Source: Cellvibrio mixtus subsp. mixtus J3-8
GTDB taxonomy: Bacteria; Pseudomonadota; Gammaproteobacteria; Pseudomonadales; Cellvibrionaceae
Length of the DNA: 64,000 nt
Assembly: GCF_000766945.1 (NCBI RefSeq)
Contig: NZ_KN266207.1
Span: forward strand, 637,290-701,289
Direction of reading: 5' to 3'
This document shows positions 1 to 64,000 of this stretch, piece after piece. Made by a program: the position numbers and the translations under genes. The notes beneath the pieces are model-generated. The model did no database searches. It was not told the DNA's origin and saw only the letters and a list, made by a program, of their open reading frames with translations. Every line of letters begins with the position of its first letter. Position 1 is the stretch's first letter.

Positions 1-30
1 TCGGTGACTTCCTCTGCGGAAGTGGTGCGC

Positions 31-59
31 ATCATATAGAGGCAGTTTTAGTTGGTCAA
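31..59 (-). promoter_or_regulatory. Sigma70 promoter of an off-window stable RNA
   Basis: On the minus strand a -35 TTGACC (54-59) and a -10 TATGAT (31-36) are separated by exactly 17 bp. A GC-rich discriminator (GCGC) follows the -10. The same layout precedes the tRNA-Pro and tRNA-Val genes in this window, so this promoter probably drives a tRNA or rRNA gene lying beyond the left edge. That target is an inference; the RNA itself is not visible. Confidence 0.6.
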
Positions 60-168
60 CCCTTTTTTAACACCTTTTCCCTGAAAAAATACCAATGAAT
101 TCAAAGCTGTCTATTAATTCCCCAGGCTGTATTTTTGCTGGGCAAAACCTGCTGGGGCAAGGCTCATT

Positions 169-1233
169 TCATAGGGAAAGGCCTATTACTTTGAAGCTGC
201 CATTATCGGCCAGGGGCTTTATTTGCCTAAAGAGTGAAGCGGCTTTGCGCTCCAATGGGATAAATTGGTTCACCACAAAGATAGCAATCCCATTTGGGGC
301 CAGCAGGCGACGGGCATTTGCCAGGAATTTATCCGTCAGGTCTCCATCAACACTGAAGCCTTGATGAAAAGGGGGGTTACACAACAAAAGGTCTGCCTTG
401 GTTTGAAGGCCGGAGCCTGCATCTGCACCGACAACTTGCCCATCAATTTGGTTGATTCGCAGGTTTTCCCTGGCTATTTGCAGGGCTGCGGCATTGTTAT
501 CGGTCAGAACCCAGCGTGTGATTCCTGCGGCAATCTTATGGTTAGCAGTGGCAATTGAGAGATAGCCGTAACCGCACCCCAAGTCCAGGCAAGTTTGTGG
601 GGCAGGGCGATTGGCAAAAACCTTGTCCAATTGAGCAATCAAGAATGCGCTGCCCGCATCAATTTTATTCCAGCCAAACAAGCCGGGTTTGCTCACCAGG
701 TTCAAACCGGAATGGGTCGAGATAGGGCGGATTAAATCGTAATCGTTTGTATCCAGTTGTTGTTGTGAATCGAAATGGGCATGTTTAGTTAATTGCGCAC
801 TATAGACCTGACCATTTTTTTTGATGGATTTTTCGCAACCCAAGAGCGCGGCAATTTTTTCGATATAGGTTTTGGTTCCGTCATTTTTAAAACCGGATAA
901 CCAAAGCTCGCCGCCGATTTTTAAACAGCGCCATGCGTGATTTAATAAATGATGCACTAACGGCTTTTCTTTTGACACTCGATAAAAAAAACCATCTAAC
1001 GTGCAGTCGCCTTGATGATTAAAATCAAAATCGGAAAATTGTATTTGTAACTGACGACTTTTCGCCTGTTCAGCGATATCCCAACGATTGGTAATTACTT
1101 GTAAATTCGAGTGCGGTAAACTTGGCAAACCATTTAACGCATTTTCATCGGTACACCAAACAAATTGCCGATCATTTTTTTTAATATTTAAGTGAAGGGC
1201 GTTCACTATCCAGTCCAGTGCCTGATCGCTCAT
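169..1233 (-). CDS. rsmC: rRNA small-subunit guanine-N2 methyltransferase (RsmC/RlmG family)
   Basis: Predicted SAM-dependent methyltransferase that makes N2-methylguanosine in ribosomal RNA (RsmC modifies 16S G1207, RlmG 23S G1835). The 354-residue protein has the family's two-domain form: a degenerate N-terminal methyltransferase fold, then a catalytic half with the SAM motif LDLGCGYGY near residues 216-224 and the catalytic NPPFH at 286-290. The length is closer to RsmC (about 343) than to RlmG (about 378), which favours RsmC, but the two are hard to separate by eye. The start overlaps the upstream rsuA stop as ATGA, implying translational coupling in a truC-rsuA-rsmC operon. All three genes modify RNA. 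Confidence 0.8.
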   Translation of the reverse strand: MSDQALDWIVNALHLNIKKNDRQFVWCTDENALNGLPSLPHSNLQVITNRWDIAEQAKSRQLQIQFSDFDFNHQGDCTLDGFFYRVSKEKPLVHHLLNHAWRCLKIGGELWLSGFKNDGTKTYIEKIAALLGCEKSIKKNGQVYSAQLTKHAHFDSQQQLDTNDYDLIRPISTHSGLNLVSKPGLFGWNKIDAGSAFLIAQLDKVFANRPAPQTCLDLGCGYGYLSIATANHKIAAGITRWVLTDNNAAALQIARENLRINQIDGQVVGADAGSGLQTKADLLLCNPPFHQGFSVDGDLTDKFLANARRLLAPNGIAIFVVNQFIPLERKAASLFRQIKPLADNGSFKVIGLSL

Positions 1234-1925
1234 TGTGTGCTTTCCTGTATCTCAATTTCATTCAAAGGGCGGTATTCTCCGGGTGCGAGTTGCGAATCCA
1301 ATTTAATATTCCCGATGCTTTCCCGATGTAGTTGTATAACACGGTTACCTGTCGCAGCAAACATACGTTTTACCTGATGGTATTTTCCTTCATGAATTTG
1401 CAAGCGCGCAGAATGAGAGCTGAGTATTTCCAGGTGCGCGGGTCGAGTTAAATGTTTCTCACCATGCAACTGCACGCCTTGGGCAAATAAAGAAATAACA
1501 TCTTGCTGAATTGGTTCAGCAGTGATGACCTGATAGGTTTTGGAGCATTCCTGTTTCGGTGCAGTGATACGGTGATTCCATTGGCCATCATCTGTTAGCA
1601 AAATCAGGCCCGTAGTATCGATATCCAGGCGGCCTGCGATTTGTAAGTCTTGCTTGCGCGGAACATCCAATAAATCTACCACAACGGGATGCTCACTATC
1701 GTTATTAGCGCATACGTACCCTAATGGTTTGTGCAGCATAATGTAACGATAGGCAAATGCCACGATAAGTTGACCATCTAATTTTACCTGTTCATCGCCG
1801 CGTAATTTGATATCCGCTTTACGGACAACTTCATTATTTACAGTTACACGTGCAGCTTTAACAAGTTGCTGGATTTGCGAACGTGAATAATCTGTGTATT
1901 GGCTTAGAAATTTGTCAAGGCGCAT
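1230..1925 (-). CDS. rsuA: 16S rRNA pseudouridine-516 synthase RsuA
   Basis: Isomerises U516 of 16S rRNA to pseudouridine. An N-terminal S4 RNA-binding domain (MRLDKFLSQ onward, residues 1-60) precedes the catalytic domain with GRLD at 98-101, where Asp101 is the nucleophile. The chosen start gives 231 residues, the same as E. coli RsuA. A longer in-frame reading would add 14 residues before the S4 domain with no support. The start codon shares a base with the truC stop (TAATG), so the genes are likely translationally coupled. It overlaps rsmC by 4 bp at the other end. Confidence 0.92.
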   Translation of the reverse strand: MRLDKFLSQYTDYSRSQIQQLVKAARVTVNNEVVRKADIKLRGDEQVKLDGQLIVAFAYRYIMLHKPLGYVCANNDSEHPVVVDLLDVPRKQDLQIAGRLDIDTTGLILLTDDGQWNHRITAPKQECSKTYQVITAEPIQQDVISLFAQGVQLHGEKHLTRPAHLEILSSHSARLQIHEGKYHQVKRMFAATGNRVIQLHRESIGNIKLDSQLAPGEYRPLNEIEIQESTQ

Positions 1926-2680
1926 TAAAAAGGCTCCAGCCATGAAGAAGGTACTGCATTGCGCCAATCAAATTCACCCAGTATATGTAAAAATTTTTCT
2001 TCTAGCGGCGCAATAAGTTTTAACGGCGTTTGTGTAATTGGATGGCGAAGGTGTAATTCGGTGGCAGCTAGCATTAACCCACTACAATTAAACTGGTTTT
2101 GAAAAAAACGATTATGGACTCCTTTCCCATGTTTAGCGTCACCAATAATTGGATGGCTGATATGCTTCAGGTGGCGGCGAATTTGATGTTTGCGGCCCGT
2201 TTTAGGTTTGCATTCTACCAACGAATAGCGAGTGCAAGGATATTTATCCACACTAAATGGCAGCTCAATTGTTGCCAGTGTTTTAAACTCTGTCAGTGCA
2301 TTTTGTGCTGGTTTATTACTGCGTGTTTTTTTATCGGTATATTTGTCCAGTTCTTCTATGAGTGGGTGATCTACGATTATTGCATCAGGTGCATGGCCTC
2401 GCACTAGCGCGAGATATATTTTTTCAAGATCATGCTGAAAGAAAATTTCACCCATTTTTTTTGCTATGCCAGCCGATAATGCAAATACCAGGACACCAGC
2501 GGTGGGTTTATCAAGCCGATGAACAGGAAATACTTGTTGTCCAATTTGATCGCGTACCAGCTGCATCGCAAAGCGCGTTTCGTGGCGATCAATTTCACTG
2601 CGATGTACCAGTAACCCACTGGGTTTATTGATAGCGACTAGATAGTCATCGCGGTAAATAATGGGTAAGTATTCAGGCAT
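1925..2680 (-). CDS. truC: tRNA pseudouridine-65 synthase TruC
   Basis: RluA-superfamily pseudouridine synthase acting on U65 of tRNAs. The catalytic HRLD motif lies at 54-57 (Asp57 is the nucleophile), and the N-terminus (INKPSGLLVHRS) and the VRDQIGQ segment are typical of TruC. The 251 residues are near E. coli TruC (260), and there is no S4 domain, as expected. It is the first gene of the leftward RNA-modification operon with rsuA and rsmC. The intergenic gap to the upstream small ORF contains a terminator, so the operon probably has its own promoter around 2690-2740. Confidence 0.9.
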   Translation of the reverse strand: MPEYLPIIYRDDYLVAINKPSGLLVHRSEIDRHETRFAMQLVRDQIGQQVFPVHRLDKPTAGVLVFALSAGIAKKMGEIFFQHDLEKIYLALVRGHAPDAIIVDHPLIEELDKYTDKKTRSNKPAQNALTEFKTLATIELPFSVDKYPCTRYSLVECKPKTGRKHQIRRHLKHISHPIIGDAKHGKGVHNRFFQNQFNCSGLMLAATELHLRHPITQTPLKLIAPLEEKFLHILGEFDWRNAVPSSWLEPF

Positions 2681-2740
2681 TTAAATACCACAAATAAATA
2701 ACATTGGTGCGCAATTAAAATTCAATCCCACGAAAATAAA

Positions 2741-2765
2741 AAGCAGGCATGAGCCTGCTTTTTTG
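2741..2765 (-). terminator. Rho-independent terminator
   Basis: An 8-bp perfect stem (AAGCAGGC 2741-2748 with GCCTGCTT 2753-2760) encloses the loop ATGA. Flanking A and T runs make it read as a terminator on either strand. It lies just downstream of the leftward small periplasmic protein gene ending at 2786. Confidence 0.8.
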
Positions 2766-2785
2766 AGGGCGACAAAGCTTGGCTG

Positions 2786-3088
2786 TTACTGGGCTGTAGG
2801 TGCGGCCTCTGTATTTTCTGTGCAATTCCAGCCCCAGGATTTTTGTTTCTCGGTGAACTCAGCGGCTTTTGCTTCGCATTGCCCTTCTGTGGTCTCGTAG
2901 GTCCAAAGGCTTTGTGTTGCTCCATCCTTGGTGTAGTTAACTGTACAAGGTACTGTTTTGTCACTACTGTAATTTACTTCAATAATTCGCTCGGCATTAT
3001 TCAATGTACAATTATATTTCACTGGTTCAGCAGCAAAAACACTACTGCTCATTGTGTATATACCTACTAACATAATTACATGGCGCAT
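2786..3088 (-). CDS. Small predicted periplasmic protein, function unknown
   Basis: A 100-residue protein with a signal peptide (MRHVIMLVGIYTMSSSVFA, cleavage expected before AEPVKY). The start is set by a clear AAGGAG ribosome site 7 bases upstream; an upstream in-frame start is less likely. The mature part of about 80 residues has four cysteines in NCT, PCTV, QCEA and NCTE contexts, consistent with two periplasmic disulfides. I do not recognise a family. It stands alone between folD and a terminator. Confidence 0.7.
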   Translation of the reverse strand: MRHVIMLVGIYTMSSSVFAAEPVKYNCTLNNAERIIEVNYSSDKTVPCTVNYTKDGATQSLWTYETTEGQCEAKAAEFTEKQKSWGWNCTENTEAAPTAQ

Positions 3089-3148
3089 CTTTTTACTCCT
3101 TAAAAAATACAACGTTATCAATAAGGTTGAACGAATTAGGAATAACCA

Positions 3149-3997
3149 TCAACCGATTTTCTTTTCGCCTGAGTCCACGGTTTGATAAATCAGGGTGTTG
3201 ATTGTCATTGGTCCAACACCACCGGGAACCGGAGTGTAAGCTGCAACACGATCAACTAATGGTTTTAACTCAATATCACCAACACCACCAGGATGATAGC
3301 CGGCATCAACAACGACGGCACCGTCTTTGATCCATTCAGCTTTAATGAATTCCGGTTTGCCAACAGCACCTACCAATATATCTGCCTGTTTAATCAATGC
3401 CGGTAAATTTTGTGTGCGTGAATGGCAGATAGTGACTGTCGCATTAGCGTTTAGAAGCATTAAGGCCATTGGCTTGCCCAGAATAGGGCTGCGGCCTACG
3501 ACAACAGCGTGCTTGCCGGCCAACTCAATTCCATAAGCTTCCAATAAACGCATAATTCCTTTTGGTGTTGCACAGCCGTAAGCCTCCTCACCCATGCTCA
3601 TACGGCCAAAGCCCAGGCAGGTTACGCCGTCTACATCTTTTTCAGCATTGATTGCATCGAAACATAAGCGTTCGTCAATTTGATGGGGGACTGGATGTTG
3701 CAACAATATTCCGTGAACATTCGGATTGTTATTCAGCTCCTGAATTTTGGCCAGCAATTGCTCGGTTGTTGTTGTTGAAGGAAGCTCTACCTTCAAAGAC
3801 TCCATACCAATGCGAGTACAAGCATTGCCTTTCATTTTTACGTAGGTTGCTGAGGCTGGATCATCGCCAACGAGAATGGTTGCAAGAATGGGGGTTTGTT
3901 GGCCATTACTGCGTGCTTTTAACGCAGTAACACGTGCAGAGAGTTCCTGTTCGGTTTTTTCGGCAAGGGCTTTGCCATCCAATACGAGTGCAGACAT
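3149..3997 (-). CDS. folD: Bifunctional methylenetetrahydrofolate dehydrogenase/cyclohydrolase
   Basis: Interconverts 5,10-methylene-, methenyl- and 10-formyl-tetrahydrofolate using NADP, supplying one-carbon units for purines and fMet. The 282 residues match the family length. Visible signatures are YVKMKGNAC with the catalytic Lys, [14 protein letters not shown] (Rossmann region) and [10 protein letters not shown]. The usual QLPLP active-site loop reads QHPVP here, which suggests a subgroup or second paralogue rather than loss of function. It is transcribed leftward as a single gene. Confidence 0.92.
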
Positions 3998-4202
3998 GGG
4001 CGCTAATTACCTGTGCAATGTGAAAGAAAAGTTGATATGAAATAGATGGCATTTTCCCACAGCAACTATGTACCGCCAAGGAAATTTAATCAATGAACCA
4101 AATGGTAAGTGAGTCACTCTTAATAGGGAGCAGCAATTTTATTACCAATGCACCGCATAAGGTTTCAGTTCCTATGTGGTTTTTAACGGGAGATATCAGG
4201 AT

Positions 4203-4343
4203 ATGGTAAGAAAATCTGTAAGGATGATTACGGTGGTTGGAATTGTCATCGCAATCGGCATAGTGTTTTTATGGTACTACGGCCATAAAACGGCGTGTGA
4301 GGATGTGGCGGTATATGTTAAATGTGAAAACTTCTTTGATTAA
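4203..4343 (+). CDS. Small single-pass membrane protein (46 aa), unknown
   Basis: An open frame from ATG 4203 to TAA 4341-4343 encodes a 46-residue protein: a basic N-terminus (MVRKSVRM), a hydrophobic segment of about 16 residues (ITVVGIVIAIGIVFLW), then a short tail with two cysteines ending FFD. GGGAG and AGG lie just upstream as possible ribosome sites. The topology is plausible for a small inner-membrane protein, but no family is recognised. It is the only rightward gene candidate in this leftward stretch. Confidence 0.45.
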   Translation: MVRKSVRMITVVGIVIAIGIVFLWYYGHKTACEDVAVYVKCENFFD

Positions 4344-4603
4344 ATAGATCGGTTTATGGCGCTAGTCTTTTGCGTATATTGCTTTTAATTATTGTGAGGG
4401 AAATTTTGGATTTTCTTCACAATAATTAATGTTAGCTTTCTCTCGTATTTTCTGCTTTAAAAATAATCATTTTTGTAATCCTCTTGTGATTCCACAATCG
4501 CAATGTAATGTTGATTGGTATTGATAATGCGGGTGGAATTTTGGAGCTTACAAGAATAGATGTAGTGAATTTAAAACAATTTTTTTTGAGGGGGGAGAAA
4601 ATA

Positions 4604-4680
4604 TGGGGTGGCTGATGGGGCTCGAACCCACGACCACTGGAATCACAATCCAGGGCTCTACCAACTGAGCTACAGCCACC
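4604..4680 (-). tRNA. tRNA-His (GTG)
   Basis: Read on the minus strand it forms a full cloverleaf with the extra G-1 of tRNA-His, a CTGGA/TCCAG anticodon stem, anticodon GTG, the T-arm GGTTCGA and an encoded CCA (4604-4606). It is very close to E. coli tRNA-His. It is the last gene of a Pro-Arg-His cluster. Confidence 0.97.
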
Positions 4681-4765
4681 ATAGCGAGAAAAAATATCCA
4701 CACCGAGATTGCTCTCACTTTTAAACTCTTTTGAGTGAAAAGCGGGTTGTAATAACTACCCAGTA

Positions 4766-4842
4766 TGGCGCGCCCGGCAGGATTCGAACCTGCGACCACC
4801 CGCTTAGAAGGCGGGTGCTCTATCCAGCTGAGCTACGGGCAC
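4766..4842 (-). tRNA. tRNA-Arg (TCT)
   Basis: A 77-base cloverleaf with acceptor GTGCCCG/CGGGCGC, CCCGC/GCGGG anticodon stem, anticodon TCT, GGTTCGA in the T-loop and an encoded CCA at 4766-4768. It is the middle gene of the tRNA cluster and decodes AGA/AGG. Confidence 0.96.
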
Positions 4843-4880
4843 ATGCTGGAATTAAACCTTCGCAGGTTCGATGAAAAAAA

Positions 4881-4957
4881 TGGTCGGAGTGGAGGGATTC
4901 GAACCCCCGACATTCTGCTCCCAAAACAGACGCGCTACCGGGCTGCGCTACACTCCG
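4881..4957 (-). tRNA. tRNA-Pro (TGG)
   Basis: A 77-base cloverleaf beginning CGGAGTG (bacterial tRNA-Pro has C1-G72), with TCTG/CAGA anticodon stem, anticodon TGG, GGTTCGA and an encoded CCA at 4881-4883. It is first in the cluster, just downstream of a strong promoter. Confidence 0.96.
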
Positions 4958-4992
4958 ACGACTTGAAACTCAGTGCGTTTCAAGTGGTGCGC

Positions 4993-5021
4993 ATAATAGC
5001 GACGTGATTTAAGCTCGTCAA
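4993..5021 (-). promoter_or_regulatory. Promoter of the tRNA-Pro-Arg-His cluster
   Basis: On the minus strand a -35 TTGACG (5016-5021) and a -10 TATTAT (4993-4998) have 17 bp spacing. The GC-rich discriminator GCGC lies between the -10 and the tRNA. That discriminator is the known hallmark of stringently controlled stable-RNA promoters. The remaining gap up to 5350 holds only a 13-bp palindrome (GTAGTG-T-CACTAC, 5278-5290) before the next gene. Confidence 0.8.
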
Positions 5022-5350
5022 CGAAAAAAATGCAGCAAAATAAAATATTTAGCGCATTCAGCTAAAATCTAATCAGCTTGCGCAAGGAGCATTCAATGTG
5101 AGGCTCAAGAACTCTGGATTGTAATTTCAAGAAGCGTTACTACTGAGGATTTCAATTACGTCAATATCAAAAAATAACCAGGCCGATAGCCTTTATTGAT
5201 TTTTATTATTGTGTTTTGCCTATTGCTCCCATTCCAGTGAACTATGCGACCCTGAGAGCTTGGTCGTTTTATGCTGCGTAGTGTCACTACCCAGGCTTGT
5301 GTGACCTTATTTAGCTAGTCAGAATAAGCACTTACTTTGTTGGAGTTTTT

Positions 5351-5851
5351 ATGCAAAACAATAAATTAGCCGTGTCGATGAAGTTGGGTATGCGCCGGTT
5401 AGCATCCGGTGTCTGTGTGTTATCAACCTGCTTGCCTAATAATCAACGTTTTGCAATGACGGTTTCTTCTGTGACATCAGTCTCTGATTCTCCGGCCTCT
5501 TTGCTGGTTTGCATTAATCAGCAAGTGTCGCAACAGGGGCATCTAGCAACCAAAGGAAGTCAATTTGCCATCAACGTGCTTTCCGTCAGTCATAAACATG
5601 TTTCCAATCTTTGTGCGGGGCGTGAACCTTCCCGGGATCGTTTTGAAGTGGGGCAGTGGGAAGAGGATGATACTGGTTTGCCGATATTGGGCGATTCTGA
5701 AGCTGTATTCATTTGTCAAACTGACCAGGTAACTACCTATGGAACCCATAAGATAATAATTGGTGCCATCCATAAGGTGATTATTAATGGAGCAGAGGTG
5801 AATCCACTGCTATATGCTGATGGTAGTTACGGTGCGTTTGTGCGCCAATAG
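5351..5851 (+). CDS. Flavin reductase-like domain protein (FMN-binding)
   Basis: A 166-residue protein of the flavin_reduct/HpaC-like fold, expected to bind FMN and often to reduce free flavin with NAD(P)H for a partner monooxygenase. It shows the typical start (LGMRRLASGVCVLST), the FAMTVSSVTSVSDSPASLLVCIN segment that binds flavin, FAINVLS, and C-terminal PLLYADGSYG. A TGGAG site precedes the ATG. No partner oxygenase lies nearby, so the substrate pathway is unknown. A perfect GTAGTG-T-CACTAC palindrome lies 60 bases upstream and could be an operator. Confidence 0.8.
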   Translation: MQNNKLAVSMKLGMRRLASGVCVLSTCLPNNQRFAMTVSSVTSVSDSPASLLVCINQQVSQQGHLATKGSQFAINVLSVSHKHVSNLCAGREPSRDRFEVGQWEEDDTGLPILGDSEAVFICQTDQVTTYGTHKIIIGAIHKVIINGAEVNPLLYADGSYGAFVRQ

Positions 5852-6004
5852 ATAATTGGTACCTAATCTGTTTTAGAGATACATCGATTAAGGTTCCCTG
5901 ATGATGATTTGCGCTACTATTTTCGAATCAAAATGAAGCAAAATTTTTGTGTGAAATTAGCTTGCAATATGAATATTTCGTGTCTATGGGTGCTTTAAGG
6001 TTAA

Positions 6005-6330
6005 TGATCACTAACTCTTTATGCACACCTCCAGTGCTTCAGCGCCAAGGTCGTTTAAGGGTTGATCAAAAACGCGAAAAATTGAACTTTTTATCGGGTT
6101 TTTTTATGTAACATAATGATTTAAAAGGAATTATTTTTTATGGTCAAATTTTGATCAATCTGTGCGTGGGGCAGATTTTATGGGCCCTGGGAACAGTTTC
6201 CCAAAAACTATCCACTAAGTTATCCACAGAAAATGTGGACAAAATTTTGATGAAAGTTTTTGTGCAAAAAAGTTACAGTTTGAGTGTTTCGTATCTTTTT
6301 TTTACGTAACAAGTGACGGTTTTTTGCACA
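6005..6330. promoter_or_regulatory. DnaA-box cluster in an AT-rich intergenic region
   Basis: The 509-bp gap before gpsA contains four exact matches to the DnaA-box consensus TTWTNCACA: TTATGCACA 6019-6027 (+), TTATCCACA 6220-6228 (+), TTTTGCACA 6261-6269 (-) and TTTTGCACA 6322-6330 (+). One near match, TTGTCCACA, lies at 6234-6242 (-). Three TGATCA sites occur (6005, 6063, 6152), plus a GGGAA/TTCCC hairpin at 6189-6202 and A/T-rich tracts. Gene strand switches leftward to rightward nearby. It could be a DnaA-titration or DARS-like site, a DnaA-controlled promoter for gpsA, or an origin. No dnaA, dnaN, gyrB or gidA is in the window, which argues against the main origin. Confidence 0.6.
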
Positions 6331-6360
6331 TGATTCCTTGTTTGAAGTCTGGATTAAATT

Positions 6361-7383
6361 ATGAGTAAACGATTAAAGGTGGCGGTGCTTGGCGGTGGCA
6401 GTTTTGGTACGGCAATTGCCAACATCATTGCCTGCAATAACCATCAGACCAGCCTGTGGATGCGTTCTGTAGAGCAGGCACAAAAATGTCAATTAATGCG
6501 ACAGAATGAACGTTATCTTCCCGGATACACCCTCAATGAACAATTGGTTGTTACCGCTGATTTGTCATTAGCTGTTGCTGGCGCTGATCTGATATTTGTT
6601 TCGATCCCCAGTCATTCATTTCGCAATGTGACTCGCCAAATAAAATCAATGTTGGCTGAAAACACTATTATTGTAAGCACTGCCAAAGGTATTGAGCCCG
6701 AAGGTGGTTTTACTCTAATGAGTCAAATTCTGGAGCAGGAATTACCGGATAATCCTATCGGTGTATTGAGTGGTCCTAATTTCGCGAAAGAAATCGTACA
6801 GCAGCAACAAACAGGTACTGTAATCGCCAGCGAGAACGAATCTGTTATCGACATTGTCCAACACACGCTAAAGTCACCCACATTTCGTGTATATGCAAAC
6901 CATGATCGATATGGCGTGGAATTGGGCGGTGCCTTGAAAAATATCTACGCTATTATCTGCGGCATGGCGGCAGCCTTGGGTGCGGGCCACAATACCCAGG
7001 CGATGCTGCTAACGCGCAGTCTGGCAGAAATGGGGCGGTTTGCCCAAACCATGGGCGCAAATCCTATGACATTTTTAGGGCTTGCCGGTGTAGGTGATTT
7101 AATTCTTACCTGTACTTCTGATTTAAGCCGTAATTACCGTGTTGGTTTTGCGTTGGGACAGGGAAAAAACCTGGATGAAATTGTTGCGTCTTTAGGTCAG
7201 GTTGCGGAAGGTGTGAATACATTGCGTCAGGTAAAACAAAAGGCTGACGAATTACAAGTGTACATGCCTTTGGTTACGGGCCTTTATGCGGTACTTTTTC
7301 AAGGTAAGGCAATCAGTGCCGTGGCGCATGGCTTGATGGTTGGCGAACAAGCTAACGATGTTGAATTTTTGGGGAAAAAATGA
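6361..7383 (+). CDS. gpsA: NAD(P)-dependent glycerol-3-phosphate dehydrogenase
   Basis: Reduces dihydroxyacetone phosphate to sn-glycerol-3-phosphate, the backbone for phospholipids; cytosolic. The 340-residue protein has an N-terminal Rossmann motif (GGGSFGTA, residues 11-18), the SGPNFAKE signature near residue 138, GGALKNIYA with the catalytic lysine, and the [14 protein letters not shown] region. The 4-bp ATGA overlap with the next gene indicates an operon with the DUF4389 protein and sixA. The promoter must lie in the DnaA-box-rich region just upstream. Confidence 0.96.
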
Positions 7384-7742
7384 TGGATAACGAACAACTT
7401 AAATCTAACTTAACGTCTGGTAAACACTGGTTGCGGTTAGTGTTTATGCTGTTGTTTGCAGCGGTATTACAGTTAGCTAGTTTAGTGATGTGGGTGATTG
7501 TTGCAGTGCAATTTTTATTTTCATTAATTACCGGTGAAGATAATCAACACTTACGTCGATTCGGCCATTCGTTATCAACCTACATTTATGATGTGCTTAA
7601 ATTTTTGTGCTACAGCAGTGAAGAAAAACCATTTCCATTTGCTGATTGGCCTGTAAGTAATCCCGAACCTGTTGACGCACCTGAGGCTGCTGCGCCAGCA
7701 GTGTTATCCGATAATAATGCCCCGGAAAAAGCGACGGAATAA
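7380..7742 (+). CDS. DUF4389 membrane protein
   Basis: A 120-residue protein with two adjacent hydrophobic segments (about residues 19-52), then a short conserved stretch ([31 protein letters not shown]) typical of DUF4389, and a low-complexity Ala/Pro tail. The function of the family is unknown. It starts inside the gpsA stop (ATGA) and ends directly against the sixA start, a spacing shared with many Pseudomonas-type genomes. A second ATG codon follows the first and could equally be used. Confidence 0.8.
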
Positions 7743-8204
7743 ATGGACCTATTTATTTTGCGCCACGGCCAGGCCGAGCCTCAAAAAACGACAGATGAAG
7801 TTCGCGAGCTTACCGCTAAGGGGCGCGAGGACACCAAGCGAATAATTGCTGGCCGTCTGGCTGAGTTGCAGTCAATTACGCAAGTGTGGGCAAGCCCATT
7901 GGTTCGAGCGCAGCAAACTGCGGTTATTGCAACAAGTTATTTTCCAGCATTAGAAATACGCACGTCAGAATTAATAATTCCCGAGGCAAGCCCCGCTGCT
8001 GCGATCAATTGGTTACAGTCTATTGATCAACAAAACCTGTCTATACTCCTGGTAAGTCATCAACCATTTGTGGGTGAGCTGGTTAATAAGCTATGCGGCA
8101 AATCTTCTGGATATTACCCAATGGGTACAAGCTCGCTCGCTGCTATACGGACTTCCGTAGTTGCAGTTGATATGGGTGAGTTGTTGTGGCTGGATCACGC
8201 TTGA
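7743..8204 (+). CDS. sixA: Phosphohistidine phosphatase SixA
   Basis: Histidine-phosphatase superfamily member expected to remove phosphate from phosphohistidine in phosphorelay or PTS proteins. The catalytic LRHGQAEP motif is at residues 6-13 (His8), an Arg is in SPLVRAQQT, and the second catalytic His is in VSHQPFVGELV. The 153 residues agree with E. coli SixA (161). Its start follows the preceding stop codon with no gap, so it relies on translational coupling in the gpsA operon. Confidence 0.88.
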   Translation: MDLFILRHGQAEPQKTTDEVRELTAKGREDTKRIIAGRLAELQSITQVWASPLVRAQQTAVIATSYFPALEIRTSELIIPEASPAAAINWLQSIDQQNLSILLVSHQPFVGELVNKLCGKSSGYYPMGTSSLAAIRTSVVAVDMGELLWLDHA

Positions 8205-8245
8205 TTCTATTTTCGGGTAATTAATTATTCACGAGTGTCATTGCC

Positions 8246-9133
8246 ATGCTGTCTTCACAATTTCCTCGTGAATTGCAACTTAATGTTCATGGAATGAACT
8301 TCGCCGCCCAGGAATGGGGAACACCTGATCAATTACCGGTATTAGCTCTGCACGGCTGGTTGGACAATTCCTCCAGCTTTTATGCATTGGCACCGAGATT
8401 GAAGAATCTGCACATTGTCGCCGTCGATTTGGCTGGCCATGGGCGTAGTGATCGTCGTCCGGGGCATATGGCTTACACTCCATGGGATGATATTTGTGAT
8501 TTATTTGCAATTGCGGACTATTTAGGTTGGGAGCGCTTTGCATTTCTGGGGCATTCGCGCGGAGCGATTATTAGCACGCTGGCTGCCGGTGCATTCCCCG
8601 AGCGTATTTTATGTTTGGGGCTTGTTGAAGGGTTATTGCCGGAAGCGGCTCCGGCAGAAGACGCCCCCAAACAATTGGCTAGGGCGATCAACGGGTTGCG
8701 TAACCAGAAACAAAAATCGCCATCCGTTTATCCGGATATGGAAGTCGCTATCAAAGCGCGGGAACGCGGTATGTTTCCTCTCAGTTATGAAGCGGCAAAA
8801 GCATTAACCGAGCGCGGTGTCGTTGCGCAAAGTGATGGTTTTTCCTGGAGTACGGATCCGCGTTTGCTTGCACCTTCTATTATCCGTCTGGCACGTGAGC
8901 AACTCGCGGCGTTTGTAAACAATATTAATATGCCAGTCAGGTTGTTGTTAGCAACTGACGGGTTGCCCAAACTGTACCCGAATTATTTAAATGAAGTCGC
9001 CCGCTTTCCACATATTGGTTATGAATTACTGGAGGGCGGGCATCACCTCCATATGGAACAAGAAGTTGACCTTGTTGCAGCAAAGTTGAATGAATTCTTT
9101 ACTGCGTTTATCGACGCTGAATCAAAAAAATAA
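8246..9133 (+). CDS. Alpha/beta hydrolase
   Basis: A 295-residue serine hydrolase of the alpha/beta fold, resembling the MEST/serine-hydrolase-like group. The oxyanion region is LHGWLDNSSSF near residue 34, the nucleophile elbow is GHSRGA near residue 101, and the catalytic His is likely in EGGHHLHMEQ near residue 272. No signal peptide, so cytosolic. The substrate cannot be told from sequence. It follows sixA by 41 bases and may share its transcript. Confidence 0.85.
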   Translation: MLSSQFPRELQLNVHGMNFAAQEWGTPDQLPVLALHGWLDNSSSFYALAPRLKNLHIVAVDLAGHGRSDRRPGHMAYTPWDDICDLFAIADYLGWERFAFLGHSRGAIISTLAAGAFPERILCLGLVEGLLPEAAPAEDAPKQLARAINGLRNQKQKSPSVYPDMEVAIKARERGMFPLSYEAAKALTERGVVAQSDGFSWSTDPRLLAPSIIRLAREQLAAFVNNINMPVRLLLATDGLPKLYPNYLNEVARFPHIGYELLEGGHHLHMEQEVDLVAAKLNEFFTAFIDAESKK

Positions 9134-9154
9134 TGCGATCACACGAGTAAGCCA

Positions 9155-10060
9155 ATGATCATGTTTCGTCTGTTAACTGTTGTACTTTTTTCTGTAATTG
9201 CTGCTTCTGCTACGGCCGCAAAGCTGGAATTACAAACCTACCACAATGCGCGGATACTTTTTGAAAGCAAGGCCCGGACTGATGAATATATATTTGCGTT
9301 GGGAAGCTATAAAAAAGTCGCTGGCGCCTGGCGATTGGATCGCCAGCAACGCTTAAGTGGAGACCTTGAGCGCTTTACCCTGGAATTACCAGAAGGGCAT
9401 AGTGCTAAAAACGGTTTTGATTTTTACCTGGACCAATTGCAAAATTTTAATTTTCGCGAATTATTTCACTGTAAAAGCCGTGATTGCGGAACCAGTAACT
9501 CCTGGGCTAACAATCATTTTAAAATCTTGCAGCTTTATGGCTTGGACCAATTTCAATATTACGGTGCCTATGAAGTAACAACCGCAGAAGATAAACCATT
9601 TTATGTAGCGATTTACGCTGTACAGCGCGGTAACAAACGTGTGTATATGCAATTGGAAATTTTGCATATCGATAAGTTGATCGAGCTCGGAATTGCAGCA
9701 AGTCCGGAGTCCATTATCAAATCATTCGATACCAGTGGTTACTATGTGTTTCCTGATTTGGTAGGGCAAGATGAAAAAGGTAATCCCCGTATTCAAATCA
9801 AGTCCGCGCATTTGCAAGCGTTGATTGATGTACTTACACAAAAATCTGATTGGAATATTGCTATCGTTGGTCACGACTATATGCCGGTCACCCTGGCTCA
9901 ACAGCAGAAGGAATCCAGGGTTTATGCCGATCAACTCAAAGCTGCATTGCAGGAAAAAGGCGTGACCGCATCGCGAATGACAACTTATGGTTTGGGTAGT
10001 TTGGCACCGGCGGGACGAGGGGACAGAAATGCGCGCGTGGAAGTGGTGCGAATTAAATAA
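9155..10060 (+). CDS. DUF4892/OmpA-like periplasmic protein
   Basis: A 301-residue exported protein. The signal peptide (MFRLLTVVLFSVIAASATA) is followed by a DUF4892-type domain to about residue 205. A C-terminal OmpA/MotB-like peptidoglycan-binding module follows (about 215-300), visible in IAIVGHDYMP, YADQLKAALQEKGV and GLGSLAPAGRGDRNARVEVV. It probably sits in the periplasm or outer membrane and contacts the cell wall. Two in-frame ATGs (9155 and 9161) are possible starts. The transcript ends at the terminator at 10083-10118. Confidence 0.8.
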   Translation: MIMFRLLTVVLFSVIAASATAAKLELQTYHNARILFESKARTDEYIFALGSYKKVAGAWRLDRQQRLSGDLERFTLELPEGHSAKNGFDFYLDQLQNFNFRELFHCKSRDCGTSNSWANNHFKILQLYGLDQFQYYGAYEVTTAEDKPFYVAIYAVQRGNKRVYMQLEILHIDKLIELGIAASPESIIKSFDTSGYYVFPDLVGQDEKGNPRIQIKSAHLQALIDVLTQKSDWNIAIVGHDYMPVTLAQQQKESRVYADQLKAALQEKGVTASRMTTYGLGSLAPAGRGDRNARVEVVRIK

Positions 10061-10082
10061 ATCGTTGATATAGAATTACCAT

Positions 10083-10118
10083 AAAAAAAGCCGCTTCATA
10101 TTTCAAGCGGCTTTTTTT
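10083..10118. terminator. Bidirectional Rho-independent terminator
   Basis: A 14-bp stem (AAAAAAAGCCGCTT 10083-10096 with its complement 10105-10118) and an 8-base loop. It lies between the convergent OmpA-like gene and folE and has A/T runs on both sides, so it can stop transcription from both directions. Confidence 0.92.
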
Positions 10119-10142
10119 ATGGTGCTGTCTGATTCGGGTATT

Positions 10143-10685
10143 TTATGAGCGTAATAATGATAAGAACTCATTACGTGTGGCTTGATTGGTGCGGAAGCTG
10201 CCTAGCATGGCGGATGTTTTCATCGACGAGTTTTGCTTTTCTACACCGCGCATCATCATACACATATGTTTTGCTTCGATGATAACGCCAACCCCGGAAG
10301 CGCCGGTAATTTCCTGAACGCTTTCAGCGATCTGTACTGTCAGTTGTTCCTGGATTTGCAGGCGACGGGCAAACATATCTACGATGCGCGCGATTTTCGA
10401 TAAGCCTAATACCTTTCCGGTCGGGATATACGCAACATGTGCCTTGCCAATAAAGGGCAGGAGGTGATGCTCGCACAGTGAATAGAGCTCAATATCTTTC
10501 ACCATAATCATTTCTTCGGAATCCGAAGGAAAAAGCGCACCGTTTACTATTTCGTCCAATGTCTGGTTGTAACCGCGGGTTAAAAATTGAAAGGCCTTGG
10601 CGGCGCGATCCGGTGTGTCGAGCAGGCCAGGGCGGTTCAGGTCTTCACCGATGCTGGAAATAATGCTCGCAAAATGTTCTCTCAT
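10143..10685 (-). CDS. folE: GTP cyclohydrolase I
   Basis: Converts GTP to 7,8-dihydroneopterin triphosphate, the first step of folate and pterin synthesis. The 180-residue protein is the short type I form. Zn-binding CEHHLLPF lies near residue 70, with [19 protein letters not shown] and the [12 protein letters not shown] active-site segment. It is transcribed divergently from prmB. Folate is also the antenna cofactor of the photolyase encoded later in the window, and some LitR regulons include a folE, but no LitR-type operator is seen upstream of this one. Confidence 0.95.
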
Positions 10686-10834
10686 GGGCTGTCGTCTCTT
10701 AAATGTGCCACTTGCGGCGGTGGTCGCTAACGTTTAACGAAGTACAGTTTACCGCGTTCAGTGCCGATCACGAAAACATAAATCCCGATTAATTGGGTAG
10801 AATGGCTGCCTTTTCAGTGTTGTTGGATTCGACC

Positions 10835-11764
10835 ATGACCAATTCTTCACCAGATTTCGCCCAAGCCATTACTGAGCTGGTAAGTATCCGCGATTTTTTC
10901 CGCTGGGCTGCCAGTGAGTTTGTTGCCGCTAAACTCTTTTACGGCCATGGGACTGATAACCCATGGGACGAAGCCGAACAATTGGTTTTGCATGCGCTCC
11001 ATTTGAATCCGCCACTCGCTGATGAATGGCTCGATGCGCGCCTGACGCGAGCGGAAAAGGAACGGGTGGTCGCCAATATCCAGCGTCGAATTGAGGAACG
11101 TATCCCTGCGGCCTATATCACCGGTCAGGCCTGGTTTGCCGGTATGCCTTTTGTAGTGGATGAGCGGGTATTGGTACCGCGTTCGCCAATCGCCGAGTTG
11201 ATTGAAAAACAATTTGCGCCCTGGCTGAGTGCAGAGCCGCAACAGATCCTGGATCTTTGTACGGGCAGTGGGTGTATTGGTATCGCCTGTGCCTACGCCT
11301 TTCCTGATGCAGAGGTGCAATTAAGCGATATTTCCTTCGATGCTTTGGCGGTGGCCGAAGAGAATATCCACCAGCATGATTTGGCTGATCGGGTGTTTGC
11401 CTTACAGTCAGATTTATTTGAAAGCTTGCTTGGCCAACGTTTTGATTTGATCGTTTCCAATCCCCCTTATGTCGACGCAGATGATATGGCCAGTTTGCCG
11501 CAGGAGTATCATGCTGAACCAGAATTGGGGTTGGCCTCCGGTGTGGATGGGTTGGATTTCACGCGTCGTTTATTGGCGGAAGCAGCGGATCATCTCACCG
11601 AAAATGGTGTGCTGGTGGTCGAAGTCGGTAATTCCTGGCCAGCATTGGAGGAGGCTTACCCTGGATTGTCATTTACCTGGGTCGAGTTTGAACGCGGGGG
11701 CCATGGGGTCTTTGTACTCAATGCTGCGGATTTGCGTAGTGCTCGCAAACACGGGCTTATTTAG
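10835..11764 (+). CDS. prmB: 50S ribosomal protein L3 glutamine methyltransferase
   Basis: Methylates the N5 of a glutamine in ribosomal protein L3. The 309-residue protein from ATG 10835 matches E. coli PrmB (310); an in-frame start 14 codons upstream adds no conserved sequence. Motifs: SAM-binding [11 protein letters not shown] near residue 139 and catalytic NPPYV near residue 209, with the PrmB-type [15 protein letters not shown] following. The aroC gene comes next on the same strand, as in many gammaproteobacteria. Confidence 0.93.
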
Positions 11765-11791
11765 CGCAGTGCGCGCTCCGGTCAAGTCACG

Positions 11792-11797
11792 TATAAT
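11792..11797 (+). promoter_or_regulatory. Possible -10 element for aroC
   Basis: A perfect TATAAT lies 67 bases before the aroC start and after the prmB stop. No good -35 is found at 16-18 bp upstream, so this is only a weak promoter call. Confidence 0.3.
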
Positions 11798-11863
11798 CCA
11801 CCAACTTTTTTGCATCTACTTTTTACTGGCGCCTATTTTTCATTTATCCGGTGTTTGATTCTT

Positions 11864-12964
11864 ATGTCTGGCAATACCTACGGAAAATTATTTACGGTTA
11901 CCACTTTTGGTGAAAGTCACGGCCTTGCATTGGGCGCGATTGTGGATGGTTGTCCACCTGGTCTGGAGTTGACTGAGGCAGACATCCAGATTGATCTGGA
12001 TCGCCGCAAGCCGGGCACCTCACGCTATACAACCCAGCGCCGCGAAGAGGATCTGGTTAAAATTTTATCTGGCGTATTTGAAGGTAAAACCACTGGTACG
12101 CCAATTGGTATGGTGATTGAAAACACCGATCAACGCTCCAAGGATTATTCAAATATCAAAGACCAATTCCGCCCGGCGCATGCTGATTACACTTATATGC
12201 AAAAATATGGTGTGCGTGATTATCGAGGCGGCGGCCGTTCATCTGCGCGTGAAACTGCGATGCGTGTTGCAGCAGGTTCAATTGCAAAAAAATATTTGAA
12301 AGATTTTCACGGCATTGAAGTGCGCGGTTATTTATCGCAGTTAGGACCAATAAAAATTGAAACTGTGGATTGGGATCAGGTTGATCAAAATCCTTTCTTC
12401 TGTCCGGACGCAAGCAAAGTGCCTGAAATGGAAGAATTTATGAAAGCCCTGAATAAAGAGGGTGATTCCATCGGTGCAAAGATTACAGTCGTTGCAACCA
12501 ATGTTCCTCCGGGATTAGGTGAGCCGATTTTTGATCGCCTGGATGCAGAAATTGCCCACGCGTTAATGAGCATTAACGCGGTAAAAGGTGTAGAGATTGG
12601 CGAAGGTTTTGCTGTGGTAGAGCAACGCGGCAGCAAGCACCGTGATGAAATTACCCCGGAAGGATTTTTATCCAATAATGCGGGCGGTATCTTGGGCGGA
12701 ATCTCTTCCGGTCAGGATATTATTGCCAATATCGCATTAAAACCGACTTCAAGCTTGCACATTCCTGGTCGCAGTGTGGATGTGAACGGCAATCCTGTTG
12801 AAGTGATTACTAAAGGCCGCCACGATCCTTGCGTTGGTATTCGTGCAACACCTATTGCTGAGGCCATGTTGGCGTTGGTGTTGATGGATCATTTGCTGCG
12901 TCACCGCGGGCAAAATGGTGCAGTAAAGCATTCGATCCCGGTAATCCCTCCCAGTGTTAAATAA
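11864..12964 (+). CDS. aroC: Chorismate synthase
   Basis: Last step of the shikimate pathway: converts 5-enolpyruvylshikimate-3-phosphate to chorismate using reduced FMN. The protein from ATG 11864 ([10 protein letters not shown]) has 366 residues, close to E. coli AroC (361); an 18-residue longer reading is rejected. Signatures: [45 protein letters not shown] and the C-terminal [17 protein letters not shown]. Reduced FMN is needed in catalytic amounts. Confidence 0.97.
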
Positions 12965-12972
12965 CGATTAAT

Positions 12973-13005
12973 CACACTGGCTGCATTGAACAGGCAGCCA
13001 GTGTG
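12973..13005 (+). terminator. Strong hairpin after aroC without U-tract
   Basis: A perfect 12-bp inverted repeat (CACACTGGCTGC 12973-12984 with GCAGCCAGTGTG 12994-13005) has a 9-base loop and begins 9 bases after the aroC stop. No T-run follows, so it may be a transcript-stabilising 3' hairpin or a non-canonical terminator rather than a classical one. Confidence 0.5.
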
Positions 13006-13034
13006 AAATCCACCTTTCATCTCCGTTGCTCTTT

Positions 13035-14210
13035 ATGTCTCTGCCCGCTGCGCAAACTATTATTCCTTATTGGCGCCTTTCCGGATTTTATTTTTTTTAT
13101 TTCGCTGTGGTCGGTACATTAATTCCCTATTGGGGAGTGTACCTGAAGTCTCTCGGATATTCCTCGCAAGATGTCGGCATTATTAGCGCAATTATTTTGG
13201 CGACCCGCATCCTCGCGCCGAATTTTTGGGGTTGGCTTGCAGATCATACACGCAAACGCTTGCGTATTATTCGTTACGGGAGTTTTCTCGCAGCGTTGAT
13301 TTTTGCCGGCGTTTTATTGGACCAGCGTTACGGGTGGCTGGTTCTTGTAGTGAGTTGCTATACGTTTTTCTGGCATGCAGTACTGCCACAATTTGAAGTT
13401 ATCACCCTGGGCTATCTTTCTGGAAATTATCACAAATACAGCCAAATCCGTTTATGGGGATCGCTTGGCTTTATGTCGGCTGTGATTGGTTTGGGGCTGG
13501 TGTTCGATGTATTGCCGATTCGTTTCCTGCCGCTGTTTATTTTAAGTTTTCTGATTCTCATCTGGTTGTCCAGCCTCAGCTTGCAAGATAAAAGCACCAC
13601 TAAAAATAGCGGGTCATCAGCAGGATTTTTATCCATAATTTCGCAGCCGGTGATGTTATGTTTTTTAGCCGCGAGCTTCTTGTTGCAGTTGAGCCATGGA
13701 CCTTATTACACCTTTTATACCTTGTATCTGGTTGAAAATTACGGATATAGCAGCACGGCAACTGGTCTATTGTGGGCGTTGGGAGTTCTGGCCGAGGTTG
13801 CCATTTTTATTGTGATGCCCCGTTTATTGCGCAGGTTTAACTTGCGTCATTTATTTTTGTTTTGTTTATTGATGACTGCATTGCGCTGGATGTTAATCGG
13901 ATATTGTGCCGACTCTTTAATCGTTTTATTAATGGCGCAATTGTTACATGCGTGCAGCTTTGGTATTGCCCATTCGGTGTCGATTGAATTGGTAAGAAAT
14001 TATTTTAAGGGGGGACACCAGGGGCAGGGGCAGGCGCTATATAGCTCGTTCAGTTTTGGTGCTGGCGGTGCTACGGGCGCATTGATTGGCGGGCTATTAT
14101 GGGACTATAGTGCATCATCGACATTTTTATTGTCGGCTTTGGCTTCCTTGTTGGCTTTCGCCATCTGTTATCGCTGGTTGTATCCCGTTATCGAAAACGA
14201 GGCTGGTTGA
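13035..14210 (+). CDS. MFS transporter, HcaT-like
   Basis: A 391-residue inner-membrane transporter with about 12 hydrophobic segments. It shows the MFS loop 2-3 region as WGWLADHTRKRLRIIRYG and the opening typical of the HcaT (phenylpropionate permease) and nucleoside-symporter-like family (LSGFYFFYFAVVGTLIPYWGVYLKSLGYS, abbreviated here from residues 15-43). The substrate is unknown. The ATG at 13035 is preferred over a TTG at 13026. The next gene starts one base after the stop, so the two form a unit. Confidence 0.85.
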   Translation: MSLPAAQTIIPYWRLSGFYFFYFAVVGTLIPYWGVYLKSLGYSSQDVGIISAIILATRILAPNFWGWLADHTRKRLRIIRYGSFLAALIFAGVLLDQRYGWLVLVVSCYTFFWHAVLPQFEVITLGYLSGNYHKYSQIRLWGSLGFMSAVIGLGLVFDVLPIRFLPLFILSFLILIWLSSLSLQDKSTTKNSGSSAGFLSIISQPVMLCFLAASFLLQLSHGPYYTFYTLYLVENYGYSSTATGLLWALGVLAEVAIFIVMPRLLRRFNLRHLFLFCLLMTALRWMLIGYCADSLIVLLMAQLLHACSFGIAHSVSIELVRNYFKGGHQGQGQALYSSFSFGAGGATGALIGGLLWDYSASSTFLLSALASLLAFAICYRWLYPVIENEAG

Positions 14211-14211
14211 A

Positions 14212-14982
14212 ATGGAAAACCTTAAAGTCACTTTAGTTCAGCAAACCATCACCCCGAATGATCCCCAAAAGAACCTGGACCATTTTTCCCAGGCAATGAA
14301 TGCAATTTCTTCAACTGATTTGATTGTCCTGCCGGAGGTTTTTACAACGGGCTTTTGTGCAAGTGCGCGCAATTATGCGGAAGCCGTTGGCGGGCGGGCT
14401 TATCAATGGATGCATGCGCAAGCGGTGAAGCATCAGGCGGTCATTACCGGGAGCCTTGTTGTTAAAGAAGGTGATATTTATTTTAATCGCATGGTATGGA
14501 TGCGCCCTGATGGAACCTATGCGGAGTATGATAAACGCCATCTTTTTCGCATGGCAGGCGAACATACCCGTTATGCGATGGGCTCCAGGCGCTTGCTGGT
14601 CGAATTGAAAGGTTGGCGAATTCTGCCATTGATTTGTTACGACTTGCGTTTCCCGGTGTGGAGTCGCAATCGTAATGATTATGATCTTGCGATTTATGTG
14701 GCCAATTGGCCAAGTGCGCGTGCATTGCATTGGAACCGCTTGCTGCAGGTGCGTGCGATTGAAAATCTAAGTTACGTTGTTGGTGTAAATCGTGTCGGCA
14801 TGGATGAAGCTGAGCAACATTATGCGGGCGATTCGTCAGTTTACGGTCCGGCAGGTGAAGTGATTGCCACCAGCCAGGAGTCGGAGCTAATTTCGGTTGA
14901 GCTTTATGCTGAGCGTTTACAGGAATATCGAGAAAAATTTCCTGCGCATTTGGATATGGATAAATTTGAATTACTGTTCTAG
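14212..14982 (+). CDS. yafV: Omega-amidase, YafV/Nit2-like nitrilase-superfamily hydrolase
   Basis: Nitrilase-superfamily amidase expected to hydrolyse 2-oxoglutaramate or related omega-amides, removing by-products of glutamine transamination. From ATG 14212 it is 256 residues, the length of E. coli YafV; a longer ORF starting inside the MFS gene is rejected. The Glu-Lys-Cys triad is visible as LPEVFTTGF (Glu42), YDKRHLF and ICYDLRFPVW. It begins one base after the MFS stop. Confidence 0.88.
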   Translation: MENLKVTLVQQTITPNDPQKNLDHFSQAMNAISSTDLIVLPEVFTTGFCASARNYAEAVGGRAYQWMHAQAVKHQAVITGSLVVKEGDIYFNRMVWMRPDGTYAEYDKRHLFRMAGEHTRYAMGSRRLLVELKGWRILPLICYDLRFPVWSRNRNDYDLAIYVANWPSARALHWNRLLQVRAIENLSYVVGVNRVGMDEAEQHYAGDSSVYGPAGEVIATSQESELISVELYAERLQEYREKFPAHLDMDKFELLF

Positions 14983-15022
14983 GTGCAACCAGGCTTGGAA
15001 CAGTTTAGTGGAGCGTTGAAAA

Positions 15023-15928
15023 ATGCCTAAAGGTTTTGGCGATAAATTAGTGATCGCGATTTCATCGCGTGCACTGTTTAATCTGGATGCAAGTCATCAG
15101 GTATATATCAATGAGGGATTGGCTGCTTATGCCCAATATCAAATTGACCATGAGGATGAAATCCTTGCTCCCGGTGATGCATTTCCTATGGTTCAAAAGC
15201 TCTTGCGGTTAAATGAACGCTTAGGTGGTGAGCCGCGTGTAGAAGTGATTTTACTATCGCGCAATAGTGCAGATACCGGATTGCGTGTATTCAATTCCAT
15301 TGAACACTACGGTTTAAAAATCAGTCGTGCTGCATTTTGCGGCGGAACATCTCCTTATCGTTACGCTTCGGCATTTGGTTGTCATTTATTTTTATCGACA
15401 GAACCGGATGATGTGAAACAGGCGTTGGACCATGGAATGGCAGCAGCAACTTTAATTGCATCCAACAGTCAGATAGAAAACGAAGATGAGTTGCGTTTTG
15501 CTTTTGATGGCGATGCTGTGATTTTTTCCGATGAGGCAGAGCGTGTTTATAAGTTGCAAGGCTTATCCGCATTTACTGAAAGCGAAAAAGCATCAGCCAA
15601 AGAACCGCTAACGGGTGGGCCATTTAAGCAATTCCTGTCTGCTTTACATGGTTTACAAGCAGAATTTGGAGAAAACTGCCCCATTCGCACAGCATTGGTA
15701 ACTGCGCGCTCGGCACCTGCCCATGAACGCGTTATCCGGACATTGCGAGCATGGAACATCCGTATTGATGAGTCGCTGTTTTTGGGCGGATTATCCAAAG
15801 GAACGTTCCTGAAAGCTTACGGCGCAGACGTCTTCTTTGATGATCAAAAAATGCACTGCGAATCGGCTCGTGAGCATGTTCCAACCGGTCATGTGCCCCA
15901 TGGGATCGCCAATCACCAACCATCCTGA
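15023..15928 (+). CDS. Cytosolic 5'-nucleotidase (PF06189 family)
   Basis: A 301-residue protein of the bacterial 5-nucleotidase family, related to eukaryotic cytosolic 5'-nucleotidase I, expected to dephosphorylate nucleoside monophosphates. Recognisable stretches are LVIAISSRALFNLD at the start, VILLSRNSADTGLRVFNSI, FCGGTSPYRYASAFG, FDGDAVIFSDEAE (HAD-like aspartates) and LGGLSKGTFLKAYGADVFFDDQ near the end. No signal peptide. It starts 40 bases after yafV, so it may be cotranscribed. Confidence 0.87.
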   Translation: MPKGFGDKLVIAISSRALFNLDASHQVYINEGLAAYAQYQIDHEDEILAPGDAFPMVQKLLRLNERLGGEPRVEVILLSRNSADTGLRVFNSIEHYGLKISRAAFCGGTSPYRYASAFGCHLFLSTEPDDVKQALDHGMAAATLIASNSQIENEDELRFAFDGDAVIFSDEAERVYKLQGLSAFTESEKASAKEPLTGGPFKQFLSALHGLQAEFGENCPIRTALVTARSAPAHERVIRTLRAWNIRIDESLFLGGLSKGTFLKAYGADVFFDDQKMHCESAREHVPTGHVPHGIANHQPS

Positions 15929-15949
15929 TCGGCGCATTTTGTTATGTAT

Positions 15950-15985
15950 ATACCCAAGGTAGGGGCTAAACGGGGTATTTTTTAC
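15950..15985 (+). terminator. Weak Rho-independent terminator candidate
   Basis: A 6-bp stem ATACCC (15950-15955) with GGGTAT (15973-15978) and a run of T after it. The 17-base loop is long, so confidence is low. The rest of the gap up to cysB (to 16215) holds a CAATTA-A-TAATTG palindrome at 16065-16077 and no gene. Confidence 0.4.
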
Positions 15986-16116
15986 TATTTTTGTCATAAT
16001 CCCCGGTAAAAACTTTGAATTTTCGGGATATAGTCTAAAGTTGTAACAAGACCCGCCTGTAGCACAATTAATAATTGCTAGGCATAAGGTCCTGTTTTGT
16101 TCTATTCTCTTTATGA

Positions 16117-17190
<1,074 letters not shown>

Positions 17191-17200
17191 GTGATTTTTG

Positions 17201-17228
17201 AAAAGCCGGGCTAATCCCCGGCTTTTTT
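17201..17228 (+). terminator. Rho-independent terminator of cysB
   Basis: A 10-bp stem AAAAGCCGGG (17201-17210) with CCCGGCTTTT (17217-17226), a 6-base loop and a T-run, directly after the cysB stop. Confidence 0.9.
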
Positions 17229-17349
17229 ATAAGTAATTTTTATTGTTATTCAATAAGTTAACTATTGTTATTAATGCAATATCTGATTGATTTTTGTACC
17301 TCTCATTCTGGCCTTTTTCGTTCTTCTTCATATCCTTGATTTTAAAACT

Positions 17350-17373
17350 TATACATTTTTCTTGTTTTGTACA
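17350..17373. promoter_or_regulatory. LitR/PplR-type operator, site 1
   Basis: TATACA (17350-17355), 12 bases, TGTACA (17368-17373). This fits the form T(G/A)TACA-N12-TGTA(C/T)A that I recall as the consensus for class II LitR (MerR-family light regulators) of Pseudomonas putida. It lies upstream of the photolyase operon, which encodes just such a MerR protein. Binding by that protein is inferred. Confidence 0.7.
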
Positions 17374-17391
17374 ATTTTATGCGTTAATACT

Positions 17392-17415
17392 TATACAATA
17401 TTTAAAACGTGTATA
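17392..17415. promoter_or_regulatory. LitR/PplR-type operator, site 2
   Basis: TATACA (17392-17397), 12 bases, TGTATA (17410-17415): a perfect inverted repeat with the same spacing as site 1. The two sites start 42 bp apart, about four helical turns, which would place bound dimers on the same face of DNA. Site 2 ends 8 bases before the ATG of the first operon gene, so it may overlap the promoter and transcript start. Confidence 0.72.
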
Positions 17416-17423
17416 GGTTTTGT

Positions 17424-18380
17424 ATGGCCAAAATTCCTCTTGGTATTAGCCAATGCTTGATGGGCGAAAAAGTTCGCTATGACGGTAGCCATAAGCGCAA
17501 TCGTTATTTGATGGATGTGCTGGCGGAGGTGGTGGAGTTTCACCCGGTTTGTCCGGAAGTTGCCATCGGCTTGGGTATTCCACGCAAGCCAATACGTCTG
17601 GTTATTAAGGATGGGGAAACCCGTGTACGAGGAATAGAAAACCCGGATTTGGATGTAACCGGGGCCTTGGCTGCCCATGCTGAAAAAGTCGTACAACAAA
17701 TGCCTGATATTTGCGGCTACGTATTCATTCAAAACTCTCCCAGTTGCGGTGTGTTTGGTGTAAAGCGTTATCTCCCCAATGGAAATTCTATTGATCGCGA
17801 AGGGCGGGGCGCTTACGCCAAGCGAATTATGGAGCTAATGCCATTATTGCCCGTGGAAGAGGCCGGGCGACTTAATGATGCAGGTCTGCGAGAAAATTTC
17901 CTGGCCCGGGTTTTTGCCTATTACGATTTCAAAACGCACATCGCCCCTGAACCCACAGCAAAAAAATTGATTGAGTTTTATTCTCGCTATAAATATCAGG
18001 TTATGGCCCATCATGTGCCCAGTTACTTTGCAATCGGGCGCTATCTTTCCAACCTCGCCGCGCGCGATATCCACAAAAGCAGCGAAGAATTTTTTCAGCT
18101 GTTTATGGAAGCCCTAACGCATCACGCCACCCGCAAAGGCAATACCAATGCAATGATGCATCTTCGTGGTTATTTGAAAGCGATTTTGGATACTCAGGAT
18201 AAACAAGAGCTGTCCCAGTTAATTGACTCTTATAAGGCAGGTCATGTACCCCTTGTTGTTCCGTTGACCCTGCTTAAGCATCACTTGATCAAGCTGGACA
18301 ATCCCTATTTAAAATCCCAAACCTTCTGGTCTCCGCACCCGGAATATTTGGGTTTACGTAACCACATTATTGAAGATTGA
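17424..18380 (+). CDS. DUF523-DUF1722 protein (TudS-like iron-sulfur domain fusion)
   Basis: A 318-residue two-domain protein. The N-terminal DUF523 part (about 1-160) carries three conserved cysteines, Cys11 (SQCLMGEKVRYDG), Cys43 (PVCPEV) and Cys108 (NSPSCGVFG). In the characterised 2-thiouracil desulfurase TudS of this family, such cysteines hold a [4Fe-4S] cluster. The C-terminal DUF1722 (about 185-305, YKYQVMAHHVPSYFAIG) is of unknown role. ATG 17424 is preferred over a GTG at 17409 that lies inside operator site 2. It leads a four-gene operon with a MerR regulator, an NTF2-like protein and photolyase, suggesting a role in UV or light stress such as repair of damaged thiolated bases (inference). 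Confidence 0.85.
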   Translation: MAKIPLGISQCLMGEKVRYDGSHKRNRYLMDVLAEVVEFHPVCPEVAIGLGIPRKPIRLVIKDGETRVRGIENPDLDVTGALAAHAEKVVQQMPDICGYVFIQNSPSCGVFGVKRYLPNGNSIDREGRGAYAKRIMELMPLLPVEEAGRLNDAGLRENFLARVFAYYDFKTHIAPEPTAKKLIEFYSRYKYQVMAHHVPSYFAIGRYLSNLAARDIHKSSEEFFQLFMEALTHHATRKGNTNAMMHLRGYLKAILDTQDKQELSQLIDSYKAGHVPLVVPLTLLKHHLIKLDNPYLKSQTFWSPHPEYLGLRNHIIED

Positions 18381-18381
18381 G

Positions 18382-19296
18382 ATGGCGACAGCATTGTTAA
18401 CAGAGATTGCGGAGCCGAATTTGGTTCCCATTCGCGAAATTTCCCGTGTAACTGGTGTAAATACTGTAACCCTGCGTGCATGGGAAAGACGTTACGGATT
18501 GTTAGTCCCCCTGCGCACGTCCAAAGGCCACCGCTTGTATACTCACGACGATGTCCAACGGGTCCAGGAAATTCAACTCTGGTTAAGCCGGGGAGTTGCG
18601 ATTAGTAAGGTAAAGGCTTTGCTCGCACAAAAAAAACTGCATGACTGTATCGAGGAAATTGATTCAGTGTGGGAGGATTTGGCCGCACAAATTTATCAAC
18701 ACATTAATGCCTTTCATCGCCCGCGCCTTGAACATGTACTGTCCGATGTTTTTGCGCTTTATCCTGTTGATATGGTTGCCGATTATTTGCTGGTGCCATT
18801 AATCAAAGGTTTGCAGGGAAATGCCCTTGGGCAGGCCGCGCAACATGCATTCTTTTTCAATGTATTACAGGAACATTTACAGGCTGCCATATACAGGCAG
18901 CGTCAGGTGGCGCACGGTGAAAAAGTATTATTGGTGTCCTTACCCTGCAATCCGCTCTATTCAAGCGATCTTGAATCTTTACTGATAAATTACAATTGCC
19001 TGGTGCATCAATTTCAAGCGGAATATTTGGGGCATCTGGATTTGAAAGAGGCTCAGCTTTGCGCGGAAGCATTGCATGCAAAAATAATCGTTTTGGTGGG
19101 GTATGGAGCCCTCAATGCCACTGAGTTGCAGCTACACTTGACGTCATGGCGAGAAAAAAATGCTATGCCCATTGTGTTGGCGGGGAATCTGGCGTCGCTG
19201 TATCCAGCGTTGGGTTTGGATAAGGGCGCAGCAGTACATCCCTGCGCAACGATGCAACAAATCCAGGCAACAATTAATCAATTAGTAAAGGGATAA
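18382..19296 (+). CDS. MerR-family regulator, LitR class II-like
   Basis: A 304-residue regulator. The MerR winged HTH covers about residues 17-85 (VNTVTLRAWERRYGLL, SKGHRLYTHDDVQRV). A C-terminal half of about 200 residues follows, shaped like the B12-binding fold of CarH/LitR. The cobalamin-binding DxHxxG motif is not present where expected (the region reads SLPCNPLYSSDL). It therefore resembles class II LitR/PplR, which in Pseudomonas depends on a LOV photoreceptor rather than B12. No LOV gene is in this window. It starts one base after the preceding stop and likely autoregulates through the operators at 17350-17415. Confidence 0.85.
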   Translation: MATALLTEIAEPNLVPIREISRVTGVNTVTLRAWERRYGLLVPLRTSKGHRLYTHDDVQRVQEIQLWLSRGVAISKVKALLAQKKLHDCIEEIDSVWEDLAAQIYQHINAFHRPRLEHVLSDVFALYPVDMVADYLLVPLIKGLQGNALGQAAQHAFFFNVLQEHLQAAIYRQRQVAHGEKVLLVSLPCNPLYSSDLESLLINYNCLVHQFQAEYLGHLDLKEAQLCAEALHAKIIVLVGYGALNATELQLHLTSWREKNAMPIVLAGNLASLYPALGLDKGAAVHPCATMQQIQATINQLVKG

Positions 19297-19305
19297 CTCG
19301 TTACT

Positions 19306-19761
19306 ATGACCCACAATGCTCCAATACTTCCCCTTAGTGTTCCGCAAAAAATTCGAAATGTTTATTTGCGTTTCGATAAAAAAATACTAGGTAACCTGGC
19401 TGATGTTTACAGCGAAGATATCCAATTTCGCAATCCATTAAATGCAGTAAATGGTTTATCTGAACTGCAAAAGTATTTCAGTGAATCTATGGTGAATTTA
19501 TTGGAATGCCGTTTTGAATTTCATCACTCAATGGAAATGCCCGAACGCGGCGAGGCTATGTTATTTTGGACCATGCATTATCGCCATAAAAAACTTATTG
19601 GTGGAAAAGCCCTGGAGTTAACCGGAAATTCGCACTTTTTGTATAAAGATAAAGTGTATTACCACCGCGATTATTATGATGCAGGTTCCATGGTATATGA
19701 ACATTTACCGTTAATGGGATTTGCAATTCGCCGGATAAAGAAACGAATGGGTGCTAAATGA
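19306..19761 (+). CDS. NTF2-like (SnoaL-fold) protein of photolyase operon
   Basis: A 151-residue protein recognised as nuclear transport factor 2-like from its cone-fold pattern: an LGNLADVYSEDIQFRNPLN-type opening (about residues 29-47) and later HSMEMPERGEAMLFWTMHY. Members at this position recur in photolyase operons of pseudomonads and relatives. The reaction or ligand is unknown. Its stop overlaps the phr start (ATGA-type, 4 bp), so the two are translationally coupled. Confidence 0.75.
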   Translation: MTHNAPILPLSVPQKIRNVYLRFDKKILGNLADVYSEDIQFRNPLNAVNGLSELQKYFSESMVNLLECRFEFHHSMEMPERGEAMLFWTMHYRHKKLIGGKALELTGNSHFLYKDKVYYHRDYYDAGSMVYEHLPLMGFAIRRIKKRMGAK

Positions 19762-21179
19762 CAGCGTTGGTGTGGTTTCGCCATGATTTGCGGGTACATG
19801 ATAACCCCGCATTGTTTAAAGCTGCTGAAATCGGACAGGGTGTTGTTGCTGTTTACGTTCATTGTGAAGCCTATGTTCGCCTGCACTCCATCGCACCGGT
19901 GCGCTTGGATTTTGTGCGCCGCCATTTGCATACCCTTGTGAATGATCTGGCTGCATTGAACATTTCCCTTCAGGTAATTCATGTAACCAAACCAGCAGAA
20001 ATTGCACCAGCACTACTACGGCTGGCGCAGCAGTTAAATGTGAGCCATTTGTTTTTTAATGCTGAATACCCGGTTAATGAACTCAATCGTGATCAGTCAG
20101 TAAACCAACTGCTGCGTGAGCAGGGAATTTTGGTAAAACGTTGTCATGATCGCTGCATAGTGCCGCCGGGTATGATTCGCAATGGGCAGGGCGATCCTTA
20201 TAAAGTATTCACTGCATTTAAAAAGAAATGGTTGCAAACCGTGATCCCGGTAAATATGAAACCTTATGGCGCGCCGCCCGTACAGCCGGTAATAAATAGT
20301 AAACGCGCCTCAATAAAAGAAATCGATCAATTATTTACGGCACATGATTTACGGGATTTATCAGAACTGTGGCCCGCAGGAGAAAAGGAAGCATATCGTC
20401 GCCTTGATTTATTTATCGAAAAGTCCATAACTCGCTACCAGGATCAACGGGATTTTCCTGCGATTGATGGAACCTCGACACTATCGCCATATCTTGCTGT
20501 TGGATCAATTTCACCGCGCCAGGCAATCGCGGCGGTGTTGGCTTTTACCCGCGGTGAATGGGAAGGGGGAAATGCCGGGGCAAACTGCTGGATAGGTGAG
20601 CTTATCTGGCGAGAGTTTTATCAGCATGTCGTTGTCGATTTTCCACAAGTTTGCAAGCGCAAAGCAATGCAAGCCCATACAGAAGCATTTCCCTGGAGTT
20701 ACAACCCAACTTTTTTTAACGCCTGGTGTGAAGGTAGAACGGGTATTCCCCTCGTTGATGCTGCCATGCGTCAATTAAATGAAACCGGATGGATGCATAA
20801 TCGGCTGCGCATGGTTGTGGCCATGTTTCTCACTAAAAATTGCCAAATCGATTGGCGATTGGGAGAAGAATATTTTATGTCGCAATTGGTAGATGGGGAT
20901 TTTGCGGCCAATAATGGCGGCTGGCAGTGGAGTGCATCCACTGGTACAGATGCAGCACCGTATTTCCGCATTTTTAATCCTGTCAGCCAATCTGAGCGTT
21001 TTGATCCAAATGGTGAATTTATTCGACAATGGGTTCCAGAGCTTGCCCATCTGTCTAACCGGCAAATTCATAATCCGCCAGCATTGGGTAATTATCCGGC
21101 GCCATTGGTGGATTTGTCTGAAAGCAGAAAATCCACCATTGCATTATTTGCGCAATTGCCCGGTTTCGCTGCACATTAA
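19758..21179 (+). CDS. phr: Deoxyribodipyrimidine photolyase (class I CPD)
   Basis: Blue-light-driven repair of cyclobutane pyrimidine dimers, with FAD as catalyst and probably a folate antenna. The 473-residue protein matches E. coli PhrB (472). The N-terminal antenna domain starts ALVWFRHDLRVHDNPAL. The C-terminal FAD domain has TSTLSPYLAVGSISPRQA, RTGIPLVDAAMRQL, the WMHNRLRMVVA motif and TGTDAAPYFRIFNP. It is the last gene of the operon that starts at 17424. The transcript probably ends at the hairpin at 21191-21213. Confidence 0.96.
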   Translation: MTALVWFRHDLRVHDNPALFKAAEIGQGVVAVYVHCEAYVRLHSIAPVRLDFVRRHLHTLVNDLAALNISLQVIHVTKPAEIAPALLRLAQQLNVSHLFFNAEYPVNELNRDQSVNQLLREQGILVKRCHDRCIVPPGMIRNGQGDPYKVFTAFKKKWLQTVIPVNMKPYGAPPVQPVINSKRASIKEIDQLFTAHDLRDLSELWPAGEKEAYRRLDLFIEKSITRYQDQRDFPAIDGTSTLSPYLAVGSISPRQAIAAVLAFTRGEWEGGNAGANCWIGELIWREFYQHVVVDFPQVCKRKAMQAHTEAFPWSYNPTFFNAWCEGRTGIPLVDAAMRQLNETGWMHNRLRMVVAMFLTKNCQIDWRLGEEYFMSQLVDGDFAANNGGWQWSASTGTDAAPYFRIFNPVSQSERFDPNGEFIRQWVPELAHLSNRQIHNPPALGNYPAPLVDLSESRKSTIALFAQLPGFAAH

Positions 21180-21190
21180 ATTACTCGTCT

Positions 21191-21213
21191 TATCCCGATT
21201 TCTTTTCGGGATA
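21191..21213 (+). terminator. Hairpin after phr
   Basis: An 8-bp perfect stem TATCCCGA (21191-21198) with TCGGGATA (21206-21213) and a 7-base loop, 11 bases after the phr stop. The T-run is poor, so it is only a candidate terminator. Confidence 0.45.
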
Positions 21214-21305
21214 TATTCAGGGAGTTACAGGTCTTTAAATACATGTATAGCGGGTGTTCATTTTTTATTGGCAGAATAGTCTGGCTCCGTATGTATAGTT
21301 GTTTC

Positions 21306-21311
21306 TATAAT
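21306..21311 (+). promoter_or_regulatory. Possible -10 element
   Basis: A perfect TATAAT 71 bases before the start of the exported unknown protein. Two TGTATA half sites (21244-21249 and 21292-21297) lie just upstream. They resemble the LitR half site, but without a correctly spaced partner. Confidence 0.3.
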
Positions 21312-21381
21312 GGGTGACTGATGGTTGATAGTTGTGAATGTTACCTGTGCATTTGTTTTGCCTGTAGGAGGATTAAGCGTT

Positions 21382-22140
21382 ATGTCCAACACAAGATTCA
21401 ATTCCATTAAAAGCCTGGTGGCAGTTCGCTGCAAATTATTAGCATTTGTTTTGGTGGGTTTGGGATCGGCAGTTACTAATGCGCAGGATAATTATGTAGC
21501 CGCTGGTACTGCATACAGTCTCGATAATAATCAGGTTATGTATCGCGAGCTTTACACCGGCCTGGATGAAAACAAATCTGTGCGTGTAGATTATGTGTCG
21601 CCCGAAGGCAAAACGTTTGCTTCAAAAACATTGGTTTACAGTGGTGAGCCGTTTCAACCGATGTTTAATTTTGAAGACTTGCGCGATAAAGAATATACCT
21701 CTGCCCAATTTGAAGGCGCTCGCTTGGTATTAACCCATGGCATTCATGGCGAACAAAACCAGAAAACGATTATGGATAACGCAAAAATCGTTATCGATGC
21801 CGGTTTCGATTCTTATATCCAGTTAAATTGGGATAAGTTGATTGCAGGTAAACGTTTGAAGTACGACTTTGCTGTAGTTAACCGTTTGAGTATTGTCAAA
21901 CTGGAAATTCGCAAGATTAAGGCACGCGAGTCGCCGGTGTATGATGCCGACTATGGTCGTGAATGGATTTATTTTCAAATTACTCCCGCCAAAAAAATTG
22001 CGTCGCTGTTTTCTGCGCCTGTTAATCTCGCCTATGATCCTAACGGAAAATACTTGATGCGTTTCCTTGGTCGTTCAAATCTGGATGATGATAAAGGGGC
22101 ACCGTTAGATGTGCGTATTGAATATGAATACACAAATTAA
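21382..22140 (+). CDS. Exported protein of unknown function
   Basis: A 252-residue protein from ATG 21382, which has an AGGAGG ribosome site 10 bases upstream; an upstream in-frame start lacks this. A signal peptide covers about the first 36 residues (hydrophobic LLAFVLVGLGSAVTNAQ). The mature part is rich in beta-type alternation with many Asp, Tyr and Lys residues, and no cysteines or known motif are seen. It has its own likely promoter and a good terminator, so it is monocistronic. Neighbouring genes give no functional clue beyond following the photolyase operon. Confidence 0.75.
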   Translation: MSNTRFNSIKSLVAVRCKLLAFVLVGLGSAVTNAQDNYVAAGTAYSLDNNQVMYRELYTGLDENKSVRVDYVSPEGKTFASKTLVYSGEPFQPMFNFEDLRDKEYTSAQFEGARLVLTHGIHGEQNQKTIMDNAKIVIDAGFDSYIQLNWDKLIAGKRLKYDFAVVNRLSIVKLEIRKIKARESPVYDADYGREWIYFQITPAKKIASLFSAPVNLAYDPNGKYLMRFLGRSNLDDDKGAPLDVRIEYEYTN

Positions 22141-22145
22141 AAATA

Positions 22146-22174
22146 AAAACGGGCACTCAGTTGCCCGTTTTTTT
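22146..22174 (+). terminator. Rho-independent terminator
   Basis: A 10-bp stem AAAACGGGCA (22146-22155) with TGCCCGTTTT (22162-22171), a 6-base loop and a T-run. It sits between the exported unknown and the convergent sulfurtransferase. Confidence 0.9.
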
Positions 22175-22197
22175 ATTGGATGTAATTATTATGGCTA

Positions 22198-23010
22198 CTA
22201 AGGTTTTGAGTCTGTTAATGGATATGAACACCAATCACTCCAGCTGCCAGGATAAAGTTTGGCGTTAATGCCGCTCATTTCCAGCGATAAAAGATTTACA
22301 CAAGCGGTTACACCTGAACCACAATACACAACCAGATTTTCTTGTTGTGGCAAATCTTTCCAGCGTGCCTTCTGTTCTGCTACAGGTTTTATAAACCCTT
22401 GATCAGTAGTGGCATCTTGCCACAAATAATTAATAGCCCCGGGAATATGGCCAGCGATTGGATCGATTGGTTCCTCTTCTCCGCGGTAACGTTTTGCTTC
22501 GCGCGAATCAATCAGTAATAAACTGCCGCCATTTTGCAGGATAGCTTCACGACTAACGGTGCAATCGGGCTGAATAGTTGCTTTGAAGGTTCCATTTTTA
22601 ACAGCGGGTTCTCGTCTATCTTGCGCTCCGCCATGATTCACCCATGCAGCGAAGCCACCATCCAGGATTAGCACTTGCTGGTGGCCAAAATAACGCAGCA
22701 GCCACCAGGTTCTCGCCGCATAAGCCATGCGTGAATCATCATAAACCACCACAGTGGTGTGTGGATGAACACCACATTCCTGCATTTTTTTTGAAAAAAC
22801 TTCTACATTGGGCAATGGATGCCGTCCGCCGTGTTTTGCAACGGGGGACGATAAATCTATTTCCAGATCAAGATAGTAAGCACCGGGAATGTGGCCAATA
22901 CGGTATTGCTCATGGCCGAGGGTTTTATTGCCCAAATTAAAACGGCAATCGAAAATAACCACTTTGCCCAATTGGGCTTGAAGTTCTGCGGTAGAGATGA
23001 AATGAGACAT
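22198..23010 (-). CDS. sseA: 3-mercaptopyruvate sulfurtransferase-like protein
   Basis: A tandem-rhodanese enzyme expected to transfer sulfur from 3-mercaptopyruvate or thiosulfate to cyanide or thiol acceptors. Of 270 residues, the inactive N-terminal rhodanese domain spans about 1-135 and the catalytic domain 150-265. The active loop is CGSGVTA with Cys230; this loop is characteristic of mercaptopyruvate rather than thiosulfate sulfurtransferases. No signal peptide. Transcribed leftward as a single gene. Confidence 0.9.
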   Translation of the reverse strand: MSHFISTAELQAQLGKVVIFDCRFNLGNKTLGHEQYRIGHIPGAYYLDLEIDLSSPVAKHGGRHPLPNVEVFSKKMQECGVHPHTTVVVYDDSRMAYAARTWWLLRYFGHQQVLILDGGFAAWVNHGGAQDRREPAVKNGTFKATIQPDCTVSREAILQNGGSLLLIDSREAKRYRGEEEPIDPIAGHIPGAINYLWQDATTDQGFIKPVAEQKARWKDLPQQENLVVYCGSGVTACVNLLSLEMSGINAKLYPGSWSDWCSYPLTDSKP

Positions 23011-23140
23011 TGTTATTAATAGGACGCTGTTATTTAAACGGGCTTGTCAAAATAGTGGCGTCATAATCTCACTTAAATATATCCATGGGAAGGGTGAAAA
23101 CTAACCGTATCGATTGTTTTTTGTAATTTTCTGTGGGGGA

Positions 23141-23446
23141 TTAACGAAAACCTGCGTGTGGTTTGTCGCTTTCCGGGTTTTTGCCTTCCAGTTGATAAGC
23201 GAAAGCGATGATATAGGCTACCGCAATATAAAGGTTTTCAGGGATTTCGTCCCCCAGTTCCAGGGTTACCAGTAAATCTACCAGACTCGGGTTGTCACAC
23301 AGGGGCACGCCATGTTCACGAGCAATTTCCATGATTTGCTCCGCAACTGCGCCAGTGCCTTTGGCGCTGATATGGGGTGCATTCTTGCCATCGTAATAAA
23401 GCGCTACGGCTTTTTGTAATTGTGCTGAAGAGTAATTAGTGGTCAT
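23141..23446 (-). CDS. FlhB C-terminal-like protein
   Basis: A 101-residue homologue of only the cytoplasmic C-terminal domain of FlhB/YscU export-gate proteins. It has ALYYDGKNAPHISAKG where full FlhB has the NPTH self-cleavage site, then AEQIMEIAREHGVPL and DEIPENLYIAVAYIIAFAY. The cleavage motif is altered to NAPH. It starts 7 bases after the fliK stop, in the same leftward operon, so it may take part in hook-length or substrate-switch control. Free-standing FlhB-C proteins are known in other bacteria, some able partly to replace the FlhB tail. Confidence 0.85.
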   Translation of the reverse strand: MTTNYSSAQLQKAVALYYDGKNAPHISAKGTGAVAEQIMEIAREHGVPLCDNPSLVDLLVTLELGDEIPENLYIAVAYIIAFAYQLEGKNPESDKPHAGFR

Positions 23447-23453
23447 GATGATC

Positions 23454-25292
23454 TCAGGTTTTTACATCTACCAGTGAATAAGCGAGCAGCATTTTGGGTT
23501 TTGGAGGTAAGCCGGGAATGCATTGCATATGAGTTACGCGAATACCTTCCTGTTCGAGTAGTTGCGTAAGTGAATCGATTTTCTGCTTCGCTTCAGCCAG
23601 TATGTTTTCATTTTCAGCCCAGAATTTTGCATTGAGGTTGTTACCTAATAAACCCAGTTGTGCATAAAATTTTCCAACGACAGGTAAATCAAAATTCAAC
23701 ATTACACTCCATTGTCGAACGCGAACACTTTTTTGGGAGTTGTCTTCCTGTTGCTCTTCAATCCATTGCTGTTCCATATGAATTTGCAAAGGGTGAATTT
23801 CTTGTCCATGCCGTACCGGAATTTCAAATTGCCACGATTGGTTCGGTTGGGCTACATCAGCCTGGTTGAGTTGTTGGTTAACGGTGTGTATTTGTTGTAG
23901 TTGGATTTTTGCAAGGCTTCCCAATGTATACTGATGCATCAACATGACCAATTGCGTACGCAATTGTTTCTGATTCAGCTCCCCTTGTTGCTTGTTCATT
24001 AACAATCCCAAAAACTGGGGTAGGGCATTTACCAATGCGCTTTTACTGGAATCATTTTGCAGTAATGCTCCCGGTGATGAAGCAGTAATTTCCGTATCCA
24101 GCTGATGCAATAACCCTAGTAATGCACCTTTTAAATCTTGTGCAGCGAGTTTATCGATATTTTTTGGCTGGTGAGTTGGTTGCTGCACATTTATATTCTG
24201 CAACTTTGTCGATATCGATTTGCCATTACCCAATAATTGATTCATTGGATTTCCGTTATTATTAATAATATTCGCAGCATTTTTTGCCATGGGTGATATG
24301 GTTGTTGGCGTATTGGTTGGAGTTGAGGGTGGTTGTAATATTTGTGCGAGTTTATTTTCAAAACTCTGGCCGTTATTGTTAAGTGCCATTGCCAGCATTT
24401 TGGGATTGCTGAGTTGATCGCTAACGCGAACATGATTGGCTAATGTTTTTAGCGCGTCCTGAATTTGATTTGGCAACCATTCTTTACGTTGTGCCAATGG
24501 TAATTGTTGAATAAATTGAGCGACTTTCGGCAAGTTGGTTAATAAATCCTGGCCGGAATCTTTTTTAGGTAATAAATTGCGCAGGCTCTCACTAATGGCA
24601 GTTCGAACATTCTCAGTTGTCGTTAACGCTGCTTTGGGTTGATTGTTAATGGTATGTTCGGCAAGTAATTTATTAATATCAATTTTTGCAATTTGAACGG
24701 CGAGGTCCCGGCTGATTGGCTGAAGTTTTGGTGAATTGGAGGGTTGATCTGAAGGATCTTCGGGAAGCGTTAAATTAATCCCCTGTGTTTTTAATAGTTG
24801 GACCAGCGTTTCTACCTGGGTTTTGCTCAAGGGTTGCAGAATTTGCAGGCGTGCATTATCGGTCAATTGCAATAAGAGTGTTTGTCCGGTTTGGACGGGT
24901 TGGTTGGTATAGGTCAGCAAATTTTGCAATGCGATATTTTGTGCGTTGGTGTTAGCCGTTACTGTTGTTCCGGTTAATAAGGTTGGGTTTGCATTTAAAC
25001 TGACCAGTTTTAATGTCGGGTCTTGTAAAAGCTGTTTTTGTTGGGTGAGCTGATTGATTAGTGCTTTGGTTGCTGGCGCAGCTGAATTTTTATTCAATTG
25101 CGCGAGCGTTGCATCAATCGATTTAATAATTTCCGCACGCTCGGTGGGTGTAGCTTGAGTAACCTTTTCTGCCTGGGCTAAAAACTGGCTACCTATTTTC
25201 AGGCCCAACGATTTACTGATCCGGGCAATTTGCTCAATCTGTGTTCGCTGTAGGTTGTGCAACAGTTTTTCATTAATGGAACCGAGATCCAT
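23454..25292 (-). CDS. fliK: Flagellar hook-length control protein FliK
   Basis: A 612-residue, Gln/Asn/Leu-rich protein. The long N-terminal part (1 to about 470) is low-complexity ruler-like sequence. The C-terminal Flg_hook-type domain (about 480-580) is visible as WQFEIPVRHGQEIHPLQI, VMLNFDLPVVGKFYAQLG and the LAEAKQKIDSLTQLLEQEGI helix. FliK measures the hook and switches export specificity through FlhB. An FlhB-C-like gene follows directly. No other flagellar gene is in the window, so this pair is separated from the main cluster. Confidence 0.82.
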   Translation of the reverse strand: MDLGSINEKLLHNLQRTQIEQIARISKSLGLKIGSQFLAQAEKVTQATPTERAEIIKSIDATLAQLNKNSAAPATKALINQLTQQKQLLQDPTLKLVSLNANPTLLTGTTVTANTNAQNIALQNLLTYTNQPVQTGQTLLLQLTDNARLQILQPLSKTQVETLVQLLKTQGINLTLPEDPSDQPSNSPKLQPISRDLAVQIAKIDINKLLAEHTINNQPKAALTTTENVRTAISESLRNLLPKKDSGQDLLTNLPKVAQFIQQLPLAQRKEWLPNQIQDALKTLANHVRVSDQLSNPKMLAMALNNNGQSFENKLAQILQPPSTPTNTPTTISPMAKNAANIINNNGNPMNQLLGNGKSISTKLQNINVQQPTHQPKNIDKLAAQDLKGALLGLLHQLDTEITASSPGALLQNDSSKSALVNALPQFLGLLMNKQQGELNQKQLRTQLVMLMHQYTLGSLAKIQLQQIHTVNQQLNQADVAQPNQSWQFEIPVRHGQEIHPLQIHMEQQWIEEQQEDNSQKSVRVRQWSVMLNFDLPVVGKFYAQLGLLGNNLNAKFWAENENILAEAKQKIDSLTQLLEQEGIRVTHMQCIPGLPPKPKMLLAYSLVDVKT

Positions 25293-25303
25293 AGCCTTGC
25301 TCT

Positions 25304-25337
25304 CTAATGCCCGTTTAAATCTAATGCCCGTTTAAAT
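25304..25337. repeat. Tandem 17-bp direct repeat
   Basis: CTAATGCCCGTTTAAAT occurs twice back to back with no mismatch (25304-25320 and 25321-25337), starting 11 bases upstream of the fliK start codon. It lies in the intergenic region between divergent fliK and ccmA and may alter the fliK leader or promoter spacing. Confidence 0.9.
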
Positions 25338-25392
25338 CGCTGGAGTGTGATGAAAATCGTAAATTGGGATGCGTTGCTTGCATTTAGGCCGC

Positions 25393-25398
25393 TATAAT
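25393..25398 (+). promoter_or_regulatory. Possible -10 element for the ccm operon
   Basis: A perfect TATAAT with a GC-rich discriminator lies 145 bases before ccmA. No convincing -35 is seen at the usual spacing. Confidence 0.3.
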
Positions 25399-25542
25399 CG
25401 CCCCCAACCGTGCTAGTCATAACCAGGTTTACAAAGTATAGCGGCTACCAATCTGATTTCTGTATATAGAGTGGCAGTGCTGCAATTACCCTGAGTCTTC
25501 TGTGTTGCTCATGTCTTACGTATTGATAGGCCCATAATAACT

Positions 25543-26277
25543 ATGAGTTCATCTCCAACCCCATTGCTTGAATTGCGAGATCTTGGCTGTGAACGGGATG
25601 AGCGGATGTTATTTTCCGGATTGGACTTGCAGCTTGCCGCAGGGGATGTTGTACAAATCGGCGGCCCTAATGGTGCCGGTAAGACTACGTTACTGCGTGC
25701 ATTAGCCGGAATTAGCAGTGATTATCACGGACAAATTTTTTACGCCGGCCAGCCGTTACCGGATGCTAATTGGGATTTTGCACGTGACCGGCTTTATCTT
25801 GGCCATCTTCCCGGTATAAAAAAATCACTAACACCATCTGAAAACCTTGCCTGGTATCTGGCCCAAACCGGTGGCCGTATTAGTATTGAAGAAGCACTGG
25901 CGGCGGTTGGCCTTTACGGTTATGAAGATACTCCCTGTTACCAGTTATCCGCCGGCCAGTTGCGTCGGGTGGCATTGGCGCGCTTGCACCTGGCGGAGGC
26001 ACGAATCTGGATCCTTGATGAACCCTTTACTGCGATCGATAAATTAGGTGTCAGCCAATTGGAGGCGCTGATAGCGCGCCAGTCCGCGCAAGGTGGAATA
26101 GTGATCCTTACCTCCCACCAGGATTTGACCTTGCCCCAGCTGCGTGTAGTGAACTTGCAAGATTTTCGGCCGGGCTCCACCAGGAATAGCCAAACAAAAG
26201 CCGAATCTCATGGTCAGAAAGGCGCACAAACCAGTGCTGCAAATGTAGCTGAAGGGACGGGTGCCGCTCATGGCTAA
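25543..26277 (+). CDS. ccmA: Cytochrome c maturation ABC transporter ATPase CcmA
   Basis: ATPase of the CcmABCD complex, which releases holo-CcmE during System I cytochrome c maturation. Walker A is GPNGAGKTT (about residues 45-53), the ABC signature LSAGQLRRVALAR and Walker B WILDEPFTAID. At 244 residues it is about 40 longer than E. coli CcmA. The extra C-terminal tail (about 210-244) is Ser/Thr/Gln/Ala-rich and unlike the family core. The stop overlaps the ccmB start by 8 bp. First gene of ccmABCDEFG. Confidence 0.95.
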   Translation: MSSSPTPLLELRDLGCERDERMLFSGLDLQLAAGDVVQIGGPNGAGKTTLLRALAGISSDYHGQIFYAGQPLPDANWDFARDRLYLGHLPGIKKSLTPSENLAWYLAQTGGRISIEEALAAVGLYGYEDTPCYQLSAGQLRRVALARLHLAEARIWILDEPFTAIDKLGVSQLEALIARQSAQGGIVILTSHQDLTLPQLRVVNLQDFRPGSTRNSQTKAESHGQKGAQTSAANVAEGTGAAHG

Positions 26278-26962
26278 TCAACCTTCATCGCTATTGGGTG
26301 GCTTCTTTGCCAGTTTTCGTCGTGATTTATTGGTTGCCGCGCGGCACAAGGCGGAATTGGCTAACCCTTTGGTATTCTTTTTAATCGCTGTAACCTTGAT
26401 CCCCCTCGGAGTAAGCCCGGAAAAGTCAGTGTTAGTGTTACTGGCGCCTGGTATTGTGTGGGTGATGGCGTTGTTGGCAACATTGTTATCACTTGATGGT
26501 TTATTTCGTAGCGATTTCGATGATGGCTCGCTGGAGCAAATGCTCATCAGCCCACAATCGCTTTATTTCACAGTAATGGCCAAAATTCTGGTGCATTGGT
26601 TGGTATCGGGATTCCCGGTGACGCTTATGGCTCCATTGCTGGGGTTGATGCTTCACTTACCGGGAGAAGGTTTTTTGCCTTTATTATTTTCACTTGCATT
26701 GGGAACGGCATCCATGAGTTTGATTGGCGCCGTTGGTGCTGCACTTACGGTATCCTTGCGCAAAGGGGGCTTATTACTCTCATTGATTGTGATGCCGTTG
26801 TATATCCCGGTTTTAATTTTTGGCGCAAGTGCAGTACAAACCGCTATTCAAGGCGGGGCGATTGGCATGCAACTGGCAGTATTGGGCGCTTTTCTGGCAC
26901 TTGCGATTGTACTTGCACCAATTGCAGCATTAGGTGCGCTGAAAATCAGCAGTAATGGTTAA
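26270..26962 (+). CDS. ccmB: Haem exporter permease CcmB
   Basis: A 230-residue membrane subunit with about six hydrophobic segments. The LFRSDFDDGSLEQMLISP stretch is characteristic of CcmB, and the length agrees with the family (about 220). ATG 26270, inside the end of ccmA, is preferred over a GTG three codons earlier. It partners CcmA and CcmC in the complex that handles haem-loaded CcmE. Confidence 0.93.
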   Translation: MANQPSSLLGGFFASFRRDLLVAARHKAELANPLVFFLIAVTLIPLGVSPEKSVLVLLAPGIVWVMALLATLLSLDGLFRSDFDDGSLEQMLISPQSLYFTVMAKILVHWLVSGFPVTLMAPLLGLMLHLPGEGFLPLLFSLALGTASMSLIGAVGAALTVSLRKGGLLLSLIVMPLYIPVLIFGASAVQTAIQGGAIGMQLAVLGAFLALAIVLAPIAALGALKISSNG

Positions 26963-27001
26963 AACAATAACGACGACGATATTTATTTAAGGCAGGCAAC
27001 T

Positions 27002-27745
27002 ATGGCATGGCAATGGTTTCATCGTTTGGGTTCTCCCCGTTGGTTTTACGAAAAAACCAATCCCTGGCTTCCCTGGCTGGCAGTAATCAGTATCGCTTTG
27101 ATTGTTACTGGTGCGGTGTGGGGGCTGGCGTTTGCACCGGCTGATTACAAACAAGGCAACAGCTATCGCATTATTTATATCCATGTTCCTGCTGCTTTCC
27201 TTGCCCTTGCCGGTTATTACATCATGGCGATTTCCGGAGCAGTGGGGCTTATCTGGAAAATGAAATTACCATTTATGGTGATGAAATCTGCAGCACCTAT
27301 TGGTGCGTTGTTAACATTTATTTCACTTGTGACCGGTTCTATTTGGGGAAAGCCAACCTGGGGAACCTGGTGGGAATGGGATGCGCGAATCACTTCTATG
27401 TTGATTCTGTTTTTCCTTTACCTCGGTATGATTGCTTTGCAGCAAGCCTATCAACAGCGCGACACCGCCGATAAGGCCAGTGCAGTATTGGCGTTGGTAG
27501 GAATGGTAAATATCCCCATCATTTATAAATCAGTAGATTGGTGGAATACCCTTCACCAGCCTGCAACCATTAAGTTTACCGGGAAATCCACGATTGATCC
27601 TTCAATGCTTTACCCTCTTTTGATTATGGTTATCGGGTTTTACTGTTTTTATGCATTGGTGTTGTTGCTCTACACCCGCGTAGAAATTTTGCGCCGTGAA
27701 AGCCGTACCCAATGGGTAAATGATCTGGTTGCTAATAACAAATAA
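27002..27745 (+). CDS. ccmC: Haem-handling protein CcmC
   Basis: A 247-residue, six-segment membrane protein of the haem-handling family, which loads haem onto CcmE. The tryptophan-rich WWD motif is plain as TWGTWWEWDARIT near residues 118-130. Conserved histidines appear in YIHVPAAF and WWNTLHQPA. It is followed closely by ccmD. Confidence 0.95.
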   Translation: MAWQWFHRLGSPRWFYEKTNPWLPWLAVISIALIVTGAVWGLAFAPADYKQGNSYRIIYIHVPAAFLALAGYYIMAISGAVGLIWKMKLPFMVMKSAAPIGALLTFISLVTGSIWGKPTWGTWWEWDARITSMLILFFLYLGMIALQQAYQQRDTADKASAVLALVGMVNIPIIYKSVDWWNTLHQPATIKFTGKSTIDPSMLYPLLIMVIGFYCFYALVLLLYTRVEILRRESRTQWVNDLVANNK

Positions 27746-27752
27746 GGTGCTG

Positions 27753-27959
27753 ATGATGAAGTTCCAATTTGAAAGCTTTGCCGATTTTATCGCCATGAAT
27801 AATCATGGCCCTTATGTATGGGCTGCCTATGGCATCACTTTTGTTGCCTTGATTTATCTGCTTGTGAGCCCCGTAGTGCAAAAAAAGGCGTTTTTCAAAC
27901 AGCAACAAAAACTGCAAAAGTTGGCTCAGAGCAATCCCGACGGACAGGGTGTTGAGTAA
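27753..27959 (+). CDS. ccmD: Small cytochrome c maturation protein CcmD
   Basis: A 68-residue protein with one membrane segment (YVWAAYGITFVALIYLLVSP) and a basic, Gln-rich tail. This is the usual form of CcmD, which stabilises CcmE in the CcmABCD complex. Two adjacent ATG codons (27753, 27756) follow an AAGG site; either may be used. A longer frame beginning inside ccmC is rejected. It sits between ccmC and ccmE as in most System I operons. Confidence 0.88.
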   Translation: MMKFQFESFADFIAMNNHGPYVWAAYGITFVALIYLLVSPVVQKKAFFKQQQKLQKLAQSNPDGQGVE

Positions 27960-27990
27960 TTATTCGATTTATTTATAGAGATTTAAAACC

Positions 27991-28455
27991 ATGCATCCGG
28001 TTCGCAAACAACGTTTAATGATCGTGATTTTTATTGTGGTGTTTTCCAGTATTGCTGTTGGGTTGATGGCCTATGCATTGCGCGAAAATATCAACCTTTT
28101 TTATCCGCCCAGCAAAATTGCCTCAGGTGATGTCCCGCATAATACCCGTATCCGCGCCGGTGGATGCGTGAAGCCGGGCAGCGTCCAGCGCTCGGATACT
28201 TCATTGGAAATTCACTTTTTAATTACTGATGGTATCGCTGATGTCAAAGTGAACTTCAATGGCATCCTGCCGGATTTATTTGCCGAGGGTGAAGCGGCGG
28301 TAATCAATGGTATTGTCACTGAGTCTGGTGAAATTAATGCCAGTGAAGTGCTTGCTAAACATGATGAGAATTACACACCACCCGAGGTGGCCGAAGCTAT
28401 GAAAGACAAGGGTGAGCATCAAAAAACGTGCGAGGGCCTGAAGTATGGCGCTTGA
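27991..28455 (+). CDS. ccmE: Periplasmic haem chaperone CcmE
   Basis: Covalently binds haem and delivers it to apocytochromes through CcmF. Of 154 residues, an N-terminal membrane anchor spans about 8-30 and a periplasmic beta-barrel follows. The haem-binding His124 is in LAKHDENY, and IRAGGCVKPGS is typical of the family. Its stop overlaps the ccmF start by 11 bp. Confidence 0.95.
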   Translation: MHPVRKQRLMIVIFIVVFSSIAVGLMAYALRENINLFYPPSKIASGDVPHNTRIRAGGCVKPGSVQRSDTSLEIHFLITDGIADVKVNFNGILPDLFAEGEAAVINGIVTESGEINASEVLAKHDENYTPPEVAEAMKDKGEHQKTCEGLKYGA

Positions 28456-30448
28456 TTTTGTTCAATTGGCTCCGGAGCTTGGGCAGTTCGCATTAATTCT
28501 GTCGCTCTGTTTAAGTGTTGCATTATTTGTATTGCCGTTAAGTGGAACCTATCTCGGCAGTACTGTGTTAATGCAATCCGCTCGCTCGTTAGCGGTCGGA
28601 TTTTTTATCTTTGTTGCGTTCTCTTTTTTCTGCCTGGTTTATTCGTTTGTCCATGATGATTTTTCCGTGAAATATGTTGCGTCCAATTCCAATTCATTAT
28701 TGCCGGTTTACTACAAAATCAGTGCAGTATGGGGCGGACATGAAGGTTCGCTATTGCTCTGGATCTTAATGCTTGCGGGCTGGACATTTGCTGTGGCTAT
28801 TTTTAGCAAATCACTGCCGCTGGATATGCAAGCGCGTGTGCTTTCGATCCTTGGCTTTGTTGCTGTCGGTTTTTTATTGTTTATTTTATTAACCTCGAAT
28901 CCCTTTGATCGCATTCTGCCAATTCCTCCACAAGACGGTAGTGATTTGAATCCGTTGCTGCAAGATATCGGATTAATTATCCACCCACCGGTTTTATACA
29001 TGGGTTATGTTGGTTTCAGTGTGAGTTTTGCATTCGCGATTGCTGCACTTTTAACGGGGCGCCTCGATAGTGCCTGGGCGCGTTGGTCTCGCCCTTGGGC
29101 CACTATGGCGTGGGGGTTTTTGTCTGTTGGTATCGCACTCGGAAGTTGGTGGGCGTACTACGAATTGGGTTGGGGCGGTTGGTGGTTCTGGGACCCGGTA
29201 GAGAATGCGTCATTCTTGCCGTGGTTAATTGGTACTGCATTGATTCACTCATTAGCGGTTACCGAAAAACGCAGCCTTTTCAAAAGCTGGACAATCTTGC
29301 TAGCGATTTTTACCTTCTCGTTAAGTTTGCTCGGAACATTCCTTGTTCGCTCCGGTGTTTTAACTTCTGTGCACGCATTCGCGAATGATCCGGAACGCGG
29401 TGTTTTCGTATTAGGCTTTTTGCTTGTGGTCGTCGGAGCATCATTAACACTGTATGCCTTGCGTGCTCCAGTGGTAAAAGGTTCAACCGGTTTTGATTGG
29501 TTGTCCCGTGAAACTCTGTTGCTAGGCAACAATATTTTGCTCACGGTTATCATGATCATGGTATTGCTGGGCACGTTGTATCCGCTGATTGCGGACGCAT
29601 TGGGTCTGGGCAAAATTTCGGTGGGACCGCCTTACTTTAATCTGTTCTTTTTGCCATTGATGGGGTTATTGTGTTTGTTGATGGCATTCGGACCAATTGC
29701 CAATTGGAAGCGCACTTCAGGCAAACAAATGCTGCAAATTTTGTGGAAACCCTGGGCAATTAGTTTGGTTATTGGTTTGGCGTTTCCATTTTTCTATCGT
29801 GATAAATACGAAATCCTGGCTGCATTGGCAGTGTTTATCGCCAGCTGGATTTTTATCGGGCTGATTGCGGATGTGCTGCATCGCCTGCGTAACGCCGAAA
29901 ATATTCTGGCTGGTTTGAAAAAGTTAAGCCTGAGTTATTACGCGATGGTTGTTGCGCATGCCGGTATTGCGGTAACTGTGGCAGGTATTGGCCTTACCAG
30001 TATTTACACTGAGCAGCGTGATATCCGTATGGAAGTAGGGCAGCATGTAGAGGTCGTTGACTATGAATTTGTGCTGGAAAAGCTTGAGCACATTGATGGC
30101 CCTAACTACCAGGCTGAGCAAGCAGTTATTAAGGTGATGCAGGATGGAAAATTTTTGCGTGAAATGAAACCGCAAAAACGTCGTTATCTTGCATCGGGTA
30201 ATACCATGACAGAAGTTGCGCTGGATGTTGGTTTCTTCCGTGATTTGTATGTGGCAATGGGGGAGCCATTGAATGAAACAGCATGGGCGATGCGCGTTCA
30301 TTTAAAACCGTTTGTGCGTTGGATTTGGCTGGGTGCTTTGATGATGGCTTTTGGTGCTGTACTTGCGGCGGCGGATAAACGTTATCGAAAAGTCACAAAA
30401 GCCGAACAACCTGCAGTTGCTGTTACAGGTAGTCTGGCCAATGAATAA
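28445..30448 (+). CDS. ccmF: Cytochrome c haem lyase subunit CcmF
   Basis: A large (667-residue) polytopic membrane protein that, with CcmH, joins haem from CcmE to apocytochrome c. The WWD domain is seen as WGGWWFWDPVENASFLPW near residues 239-256, with conserved histidines in SVWGGHEGS-like and LIHSLAV contexts. The large periplasmic loop near the C-terminus (about 525-620) is present. It overlaps ccmE at the start and ccmG by 8 bp at the end. Confidence 0.96.
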   Translation: MALDFVQLAPELGQFALILSLCLSVALFVLPLSGTYLGSTVLMQSARSLAVGFFIFVAFSFFCLVYSFVHDDFSVKYVASNSNSLLPVYYKISAVWGGHEGSLLLWILMLAGWTFAVAIFSKSLPLDMQARVLSILGFVAVGFLLFILLTSNPFDRILPIPPQDGSDLNPLLQDIGLIIHPPVLYMGYVGFSVSFAFAIAALLTGRLDSAWARWSRPWATMAWGFLSVGIALGSWWAYYELGWGGWWFWDPVENASFLPWLIGTALIHSLAVTEKRSLFKSWTILLAIFTFSLSLLGTFLVRSGVLTSVHAFANDPERGVFVLGFLLVVVGASLTLYALRAPVVKGSTGFDWLSRETLLLGNNILLTVIMIMVLLGTLYPLIADALGLGKISVGPPYFNLFFLPLMGLLCLLMAFGPIANWKRTSGKQMLQILWKPWAISLVIGLAFPFFYRDKYEILAALAVFIASWIFIGLIADVLHRLRNAENILAGLKKLSLSYYAMVVAHAGIAVTVAGIGLTSIYTEQRDIRMEVGQHVEVVDYEFVLEKLEHIDGPNYQAEQAVIKVMQDGKFLREMKPQKRRYLASGNTMTEVALDVGFFRDLYVAMGEPLNETAWAMRVHLKPFVRWIWLGALMMAFGAVLAAADKRYRKVTKAEQPAVAVTGSLANE

Positions 30449-30986
30449 ACAGCGGTTGTTTTTATTTATCCCATTGGTCATTTTTGCGATCCTTGCTGTA
30501 CTGTTTTGGCGAGGTTTATCGCTGAACCCTAACGATATGCCTTCTGCCTTATTAAATAAGCCTGTACCGGTATTTGAGTTGCCAATATTACCTGCTCCTG
30601 AGAATCCTGATGGGCTGGTGACAGCAAATCCTGAATTATTTAAAGGTAAGGTTAGTTTGGTAAATGTGTGGGCAACCTGGTGTGTTACCTGTCGGCAGGA
30701 GCATGAGTTTCTTAACAAGTTAAGGTCGCAAGGCGTCACTATCTACGGTATCAATTACAAAGATAATGATGAAGATGCGCAGCGCTGGTTGGCCGAATTA
30801 CATAACCCTTATGTATTTAGCATTGTGGATGCTGATGGCCGATTGGGTTTGAATCTTGGAGTCTTTGGAGCACCTGAAACGTATCTAGTCGACAAAGCTG
30901 GTGTTATTCGTTACAAACATATTGGCGATGTAAATGAAAAGAACTGGAATGAAACTATCAAGCCTATCTACGAAAGTTTGAAATAG
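30441..30986 (+). CDS. ccmG: Periplasmic thiol:disulfide oxidoreductase CcmG/DsbE
   Basis: Membrane-anchored thioredoxin-like protein that keeps apocytochrome CXXCH cysteines or CcmH reduced. From ATG 30441 it has 181 residues: an anchor at about 5-24 and the active site WCVTC with Cys81 and Cys84. The GVFGAPETYLVD segment with the cis-proline is also present. A longer frame starting inside ccmF is rejected. It ends the first ccm transcript; a terminator follows. Confidence 0.95.
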   Translation: MNKQRLFLFIPLVIFAILAVLFWRGLSLNPNDMPSALLNKPVPVFELPILPAPENPDGLVTANPELFKGKVSLVNVWATWCVTCRQEHEFLNKLRSQGVTIYGINYKDNDEDAQRWLAELHNPYVFSIVDADGRLGLNLGVFGAPETYLVDKAGVIRYKHIGDVNEKNWNETIKPIYESLK

Positions 30987-31015
30987 CATTGGTTTAAGTG
31001 AGTTATTGATTCGAG

Positions 31016-31050
31016 AAGGGGATTTGATATGCATCAAATCCCTTTTTTTA
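31016..31050 (+). terminator. Rho-independent terminator of ccmABCDEFG
   Basis: A 10-bp stem GGGATTTGAT (31019-31028) with ATCAAATCCC (31033-31042), a 4-base loop and a following T-run, 30 bases after the ccmG stop. It implies that ccmHI is transcribed separately. Confidence 0.88.
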
Positions 31051-31096
31051 TCTGCGCGTAAACTGAAATTATTGAATGTAAACGCGGAGGTGAATT

Positions 31097-31243
31097 ATGT
31101 ATCTGGATTCAATTGTAGTGCTGGGTTTGGTAATCGTTATTTTAAGTTGCATCATGATTACTTATGTGGGTATCTATGCGTATAAACACATCAAAGCGGA
31201 TATAGCATCCCATCCCGAAGATGCAGGCAATAAAGCGCTATAA
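31097..31243 (+). CDS. Small single-pass membrane protein (48 aa), unknown
   Basis: ATG 31097 follows a perfect GGAGG (31086-31090). The 48-residue product starts MYLDSIVVLG, has one hydrophobic segment (about residues 6-27) and a soluble tail ending HPEDAGNKAL. No family is recognised. It lies alone between the terminators of the first ccm operon and the tRNA-Val/Asp pair. Confidence 0.6.
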   Translation: MYLDSIVVLGLVIVILSCIMITYVGIYAYKHIKADIASHPEDAGNKAL

Positions 31244-31342
31244 GCTAATTACTAGATGACAGGTAAATTTATTTATTAGAGGTTAATCAATATCACTGAA
31301 GAGAGATCGATTTTAATTGGAATTGTGAAAAACAACAGGCAT

Positions 31343-31372
31343 AAAAAAAGCCCCATGTGCGGGGCTTTTTTT
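31343..31372. terminator. Bidirectional Rho-independent terminator
   Basis: A 12-bp stem AAAAAAAGCCCC (31343-31354) with GGGGCTTTTTTT (31361-31372) and a 6-base loop. It can end the rightward small ORF transcript and the leftward tRNA-Val-Asp transcript. Confidence 0.92.
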
Positions 31373-31384
31373 ATTTCTAAATAG

Positions 31385-31461
31385 TGGCGGACCGGACGGG
31401 GCTCGAACCCGCGACCTCCGGCGTGACAGGCCGGCATTCTAACCGACTGAACTACCGGTCC
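31385..31461 (-). tRNA. tRNA-Asp (GTC)
   Basis: A 77-base cloverleaf with acceptor GGACCGG/CCGGTCC, anticodon GTC in CCTGTCACG, discriminator G and encoded CCA at 31385-31387. It closely follows E. coli tRNA-Asp and is the second gene of a Val-Asp pair. Confidence 0.97.
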
Positions 31462-31500
31462 GCAGCGTCACAAAAACCACAGCTACCTTTTGAGTAAGTG

Positions 31501-31576
31501 TGGTGGGCGGTACAAGACTCGAACTTGTGACCCATGCCTTGTAAGGGCATTGCTCTACCAACTGAGCTAACCGCCC
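31501..31576 (-). tRNA. tRNA-Val (TAC)
   Basis: A 76-base cloverleaf with acceptor GGGCGGT/ACCGCCC, ATGCC/GGCAT anticodon stem, anticodon TAC and encoded CCA at 31501-31503. First gene of the pair. Confidence 0.97.
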
Positions 31577-31618
31577 AAGATTTCACGCTTTTCAGCGTTC
31601 ACCTTGTTGGTGGCGCGT

Positions 31619-31646
31619 ATTCTAATCATGTAAAACTATGGGTCAA
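31619..31646 (-). promoter_or_regulatory. Promoter of the tRNA-Val-Asp pair
   Basis: On the minus strand a -35 TTGACC (31641-31646) and a -10 TAGAAT (31619-31624) are 16 bp apart. A GC-rich discriminator (ACGCGCC) follows, the same pattern as the other two stable-RNA promoters in this window. Confidence 0.78.
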
Positions 31647-31804
31647 CCTTTTTTTAATAGTTTCGTCATTTTTTTGAAAAAAAAGTAAAAAATGATTGGA
31701 AAACAAACACTTGTGATTGTTTTTTGGACGCGCCGCTAAAGTTTCCCGCAAGCCTTCCGAGTTGTTATACTCGCGATGAATTTTTCGGGTACCTGGAATA
31801 AGCC

Positions 31805-32320
31805 ATGCACAAGATTCTAATAAAAGCATTTGCCGCGTTTAGCCTTCTATTTACTGTTCAAATCAGTTTTGCGGCAATTGATGTTCACGAATTTAAAAAT
31901 GAAACTAATCGGCAACGCTATCAAAGCTTCATTGATGAAATGCGTTGCCCAAAATGCCAAAACCAAAATTTGTCCGGCTCGGACTCACCTATTGCGATGG
32001 ATTTACGCAATGAACTTTATTTAATGATTGAGGCTGGAAAGTCTGATCAGGAAATCGTTAGCTTCATGGTGGAGCGTTACGGGGAATTTATTTTATATCG
32101 CCCTCGCTTGAGTCCCGCTACGTTGTTGTTGTGGGCTACACCAGTATTATTGTTGGTATTTGGGGCGCTACTGTTGTTATTAATAGTGCGCAAACGTCGT
32201 CGTATTGCAGAGGAAGCTGATGCTGGTCTATCGCAACAAGAGCGTGCCCGCCTTGATGCTTTATTAAACGATAAATCCGTACATTCCTCTGATAAAAACA
32301 AGCAGGAGAAAAACAAATGA
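31805..32320 (+). CDS. ccmH: Cytochrome c maturation protein CcmH (CycL-type)
   Basis: A 171-residue periplasmic, membrane-anchored thiol protein that reduces apocytochrome and works with CcmF. It has a signal peptide (1-23), RCPKCQNQNLSGSD with redox cysteines 48 and 51, and a C-terminal membrane segment (about 105-128). It starts a second ccm unit; its stop overlaps ccmI by 4 bp (ATGA). Confidence 0.94.
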   Translation: MHKILIKAFAAFSLLFTVQISFAAIDVHEFKNETNRQRYQSFIDEMRCPKCQNQNLSGSDSPIAMDLRNELYLMIEAGKSDQEIVSFMVERYGEFILYRPRLSPATLLLWATPVLLLVFGALLLLLIVRKRRRIAEEADAGLSQQERARLDALLNDKSVHSSDKNKQEKNK

Positions 32321-33597
32321 TGTCCTTGTGGGTGGGGGCATCGCTCCTGAGTGTTATTGCGTTGGGCTTTATCTTCTGGCCGTTATTAAGGCAGCGTAAA
32401 GAAGTAGTGGCAGTCGCGCTTGCCTCTGAAGTAAATGCCCGCCTTGAAGAGAATATTCGTTTGTTTCGCGAGCATGTTGCCGAGCTGGATGTGCAATTGT
32501 CTGATGGGCGCATTGATCAGGCTCAATATGATCAATTAAAGCTCGAGCAAGAGCGCACCCTATTGGAGGATGAGGCAAGTGTTCGTGCGGCTTTGCCAGC
32601 GGGGGCCAGCAGGTTTGGATTTAAAACCCTCGCTTGTGTTGCTTTGCTGGTGCTGGTGGGAGCCTGGGCTTTATATAGTCATTTGGGAAGCAGTGCGGAT
32701 GTTGAAGTGCGCCAGGCCCAGGAATTGAAACAACAACTTGATGCAGAAGACATAAAGGCAGGGCGCAACCCCGACCCGGTGCGCACTCGTGAGGTTAATC
32801 GTTTGATTGAGGCGCGCCTCGCTGATGTACCGGATCATATCCAGTATTGGTTTTTTCTTGCGCGAAATTATATGGAGTTGAATGAGTTCGATAAGGCGGT
32901 CAACGCGTATCAACAAGTTTTGCAGCGTGATAAAGAATCACCAATGGTGATGGCAGAGGTTGCCCAGGCGATGTTTCTGCGCGATGGTCGCCAGACCAAT
33001 CCGGCAATTAATGATCTGGTAGCAAAAGTATTGAAAGCCGAACCAGATAACACCATGGCGCTGGGGTTGGCGGGTATCGATGCCTTCTCCAAAAAAGATT
33101 ATGTCAATGCAATAAAGCATTGGGAGCGTGTTGTTAAGCTGGTTGGAGCAGATACTCCCACAGGTCAATCCCTGTCTTCCGGGATTGAACGTGCCGCGAC
33201 CCTATTCTTTTCCGAGGGCGGCAGCGTTGAGGACCTGGAGCGGTCCCGCAATGGTCGCCAAATTGGTGTCCATGTAAACCTTGCTGATGGAGTTAAGGCC
33301 CAGCCAGACCAGGTAGTGTTTGTTTATGCCCGTGCTTACCAGGGAGCAAAAATGCCATTGGCAATTGATCGGGTAAAAGTGGCTGATTTACCGCGTGTTG
33401 TGCTGCTCAATGAATCTATGGCGATGACCCCGGCAATGAGCCTGGGTACTGTGGATAAGGTAGAGGTAGTAGCACGGATATCTAACGATGGTACGGCGGC
33501 TGCAAAACCGGGTGATTGGGAGGGAAGTTTGGGGCCTGTGGATTTAACAACATCCGGCCCGGTGGTGAATGTCACTATTGATCGTCAGGTGAAGTAA
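32317..33597 (+). CDS. ccmI: Cytochrome c maturation TPR protein CcmI (CycH)
   Basis: A 426-residue apocytochrome chaperone. It has a first membrane segment (about 4-22), a short cytoplasmic loop with a leucine-rich coiled coil, and a second segment (about 106-124). TPR-like repeats lie in the periplasmic part (PDHIQYWFFLARNYMELNEFDKAVNAYQQVL, residues about 170-200, is the clearest). The C-terminal beta-type domain is also typical. E. coli fuses this function into CcmH; here it is separate, as in pseudomonads. Confidence 0.9.
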   Translation: MMSLWVGASLLSVIALGFIFWPLLRQRKEVVAVALASEVNARLEENIRLFREHVAELDVQLSDGRIDQAQYDQLKLEQERTLLEDEASVRAALPAGASRFGFKTLACVALLVLVGAWALYSHLGSSADVEVRQAQELKQQLDAEDIKAGRNPDPVRTREVNRLIEARLADVPDHIQYWFFLARNYMELNEFDKAVNAYQQVLQRDKESPMVMAEVAQAMFLRDGRQTNPAINDLVAKVLKAEPDNTMALGLAGIDAFSKKDYVNAIKHWERVVKLVGADTPTGQSLSSGIERAATLFFSEGGSVEDLERSRNGRQIGVHVNLADGVKAQPDQVVFVYARAYQGAKMPLAIDRVKVADLPRVVLLNESMAMTPAMSLGTVDKVEVVARISNDGTAAAKPGDWEGSLGPVDLTTSGPVVNVTIDRQVK

Positions 33598-33714
33598 GGA
33601 GCAGGACCGCTCCTGCTATATGCTTTTGCCAGATTTGAACAAAATTTATGCGCTTTTTTGACCTGTTTGGCTTTGTGTTTCACGGCGGGTGTAAAGCGTA
33701 GCGTAAATGTGTAG

Positions 33715-33757
33715 AATCCCGCCCTTAAATGTTTTTTCACAGGGCGGGATTTTTTTT
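33715..33757 (+). terminator. Rho-independent terminator of ccmHI
   Basis: An 11-bp stem AATCCCGCCCT (33715-33725) with AGGGCGGGATT (33741-33751), a 15-base loop and a T-run. The remaining gap before smc (33758-33899) shows no gene or clear promoter. Confidence 0.82.
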
Positions 33758-33899
33758 GCTACTCTGAAAAACATTAACAAAATCAATTGGCTAGGCAATC
33801 ATTTTGCCGGCGGATAAATATTGAACAGGGGTGATCTGAAGTGGGGGCGCTTCCGGCACTAAAAACCTGGCTAGATACAAATAATGGTGATGTGGAACT

Positions 33900-36800
33900 A
33901 TGCGGTTAAAGTGCATCAAGCTGGCTGGCTTTAAATCTTTTGTTGATCCGACAACGGTCAACTTTCCCAGCAATTTGTGCGCTGTTGTAGGCCCCAATGG
34001 TTGCGGTAAATCCAACATCATCGACGCTGTGCGCTGGGTAATGGGTGAATCTTCCGCCAAAAACCTGCGTGGCGAAAACATGACTGACGTTATCTTTAAC
34101 GGCTCCAGCGGCCGGAAACCGGTTGGTCAGGCTTCTATCGAATTGGTATTTGATAACTCGGATGCCACCCTCACTGGCGAATATGCCGGCTTCACTGAAA
34201 TTAGTATCAAGCGCAAAGTTTCTCGCGATGGCGACAATAGCTATTACCTGAACGGTACCAAATGCCGCCGTCGTGATATTACAGACATTTTCCTCGGCAC
34301 TGGTTTGGGGCCACGTAGTTACGCGATTATCGAGCAGGGCATGATCTCCAAATTGATCGAAGCCAAGCCGGAAGAGTTGCGTGTTTATATCGAAGAAGCA
34401 GCTGGTATTTCCAAATACAAAGAGCGCCGTAAAGACACTGAAAACCGCATGCGTCGTACCCAGGAAAACCTGGAGCGTTTAACGGATATTCGCGATGAAT
34501 TGGAACGGCAATTATCGCGCCTGCAGCGTCAGGCCCAGGCAGCGGAAAAATATGCGGAATATAAAAAGGAAGAGCGTTTATTAAAAGCGCAACTGCAAGC
34601 GCTGAAATACCAGCAATTGGATCTGCAAGCAAAAGCCAAACAGTCTGGTATTCGCGACCTGGAGTTGCGCATGGAATCTTTTGTGACCGACCAGGTCAAC
34701 AAAGATACCCAAATCGAAAAATATCGTACCCAATACACAGAGTTGGGAGATAAGTTTAACGAAGTTCAAGGCCGTTACTATGCAATAGGTGCAGAAATTG
34801 CGCGTCTTGAGCAAAGCATCCAGCATGCGAATGAGCGCGCACGCCAGCTGCAGGCTGACCTGGATCAAACTACACGTGATAGCAAAGAAGCTGAAGAGAA
34901 TTTAGCGGTTGATACCCAAAAAGCGGAGACTTGGGAAGCAGAATTGCTGGAACTGGAGCCGGAACTGAATTTGATTAAAGCAGCTGAAGAAACCTCCAGT
35001 GAGTCATTGATCGATGCTGAAGAGTCCATGCAGCGTTGGCAAAATGACTGGGACAGTTTTAACCAGCGCGCTTCCGAGCCGCGCCAGCGTGCCGAAGTTC
35101 AACAATCCCGTATTCAACATCTGGAACAAGTCCAGCAGCGCCTGTTGCAGCGCATTGAAAAATTACGCGAAGAAAAAAATAATCTGCAAGAGGGTTCTGA
35201 AGATGAATCCATTAACCAATTGAATGAACAATTGGCAGAAATGGATTTGGTTGCCGAAGAAAAACGCTCGCAACTGGATGAGCAATCCGAACAGCTCGAT
35301 AACACTCGCAACGACAATAATCGTTTGGTTAACGAACTGGATCAGGTTAAAAGTAAATTACAAACCATGCGTGGTCGCCATGCTTCATTGGAGGCATTGC
35401 AGCAGGCCGCGTTAGGCGAAAAAAATAAAGCGGTTACGCAGTGGTTAAGCCAGCAAGGTTTGAGTAGCAACACTCGTCTGGCTGAATCGGTCAGTGTTAA
35501 CGATGGTTGGGATAAGGCATTGGAAACAGTGTTAGGGTCCAGCTTGCAAGCTGTTTGTACCGATAATCTGGATTCGGTTGTAACCCTGCTCGGTGATTTA
35601 ACCCAGGGAGAATTGGTTTTATTCGACACAGTGGCAAAAAGCGTAGCAACTTCCTTCAATAAAGCTAAATTATTGAGTGATAAAGTAAGTGCGGCATGGG
35701 ATGTCGGTGGCGTGCTTGCTGGTATTTATATTGCTGAAGATCTTGCTGCGGCATTGGCCGTTCGTGCGCAATTATCTGCTGGTGAATCAGTCATTACGCG
35801 CGATGGCATCTGGTTGAGCCCGCATTGGGTGCGCGTTACTCGCGATACCGATGCAAGCTCCGGTGTTATTGCTCGCCGCCAGGAACTGGAAGAATTAAAT
35901 GCGCAGTTGGCAGATGCAGAAGATCAAGTTGAATTGCTGAATTTACAATTGGAAGAGGGGCGTGCAACCGTTAAGCGCCTCGAGCAAGACCGGGAAACCC
36001 TGCGTCGTGAAGTTGATGAGCAAAATCGTAAATACGGTGAATTGCGTTCACAGCTGAGTGCAAAACAAGTTCGTGTTGAACAAATTAATATGCGTCGTGA
36101 GCGCGCAGAAAATGAAATTCGCGAAGCACGCGAGCAAATGGAGCAGGAAGCGGAGCATTTGTCAGAAGCGCGAATGATTTTGGGCGAAGCCATCGAAATG
36201 ATGGAGCAAGATACAGAACTGCGCGAAACCTTGCTGCAACAACGCGATGATATTCGTACCGGGCTGGATACCGCTCGCCAACGTGCGCGCCATGACAAAG
36301 ACAAAGCCCATGAATTAGCCATGCGTTTCCAATCGGTAAAAACGCAATTGGATTCAATCCGTTTGGGAATTGGCCGTTTGCAGGAGCAAACATCGCGCTT
36401 ACAAGAACGCCGTGAAAATTTGTTGGCGAGTATTGCCGATAATCGCGATCCGGTTGAGGAATATAAGCTCGAATTAGAGGCAAGCCTGGCAAAACGCCTG
36501 TCGGTAGAAGCTTCATTAACCGAAGCGCGTCGCGCGTTGGAAACGGTTGAGCAGGAGTTGCGAAGTTCCGAGCAGGCGCGTGGGCGTGCCGAACAGGAAG
36601 TGCAAGCGGTGCGTGCTCATCTTGAGCAGGAGCGCCTTGCAGCACAAATGTTTGAAGTGCAGCGCGCAACGATTGTTGAGCAGTTGCAGGAAGATGAATT
36701 AAATCTGGATGCTATTCTGGCAGAAATGCCGGAAGGCACAGAAGTAAAGCCGCTGGAAGAAGAATTGGAATCCATTGCCGGGCGTATTTCCCGTCTTGGG

Positions 36801-37409
36801 CCAATTAACCTTGCGGCGATTGATGAATATAAAACCGAGTCCGAGCGCAAAAACTATCTGGATGCACAAAATGCAGATCTGATGGAAGCATTGGAAACGC
36901 TGGAAAATGCGATTAAACGTATTGATCGTGAAACTCGTACCCGCTTTAAAGAAACATTTGACCAGGTTAATAAAAGTTTGCAGGAGCTGTTCCCCAAAGT
37001 CTTTGGTGGCGGCCATGCATATCTGGAATTAACGGGTGATGAGTTGCTGGATACCGGCATTACCATTATGGCGCGCCCACCGGGCAAGCGTAACAGCACA
37101 ATTCATTTGCTTTCCGGTGGTGAAAAGGCGCTGACCGCAATTGCCTTGGTATTTTCGATTTTCCGTTTGAATCCTGCACCTTTCTGTATGCTTGATGAGG
37201 TGGATGCACCGCTTGATGACGCCAACGTTGGTCGCTATGCGCGCATGGTGGAAGAAATGTCAGAGCATGTGCAATTTATTTATATCACCCACAACAAAAA
37301 TGCGATGGAAATGGCGCATCAATTGCTGGGTGTTACCATGCATGAACCTGGTGTCTCCCGCTTGGTAACAGTGGATGTAGACGAAGCCGCAGAATTAGCT
37401 GCGGTTTAA
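33900..37409 (+). CDS. smc: Chromosome segregation ATPase SMC
   Basis: Core subunit of the SMC-ScpAB condensin. Of 1169 residues, the head-N domain carries Walker A GPNGCGKSN (about 31-39). Long coiled coils run about 170-500 and 670-1000, and the hinge is about 510-660. The head-C domain holds signature LSGGEKALTAIAL and Walker B FCMLDEVDAPLDD. The N-terminus (MRLKCIKLAGFKSFVDPTTV) sets the start. scpA/scpB are not adjacent. smc-zipA-ligA order is conserved in Pseudomonas-type genomes. Confidence 0.97.
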   Translation: MRLKCIKLAGFKSFVDPTTVNFPSNLCAVVGPNGCGKSNIIDAVRWVMGESSAKNLRGENMTDVIFNGSSGRKPVGQASIELVFDNSDATLTGEYAGFTEISIKRKVSRDGDNSYYLNGTKCRRRDITDIFLGTGLGPRSYAIIEQGMISKLIEAKPEELRVYIEEAAGISKYKERRKDTENRMRRTQENLERLTDIRDELERQLSRLQRQAQAAEKYAEYKKEERLLKAQLQALKYQQLDLQAKAKQSGIRDLELRMESFVTDQVNKDTQIEKYRTQYTELGDKFNEVQGRYYAIGAEIARLEQSIQHANERARQLQADLDQTTRDSKEAEENLAVDTQKAETWEAELLELEPELNLIKAAEETSSESLIDAEESMQRWQNDWDSFNQRASEPRQRAEVQQSRIQHLEQVQQRLLQRIEKLREEKNNLQEGSEDESINQLNEQLAEMDLVAEEKRSQLDEQSEQLDNTRNDNNRLVNELDQVKSKLQTMRGRHASLEALQQAALGEKNKAVTQWLSQQGLSSNTRLAESVSVNDGWDKALETVLGSSLQAVCTDNLDSVVTLLGDLTQGELVLFDTVAKSVATSFNKAKLLSDKVSAAWDVGGVLAGIYIAEDLAAALAVRAQLSAGESVITRDGIWLSPHWVRVTRDTDASSGVIARRQELEELNAQLADAEDQVELLNLQLEEGRATVKRLEQDRETLRREVDEQNRKYGELRSQLSAKQVRVEQINMRRERAENEIREAREQMEQEAEHLSEARMILGEAIEMMEQDTELRETLLQQRDDIRTGLDTARQRARHDKDKAHELAMRFQSVKTQLDSIRLGIGRLQEQTSRLQERRENLLASIADNRDPVEEYKLELEASLAKRLSVEASLTEARRALETVEQELRSSEQARGRAEQEVQAVRAHLEQERLAAQMFEVQRATIVEQLQEDELNLDAILAEMPEGTEVKPLEEELESIAGRISRLGPINLAAIDEYKTESERKNYLDAQNADLMEALETLENAIKRIDRETRTRFKETFDQVNKSLQELFPKVFGGGHAYLELTGDELLDTGITIMARPPGKRNSTIHLLSGGEKALTAIALVFSIFRLNPAPFCMLDEVDAPLDDANVGRYARMVEEMSEHVQFIYITHNKNAMEMAHQLLGVTMHEPGVSRLVTVDVDEAAELAAV

Positions 37410-37437
37410 TGTTGAATAATTTATTACGGATTAACTT

Positions 37438-38622
37438 ATGAAAGATTTGGCCATCATCATAGGTACCATTTTGATTCTGATTATTCTTATTGACGGAATC
37501 AGACGTAAGCGCAATGAGCGCTATGGCAGCATTAAAGTATCGCGCTCACTCAAGAAGAGTTTGAAGAATCATTCTGATGATCGTGATGATGATATTCCTG
37601 AGGAGACGCCCAGTTATACCAGCGAGCTACCCAATGGCGGTGCGCGTGTAATTGGGCAACGCGATCCCAGTATTCCTGTTCCCAGTATTGAGAAAAAAGC
37701 ACAAGCAAAATCCTTTATTGAAAAGCGCTCGCGTCATGGGAATGAAGCTCCTGTTGTTGAACGCAGGGCGATCCGTGGCGAGCCACAGCAAACCAGTTTA
37801 AATCTGGGGGAATCTGTGCCGTTATTGATGGAGTCCGTTGAGGAAGCGAGGGCGGAGCCTTTTATTGGTGCGCAGGATCAGCATCAACGTATTGAGCCAG
37901 GTTTTTCCGCAACGCGTGATGATGATCTCGACGAGCAGTACGATGAGCCTGATCATGATGGTTACGATACGGATGATCGTTATGAGGCTAATGAAGATGC
38001 TGACGATTATCGCGATGATGAGTTGCAAGAAGAATCTGATGTTTATACCGACAGTGATGATGATCGCGATTATGATGAAGATCAATACGCGGAAGATGAT
38101 TACGAAGATCAAGATGATTTTGATAATGAGGGCACTGCTCAGGAATCGCAACGAAATCTTGCGGGCAAGCAACCTGCTGAACCGGAAGAAGTTTTAATTA
38201 TTAATGTAATGGCCCATAAAGGTGAGATGCTCAATGGTGCCGAATTGCTTGATGTGATTTTGCAGTGTGGAATGCGTTACGGCAGCATGGATATTTTCCA
38301 TCGATACAGCGATGCAAAAGGCGAAGGTGCTTTATTGTTCAGTATGGCGAACATGGTAAAACCCGGCACGTTTGATCTGGATGCAATGGATGAGTTTGAA
38401 ACGCCTGGTGTAAGTTTATTTATGACGCTGCCAATCGATGCAGATTCCATGCAATCGTTCGAGTTAATGGTTGATACAGCCCAGGCTATCGCTGAAGGTT
38501 TAAATGGCGAATTAAAAGATGAGCAACGTAGCGCCATGACTCGCCAGACATTAGAACATTGCCGTCAGCGTATCCGGGATTTCGAACGTATGCGTTTATT
38601 TCGCCGTCCGCCGCGCCAGTAA
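37438..38622 (+). CDS. zipA: Cell division protein ZipA
   Basis: Anchors the FtsZ ring to the inner membrane. Of 394 residues, the N-terminal membrane anchor spans 4-20, followed by a basic patch (RRKRNERYG). A long linker includes an extremely acidic Asp/Glu/Tyr block at about 161-230. The C-terminal ZipA FtsZ-binding domain (about 250-390) has EEVLIINVMAHKG, GMRYGSMDIFHRY and FETPGVSLFMTLP. The E. coli linker is Pro/Gln-rich, so the acidic linker is unusual. Next to smc and ligA. Confidence 0.93.
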   Translation: MKDLAIIIGTILILIILIDGIRRKRNERYGSIKVSRSLKKSLKNHSDDRDDDIPEETPSYTSELPNGGARVIGQRDPSIPVPSIEKKAQAKSFIEKRSRHGNEAPVVERRAIRGEPQQTSLNLGESVPLLMESVEEARAEPFIGAQDQHQRIEPGFSATRDDDLDEQYDEPDHDGYDTDDRYEANEDADDYRDDELQEESDVYTDSDDDRDYDEDQYAEDDYEDQDDFDNEGTAQESQRNLAGKQPAEPEEVLIINVMAHKGEMLNGAELLDVILQCGMRYGSMDIFHRYSDAKGEGALLFSMANMVKPGTFDLDAMDEFETPGVSLFMTLPIDADSMQSFELMVDTAQAIAEGLNGELKDEQRSAMTRQTLEHCRQRIRDFERMRLFRRPPRQ

Positions 38623-38696
38623 TTTATTATTTCAATGAAGCACAGGGAGGTGCGTAACGTTTTTTGACGAATCACATACTGCAAGCTAAGGCATGA

Positions 38697-40778
<2,082 letters not shown>

Positions 40779-40779
40779 G

Positions 40780-41388
40780 ATGATTTCATTTATCAAAATA
40801 TTGTTGGTAGCAAGTCTGTTGGGAATGGTGGGGTGTTCAACATTGCCCCCATCAAACCCTAATAATCTGTGCGATATTTTTGATGAAAAATCATCCTGGT
40901 ACAAAGATGCCAAAAAAGCCGAAAAGCGTTGGGGGTCTCCGGTACCAGTGATGATGTCAATCATCTACCAGGAATCCATGTTCAGGCATAACGCACGCAC
41001 GCCGCGAACAAAAATTCTGTGGATCTTCCCTGGCCCGCGCAAGAGCGATGCATTTGGATACCCGCAAGCGAAAAATGCTGTGTGGGGTGAATACCAGGAT
41101 CAAGGAGGAAACAGTTTTGCCCGGCGCGATAATTTTGGTGATGCCATCGATTTTATTGGTTGGTACAACAAACAAAGCCAAAAACGCAGTCGCATTGGTT
41201 TGAGCGACGGGTACAATTTATACCTTGCCTATCACGAAGGTCATGGTGGTTATAATCGCGGTACTTACCGGCAAAAAGGTTGGTTAATGAATACCGCACA
41301 GAAAGTTCAAACCCGTTCGCAGCAATATGCAAGTCAACTGCAAAATTGCGAAGAGCGTTTTAAGGGCAGTTGGTGGTGGCCTTTTTAA
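40780..41388 (+). CDS. Lipoprotein with lytic-transglycosylase-like domain
   Basis: A 202-residue lipoprotein. The start at 40780, just after the ligA stop, gives a good lipoprotein signal peptide (LLVASLLGMVGC, lipid-modified Cys19). The rest contains VPVMMSIIYQESMFRHNAR, in which the Glu of QESMF resembles the catalytic Glu of SLT transglycosylases. LSDGYNLYLAYHEGHGGYNRG is also SLT-like. It probably acts on peptidoglycan from the outer or inner membrane, but is not biochemically assigned. Confidence 0.78.
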   Translation: MISFIKILLVASLLGMVGCSTLPPSNPNNLCDIFDEKSSWYKDAKKAEKRWGSPVPVMMSIIYQESMFRHNARTPRTKILWIFPGPRKSDAFGYPQAKNAVWGEYQDQGGNSFARRDNFGDAIDFIGWYNKQSQKRSRIGLSDGYNLYLAYHEGHGGYNRGTYRQKGWLMNTAQKVQTRSQQYASQLQNCEERFKGSWWWPF

Positions 41389-41403
41389 AGTAGAGAAACA
41401 GCT

Positions 41404-41829
41404 ATGGATCAAGAATCAATTGTTTATGGTTGTATCAAGGATATAGCGCCGACTGCGGCGGAATCAGAACGGATTCGGGTAAATCGCGATGCAATGTTGT
41501 CATTGCCGCGGGCCGAAGAATGGCCGTTTTTGAGTCAGGAAATGTTTTCGATCCCGACTGCGGAATCTGCTTTCTATAATTATCAAACCGAAGTTATGCA
41601 TTTTGGCGCATCTTATAAAGCCGTTGAATACGAATGGGATCAATGGATTGCACAATTTGAATCACTATTGAGCAAAATGTATTGGGTTTCTGCCACTGTA
41701 CATTTGGAAACTGAATTATCTGGCACACATACGTTTACCTGGGAAGCCGAAAGCGGTTATCACAAGCCTGGTTCAGGGGATATGCGTGTTCGTTGTGAGT
41801 GGAGCCATGAAGGTTCACTCAGTATTTAA
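41404..41829 (+). CDS. Conserved-looking hypothetical protein (141 aa)
   Basis: A 141-residue cytosolic protein with no signal peptide or membrane segment. It is rich in Glu, Ser and aromatic residues (EWPFLSQEMF, YEWDQWIAQFESLL, VHLETELSGTHTFTWEAESG). No known motif is seen. It sits 15 bases after the lipoprotein and before hemB on the same strand, with intact codon use, so it is likely real. Confidence 0.65.
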   Translation: MDQESIVYGCIKDIAPTAAESERIRVNRDAMLSLPRAEEWPFLSQEMFSIPTAESAFYNYQTEVMHFGASYKAVEYEWDQWIAQFESLLSKMYWVSATVHLETELSGTHTFTWEAESGYHKPGSGDMRVRCEWSHEGSLSI

Positions 41830-41868
41830 TTTTTACAAGCCCGATTATTTTTTTACAGGCATGAGATT

Positions 41869-42852
41869 ATGCAAATTCCATTAACAATACCGGATTTTCG
41901 TTTTCGCCGTTTGCGCAAAACGACTGCGCTGCGGGAATTAGTGCGTGAAACTCATGTGCGCATGAGCGATTTTATTCTGCCGATTTTTATCGAAGAAGGT
42001 ATTGATGCACCGGTGCCAATAAAATCCATGCCAGATGTCAATCGTTATCCCGAAGCGCAACTTGCTGAAATTGTACAGCGTGCATGGAGTAAAGGTGTTC
42101 GCGCGGTTATTTTATTTGGTGTGTCAACACATAAAGACCATGTGGGCTCAGATACCTGGAGTGAAGATGGTTTACTGGCGCGCATGATTCGCACTGCCAA
42201 GCAAGCACAACCGGATATGTTGGTGATTAGCGATAATTGCTTTTGCGAATACACCACCCATGGCCATTGCGGTGTAGTGCATGATCACGATGTCGATAAC
42301 GACAAAACGCTCGCCAATTTGCAAAAACAAGTTGTGCTTGCGGCACAAGCCGGTGTGGATATGATTGCACCATCGGGCATGATGGACGGCATGATCAGCG
42401 CAATTCGCGAGGCATTGGATGCTGCCGGGTTCACACACATTCCAATCATGTCCTATTCCACTAAATTTGCTTCTGCTTTCTATGGCCCATTTCGCGATGC
42501 GGTAGATAGCAGTTTTAAAGGAACCCGCAATACTTACCAAATGGACCCGGCCAATGGTCGTGAAGCCCTGGCAGAATCTTTACAGGATGAAGCGGAAGGT
42601 GCCGATATCCTGATGGTAAAACCCGGCATTGCCTATTTGGATGTGCTCGCACATATTCGCGCGAATTCGGCGCGCCCGTTAGCGGTTTACCATGTCAGTG
42701 GTGAATATGCGATGGTAAAAGCGGCAGCGGCTGCTGGTGTAATTGATGAGAAAGCGATTGTGCTGGAAACAATGACCGCATTTAAACGCGCCGGTGCAGA
42801 TTTAATCATTACCTATTACGCCGAAAAAATGGCTGACTGGCTTGCCGCTTAA
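41869..42852 (+). CDS. hemB: Porphobilinogen synthase (delta-aminolevulinic acid dehydratase)
   Basis: Condenses two 5-aminolevulinate molecules to porphobilinogen in haem synthesis. The 327 residues match the family (324 in E. coli). The zinc-binding cysteines are in DNCFCEYTTHGHC, and the two active-site lysines lie in MSYSTKFASAFYGP and ILMVKPGIAYLD. Haem supply fits with the cytochrome c maturation genes upstream, though not in one operon. Confidence 0.96.
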   Translation: MQIPLTIPDFRFRRLRKTTALRELVRETHVRMSDFILPIFIEEGIDAPVPIKSMPDVNRYPEAQLAEIVQRAWSKGVRAVILFGVSTHKDHVGSDTWSEDGLLARMIRTAKQAQPDMLVISDNCFCEYTTHGHCGVVHDHDVDNDKTLANLQKQVVLAAQAGVDMIAPSGMMDGMISAIREALDAAGFTHIPIMSYSTKFASAFYGPFRDAVDSSFKGTRNTYQMDPANGREALAESLQDEAEGADILMVKPGIAYLDVLAHIRANSARPLAVYHVSGEYAMVKAAAAAGVIDEKAIVLETMTAFKRAGADLIITYYAEKMADWLAA

Positions 42853-42888
42853 TTACATTTAATCCCTGTGGGGGTTTACGAGTTATTT

Positions 42889-43263
42889 ATGTTGACGTTT
42901 TTTCGCAATAATAAATTGGTTGTCAGTTTGTTTGCTGCGAGTTTATTAATAGTTTGCATAGGTGCAACCACTGTTAGTTATGTTAATCGCCAGGCGCAAC
43001 AAACTACACTGGACAATGAACAAGTTCAACGAATATCCGGTATTGCCCTGCACGCGGAGCAGCAATTGCAAACCACACTGGGTGACGGTTCTGGCGCTGC
43101 TATTGCAGACGTAATTCCAGCAGCGTCTGTTGCACGTGTTGCTGCTATAAATGAGCGTGAAGTGATAATCGGTAGTGCCGATTGGTGTGAAACCAGAATG
43201 GTAAAACCTGCTGATGAGTGGACTTTGGAAGATCAACAAACTTTTGCAAAACATTGCATCTAA
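42889..43263 (+). CDS. Small membrane-anchored protein, unknown
   Basis: A 125-residue protein from ATG 42889 (a GTG at 42868 is a weaker alternative). A single N-terminal hydrophobic segment (LVVSLFAASLLIVCIGATTV) is followed by a periplasm-like tail with two cysteines (WCETRM and the final HCI). No family recognised. It lies between hemB and the condensin operon, 28 bases before mksF, and may share its transcript. Confidence 0.6.
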   Translation: MLTFFRNNKLVVSLFAASLLIVCIGATTVSYVNRQAQQTTLDNEQVQRISGIALHAEQQLQTTLGDGSGAAIADVIPAASVARVAAINEREVIIGSADWCETRMVKPADEWTLEDQQTFAKHCI

Positions 43264-43291
43264 TGCGCTGTTGTTGCTGTGAAATTATCTG

Positions 43292-44794
43292 ATGTTTTTT
43301 AGCGATTCCCGCCAGCACTTTTTTAACCCGCTCACCGGTAAATACCGTGAACTGGTTGCGGAGTGCCTGCGCCTTTTATACCAACGCCTTTATACTGATT
43401 TACGCGATTATGGCCATGCCATGAATCGCGAACAATTGGTTGATATTTTTAAAGAAGCGATTGCCCGTGCACCAATTCTGGATGCAGATAATGCTGAACC
43501 GGATGACGGTGAAGGCCGCTTTAAAACCCAGCGTGACCTTGCGAGTTTTATTATCAATCGTTTAATTGAAAACGGTTGGCTGGAAAAGCAAGTCGATGAG
43601 ACCAGCCTGCAAAGCAGCTATGGTTTTAGTCGCATGGGCCGCCTGTTTACCCAACCATTTGCTGACAACCACGCAAACCAGTTCCGCACCCGCAACCGCA
43701 ACACGCGTAATACACGCAATAGTTTGCAAGCGTTTTATGAGCAGGGTGAAATTAATGATTTGCTAGATGCTTACGAATATTCCGAACGCATCATCAGTGA
43801 TTTCACCGATGTCATTTCGGAACTGGAAGAACGCAAGCGCCAATTGGTGCGCGAAGTGGAATCACGGCAATTGGTGCAGCAAGCAAGCGACGAATTTTTT
43901 GACTTTATGGAAACGGTATTCAAACCGGATCTGGAAGTACGTTTATCCGCAGATAGCGTGGAAAAATATCGCGACCAGATTTCCGAATTAATTACTAAAA
44001 TTCGCCGCAAACGCAAATATGGCCAGGGCGATCCTGAAACTGCTGCCAAAGATTGGCGTGCAGTCATGGAAATCCGTTTGCGCAAAGCCCTTCCTCAAAA
44101 AGTTATTCCCGGTATTTCACTGCTGGAAACGCTATTGGAAACAATCGATTCACGTTTGAAGAATGCCTGCGAAATTATGCTCCCAGCATTGCGCCGCGCG
44201 TTGAATACCTTTACCCAACGCGCGGACATTATTATTCGCCAGCTCAGCTACATTAACAGCCGTGGGCAAGATGATTTAATGGATATTTATCGCTCCCTGG
44301 CCGATTTGGCGCCGGAGCAGCAAGACCAGTTATTTATTGAGCAGGGTGAAGCGCTTGCCAGTTTGCAAATGGGTTTTGTTGATCCATCCCAAATCCAGCT
44401 GCGTGCGCCGCGCAGTATTCAATTAATTCGTTCGCAATTGGATGAAGACAAGGCGTTGGATGCGGAAGCGCAGAAAAATATATTTATCCAGCAAGCGCTG
44501 GATAAAGCGTTTATTTTGCAATCAAGCAGTATTCGCGATTTTGTTCATGCTGCACTCGCGGAAAATGGCAGCGTCAGCAGCAGCGAGTTGCAGGCGAGGA
44601 ATATGGAAGAATTATTGGGGCTCTCCCACGCCGTTGAAGTGGGCGCGGCTGCAAACCTTTCGTCCCGTTACCGTTTTGTGGTGCATCAACGAGATGAATG
44701 GTTGCATGGACAACCGTTAATTCAGAAAGACAAATATTTCAAACAGCGCGATGAATTTGTTATCAGCCTGGTTGATGATGGTGAAAAATCATGA
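43292..44794 (+). CDS. mksF: MksF/JetA-like kleisin of a MukBEF-like condensin
   Basis: A 500-residue kleisin-type subunit recognised by its opening ([20 protein letters not shown]), the long helical middle ([20 protein letters not shown]) and its position before MksE- and MksB-type genes. In the family it bridges the SMC heads. The same architecture is called JetA in Wadjet defence systems. It overlaps mksE by 4 bp (ATGA). Whether it serves chromosome organisation or plasmid defence cannot be told from this gene alone. Confidence 0.85.
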
Positions 44795-45558
44795 GTGAAC
44801 CACTAACCGCCGCGCTGCAAGAGCAGTTGGATAAACATAATATTTCGCTGGATAACTGGCGTGAGCTTATTCAACGCCTGTTGGATTACGGCGTTCTTTG
44901 CCGGGATGATAGCCAGGTTGAAGCAGAGTTGTATGATCGTTTTGTACGTATAGTGCCGCTGGTTGACGATTTTTTTAGCTTGATAGGTATTCGCTTTCAA
45001 CACGATAGCCACTTTCGTTTTGTAAGGGTGTTGCCGCCTGGGGCGCGTTTGCCCGGGATGGACGATGAAAGTGACGAACCCTTTAATGCCGGTTTGCGCA
45101 ATCGTTTAAACCAACATGAAGTTGCGCTGATCCTGGTATTGCGTGCGGAATACGATAAAGCCTTGCGTGAAGGTGGAATTGATGAACAAGGTTGTGCCAC
45201 CTTATCGTTGGAGGCGATTGCGCTCGCTATGAAAAGTTTATTGCGTCGTAGCCTGCCAGAAAACCTGGGGGAGCGCCGCGCCGCTTTCAAACGTTTACGC
45301 CAATTGCGCCTCGTGCATTTTATGGCAGAAGCGGATATCGATTCTGGCGAGAGCTGGATCAAGATTCGCCCGTTAATTATTAATCTGGTAAATAATGAAT
45401 GGCTTGCACAAATCCGCAATCATTTGGCGGACAATTTATTACTGGTTGATGATGACGCGGACGACGCTGATGATGAATCTGCCACCGAGAATCGCGCTGC
45501 GAAAAAATCTGCCCCGCATATCAATCGCTCGCTGTTTGCGACTGATACTGATTCCTGA
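44791..45558 (+). CDS. mksE: MksE/JetB-like condensin subunit (DUF4194)
   Basis: A 255-residue winged-helix subunit (KITE-type) of the MksBEF/Wadjet family, matching DUF4194. Visible pieces are [37 protein letters not shown] and [17 protein letters not shown] (residues 45-130). It ends with a short acidic stretch ([10 protein letters not shown]) and a charged tail. It binds the kleisin. It starts inside the mksF stop and ends 8 bases before mksB. Confidence 0.85.
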
Positions 45559-45566
45559 GTAACGCT

Positions 45567-48500
45567 ATGTACTTAAAAAAATTCATTTACATCAACTGGG
45601 GTAATGTTCCCAACTCGGAATTCGAGTTCGGTCCCATCAATTTGTTTTCCGGTGGCAATGGCTCAGGGAAAACCACCGCGGCGGATGCGATTCAAACCAT
45701 CATGACTGCTGCGCATGACAACCTGTTCCATTTCAACCCGGGGCAAGATGAGTCCAGCCAGCGTGGTCGTGGTGGAAAACTGGTGCGAACACTCGCGTCT
45801 TATGTATTAGGTTGTGATGATGGTGCCTATTCGCGTCCACAGGGTTGCGATGGTTACCTGGCAGCAGTGTTTTATCCAACACAAGGCGAAAACAGTGAAC
45901 CATTCACCGCGTTGATTGGTATGCGCGCGTTTCTGGAAACTACCGGGCAGGGTGCATCGCTGCAAAAAGTAGCGCGTCTGGACGACACCCAGTTTTTTAT
46001 TTTGAATGACGTGGCGCTAACATTAAGCGATTTATTGAAAGAAGAAAAAACGCATAAATATGTTGTACCACTCGATAAACTCTATGCGAGCTTGCGCCGT
46101 CAGTATGGACAGCAACAAGTAGAAAAATACGATAAGAAAAAATCCTACCTTTGTCGCTTTTACGGGATTTTGCGGGGCAGGGTTGATGCAGTGTCTGAAC
46201 GTGAAGCGATGAATGCCGCGCGCGCATTTTCCCGTTTTATGGCTTACAAGCCGATTAAAGGTATTGATGAGTTTGTTGCGAACGAAATTCTGGAGTATCG
46301 CGATCTCGGTGAAGCCATTCGCAGCGTTTCTACCATGTTGAAACGTATCCACACTATGGAAGCTGATGCGCGGCAATTGCGTCAGGGTATTGAACGGATG
46401 GCTCAGGGCCGGCAGTTTGCAGACAATTTTATTAGTAATTGGCTCGAGCAGCAGGTGTTGTTGTATTCCGTTGCCAAACGCCGCTATGCAGATTCACAAA
46501 GTCATTACCTGGATGCAAAACACAAGCAACAATTGTTGCGTGAAACTTCCGCCAGCAACCAGCAGGCTCTGGCAGCTTGTGATGCCCAACGGGATGAAAT
46601 TAACCAGTTAATCCTTGCTGCAACGGCACGGCGTTTGGGTGTGCCTGCGTTGCGCGACAAGGATCAATTGGAACAGGAAAAGATTGCCCAGGAAAAATTA
46701 ATCCAGGCACAAGTACCGGAACTGCGCAAGCAGCACCAGCAATTGCAAATCAACATTGAAGCCGCGCAGCAATTAGCACTGGCTCTGCGCCAAACCTCTA
46801 TCAGTGTAGATTTGCCCGCATTTAAAGAAGGTAACCTGACGAATTTAATCAAATCGATTTGTGCAGAAAATCCGGTGCAGGATATTCATCAGCTATTGAA
46901 CCGGGACTGGATTCAACATTCGCAGGATGACCAGCTTACAGCTGTCCTTGAACTGCAAAAAAATCACAATGCATTTTTCGCCAGCTTATTTGAAGCGGAT
47001 GCAGGGCATACCCATTTGCGTGACCAGCTCGCCCAAGAGCGCGATAAACGCAAAGCCCAGGCCGAACGTTTGCAAAAAGCAATTGATAGCAAGCGCCGTG
47101 AAATACAAACCCTGGAAACCAAACAAGTTAGTTATCCCGGTTTTGTGCGCGCCGCGCTGGATGCAATTCATGCGCAATGCCCCAAGGCAGATGCCCGTGT
47201 GCTTTGTGATTATGTGGATGTGAAAGATCGCGAATGGCAATCAGCGATTGAAGGTTATATTGGCGCTGCGCGCTTCGGTATTATTGTCGAGCCGGAATAC
47301 GAAGCTGATGCGATTGCTATTGTGCGCGGCATGAGCGGCCAGGCAAAAAGTGCACGTATCATCCAGGGTGAAAAAGCGCGCAAGGATTTGGATAAGTTAC
47401 AGGACAATACCCATAACTCCATTACGCAAATTATGAGTTTTGCCCACGCCACTGCTGAAGCCTACATTAAAGCAAGCTATGGCAATGTGCAGCGCGTGGA
47501 TAACGCGAAAGAATTAAAAAATACCCGTCGCGGTATCACCAAGGATGCGATGGGGTCTGGTAATTATGCAATGTTCCGTTGCGACATGGCGGAATCCGAG
47601 CTGGTATTTGGCCAGGGCGCACGTGAGCGCGCACTGGAAGCAAAACGCCACGAATTCCATGATCTTGTTGCAGAATGGCAAGCAGCGGGCCGCCACTCGG
47701 AAGAAGCGCAGGAATTATTAATTTCGATTGATAAATTAAAAGCACTTGCCTACGCCGATTGTTTGCAAGCGATGACCACTGCGCAAACTCGCATCGCTGC
47801 GATTGATGCAAAATTGCAGCAACTTGACTTGAGCGATACCAAAGCGCTGGAAGCAGAATTGCAGGAATTGAACCTGCGCCTGCAAACGCAGAATGAAACT
47901 TATACTCGCCTGAATAACACGCAAATCGATTGTCGCGCCGAATTAAAGCTCGCCGATAATCAATGCCATAAGCTGGATGCCGAGCAGGATAAAAACCTGG
48001 CAATTGCGGATAACTGTGAATCCAATGTACAGGCAATTACCGCATTGTGGCCAGAGTTTGACGCAGATGCCCGGCTGCAAATAGCAGATGAAACTATTAC
48101 CCAGCATTCCAGCCAATATTTTGATAATCAATTGGCCGGTGTGAATGCGGAATTAAAAACAATCCTTCATCGCTTGCAGCAAGCGGCAATGATGCATAAC
48201 CAGTTTTGCTCCAGCAGTGATTCCATCCTGTTTGATGTGGATTATAACGATGATTTGGGTAGCAATAATTTCCGCGCGATTTGCGAAATCCGCCGGCAGT
48301 TTGATGCGCTTTATAATCGCGATAAAAACCATATCCTTGCGCAGCGCCATAAAGAAATTGAATCCTTGCGTGAAAGTTTCAATAACGCCTTCGTCAGTAA
48401 TTTGTGCCATTCAATTTTCCAGGCGATTAACGACGGTAAGAAAATCCTGGAGGACTTGAATAGGGAATTGGAACACCATCGCTTTGGTGCGGACCGTGAG

Positions 48501-49214
48501 CGTTTTCGTTTCGATTGGGATTGGGTGCCGGAATTTAAAGAATACTGGCAATTTTTTAAAGCGGTAATGGATAGTCCGACTGCCGGTGGCGATGAAAACG
48601 AAACCTTGTTCACCATGAAATTGGATGACAAACACCAAAAGGTGCGCGAGCGCCTGATGGCAATGTTGTTGGATGAAGATGAGCAAAAAGCCCTGCGTGA
48701 ATTAACACGTATTGCAGATTACCGTAATTATCGTCGCTACGAAATTTACAAAGAACCGGAAGGTAAAGCGCCCATCGCCCTCAGCCAGTACGGTACTGGT
48801 TCCGGTGGTCAGCTGGAAACGCCGGCGTATATTATTCGCAGCGCGGCAATTACTTCTGCATTTCGCTTTAATGAAGGCAACAGCCATTTGCGTATGGTAT
48901 TGGTGGATGAGGCTTTCTCCAAAATGGATGAGCATCGCTCACGTGAAGTTATTAATTATTTAACGGAAAGTTTGGGGTTGCAGTTGCTGTTCATTATGCC
49001 GAGCAGTAAATCCGGTCCGTTTATGGATTTAATTTCCAACCAGTTTGTATTCAGCAAATGCCCAACTGCTGAACCTATGGGTGAATTAAAAACGCGGGTA
49101 ATGTTGGATCGACAAGTTTGTGATCAGGAAAAAATCACCAAACTTATGGCCAACCATCGCAAGGCGATTCGCCAACAGGCAGCGCTGGATTTTATGGTGG
49201 AAGTGGAAGGTTGA
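45567..49214 (+). CDS. mksB: MksB/JetC-like SMC ATPase
   Basis: A 1215-residue SMC-like ATPase. The head-N Walker A GGNGSGKTT (about 29-37) starts after the N-terminal strand, long coiled coils follow with a small hinge, and the head-C carries the signature SQYGTGSGGQLE and Walker B RMVLVDEAFSKMD. The LFIMPSSKSGPFMDLIS end is typical of MksB/JetC. There is no neighbouring JetD/MksG nuclease gene. That favours the chromosomal MksBEF type known from Pseudomonas, or a Wadjet whose nuclease is elsewhere. Confidence 0.9.
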   Translation: MYLKKFIYINWGNVPNSEFEFGPINLFSGGNGSGKTTAADAIQTIMTAAHDNLFHFNPGQDESSQRGRGGKLVRTLASYVLGCDDGAYSRPQGCDGYLAAVFYPTQGENSEPFTALIGMRAFLETTGQGASLQKVARLDDTQFFILNDVALTLSDLLKEEKTHKYVVPLDKLYASLRRQYGQQQVEKYDKKKSYLCRFYGILRGRVDAVSEREAMNAARAFSRFMAYKPIKGIDEFVANEILEYRDLGEAIRSVSTMLKRIHTMEADARQLRQGIERMAQGRQFADNFISNWLEQQVLLYSVAKRRYADSQSHYLDAKHKQQLLRETSASNQQALAACDAQRDEINQLILAATARRLGVPALRDKDQLEQEKIAQEKLIQAQVPELRKQHQQLQINIEAAQQLALALRQTSISVDLPAFKEGNLTNLIKSICAENPVQDIHQLLNRDWIQHSQDDQLTAVLELQKNHNAFFASLFEADAGHTHLRDQLAQERDKRKAQAERLQKAIDSKRREIQTLETKQVSYPGFVRAALDAIHAQCPKADARVLCDYVDVKDREWQSAIEGYIGAARFGIIVEPEYEADAIAIVRGMSGQAKSARIIQGEKARKDLDKLQDNTHNSITQIMSFAHATAEAYIKASYGNVQRVDNAKELKNTRRGITKDAMGSGNYAMFRCDMAESELVFGQGARERALEAKRHEFHDLVAEWQAAGRHSEEAQELLISIDKLKALAYADCLQAMTTAQTRIAAIDAKLQQLDLSDTKALEAELQELNLRLQTQNETYTRLNNTQIDCRAELKLADNQCHKLDAEQDKNLAIADNCESNVQAITALWPEFDADARLQIADETITQHSSQYFDNQLAGVNAELKTILHRLQQAAMMHNQFCSSSDSILFDVDYNDDLGSNNFRAICEIRRQFDALYNRDKNHILAQRHKEIESLRESFNNAFVSNLCHSIFQAINDGKKILEDLNRELEHHRFGADRERFRFDWDWVPEFKEYWQFFKAVMDSPTAGGDENETLFTMKLDDKHQKVRERLMAMLLDEDEQKALRELTRIADYRNYRRYEIYKEPEGKAPIALSQYGTGSGGQLETPAYIIRSAAITSAFRFNEGNSHLRMVLVDEAFSKMDEHRSREVINYLTESLGLQLLFIMPSSKSGPFMDLISNQFVFSKCPTAEPMGELKTRVMLDRQVCDQEKITKLMANHRKAIRQQAALDFMVEVEG

Positions 49215-49348
49215 TTTTTATTTTCACTGATACAAGGACGTTCAGTTTATATAACGCTGATAATCCCCTAACTACACTGCTAGTTTTAGTCATACCCTGT
49301 GGTTTAATGTCGATGTGCTAAAGGCTGGCCAATATATGTGCGGGGAAT

Positions 49349-50008
49349 TTATTCCGGTGCTTTCACGTGTGGAAAAAAACGTGCAATCTTCTTAAAAAGC
49401 TTATCTCGCTCAACAGGTTTGATCACATAATCATCGATACCTTCTTCAATTGCAGAACGGATTTGTTTCGCTTCCGAGACTGCGGTAACCAATATAAATA
49501 CTGTTGCAATGTAACGCTCGGCTGCGCGCATGGCGTTGTGAACCTCAAGGCCGGATTTGCCCGGCATATTCCAATCGCAAAGCACTAAATCATAAACGGG
49601 ATTCGCTTCGTACATCATGCTGATACCCTGCATGCCATCGCTTGCAACATCGACCAGGTGAATGCCCGTTTCATGGAGATAGGCCGTGATCAATTCGCAA
49701 ATGAGCTGGTCATCATCCACCAACAGTACACGTATTTGTCCGGGTGCCAGATCATTGCGATGTGCGAGTGCTGCCTGGCGAATGGGGGAAATAGCTTTCT
49801 CGGAAATATAATGATTGACGGTAGTTTTTTCGTTTGTCGCGGACCGTAGTTGCGCACTGATTTTATGCAGAACTGATTCAATAGTATGCAGGTTTTGCTC
49901 AAGGTTAGTTTTGGCGCTGCCTTCGGCATTATTGATGTTTTTTGTTATCCAATCGCGCTTTTGCACCAGCGTTTGCGCGATAACCTGTAGCTCTTGTTTG
50001 GTAAACAT
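49349..50008 (-). CDS. Response regulator with N-terminal helical domain
   Basis: A 219-residue orphan response regulator. The receiver domain is C-terminal (about 93-215) with the acidic pocket LLVDDDQ (98-100), phospho-acceptor Asp145 in LCDWNMPG, VTA threonine and the VIKP lysine. The first 85 residues are helical and charged, with no DNA-binding or output motif recognised. Start at 50008 is supported by AAGGG 6 bases upstream; a start 7 codons earlier is possible. No histidine kinase lies next to it. It ends convergent with mksB. Confidence 0.85.
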   Translation of the reverse strand: MFTKQELQVIAQTLVQKRDWITKNINNAEGSAKTNLEQNLHTIESVLHKISAQLRSATNEKTTVNHYISEKAISPIRQAALAHRNDLAPGQIRVLLVDDDQLICELITAYLHETGIHLVDVASDGMQGISMMYEANPVYDLVLCDWNMPGKSGLEVHNAMRAAERYIATVFILVTAVSEAKQIRSAIEEGIDDYVIKPVERDKLFKKIARFFPHVKAPE

Positions 50009-50126
50009 AGGCGCCCTTAACTTGTACATAAACGAAACTTCTTACAATATAGCCTAGTCTTTTTTGTTGGCTAATAACCTTTTATTGGGCCTAGCTGCGA
50101 TTTTTAATAACCTAGGGAATTTTAGC

Positions 50127-50990
50127 GTGCCAGATTTTGATCAGTTTATTACTCGCCTTGAACAACTTGTAAATCGTGTAGAAGCCATATTGCCTGTAGC
50201 TGCAGCAGAACCTGATTGGTCGGCCAGCGCTTTTCGCTGGCGAGTAAAGCCTAACGGTAATGGCTATTTACAGGCCGTCAAGCACCCGCATTATGTGGAA
50301 CTGGATGCGCTGAAAAACATCGAAACCCAAAAGAGCTCGATAGTGCGTAACACGCGCCAGTTTGTAGCGGGGCACCAAGCGAATAATGTATTGCTCACGG
50401 GCGCGCGTGGTACGGGAAAGTCCACCCTGGTTAAGGCCGTTTGGACCGCATTCGCTAAAGATGGCTTGAAGATTATCGAAGTCGATAAAACTGACCTGCT
50501 ACATCTGGCCGATATTGTTGACCTTGTCGGTGAGCGCCCCGAGAAATTCATCATTTTCTGCGACGATTTATCTTTTGAAGAAGGGGAAATCAGCTATAAA
50601 GCGCTGAAATCAGTGTTGGATGGCTCTATCGCTGCGCCAACGGCAAATATGTTGTTCTATGCAACCAGTAACCGTCGCCACTTGTTACCGCAAAAAATGC
50701 GCGACAATCTGGATGTAGTTAGTTACGAAGACGGGGAAATTCGCCCTAACGATAGTATTGAAGAGAAAGTATCTTTATCCGAACGTTTCGGCCTGTGGCT
50801 AAGCTTTTACCCTTTTAGCCAGGACGATTATCTGGCCGCAGCCAATTATTGGGTGGTTAACCTCGGTGGAACCTGGAGTGACCAGGTTCAGGACGCTGCG
50901 TTGTTATGGCACCGGACGCGCGGTGCGCGCAGTGGCCGGGTTGCATGGCAATTTGCCAAGGATTATGTTGGCCGCCAGCAGCCTGATTAA
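50127..50990 (+). CDS. DUF815 AAA+ ATPase
   Basis: A 287-residue P-loop ATPase of the DUF815 family. Walker A TGARGTGKST is near residue 92, Walker B IIFCDDLSFE, and the RRHLLPQKMRDN and ARSGRVAWQFAKDYV segments are typical. The GTG at 50127 follows AGGGA and is preferred; an earlier TTG (50064) would add 21 residues. The role of the family is unknown. Divergent from the response regulator, separated by about 120 bases. Confidence 0.85.
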   Translation: MPDFDQFITRLEQLVNRVEAILPVAAAEPDWSASAFRWRVKPNGNGYLQAVKHPHYVELDALKNIETQKSSIVRNTRQFVAGHQANNVLLTGARGTGKSTLVKAVWTAFAKDGLKIIEVDKTDLLHLADIVDLVGERPEKFIIFCDDLSFEEGEISYKALKSVLDGSIAAPTANMLFYATSNRRHLLPQKMRDNLDVVSYEDGEIRPNDSIEEKVSLSERFGLWLSFYPFSQDDYLAAANYWVVNLGGTWSDQVQDAALLWHRTRGARSGRVAWQFAKDYVGRQQPD

Positions 50991-51163
50991 TAGTAATAAA
51001 TTGCTAACGACTTATTGAAAGGTTATGACAAAAGTTATCGCTAACTTGAAACCATCACCTTTATGCTGCATCTACATCCATAAGGCGGAACTCTGTTGGC
51101 TCATCCAGAGCATGTTGTTCCGCCCTTGTTACCTTGCCAATAGGACACATCAGGAGTTTAACG

Positions 51164-53365
51164 ATGCATTCAGGAGAATCCTCCTTGCGTAAAACACTTG
51201 GCGAATCCACTGCGATTTCCCCTGAACCCCAATTGATTTCCGATGCATCACTTTTCACCCGGAATCCTCTTTTCAGTAGGACCCCTGATTTGCGTGAAGG
51301 TGATGAGGCCAGCATGCGCCGCATGTTACGACATTATTTTCTGGATACCTTTATCACCTACGAATCTTTGTTTGAATGCCTGGCTAATGATCAGGCGTTT
51401 TACACCAAACCAATTAGCCTGCGTCATCCGCTGATTTTTTATTACGGTCACACGGCAACATTTTTTGTTAATAAGTTGTTATTGACTCGCATGATCGGCG
51501 AGCGTATTAACCAGCGCTTTGAATCCATGTTTGCAGTGGGTGTGGACGAAATGAGTTGGGATGATCTCAACGATGCCCACTACGAATGGCCTACACCGGC
51601 AGAAGTAAAAACCTATCGCGATCAAGTGCGTGCGCTGGTGGTGAATTTAATTGACACGGCACCGTTGCAATTGCCGGTAGATTGGGATAATCCCTGGTGG
51701 GCGATCATCATGGGGATTGAGCATGAACGCATTCACCTTGAAACATCGTCGGTATTAATTCGCCAGCATAAACTGGATTTTGTAAAACAATCAGCCAACT
51801 GGAAACCCAATCAATTTACCGGTATCGCGCCGCAAAATGAATTGGTAAAAGTGAATGCAGGGCATGTGCGTCTTGCGAAAAATAAAACTGATCCATTTTA
51901 TGGTTGGGATAATGAATACGGTACGCATGAAGCTGATGTACCCGCATTTGATGCAGCAAAATTTTTAGTGAGTAACCAGGAATTTTTGCAATTTGTCGAA
52001 GCGGGCGGCTATTTAAATTCCCATAATTGGGAAGAGGAAGGGAAGGGGTGGCTTGCATTTACCAAGGTGCAACACCCTACATTTTGGGTAAAGAAAACCA
52101 ACGGTTGGTATTTGCGTTTAATGACCGAAGAAATTGCCATGCCTTGGGATTGGCCAGTGGAGGTCAATTATCACGAAGCCAAAGCATTTTGTAATTGGAA
52201 AAAATCGGAAACTGGAACGCCAGTACGATTGCCAACAGAAGACGAATGGTATCGTCTTTACGACACCGCCGGTTTAAAAAATGTTAATGAGCAGGTTGCG
52301 AATGCCAATGTTCATTTGGATTATGGTGCATCATCGTGCCCGGTAAACCAATTTGCCCATGGCGAATTTTTTGATGTCATAGGGAATGTATGGCAATGGA
52401 CTGAAACGCCGATTTATCCTTTCGATGGTTTTGAAGTTCACACCATTTATGATGACTTTACCACACCCACATTTGACGAGCGCCATAATTTAATCAAAGG
52501 TGGTTCATGGATTTCCTGTGGCAATGAAAGTTTATATTCATCGCGCTATGCCTTTCGCCGCCACTTTTTCCAACATGCGGGCTTCCGTTATGTTGTTTCC
52601 GGAGAAATAAAACCTGTGCCCAGTTCCCATTATGAAACCGACAAATTGGTGTCGGAATATGCAGAATTCCATTACGGCGACGAATATTTCGGTGTACCTA
52701 ACTTTTCCAGGTCATTAGTGGATTTGGCGGTAAATGTTTTAGTCGATAAACCAAAACGCAAAGCATTGGATTTAGGTTGTGCAACGGGTCGTGCAACATT
52801 TGAATTGGCCCGTCATTTCGATAAAGTTACTGGTGTGGATTTCTCCGCGCGTTTTATTAACCTCGGTGTGCAACTCGCGAGCGGCGACACCCTGCGTTAC
52901 ACCCTTGCTGATGAAGGTGAACTCGTCTCCTATAAATCCCGTTCACTTGCTGATTTGGGCTTGGCAGGAACCACAAACAAAGTGGAGTTTTCCCAGGGCG
53001 ATGCTTGCAATTTGAAATCTGTTTTTACGGGTTATGATTTCATACTCGCCGCCAACCTCATTGATCGCCTCTACAATCCTGCAAAATTCCTCAATGCAAT
53101 TCACGAACGGTTGAACATAGGTGGTGTACTTATGCTTACCTCGCCATACACATGGTTAGCTGAACACACCCCTCGTGAGGATTGGGTCGGTGGCTTTAAA
53201 AAAGACGGTGAGAGTTTTACAACATTAGATGGTTTACATGAACATCTGGATAAACATTTCCGTTTGATACAAGGCCCGCAAGAAGTCCCCTTTGTCATTC
53301 GCGAAACAAAACGCAAGTTTCAACATACGCTTTCCGAGGTTACATTTTGGGAGCGAATAAAATAA
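51164..53365 (+). CDS. ovoA: 5-histidylcysteine sulfoxide synthase/methyltransferase OvoA
   Basis: Bifunctional enzyme of ovothiol biosynthesis: iron-dependent oxidative coupling of cysteine to histidine C5, then thiol N-methylation later in the pathway. From ATG 51164 (AGGAG 8 bases upstream) it is 733 residues. It comprises a DinB-like domain with His-X3-His-X-Glu iron ligands (GIEHERIHLE, His187/His191), a formylglycine-type FGE domain (about 205-470, RLPTEDEWYRLYDTAG, GNVWQWTETP) and a C-terminal SAM methyltransferase (ALDLGCATGRATFELA). Full-length OvoA is of this size. No OvoB-type lyase is nearby. Confidence 0.92.
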   Translation: MHSGESSLRKTLGESTAISPEPQLISDASLFTRNPLFSRTPDLREGDEASMRRMLRHYFLDTFITYESLFECLANDQAFYTKPISLRHPLIFYYGHTATFFVNKLLLTRMIGERINQRFESMFAVGVDEMSWDDLNDAHYEWPTPAEVKTYRDQVRALVVNLIDTAPLQLPVDWDNPWWAIIMGIEHERIHLETSSVLIRQHKLDFVKQSANWKPNQFTGIAPQNELVKVNAGHVRLAKNKTDPFYGWDNEYGTHEADVPAFDAAKFLVSNQEFLQFVEAGGYLNSHNWEEEGKGWLAFTKVQHPTFWVKKTNGWYLRLMTEEIAMPWDWPVEVNYHEAKAFCNWKKSETGTPVRLPTEDEWYRLYDTAGLKNVNEQVANANVHLDYGASSCPVNQFAHGEFFDVIGNVWQWTETPIYPFDGFEVHTIYDDFTTPTFDERHNLIKGGSWISCGNESLYSSRYAFRRHFFQHAGFRYVVSGEIKPVPSSHYETDKLVSEYAEFHYGDEYFGVPNFSRSLVDLAVNVLVDKPKRKALDLGCATGRATFELARHFDKVTGVDFSARFINLGVQLASGDTLRYTLADEGELVSYKSRSLADLGLAGTTNKVEFSQGDACNLKSVFTGYDFILAANLIDRLYNPAKFLNAIHERLNIGGVLMLTSPYTWLAEHTPREDWVGGFKKDGESFTTLDGLHEHLDKHFRLIQGPQEVPFVIRETKRKFQHTLSEVTFWERIK

Positions 53366-53420
53366 CCTGTGCGTTGAGTGCCTGAAACACCTGACAATTC
53401 CTGTCAAAAAATATTGCTAT

Positions 53421-53448
53421 CCTTAGCCTGATATGAATCAGGTTAAGG
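53421..53448 (+). promoter_or_regulatory. Hairpin that covers the ribosome site of the DHFR-like gene
   Basis: A 12-bp stem CCTTAGCCTGAT (53421-53432) with ATCAGGTTAAGG (53437-53448), one G-U pair and a 4-base loop. The right arm includes AAGG of the AAGGAG ribosome site (53445-53450). Another inverted repeat TGACA/TGTCA lies at 53392-53406. Either an RNA element limiting translation or a DNA operator is possible. Confidence 0.5.
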
Positions 53449-53455
53449 AGCAATA

Positions 53456-54022
53456 ATGAAAACCCAGTACTACACTGCCTCAAGTCTCGATGGTTTTATT
53501 GCCACAGAAGATCATTCGTTGGATTGGTTGTTTTCCCTTGCGGATATCCATCAATCCAGTTATCCGGAATTTATTGAACAGGTAGGCGCAATCGCCATGG
53601 GGTCGAGTACCTATGAATGGATGTTGCGTAATGCGGATACGATAAAAGCCCAAATGGGATCTCCATGGCCTTATGCCCAACCGGCCTGGGTTTTTAGCCA
53701 TAGGACATTACCAACTATCTCGGGTGCGAATATTCATTACGTGCAAGGTGATGTGCGTGATTATCATGAACGAATGGTTACGGCAGCGAATGGCAAAAAT
53801 ATCTGGATCGTAGGTGGCGGCGATTTTGCTGCACAATTTTATGATGCAGGTTTGCTGGAGGAAATGATTATTCAGGTTGGTTCCGTGACTCTGGGAAAAG
53901 GCCAGCCAGTTTTTCCCCGGCGAACATTAAGCCCGGCGTTGAAATTGAAATCCGTACTGCAAATGGGCGAGGGCATGGTGGAATTGCGCTACGAAGTTTT
54001 GAGGCCTGCAGCAGTAACCTGA
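53456..54022 (+). CDS. Dihydrofolate reductase-like (RibD C-terminal fold) protein
   Basis: A 188-residue protein of the RibD-C/DHFR-like family. It shows the N-terminal TASSLDGFIATEDHSLDWL, MGSSTYEWM, and NADPH-site IWIVGGGDFAAQFYDAGLLEEM. Members reduce pteridine- or riboflavin-like substrates or have unknown roles; not the housekeeping FolA. AAGGAG precedes the ATG but is partly paired in a hairpin. Monocistronic, with a possible weak terminator at 54079-54102. Confidence 0.85.
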   Translation: MKTQYYTASSLDGFIATEDHSLDWLFSLADIHQSSYPEFIEQVGAIAMGSSTYEWMLRNADTIKAQMGSPWPYAQPAWVFSHRTLPTISGANIHYVQGDVRDYHERMVTAANGKNIWIVGGGDFAAQFYDAGLLEEMIIQVGSVTLGKGQPVFPRRTLSPALKLKSVLQMGEGMVELRYEVLRPAAVT

Positions 54023-54078
54023 GTTTGCCACTACTCATTGTGTATTACCAAATGTTTATGCGCAGGGTTTTTCCTGTG

Positions 54079-54102
54079 ATTTCCTTGCGCGGGAAATTTT
54101 TT
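54079..54102 (+). terminator. AT-rich terminator candidate
   Basis: A 6-bp stem ATTTCC (54079-54084) with GGAAAT (54092-54097) and a T-run. Short and AT-rich, hence low confidence. Confidence 0.4.
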
Positions 54103-54240
54103 ATTAAAATAAAGTAATGGCTATCTTCCTTTTAACGTTGCAGACGAAAAAACTGGTTTTTGTTAGTCACTAAAACTTAAATAATCTGTATTAAAAGCAT
54201 CATAAATTTTTAATCACCCACGACGATGATCGTTTCTCCG

Positions 54241-54275
54241 GCGCCATGCAAATTATTGCTGGCGCATTTTTCTTT
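54241..54275 (+). terminator. Terminator-like hairpin in the leader of the nuclease gene
   Basis: GCGCCA (54241-54246) and GCAA (54248-54251) pair with TTGC (54256-54259) and TGGCGC (54260-54265), giving a 10-bp stem with one bulged T and a 4-base loop, then ATTTTTCTTTT. It ends directly at the AAGGAG ribosome site (54276-54281). It may stop upstream transcription or act as an attenuator. Confidence 0.65.
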
Positions 54276-54289
54276 TAAGGAGAGATGTA

Positions 54290-55060
54290 ATGAAAAAATT
54301 GTCGTCTATTTTGGTTTCTACACTTGCTTTGGTAGCGTTTGATCTTCATGCCGCTAATTGCATTTACGGTTGTCCCACTGGCGTTTCAGGCCAAATTGTT
54401 GAGCGCTCTATTTATACATTAAATAATAACAGTTCATCAAAATTCGCCAATTGGGTTGCATACCATGTAACTCCTTCAACGATAGATGGTCCGTCGCGCA
54501 CCCGTACCTGGCGCGCAGATCCGGCTATTAATTCTGCCAATACCCTTGAGCCTGCCGATTACGATAACGCCGCTGCTGTATTGGGCACAGACCGGGGCCA
54601 TCAGGTTCCATTAGCTTCTTTTAGCAATACAACTGATTGGCAAGCATTGAATTATTTATCCAACATCACCCCGCAAGCCGCAAATTTAAATCAGGGCCCC
54701 TGGGAACGATTGGAAAATGCAGAGCGGACGTATGTGCGGGGTAAGGCGAAAGATTTGTATGTAGTCACGGGCCCGTTGAATGAACACTATTTTGGTACTT
54801 TGCCCAATGCAGACGAGTTCCATATTATTCCTTCTGCCTATTTCAAAGTGGTTATATTGGTAAATGGAAGTACGGTAAAAGCTTCTGCATTTATTATGAA
54901 TCAGAACTCCGGACGCAATGACAATTTTTGTGGTAAGGAAGTCACTATAGATGAAGTGGAATTGCGCACTGGTTTAAATATTATGCCCTCTTTATCTTCC
55001 AGTATTCAGGCACCTGTGGAGCGCGGCCTGGGAGGATTAAAATCTGAGTTGGGATGCTAA
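54290..55060 (+). CDS. Secreted DNA/RNA non-specific endonuclease
   Basis: A 256-residue exported nuclease of the Serratia NucA/beta-beta-alpha-metal family. The signal peptide (1-21, ending LHAANC) is followed by a domain with catalytic DRGHQVP (the His acts as general base) and the metal-binding Asn in YLSNITPQ. The LYVVTGPLNE stretch is typical. Several cysteines (CIYGCP, NFCGKE) suggest disulfides. Expected to degrade extracellular DNA/RNA. Its leader contains a terminator-like hairpin. Confidence 0.9.
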   Translation: MKKLSSILVSTLALVAFDLHAANCIYGCPTGVSGQIVERSIYTLNNNSSSKFANWVAYHVTPSTIDGPSRTRTWRADPAINSANTLEPADYDNAAAVLGTDRGHQVPLASFSNTTDWQALNYLSNITPQAANLNQGPWERLENAERTYVRGKAKDLYVVTGPLNEHYFGTLPNADEFHIIPSAYFKVVILVNGSTVKASAFIMNQNSGRNDNFCGKEVTIDEVELRTGLNIMPSLSSSIQAPVERGLGGLKSELGC

Positions 55061-55248
55061 TAAAGAACTGCGTCGTCGCAATAACCTGATCCGGCGGCGC
55101 TACCTCTACGCGATTCCTCATTGTTACCTCTCTTTGATTTTTATGTGTTGTAATGTTCAATAGTTGCAAAACACCAGGTGCGGTTGTAAATTCCCTGGTG
55201 CCGTTATGGTAATTATTCAAGTGTTTAGGTAACAGGTGTGTTGTTACT

Positions 55249-56013
55249 ATGAATGATGCAAAAAAAATTTCTATCATTATTCCTGCCCACAATGAAGAGC
55301 GATACATCAACGGTTGCCTTGCAGCAATAGTGGCAGCCTCAAATAATGTGCATCAAACTGTTGAAATAATTGTAGTGCTGAATCGCTGCAACGATGCAAC
55401 GGAACAGATTGCTAAACGTTATGATGCATTCACTGTAGTTGATGGAAGTCGCTGTATTGCCGCTGTCAGGAACAGGGGAATTGCTGAGGCAACAGGAGAC
55501 ATCCTGGTGACTTGTGATGCGGATAGCCGCTTGCATCCACAATCCCTGGCATTGGTGGTAGAGGCATTAAGCAAGCAGGATATTATTGGTGGCGGCATGC
55601 CAATTCGTTACGACCGACGTTCGTTAGGAATAAGGATGAGTGAATTGTGTTTGGATTTCGCCGTTAAATTAACTGGATTGTCAGCAGGGGCGTTTTGGGC
55701 TGCAGCTGATACCTTTCGGTCTGTGTCCGGTTTTGATGAGAACTTATTAATCGTAGAAGATGTAGACCTTGCACGACGCATAAAGGCTTACGGCAAGTCA
55801 CAGAAAAAGCGCTATATTTGCCTTAATAAAGCGCCATTATTAACTTCTGCGAGAAAGTTTGACCATTTTGGTGATTGGTCTTTCTTCAGGATGGCAACGT
55901 TGGATGCCCCGAGAATCTGGCGAAGTTTAAAAAGAATTGATACTGATTTCGCAGATGAATATTTCCACGATTTTAATGATCAAAATAAAACTGACGACAG
56001 AAATAATCGTTAA
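55249..56013 (+). CDS. Family 2 glycosyltransferase
   Basis: A 254-residue GT-A fold transferase. It opens KISIIIPAHNEERYINGCLAA, has the nucleotide-sugar DxD-like CDADSRLHP near residue 87 and an acidic VEDVDLARRIKAYGK near residue 165. No membrane segment, so cytosolic or peripheral. The donor and acceptor are unknown. The upstream gap holds a CACCAGG/CCTGGTG inverted repeat (55172-55200). It is convergent with the small ORF that ends at 56015. Confidence 0.83.
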   Translation: MNDAKKISIIIPAHNEERYINGCLAAIVAASNNVHQTVEIIVVLNRCNDATEQIAKRYDAFTVVDGSRCIAAVRNRGIAEATGDILVTCDADSRLHPQSLALVVEALSKQDIIGGGMPIRYDRRSLGIRMSELCLDFAVKLTGLSAGAFWAAADTFRSVSGFDENLLIVEDVDLARRIKAYGKSQKKRYICLNKAPLLTSARKFDHFGDWSFFRMATLDAPRIWRSLKRIDTDFADEYFHDFNDQNKTDDRNNR

Positions 56014-56014
56014 A

Positions 56015-56230
56015 TCAATGGCATGTTTTTCCAGATTTAACAATTCCAATCCATACTCGCAACTCCAGAATTAATTGCTGTATATCGTGTATTTCACTCC
56101 ACAAAATATCACGACCAACAAGTTTGCGATAAGTGTCTTCAGCAATTTGCTGGGCAACATCCATATCATTGACTGCCAGCTTTAAACCGTAACGTGCAGA
56201 ATACTCTTTTTGAACCACCAGGCCAGACAT
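56015..56230 (-). CDS. Small hypothetical protein (71 aa)
   Basis: A 71-residue protein with a clear GGAG ribosome site 7 bases upstream of the ATG. It begins MSGLVVQKEY and includes an Asp/Glu-rich helix (VNDMDVAQQIAEDTYRKLVG) and a hydrophobic C-terminal half. No family recognised. A longer overlapping frame in another phase (56166-56429) is judged a shadow. Confidence 0.5.
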   Translation of the reverse strand: MSGLVVQKEYSARYGLKLAVNDMDVAQQIAEDTYRKLVGRDILWSEIHDIQQLILELRVWIGIVKSGKTCH

Positions 56231-56429
56231 ACAAGACTCCTTTTTCCACGGTTAAATTTTTATTCACGGTTAAGCTTTGTTTAACACTGATACCGATGTT
56301 ACTTAATTTCACAGTGGGTCTCAGTGCCCTTACAACCCGGATACGCTTTGTAAAAAATTCCCAGGCTACAGACATACTTTCATCAAAATCACCCGCCGTA
56401 TTACCCAAAACCTGCAAACATTCGGACAT

Positions 56430-56832
56430 GATTTCAAAAAATGTCCATAGCTAAAATCATTAGTACCTGAGCATGCCCGGGTGGACCATTGATTCTATTG
56501 GGTTTTACTGAATTTCGTCTTGACTGTTTAATTGGCTACAGGTTTTCCTGAATCCAACAAACGAGTTACTGGATGTTAGTCAGGCAATCCTTGTGCCAAG
56601 GTCAACTATGTAGATCTGATAAGTTATAAATGTAAGTTAATGCCAGGTTGAGCATCAACGCCCTCTGTTGGAGAGCGTTAGTCGATGGGAAAATATTACA
56701 TTGATATTGCTAAGTGCGGGGGGTTGCGGAAAACCAAACATGTATTGTCTGATAGATAGTTAAATAAAATGTATTTACAGTTACTGATTGTTATACAGCG
56801 GCAAACTGTTTTAGGTTTTTGTAATGAAAAAA
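56430..56832. other. Intergenic region without recognised gene
   Basis: About 400 bases between the small hypothetical protein and the lipase gene. I see no tRNA, repeat, mobile-element end or convincing ORF. The composition is similar to its flanks. Confidence 0.6.
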
Positions 56833-57870
56833 CTACACTGCAACCGTGGGTGTTGTATTTTGTTTTTCGAGTAGCTGTTTTACGTCGTCGCGCGAATTGG
56901 CTTGTTCAAGTGCAGAGCTGGCTGCATCGGGATTGTAGCTAAGCATATTCCAACCATTGTGGGTTTGATCAGGAAATTCTCCTGTCCATAGTTGTGGTGT
57001 TACAGTAACAGCGCGAGTGACGACATATGTGTAATTTGTCAGCGCATGCCAGGACAAGATAATATCGGATACTTCGATATGATTATTTTCAACGTTAAAA
57101 GACACTAAAAATTCTTGCCCTATATCTTTAAAACTGAAAGGCCAATTAGCCGGGGGAGCTTTGGGAACCAAATCGTAAGAGTTGCGCACGCGAATTGTTT
57201 TATCTTGTAAGTGATAGGTTTGATCGTAAACAGTTTGCCAATTACTGCTTCCTACGCGTGGGCTGGCAAATGTGATACTGGTAATGCCCACATCCGGCAG
57301 GCTAACGGCCATATCAAGTGTAAATAAACTGGCGAGCGCACCACCGAGGCTATGGCCGGTAATAAAAATTTCTGTAGGAGGATCAGGCAGTTTGCCCAGC
57401 GCAGTAAAAATCTGCTTTTGCAAAGACGCTGGCATGGTATTTTTTTGGGTGAGGTAAATTTTATTGAAGCCATCGCCCACGTAAACGTTTTTAGGAAAGT
57501 TGCTGGAATTGTAAAACGGAATGAATGCAAGCGATGAACCGGATTCAAGGTCCAGCAGCATATCATCTACTGATGAAGTACCACGAAATGCAATTAAATA
57601 GGTATTATTTTGCGACGCTGATTGATACAGCAATGCATAACGTTCTTCTTCTCCGCTGCCCCAAATAACATCATCAAATCCGGTGAATCGTTGAAGGAAA
57701 TTAAAGCCAATACCATCAAAAATTAACGCAGGTGGCGTGTATCCAGGATTATTGGTATTGGCAAAATCTGTGTAAGCGGCTGCAGCGGCAGCGGCCAATA
57801 AATTGGCAAATGTTGGATCAAGAAATGCATTGCCTGATAAGTCCCTGGTAATGCTGGTGGCATTGCTCAT
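56833..57870 (-). CDS. Class 3-type lipase
   Basis: A 345-residue alpha/beta hydrolase of the lipase_3 family. It has YLIAFRGTSSVDDMLLDL, the nucleophile elbow TGHSLGGALAS near residue 171 with Ser catalytic, and SPRVGSSNW followed by RVRNSYDLVPKAPP containing the likely catalytic Asp. Start at 57870 has AAGGAG 7 bases upstream; a start 14 codons earlier is rejected. No classical signal peptide, so if secreted it uses another route. The Ala-rich N-terminal helix is notable. Single leftward gene. Confidence 0.85.
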   Translation of the reverse strand: MSNATSITRDLSGNAFLDPTFANLLAAAAAAAYTDFANTNNPGYTPPALIFDGIGFNFLQRFTGFDDVIWGSGEEERYALLYQSASQNNTYLIAFRGTSSVDDMLLDLESGSSLAFIPFYNSSNFPKNVYVGDGFNKIYLTQKNTMPASLQKQIFTALGKLPDPPTEIFITGHSLGGALASLFTLDMAVSLPDVGITSITFASPRVGSSNWQTVYDQTYHLQDKTIRVRNSYDLVPKAPPANWPFSFKDIGQEFLVSFNVENNHIEVSDIILSWHALTNYTYVVTRAVTVTPQLWTGEFPDQTHNGWNMLSYNPDAASSALEQANSRDDVKQLLEKQNTTPTVAV

Positions 57871-58044
57871 GGTTTGCTCCTTAACGGGAAACGGATTGGA
57901 AAAATATCGCATAGCTAAAATCCTGGGGTAGTATAGGCGATAACTGAAATGTGGTTATTACAAACAATTACGGATTCTGCGATGGGTGACCATTGCGGCA
58001 TTAAGTATTTGCCAAACGTCAAATAAAGCAGGAAGGTGAAATAA

Positions 58045-58470
58045 ATGCGTGGAAAATGTTTGTGTGAAGCAATTGAGTACAAAATTGAAGGTGAGCTTGG
58101 CCCTGTCTATAACTGTCACTGTTCAAAATGTCGCCGTTGGCATGCAGCTGCATTCAGGACCCGTGCGTCTATCAACAAAACCCAATTTGTATGGTTGAAG
58201 GGGGCTGATAATTTAACAGCGTATAAGTCTTCTGATTATGTCACCAAATTTTTTTGCAAAACCTGTGGTTCACCTTTAATCAGTACTTATGACAATAAGC
58301 CGGATATTCTGGGAATTCCCCTGGGGGGAATTGAGGGGATCGATGCTATAGAAGTGCAGGCTCATATTTTTGTTGGATCAAAAGCGAGCTGGCATACTAT
58401 TACGGATTCGGTTCCGCAATATGAAGGTTGGCCGGGTAGTGAAGATGCTGTACGCCAAACCAACCAATAA
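58045..58470 (+). CDS. GFA (glutathione-dependent formaldehyde-activating) family protein
   Basis: A 141-residue zinc protein with the GFA/CENP-V fold. The cysteine pattern is clear: Cys5 and Cys7 (GKCLCEA), Cys24/26/29 (NCHCSKC) and Cys71/74 (FFCKTCGSP). The family is typed from formaldehyde-glutathione lyase, but most members have unknown substrates. It precedes patB by 23 bases and may share its transcript. Confidence 0.88.
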   Translation: MRGKCLCEAIEYKIEGELGPVYNCHCSKCRRWHAAAFRTRASINKTQFVWLKGADNLTAYKSSDYVTKFFCKTCGSPLISTYDNKPDILGIPLGGIEGIDAIEVQAHIFVGSKASWHTITDSVPQYEGWPGSEDAVRQTNQ

Positions 58471-58493
58471 TTTTTATACGAATAGATTTGAAT

Positions 58494-59657
58494 ATGACAT
58501 TTAACTTTGATTTGCCTGTTAATCGCGAAAATACCAATTCAGTAAAATTTGATGGTCGCCAACATTATTTCGGTACGGCGGATGTATCCCCCTTATGGGT
58601 CGCGGATATGGATTTTGCTGTGCCGGAATGTGTTACCCGTGTATTGCAACAACGATTGGATCACCCGATATTTGGTTATTCTCTCTATCCTGAATCGCTC
58701 TACCAGGCGACTATTGATTGGTTTGCCCGTCGCCACCAATGGCATATTGAACGTGAATGGATTGTGATGGCGCCGGGTGTTGTACCGTCGTTGTTTGCTG
58801 CGGTACATGCTTTTGCCCGGGAAGGTGAAGGTGTGATTGTTCAATCGCCTGTTTATTTTCCTTTTTTTTCGGCAGTCACAACGAATAATCGTAAATTACT
58901 TAATAATCCTCTTCGCGAAATTAATGGCCGGTATGAAATTGATTTTGATCACCTGGAAATTTGCGCACAACAGGGCGCGCGTTTATTAATGCTGTGTACT
59001 CCCCATAACCCTGTGGGGCGAGTGTGGTCAGTTGATGAGTTAAATCAGGTGTTGGCTATTGCTCGCAGGTACAATTTAACGATTCTTTCCGATGACATCC
59101 ATTGTGATCTGGTTTATCCCGACAGTACTCACACTATGTTAGGCCGCCTGGCACAACCAGGAGATAAAATTGTTACTACTATTGCGCCGAACAAAACATT
59201 TAATATTCCCGGATTAGGCTTGTCTGCGTTGGTTATTCCCGACAAAATCCAGCGTGATGCAATGAAAAAAATATTTGAAACATTGCATGTTGGAAATAGT
59301 AATCCATTTAGTATTGCTGCCTATGAGGCTGCCTATCGCGGTGGTGAAGCATGGTTGGATGCGCTGCTGCAATATTTAAAAGCAACGCGCGATTTCGCAA
59401 CGGAATTCATCGCTCGGCAGTTACCAAGAATAAAAATGACAAAGCCTGAGGCTACCTATTTGCTGTGGCTGGATTGCCGTGAGCTGGGTTTCAATGATGC
59501 TGCGCTGCGGGATTTTTTTATCCACGAGTGCAAATTGGGTTTGAGTCCCGGCGTAGTATTTGGTGATGGCGGCAGTGGTTTTATGCGAATGAATATAGGC
59601 ACCACACGCCAATCTATTGAAAATGCATTAACGCGTATAAAAATTCATATGAAATAA
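58494..59657 (+). CDS. PatB/MalY-type cystathionine beta-lyase (aminotransferase fold)
   Basis: PLP enzyme cleaving C-S bonds of cystathionine or cysteine conjugates. Of 387 residues (E. coli MalY 390): VSPLWVADMDF near the start, MLCTPHNPVGRVW, LSDDIHCDLVY and the PLP lysine 234 in APNKTFNIPGLG. ATG 58494 is chosen; a TTG two codons earlier is in frame. MalY in E. coli also modulates MalT, but no mal genes are here. Confidence 0.9.
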   Translation: MTFNFDLPVNRENTNSVKFDGRQHYFGTADVSPLWVADMDFAVPECVTRVLQQRLDHPIFGYSLYPESLYQATIDWFARRHQWHIEREWIVMAPGVVPSLFAAVHAFAREGEGVIVQSPVYFPFFSAVTTNNRKLLNNPLREINGRYEIDFDHLEICAQQGARLLMLCTPHNPVGRVWSVDELNQVLAIARRYNLTILSDDIHCDLVYPDSTHTMLGRLAQPGDKIVTTIAPNKTFNIPGLGLSALVIPDKIQRDAMKKIFETLHVGNSNPFSIAAYEAAYRGGEAWLDALLQYLKATRDFATEFIARQLPRIKMTKPEATYLLWLDCRELGFNDAALRDFFIHECKLGLSPGVVFGDGGSGFMRMNIGTTRQSIENALTRIKIHMK

Positions 59658-59851
59658 AATTGCACACAGAATATTTTTTTATGCATTTAATCTATAGAAC
59701 TTAACTGCAAATTTTAAGCTCCGTGTAATTGTGAGGGTTTAATAAAGTTGGTGCGGATTTTGATTGTGTTTTTCAAGTGATCATTTGCTTAACGACCTGT
59801 AGGTTTATAATCACTAAGCTGAGGTGTTAGCCGGGATGTATGGAGGTCAAT

Positions 59852-60682
59852 ATGTTTGAATCAAACAAGCCCACACGCATTGGCGATATTTTGATGGAGC
59901 GAGGGCTTATCTCTCGCCCCCAATTACTCCAGGCCCTGGATTTGCAACAGGCCCGGCATTTGTTGCGCGGTGCCGATGCGCCTGAGGGATGGCACAATGA
60001 GATTGGTGAAATCCTGATTGAATTGGGTTTTATTACCCGCGACCAACTGAAAAAAAATCTCGCTCGCCAAAGTCGCATGCGCAAAACCACGCTGGCATTT
60101 ACCCTGGTGGCTCCCTTGTTTACGATGGCCTGTGGCGGCGGCGGGGGAGCAAATGCATCTACCCCGGTAGCGCCCGTTTCCAATGCGGTTTCTTCCAGCG
60201 TTGTAATACAACCTTCTTCGTCGAAGCAACCGGAATCTGCCCAGTCATCCCCCTTATCCAAGTCATCAGCACCGCCCCAATCCCCTGCTTCAAAGTCATC
60301 TTCAAGCTCACCAAAACAGCAGACGCCGTCATCTGTTTCATCGACGCCAACGAGCTCGACAAAGTCTTCCGCAAAATCATCAGCGGTGGCGAAAACGTCA
60401 GGCGCTTCATCATCGGTTAGTGTTCAAGGGCCGGTAGTGTTGTATTGGGCGGTTCCGAGCCGGCGTGAAAATGGCGCAGTGTTGGATATTAATGAGATTA
60501 GTGGCTATCAGGTTCGCTATAAGTTGCGCAATAAAGTTGATTTTACCTACGTTAATATTCCCAGCGGTTTTACTGACACTTATTATTTTGATTACCTTAA
60601 AGGTGATTACGAATTCCAGATTGCTGCTATTGATGTAAATGGAACTTATAGCCGGTTTGTACCGATTAATCCTGCCCATTGA
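59852..60682 (+). CDS. MshEN-like repeat protein with membrane segment, Ser-rich linker and Fn3-like end
   Basis: A 276-residue protein of unusual build. Residues 9-32 (RIGDILMERGLISRPQ...) and 50-73 (EIGEILIELGFITRDQ...) are two copies of the 24-residue motif of the MshEN c-di-GMP receptor domain. They are spaced by 17 residues instead of the usual 5. A membrane segment follows (TLAFTLVAPLFTMAC, 80-94). From residue 76 it reads like a lipoprotein signal (Cys94, then GGGGG). A Ser/Pro/Lys-rich linker (about 98-195) leads to a C-terminal fibronectin III-like domain (WAVPSRRENG, GYQVRYKL, FQIAAID). GGAGG 6 bases before 59852 sets the start. c-di-GMP binding is inferred. Confidence 0.7.
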   Translation: MFESNKPTRIGDILMERGLISRPQLLQALDLQQARHLLRGADAPEGWHNEIGEILIELGFITRDQLKKNLARQSRMRKTTLAFTLVAPLFTMACGGGGGANASTPVAPVSNAVSSSVVIQPSSSKQPESAQSSPLSKSSAPPQSPASKSSSSSPKQQTPSSVSSTPTSSTKSSAKSSAVAKTSGASSSVSVQGPVVLYWAVPSRRENGAVLDINEISGYQVRYKLRNKVDFTYVNIPSGFTDTYYFDYLKGDYEFQIAAIDVNGTYSRFVPINPAH

Positions 60683-60865
60683 TTGTTCCGAGGCAGTAAA
60701 TAATCTCATCTTGTTCTGAACAAAAATTTTTTAATTTGTTTTTTGCATCCTCAATTTATATTTTTCTTCGATGTGGCGCTTGGTTAGTAAATTGATTCGC
60801 ACCAGCTAAACTCCTTTTATCTCTGATTTACACACTTTTGCAGTCGGCATTGTCGGGGTGCTGCC

Positions 60866-62788
60866 ATGTCCATTACCAAAAAATTTATGTTTGCACTTGG
60901 CGCAATTTTATTGGCCGGGATTTTTCTGTGTGCCGTGAGTATTTATTTCCTGGAACGAAAATCTATCCAGGCCAATGCAAATGCTGAAAGTGAACGGATC
61001 AGCACTGAGGCATTGCATTTGCTGGGGGTTATAGATTCAGTTATGTCCGAGCGCGTAAAAAATAGTATGGCGTTGCTGCGTGAATTGGGTGGACAAATAG
61101 GTAGTGCGCGCCAGGGGGAAAGGGTGAAGGTTGGTGATCGTGATGTGCCTGATTTGTTGCTAGGTGATACTGCAATCGCTAATCAATTTACCCTTGTCGA
61201 TAAAGTCACCGCCATTATGGGCGGAACAGCAACTATTTTTTCCAAAGATGGGGCTGACTACGTACGCATATCTACCAATGTCATGACTCCTGAGGGCCGG
61301 GCAACAGGTACGGTGCTGGCGCCGCAGGGGGCAGCAATAAAGCAGATCCAGCAAAATAAAGCTTTCTATGGCCTGGTTGATATTTTGGGTAGCCCGTATT
61401 TGACCGGTTACGAACCTATTCACGATGTAAGTGGCAATGTGATCGGGGTCTGGTATGTGGGTTACAAAGCGGACTTACAGGAATTATTTACGGCGATTGA
61501 AAAAAGCCGGGTGCTGGAAAATGGTTTTGTTGCGATAAGGGATGATCTTGGTGCAACCCGTATTCACTCTACCAATATGGAAACTGCAGAGGTAGATCGC
61601 ATTATTAATTCCCGCGATCCTCAATGGCAATTAAATTCTACCCGCTTTAGTGCCTGGAATTATGAAATTATTACAGCGTATTCGCGCGCCGAAATTTCCG
61701 CGTTGGTATTTGCTTCGTCAGCGCTTACATCGTTGCTGGTATTGTTGGCCGGTTTGATAATCCTGGTAATTGTTTATCTATTGATTCAATGGGTGATTGT
61801 GCGGCCACTGCATCAAACCATTCAGCGATTGCGTGATATTGTGAGTGGTGAAGGTGATTTGACCCAACGCTTCAGATCTGGTGGAAATGATGAATTGGCG
61901 GAGCTCGCGAACGGTGTTGATGATTTGATGGACAGATTACAGGGCACCGTCAATTCGATTGCAAAATCTACGGAAGAATTATTTTTGTCGGCATCGCAAT
62001 TAAAATTAATTGCAACCCAGTCTTCACAATCTGTCACTAGGCAAAGCCAGGATATCAATAGCATCGCCAGTGCTATCTATGAAATGAGTAATGCTGCGCA
62101 ACAGGTGGCAGACCATGCTGATAACGTTGCGCAAGCTGCCACAAAAGCCCAGCAGGATGCGGAGCGGGGTTATACCAATCTACATGCGACCATCGCTTCT
62201 ACCCAGGCGCTTGCCGCCAATATAGAACAGGCGGCCAAAGGTATTGATGCATTGGCGGGAGCCAGTAATGAAATTGGTGCAGTGCTAAATGTAATTCGTT
62301 CGATTGCAGAGCAAACCAATCTGCTTGCGTTAAATGCCGCTATTGAGGCCGCGCGCGCCGGTGAGCAAGGGCGCGGTTTTGCTGTAGTGGCTGATGAGGT
62401 TCGCTCATTGGCAAGCCGCACCCAAACTTCAACGGAAGAGGTGGATAAAATGGTAAAACGATTCCAGACAAACTCGGTGCAGGCATTTGAAAAAATGCGT
62501 GTGGCGGAAGACCAGGCTCACGCTAATGTGAGTGCGGCGGGCGATTCAGGGCATTCAATCCAGCAAGTGCTTTCGGCGGTTTCCGAATTGGGTCATTTGA
62601 ATCGGGAGATTTCAGCATCCGTACATGAACAAAGCCATGTGGCCGAAGATATTAATAACAACATCACGCGCATCAATAATAACAGTGATGAAAACCATCA
62701 ACGGGTACAGGAGACATTGCTTGCCTCGGAACGGGTCGCTCGTATCACCGGTGAAATACAACGGCAGTTAGCGAACTATAAAACCTGA
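60866..62788 (+). CDS. Methyl-accepting chemotaxis protein with Cache-type sensor
   Basis: A 640-residue membrane chemoreceptor. A first membrane segment (about 8-28) precedes a periplasmic sCache_3_2-like sensor (about 35-280: [37 protein letters not shown]). A second segment (about 285-312) leads to a HAMP domain (to about 365). The signalling hairpin has the tip [16 protein letters not shown] and [14 protein letters not shown]. No C-terminal CheR pentapeptide is seen. The ligand is unknown. A terminator follows. Confidence 0.92.
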
Positions 62789-62792
62789 ATAG

Positions 62793-62822
62793 AAAAATCC
62801 GGGTATGCAGCCGGATTTTTTA
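62793..62822. terminator. Bidirectional Rho-independent terminator
   Basis: A 10-bp stem AAAAATCCGG (62793-62802) with CCGGATTTTT (62811-62820), an 8-base loop and T/A runs on both sides. It lies between the convergent chemoreceptor gene and the exported unknown. Confidence 0.9.
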
Positions 62823-62847
62823 ATTGAAGAATAAATTAAACAAAAAA

Positions 62848-63717
62848 TTAATTACAGAATGTTGGATTGTATTGATAAATGAATTGGGTTTTTGTCACTG
62901 AGCTGGTTGAGTTCCAGCTGCTTAAGGTTTGTATTGCATCAAAGGATTGTTTGGCCCGGTTAACAACGGCTTTGGTGTAATCTGCGCTGGGGTCTTCGTA
63001 TTTGAATGACACTTCTACCACCACTGGCTTTTGCGAGCCGCTTGGCACACTGCTGTACCACAGGGTTACGCTTACTTCAGCATCAATAGAACCCAAGTCG
63101 ATAATTCCACCGTCATAAACCCGCTCATAAATTGATAAGTTTCCTACCAGCGATAATGTGGTTGAGTCAGCAATCCCGTAATTGGTATCAAAGCCGGGAA
63201 AGTGCACATTAATATCTTCGAAATTATTAATAGTGCGCGTATTAGGGGATGTTGTTGAGTGTCCGTAAACGATATTGAATGCGGTGCCGCTTTTGCTGCC
63301 GATATCGGCTTCGAGTTTTGTCTTTGCCTGGTTGCTGGATGCAGATAAATCTTCAAAGTCGGCAATATAGGAATCCGGGCTGCGGAATTTCAGGGTAACT
63401 TCGGACTGACCGTTTTCAATGCGATCGCGGAAAATGTAACCCAGGTCATCCAGCAAGCAGCTGCCGGCAGTATCGTAAAATTTTACAGTGCGGGTTTTAT
63501 CCAATGTCAAACTGCCGGAAACGTCACGCGCAATAGCTGACTCTACGGCTCCGGTAAAGCTTGCGAAATAATCTGCGACTTTGGTGGATTCTGTAGCCGA
63601 GGTAAACAGGGCAGGGTTTAACAGCAATTTGTATTCGCGGGTGGTCACATCCGGATTGGCCATTACAGCCGCAGGCAAGGTAAAAATACTGGCAAAGAGG
63701 AGCGGGATTTTTTTCAT
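62848..63717 (-). CDS. Exported protein of unknown function (289 aa)
   Basis: Start 63717 (MKKIPLLFASIFTLPAAVMA) gives a clean signal peptide with cleavage before NPDVTT; AAAGGAT lies upstream. An upstream in-frame start is rejected. The mature protein of about 269 residues has two cysteines (SCLLD and the final FCN) and many Ser/Thr/Asp residues, with beta-like strands. No motif is recognised. It has its own terminator and appears monocistronic. Confidence 0.75.
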   Translation of the reverse strand: MKKIPLLFASIFTLPAAVMANPDVTTREYKLLLNPALFTSATESTKVADYFASFTGAVESAIARDVSGSLTLDKTRTVKFYDTAGSCLLDDLGYIFRDRIENGQSEVTLKFRSPDSYIADFEDLSASSNQAKTKLEADIGSKSGTAFNIVYGHSTTSPNTRTINNFEDINVHFPGFDTNYGIADSTTLSLVGNLSIYERVYDGGIIDLGSIDAEVSVTLWYSSVPSGSQKPVVVEVSFKYEDPSADYTKAVVNRAKQSFDAIQTLSSWNSTSSVTKTQFIYQYNPTFCN

Positions 63718-63899
63718 GGATGATCCTTTCGGGTTAACAATGAGGAGCTCCGAACCTAGCATTCCTGTATGACAATTCCCTGAAAGCCGTATGACGGTTT
63801 AGTGATGCGGGTTTTTATAACCATCTACTACATGCAAAACGCTCGCTAAACCCCTACAATAGCCGCCTTTTTTCTGTCCCCCGGACTTCATGAGCCTTT

Positions 63900-64000
63900 A
63901 TGACCGTAAATTCCTTTGATCCAAGCCAAACCACTACCCTGGATACCCCTGCCAAAACCCTGGCCAGTCAGGTGCAATCCGGTGGCAATAAAGGAAATAC
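63900..64000 (+). CDS. 5' end of an unidentified gene, cut by the window edge
   Basis: An open frame from ATG 63900 runs to the edge, encoding MTVNSFDPSQTTTLDTPAKT and then LASQVQSGGNKGN. Too little is present to name it. A TACAAT -10-like element lies at 63855-63860. A nearby ATG at 63890 ends after nine codons and is rejected. Confidence 0.4.
   Translation, partial: MTVNSFDPSQTTTLDTPAKTLASQVQSGGNKGN

Follow-up and report, generated by a model that had tools for sequence, protein, structure and literature searches.

In the 64,000-nucleotide stretch of the Cellvibrio mixtus subsp. mixtus J3-8 genome analysed here (the window), a tandem LitR operator very probably brackets the core promoter of an autoregulated rudS-litR-snoaL-phrB operon, with LitR as a putative repressor that would be released by light or photo-oxidation. 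LitR binding, repression, and the inducing signal in Cellvibrio are what we infer from comparisons of sequences. The features of the locus are given in Table 1.

Table 1. Features of the rudS-litR-snoaL-phrB locus (window positions).
Feature	Position	Strand	Basis
Terminator-like hairpin GCCGGG-CTAATC-CCCGGC plus T run, after upstream LysR-family gene	17201–17228	+	By eye
Operator Site 1, TATACA-N12-TGTACA	17350–17373	+	Exact match; conserved upstream of rudS
Presumed -35, TTGTTT (last 6 nt of Site 1 spacer)	17362–17367	+	Aligned position in relatives; weak by consensus
Presumed -10, TAATAC (17 nt from -35) or AATACT (18 nt from -35)	17385–17390 or 17386–17391	+	Inferred from alignment
Operator Site 2, TATACA-N12-TGTATA	17392–17415	+	Exact match; conserved, N11–N13 in relatives
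rudS, 2-thiouracil desulfurase (TudS/DUF523) + DUF1722, tRNA 4-thiouridine desulfidase	17424–18380	+	PF04463 1.5e-35, PF08349 8.4e-38
litR, MerR-family HTH + predicted 4-helix bundle + predicted Rossmann domain	18382–19296	+	PF13411 1.1e-17; structure model
SnoaL-like protein gene	19306–19761	+	PF12680 2.9e-09
phrB, deoxyribodipyrimidine photolyase	19758–21179	+	PF03441 7.6e-81, PF00875 1.9e-45, PRK10674 8.3e-152

Because rudS and litR are separated by 1 bp, litR and the snoaL-like gene by 9 bp, and the snoaL-like gene and phrB overlap by 4 bp, the four genes are very likely one operon. The original prediction had placed the two sites directly before an operon encoding a MerR regulator and a photolyase. 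The operon was found, but its first gene is rudS (ATG at 17424) and not the MerR gene, which is second (litR), followed by the snoaL-like gene and, in fourth place, the photolyase gene. The rudS product has the RudS hallmark of a TudS domain fused to DUF1722 (PF04463 and PF08349), and the gene is 88% identical to rudS of Cellvibrio sp. 79, the nearest named record. The snoaL-like gene between litR and phr is present in some relatives and absent from others. Automatic scans of positions 17100–17500 returned no terminator and no sigma-70 promoter.

Sites 1 and 2 have no mismatches to TRTACA-N12-TGTAYA and start 42 bp apart, in exact agreement with the original prediction, and the class II LitR consensus given there, T(G/A)TACA-N12-TGTA(C/T)A, is in print for PplR1 (PMC9758184). 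They are the only exact matches in the window. When up to two mismatches were allowed, 11 matches were obtained compared to 6.79 expected, a number reached by 9 of 100 shuffled sequences, which leaves the exact pair as the one noteworthy result in the window. The genome-wide scan for the 24-bp pattern, which had been suggested as a check, yielded four exact sites in 5,183,709 bases (50 contigs), two of which are Sites 1 and 2 before the rudS operon. The third precedes a gene that by eye is TonB-receptor-like, and the fourth is within a small ORF; the neighbours of both, inspected by eye, show no link to light or repair, and these two sites look like chance occurrences. In 21 genomes of the genus, the rudS promoter accounts for 33 of the 41 exact sites (one strand counted). 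The remaining 8, from seven genomes, are fewer than the 17 matches of a reversed control pattern (hand count). Judged by exact N12 sites, Cellvibrio LitR therefore apparently controls one promoter.

The link between the operator pair and litR was evaluated by comparison of genomes, in which a LitR-bearing genome was defined by a match to the window LitR at 1e-20. The pair is present before rudS, without mismatch, in all 19 LitR-bearing genomes of the genus, 14 of them having two N12 sites and 5 having one N11 or N13 site (G294, G295, G297, G299, and G302); the pairs of G296 and G305 were taken from the genus-wide site scan and locus L240. The two genomes of the genus that lack litR (G288 and G304), where rudS is followed by phr (loci L241 and L242), do not have the pair: one site with a mismatch is left in G288 and none in G304. 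Since the pair is kept in every genome with litR and is missing from both without it, the LitR encoded in the operon is well supported as the predicted binder of both sites, as had been proposed for the MerR protein.

The comparison was extended to 101 loci, with a pair defined as two sites of N11–13, each allowed one mismatch at most. Of the 90 loci that carry litR, 68 have the pair ahead of rudS, versus 1 of the 11 that do not (Fisher 2.9e-5, loci taken as independent); outside the genus, the absence of litR refers to the examined stretch and not to the whole genome. If only litR directly downstream was counted, the numbers were 65 of 87 versus 4 of 14. Among the 22 LitR-bearing loci that lack the pair, 19 still carry one site, and the one locus with a pair and no litR (L218) has one mismatch per site. 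None of six distant LitR-bearing loci (L034, L035, L036, L040, L042, and L049) has the pair, and their inclusion gives 68 of 96 versus 1 of 11 (Fisher 1.1e-4). Seventeen loci had been excluded from the 101 as duplicates under a coarse key, truncated, or mis-anchored (L059, L183, and L240); L171 and L194, dropped under this key, may be genuine separate loci. Also excluded were L063 and L238, truncated upstream, and L038, which has no rudS.

It is very improbable that the sites serve some other DNA-binding protein or are a palindromic pair arising by chance. The half-sites are short and AT-rich, and two chance-like sites do occur in the genome, but such explanations do not account for the parallel presence and loss of the pair and litR in the genus, nor for the result that the same finder located no pair elsewhere in the 101 loci (866,724 bases). 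Sites 1 and 2 are thus very likely LitR operators, judged by their co-occurrence with the gene.

In the Gilvimarinus loci L161, L163, L164, and L165, no litR is present in the examined stretch, rudS and phr are close together, and the operators are decayed or absent. These loci, together with L241 and L242, probably represent repeated loss of the regulator in the family. In L249 (G293:C1:1055000-1061000), litR is split into two overlapping frames (query residues 1–180 and 174–304) by a frameshift or a sequencing error, and both operators are intact.

The positions of the sites relative to the promoter were compared in relatives. In 39 promoters with an N12 Site 1 and a spacing of 49–53 bp, mostly from Pseudomonas, TTGACT fills the final 6 nt of the Site 1 spacer, the presumed -35 position, in 38, and a TATGAT-like hexamer 16 nt further on has the best score in all 39 (exactly TATGAT in 26). 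This arrangement equals the P6650 promoter, TTGACT-N16-TATGAT, which has one site over the -35 and one between the transcription start and the ATG (PMC9758184), and PME6650 is therefore probably rudS, P. mendocina being outside our locus set. In the 17 promoters of the genus with an N12 Site 1 and a spacing of 41–43 bp, TTGnnn is at the -35 position in every case (TTGCTT in 6, TTGCTA in 4, TTGTTT in 3, and four others). The best-scoring -10 hexamers of these promoters are weak (e.g., TAAAAC or TATAAA), with a spacer of 17 nt in 12, 18 nt in 3, and 15 nt in 2; in the window, the best-scoring one is AATACT, with a spacer of 18 nt. Site 2 follows immediately after the presumed -10 in the genus promoters, and in the window it overlaps the expected transcription start and reaches a Shine-Dalgarno-like AGG (17415–17417).

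The spacing of the pair is 42 bp in 14 of the 19 genomes of the genus, 41 bp in 3, 43 bp in 1, and 48 bp in G289, which brings Site 2 about 8 bp closer in relation to the Pseudomonas layout. The original prediction had proposed binding on one DNA face with cooperativity. This part was not supported: pairs elsewhere are mostly 48–53 bp apart, and those of Pseudomonas-type loci most often 50 bp. As 42 bp corresponds to 4.0 helical turns and 50 bp to 4.76, binding on one face is not conserved, which favours simple occlusion of the promoter. Furthermore, PmlR2 of P. mendocina protects a single broad region that covers both sites at P6650 (PMC9758184). The spacing is probably set by promoter geometry and not by a need for one helix face.

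The promoter geometry also bears on the mode of control. Classical MerR-activated promoters have a spacer of 19–20 nt, and activation by LitR through twisting of such a long spacer is improbable here, because the sites bracket the promoter, whose presumed spacer measures 17 or 18 nt. LitR does belong to the MerR family, and the MerR protein of Vibrio cholerae has been called a suppressor or enhancer (PMC5241685), but PmlR2 represses in vitro (PMC9758184).

For repression, the following sequence of events is proposed. LitR, the product of the second gene, would bind both sites, covering the -35 that lies within Site 1 together with the -10 and start region beside and inside Site 2, and would thereby shut off the promoter. 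Light, or the photo-oxidative stress that accompanies it, would inactivate LitR and allow the operon to be expressed. The tRNA 4-thiouridine eraser would then remove the near-UV target in tRNA, and photolyase would be made as well. As more LitR is produced on induction, the operon would be shut again.

The predicted structure of LitR (pLDDT 85) has the CarH entries 5c8e, 5c8f, and 5c8d as its best PDB matches. In this model, the fold is CarH-like, with a HTH, a 4-helix bundle (four helices within residues 86–174), and a Rossmann domain. The B12 motif [ED]xHxxG is absent from the window LitR, which has no Pfam B12 domain at E values up to 5. PF02310 is matched by 1 of 13 aligned members (E 0.12) and PF02607 (B12-binding_2) by 2 of 13, and neither by the window LitR. 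Identity to the L184 LitR, a syntenic Pseudomonas protein, is 45 of 67 residues in the HTH and 42 of 154 in the rest. In the alignment of 13 rows, the invariant columns stop at residue 128 and none is in the Rossmann part, where some rows are cut short; this argues against a conserved pocket. No LitR paralogue was found in the source genome at 1e-20, and a MerR gene at C8:75760 was rejected as a LitR since it is TipA-like by eye.

In a LitR tree, the sequences of the own family form a clade of 23 rows (support 99/97), and the syntenic Pseudomonas-type LitRs form another of 9 rows (100/100) that includes copies from G289 and G162. A LOV-adjacent clade comprises 5 rows, and 10 more rows, from other families, form a further group. 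A loose B12 motif is present in 7 of these 10 and in L075 within the own-family clade. The tree was made without PplR1, PmlR1, PmlR2, and class III–V references; its deep order is weak and it does not secure a class II label. The LitR rows of L211 and L202 (Cycloclasticus and Porticoccaceae bins) are nearly alike despite their different family labels, which suggests transfer or mislabelled metagenome binning. In L034 and L036, from other families, rudS, litR, and phr are clustered and the LitRs match the B12 motif, and so the same output genes seem to be paired with different light inputs.

A search of the source genome for a LOV domain gave five PAS matches, none of which has the LOV cysteine, and no short LOV match at 1e-15. 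The short-LOV search of 144 genomes of the family gave 18 matches. Three of these contain [DN]CRFLQ: the short LOV of G289, a 574-aa protein of G332, and a 1255-aa protein of G284, a genome without LitR. In a fourth, from G413 (also without LitR), the sequence around the cysteine is different. Only 1 of the 47 LitR-bearing family genomes (G289) thus has a short LOV, and protein searches found no other real one in the genus. A codon pattern for NCRxLQ was discarded as LOV evidence because none of its 9 matches in the source genome reads in frame with a LOV domain. The NCRFLQ matches in other genus genomes were not LOV domains at the loci inspected, and such a pattern misses the DCRFLQ form. With a single real short LOV in the genus, a supposed alternation of BLUF and LOV among its genomes was abandoned.

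The G289 locus (L247, G289:C1:2683000-2692000) contains this short LOV (positions 2872–3327, with DCRFLQ) together with a second LitR, an operator pair 48 bp apart, and rudS-litR. No native LOV-less version was found in G289. LOV genes also adjoin LitR and the operator in Azotobacter and Stutzerimonas loci, with whose LitRs those of G289 group. The G289 cassette is therefore of the Pseudomonas type and was likely acquired by horizontal replacement.

Another candidate input is a BLUF protein. The source genome encodes one of 138 aa (L053, positions 5400–5816, contig C16), near genes that by eye are alpha/beta-hydrolase-like and PAS hybrid-kinase-like, and no LitR operator is near it. A route in which light acts on LitR through this short protein would follow the precedent of BluF and BluR in E. 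coli, which is named in PMC9758184, and BLUF is present in 10 of the 19 LitR-bearing genomes of the genus. However, it is absent from the other 9, and no operator (up to 1 mismatch) was found in 30 BLUF loci among the matches listed. In the family, 25 of the 47 LitR-bearing genomes have BLUF and 22 have neither BLUF nor a short LOV. Across the 144 family genomes, LitR and BLUF show no association (Fisher 0.48), for which reason BLUF was rejected as the LitR partner; we consider the route unlikely.

Taken together, these searches indicate that the signal probably reaches LitR neither through a short LOV protein nor through adenosyl-B12 at the canonical site. We tentatively suggest, as a possibility and not as our expectation, that the LitR of the Cellvibrionaceae is a light- or photo-oxidation-responsive repressor that uses the same operator as in Pseudomonas and takes its input from neither of these, which are the two inputs established for the LitR family. 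It would sense either on its own, by a different chromophore or by redox, or with the help of an additional partner.

It is also conceivable, if somewhat doubtful, that the same operator and repressor answer reactive oxygen or some other product of light or stress and not light itself. The failure to find a LOV domain, and the lack of a B12 motif in the LitR of the source genome, are consistent with such a signal. A signal of this kind has been proposed for VCA0056 of V. cholerae, a MerR gene beside the phr gene VCA0057 in a blue-light operon. Of 222 blue-light genes, 63 are linked to VCA0056, which is needed, together with ChrR, for the blue-light response; the authors of that paper found no photoreceptor for this response (PMC5241685). 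Blindness to blue light is seen in a double mutant of ChrR and MerR and not in a triple photolyase/cryptochrome mutant (PMC5241685). None of the cysteines of the window LitR (89, 189, 206, 227, and 288), on the other hand, coincides with a column that is invariant in the 13 aligned rows, and VCA0056 is a precedent by its description and not by sequence comparison with LitR. PMC11976125 deals with ChrR and a further photolyase gene and did not inform the question of LitR.

Light-triggered release of LitR in Cellvibrio would extend the Pseudomonas light switch to another bacterial family, with genome-wide evidence. The comparison suggests that the operator and the output (tRNA 4-thiouridine erasure and photolyase) are constant and that the input varies, being LOV in Pseudomonas, a different one in Cellvibrio, and in other families perhaps B12. 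With apparently a single promoter in its regulon, Cellvibrio offers a very simple setting in which to find the LitR input, and the Pseudomonas-type LOV version in G289 amounts to a natural swap by which the question of the input can be tested directly. No paper on LitR in Cellvibrio was found among the titles and abstract openings of the open-licence literature.

Several systems can be compared with this operon. The published RudS description places the TudS-DUF1722 gene in RudS-LitR-PhrB operons described as light-responsive, and rudS is likewise found here with the genes for LitR and PhrB; Cellvibrio is absent from the available part of that description. The class I LitR/CarH proteins, adenosyl-B12 photoreceptor repressors, have in common with the predicted structure of the window LitR the HTH, the helical bundle, and the Rossmann fold, but they have the B12 motif that the window LitR lacks. 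Class III LitR is credited with a novel mode of light sensing (PMC9758184). Cellvibrio LitR could belong to one of classes III–V (Burkholderia, Vibrio, and Micrococcales), beside which it is set by description only, and VCA0056 is perhaps among these classes too.

The operon also resembles the class II LitR system (PmlR2/PplR) of P. mendocina and P. putida, with which Cellvibrio shares the operator consensus, the two tandem sites, and the -35 inside Site 1. In that system, a blue-light-activated short LOV protein relieves the repression by PmlR2 in vitro (PMC9758184). Syntenic Pseudomonas loci have the rudS-litR-phrB order and a similar HTH, as in Cellvibrio. The sites of Pseudomonas are about 50 bp apart, in contrast to 42 bp in Cellvibrio, where in the window Site 2 starts 0–1 nt after the presumed -10. 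The LitR regulon comprises 19 genes in the PmlR2/PplR system (PMC9758184) versus apparently one promoter in Cellvibrio, whose LitR is in a different clade from the syntenic Pseudomonas LitRs. Therefore, the operator, the layout, and the output are known from Pseudomonas, whereas a separate LitR clade, an apparently single-promoter regulon, a shifted second site, and an input probably without LOV or B12 set Cellvibrio apart.
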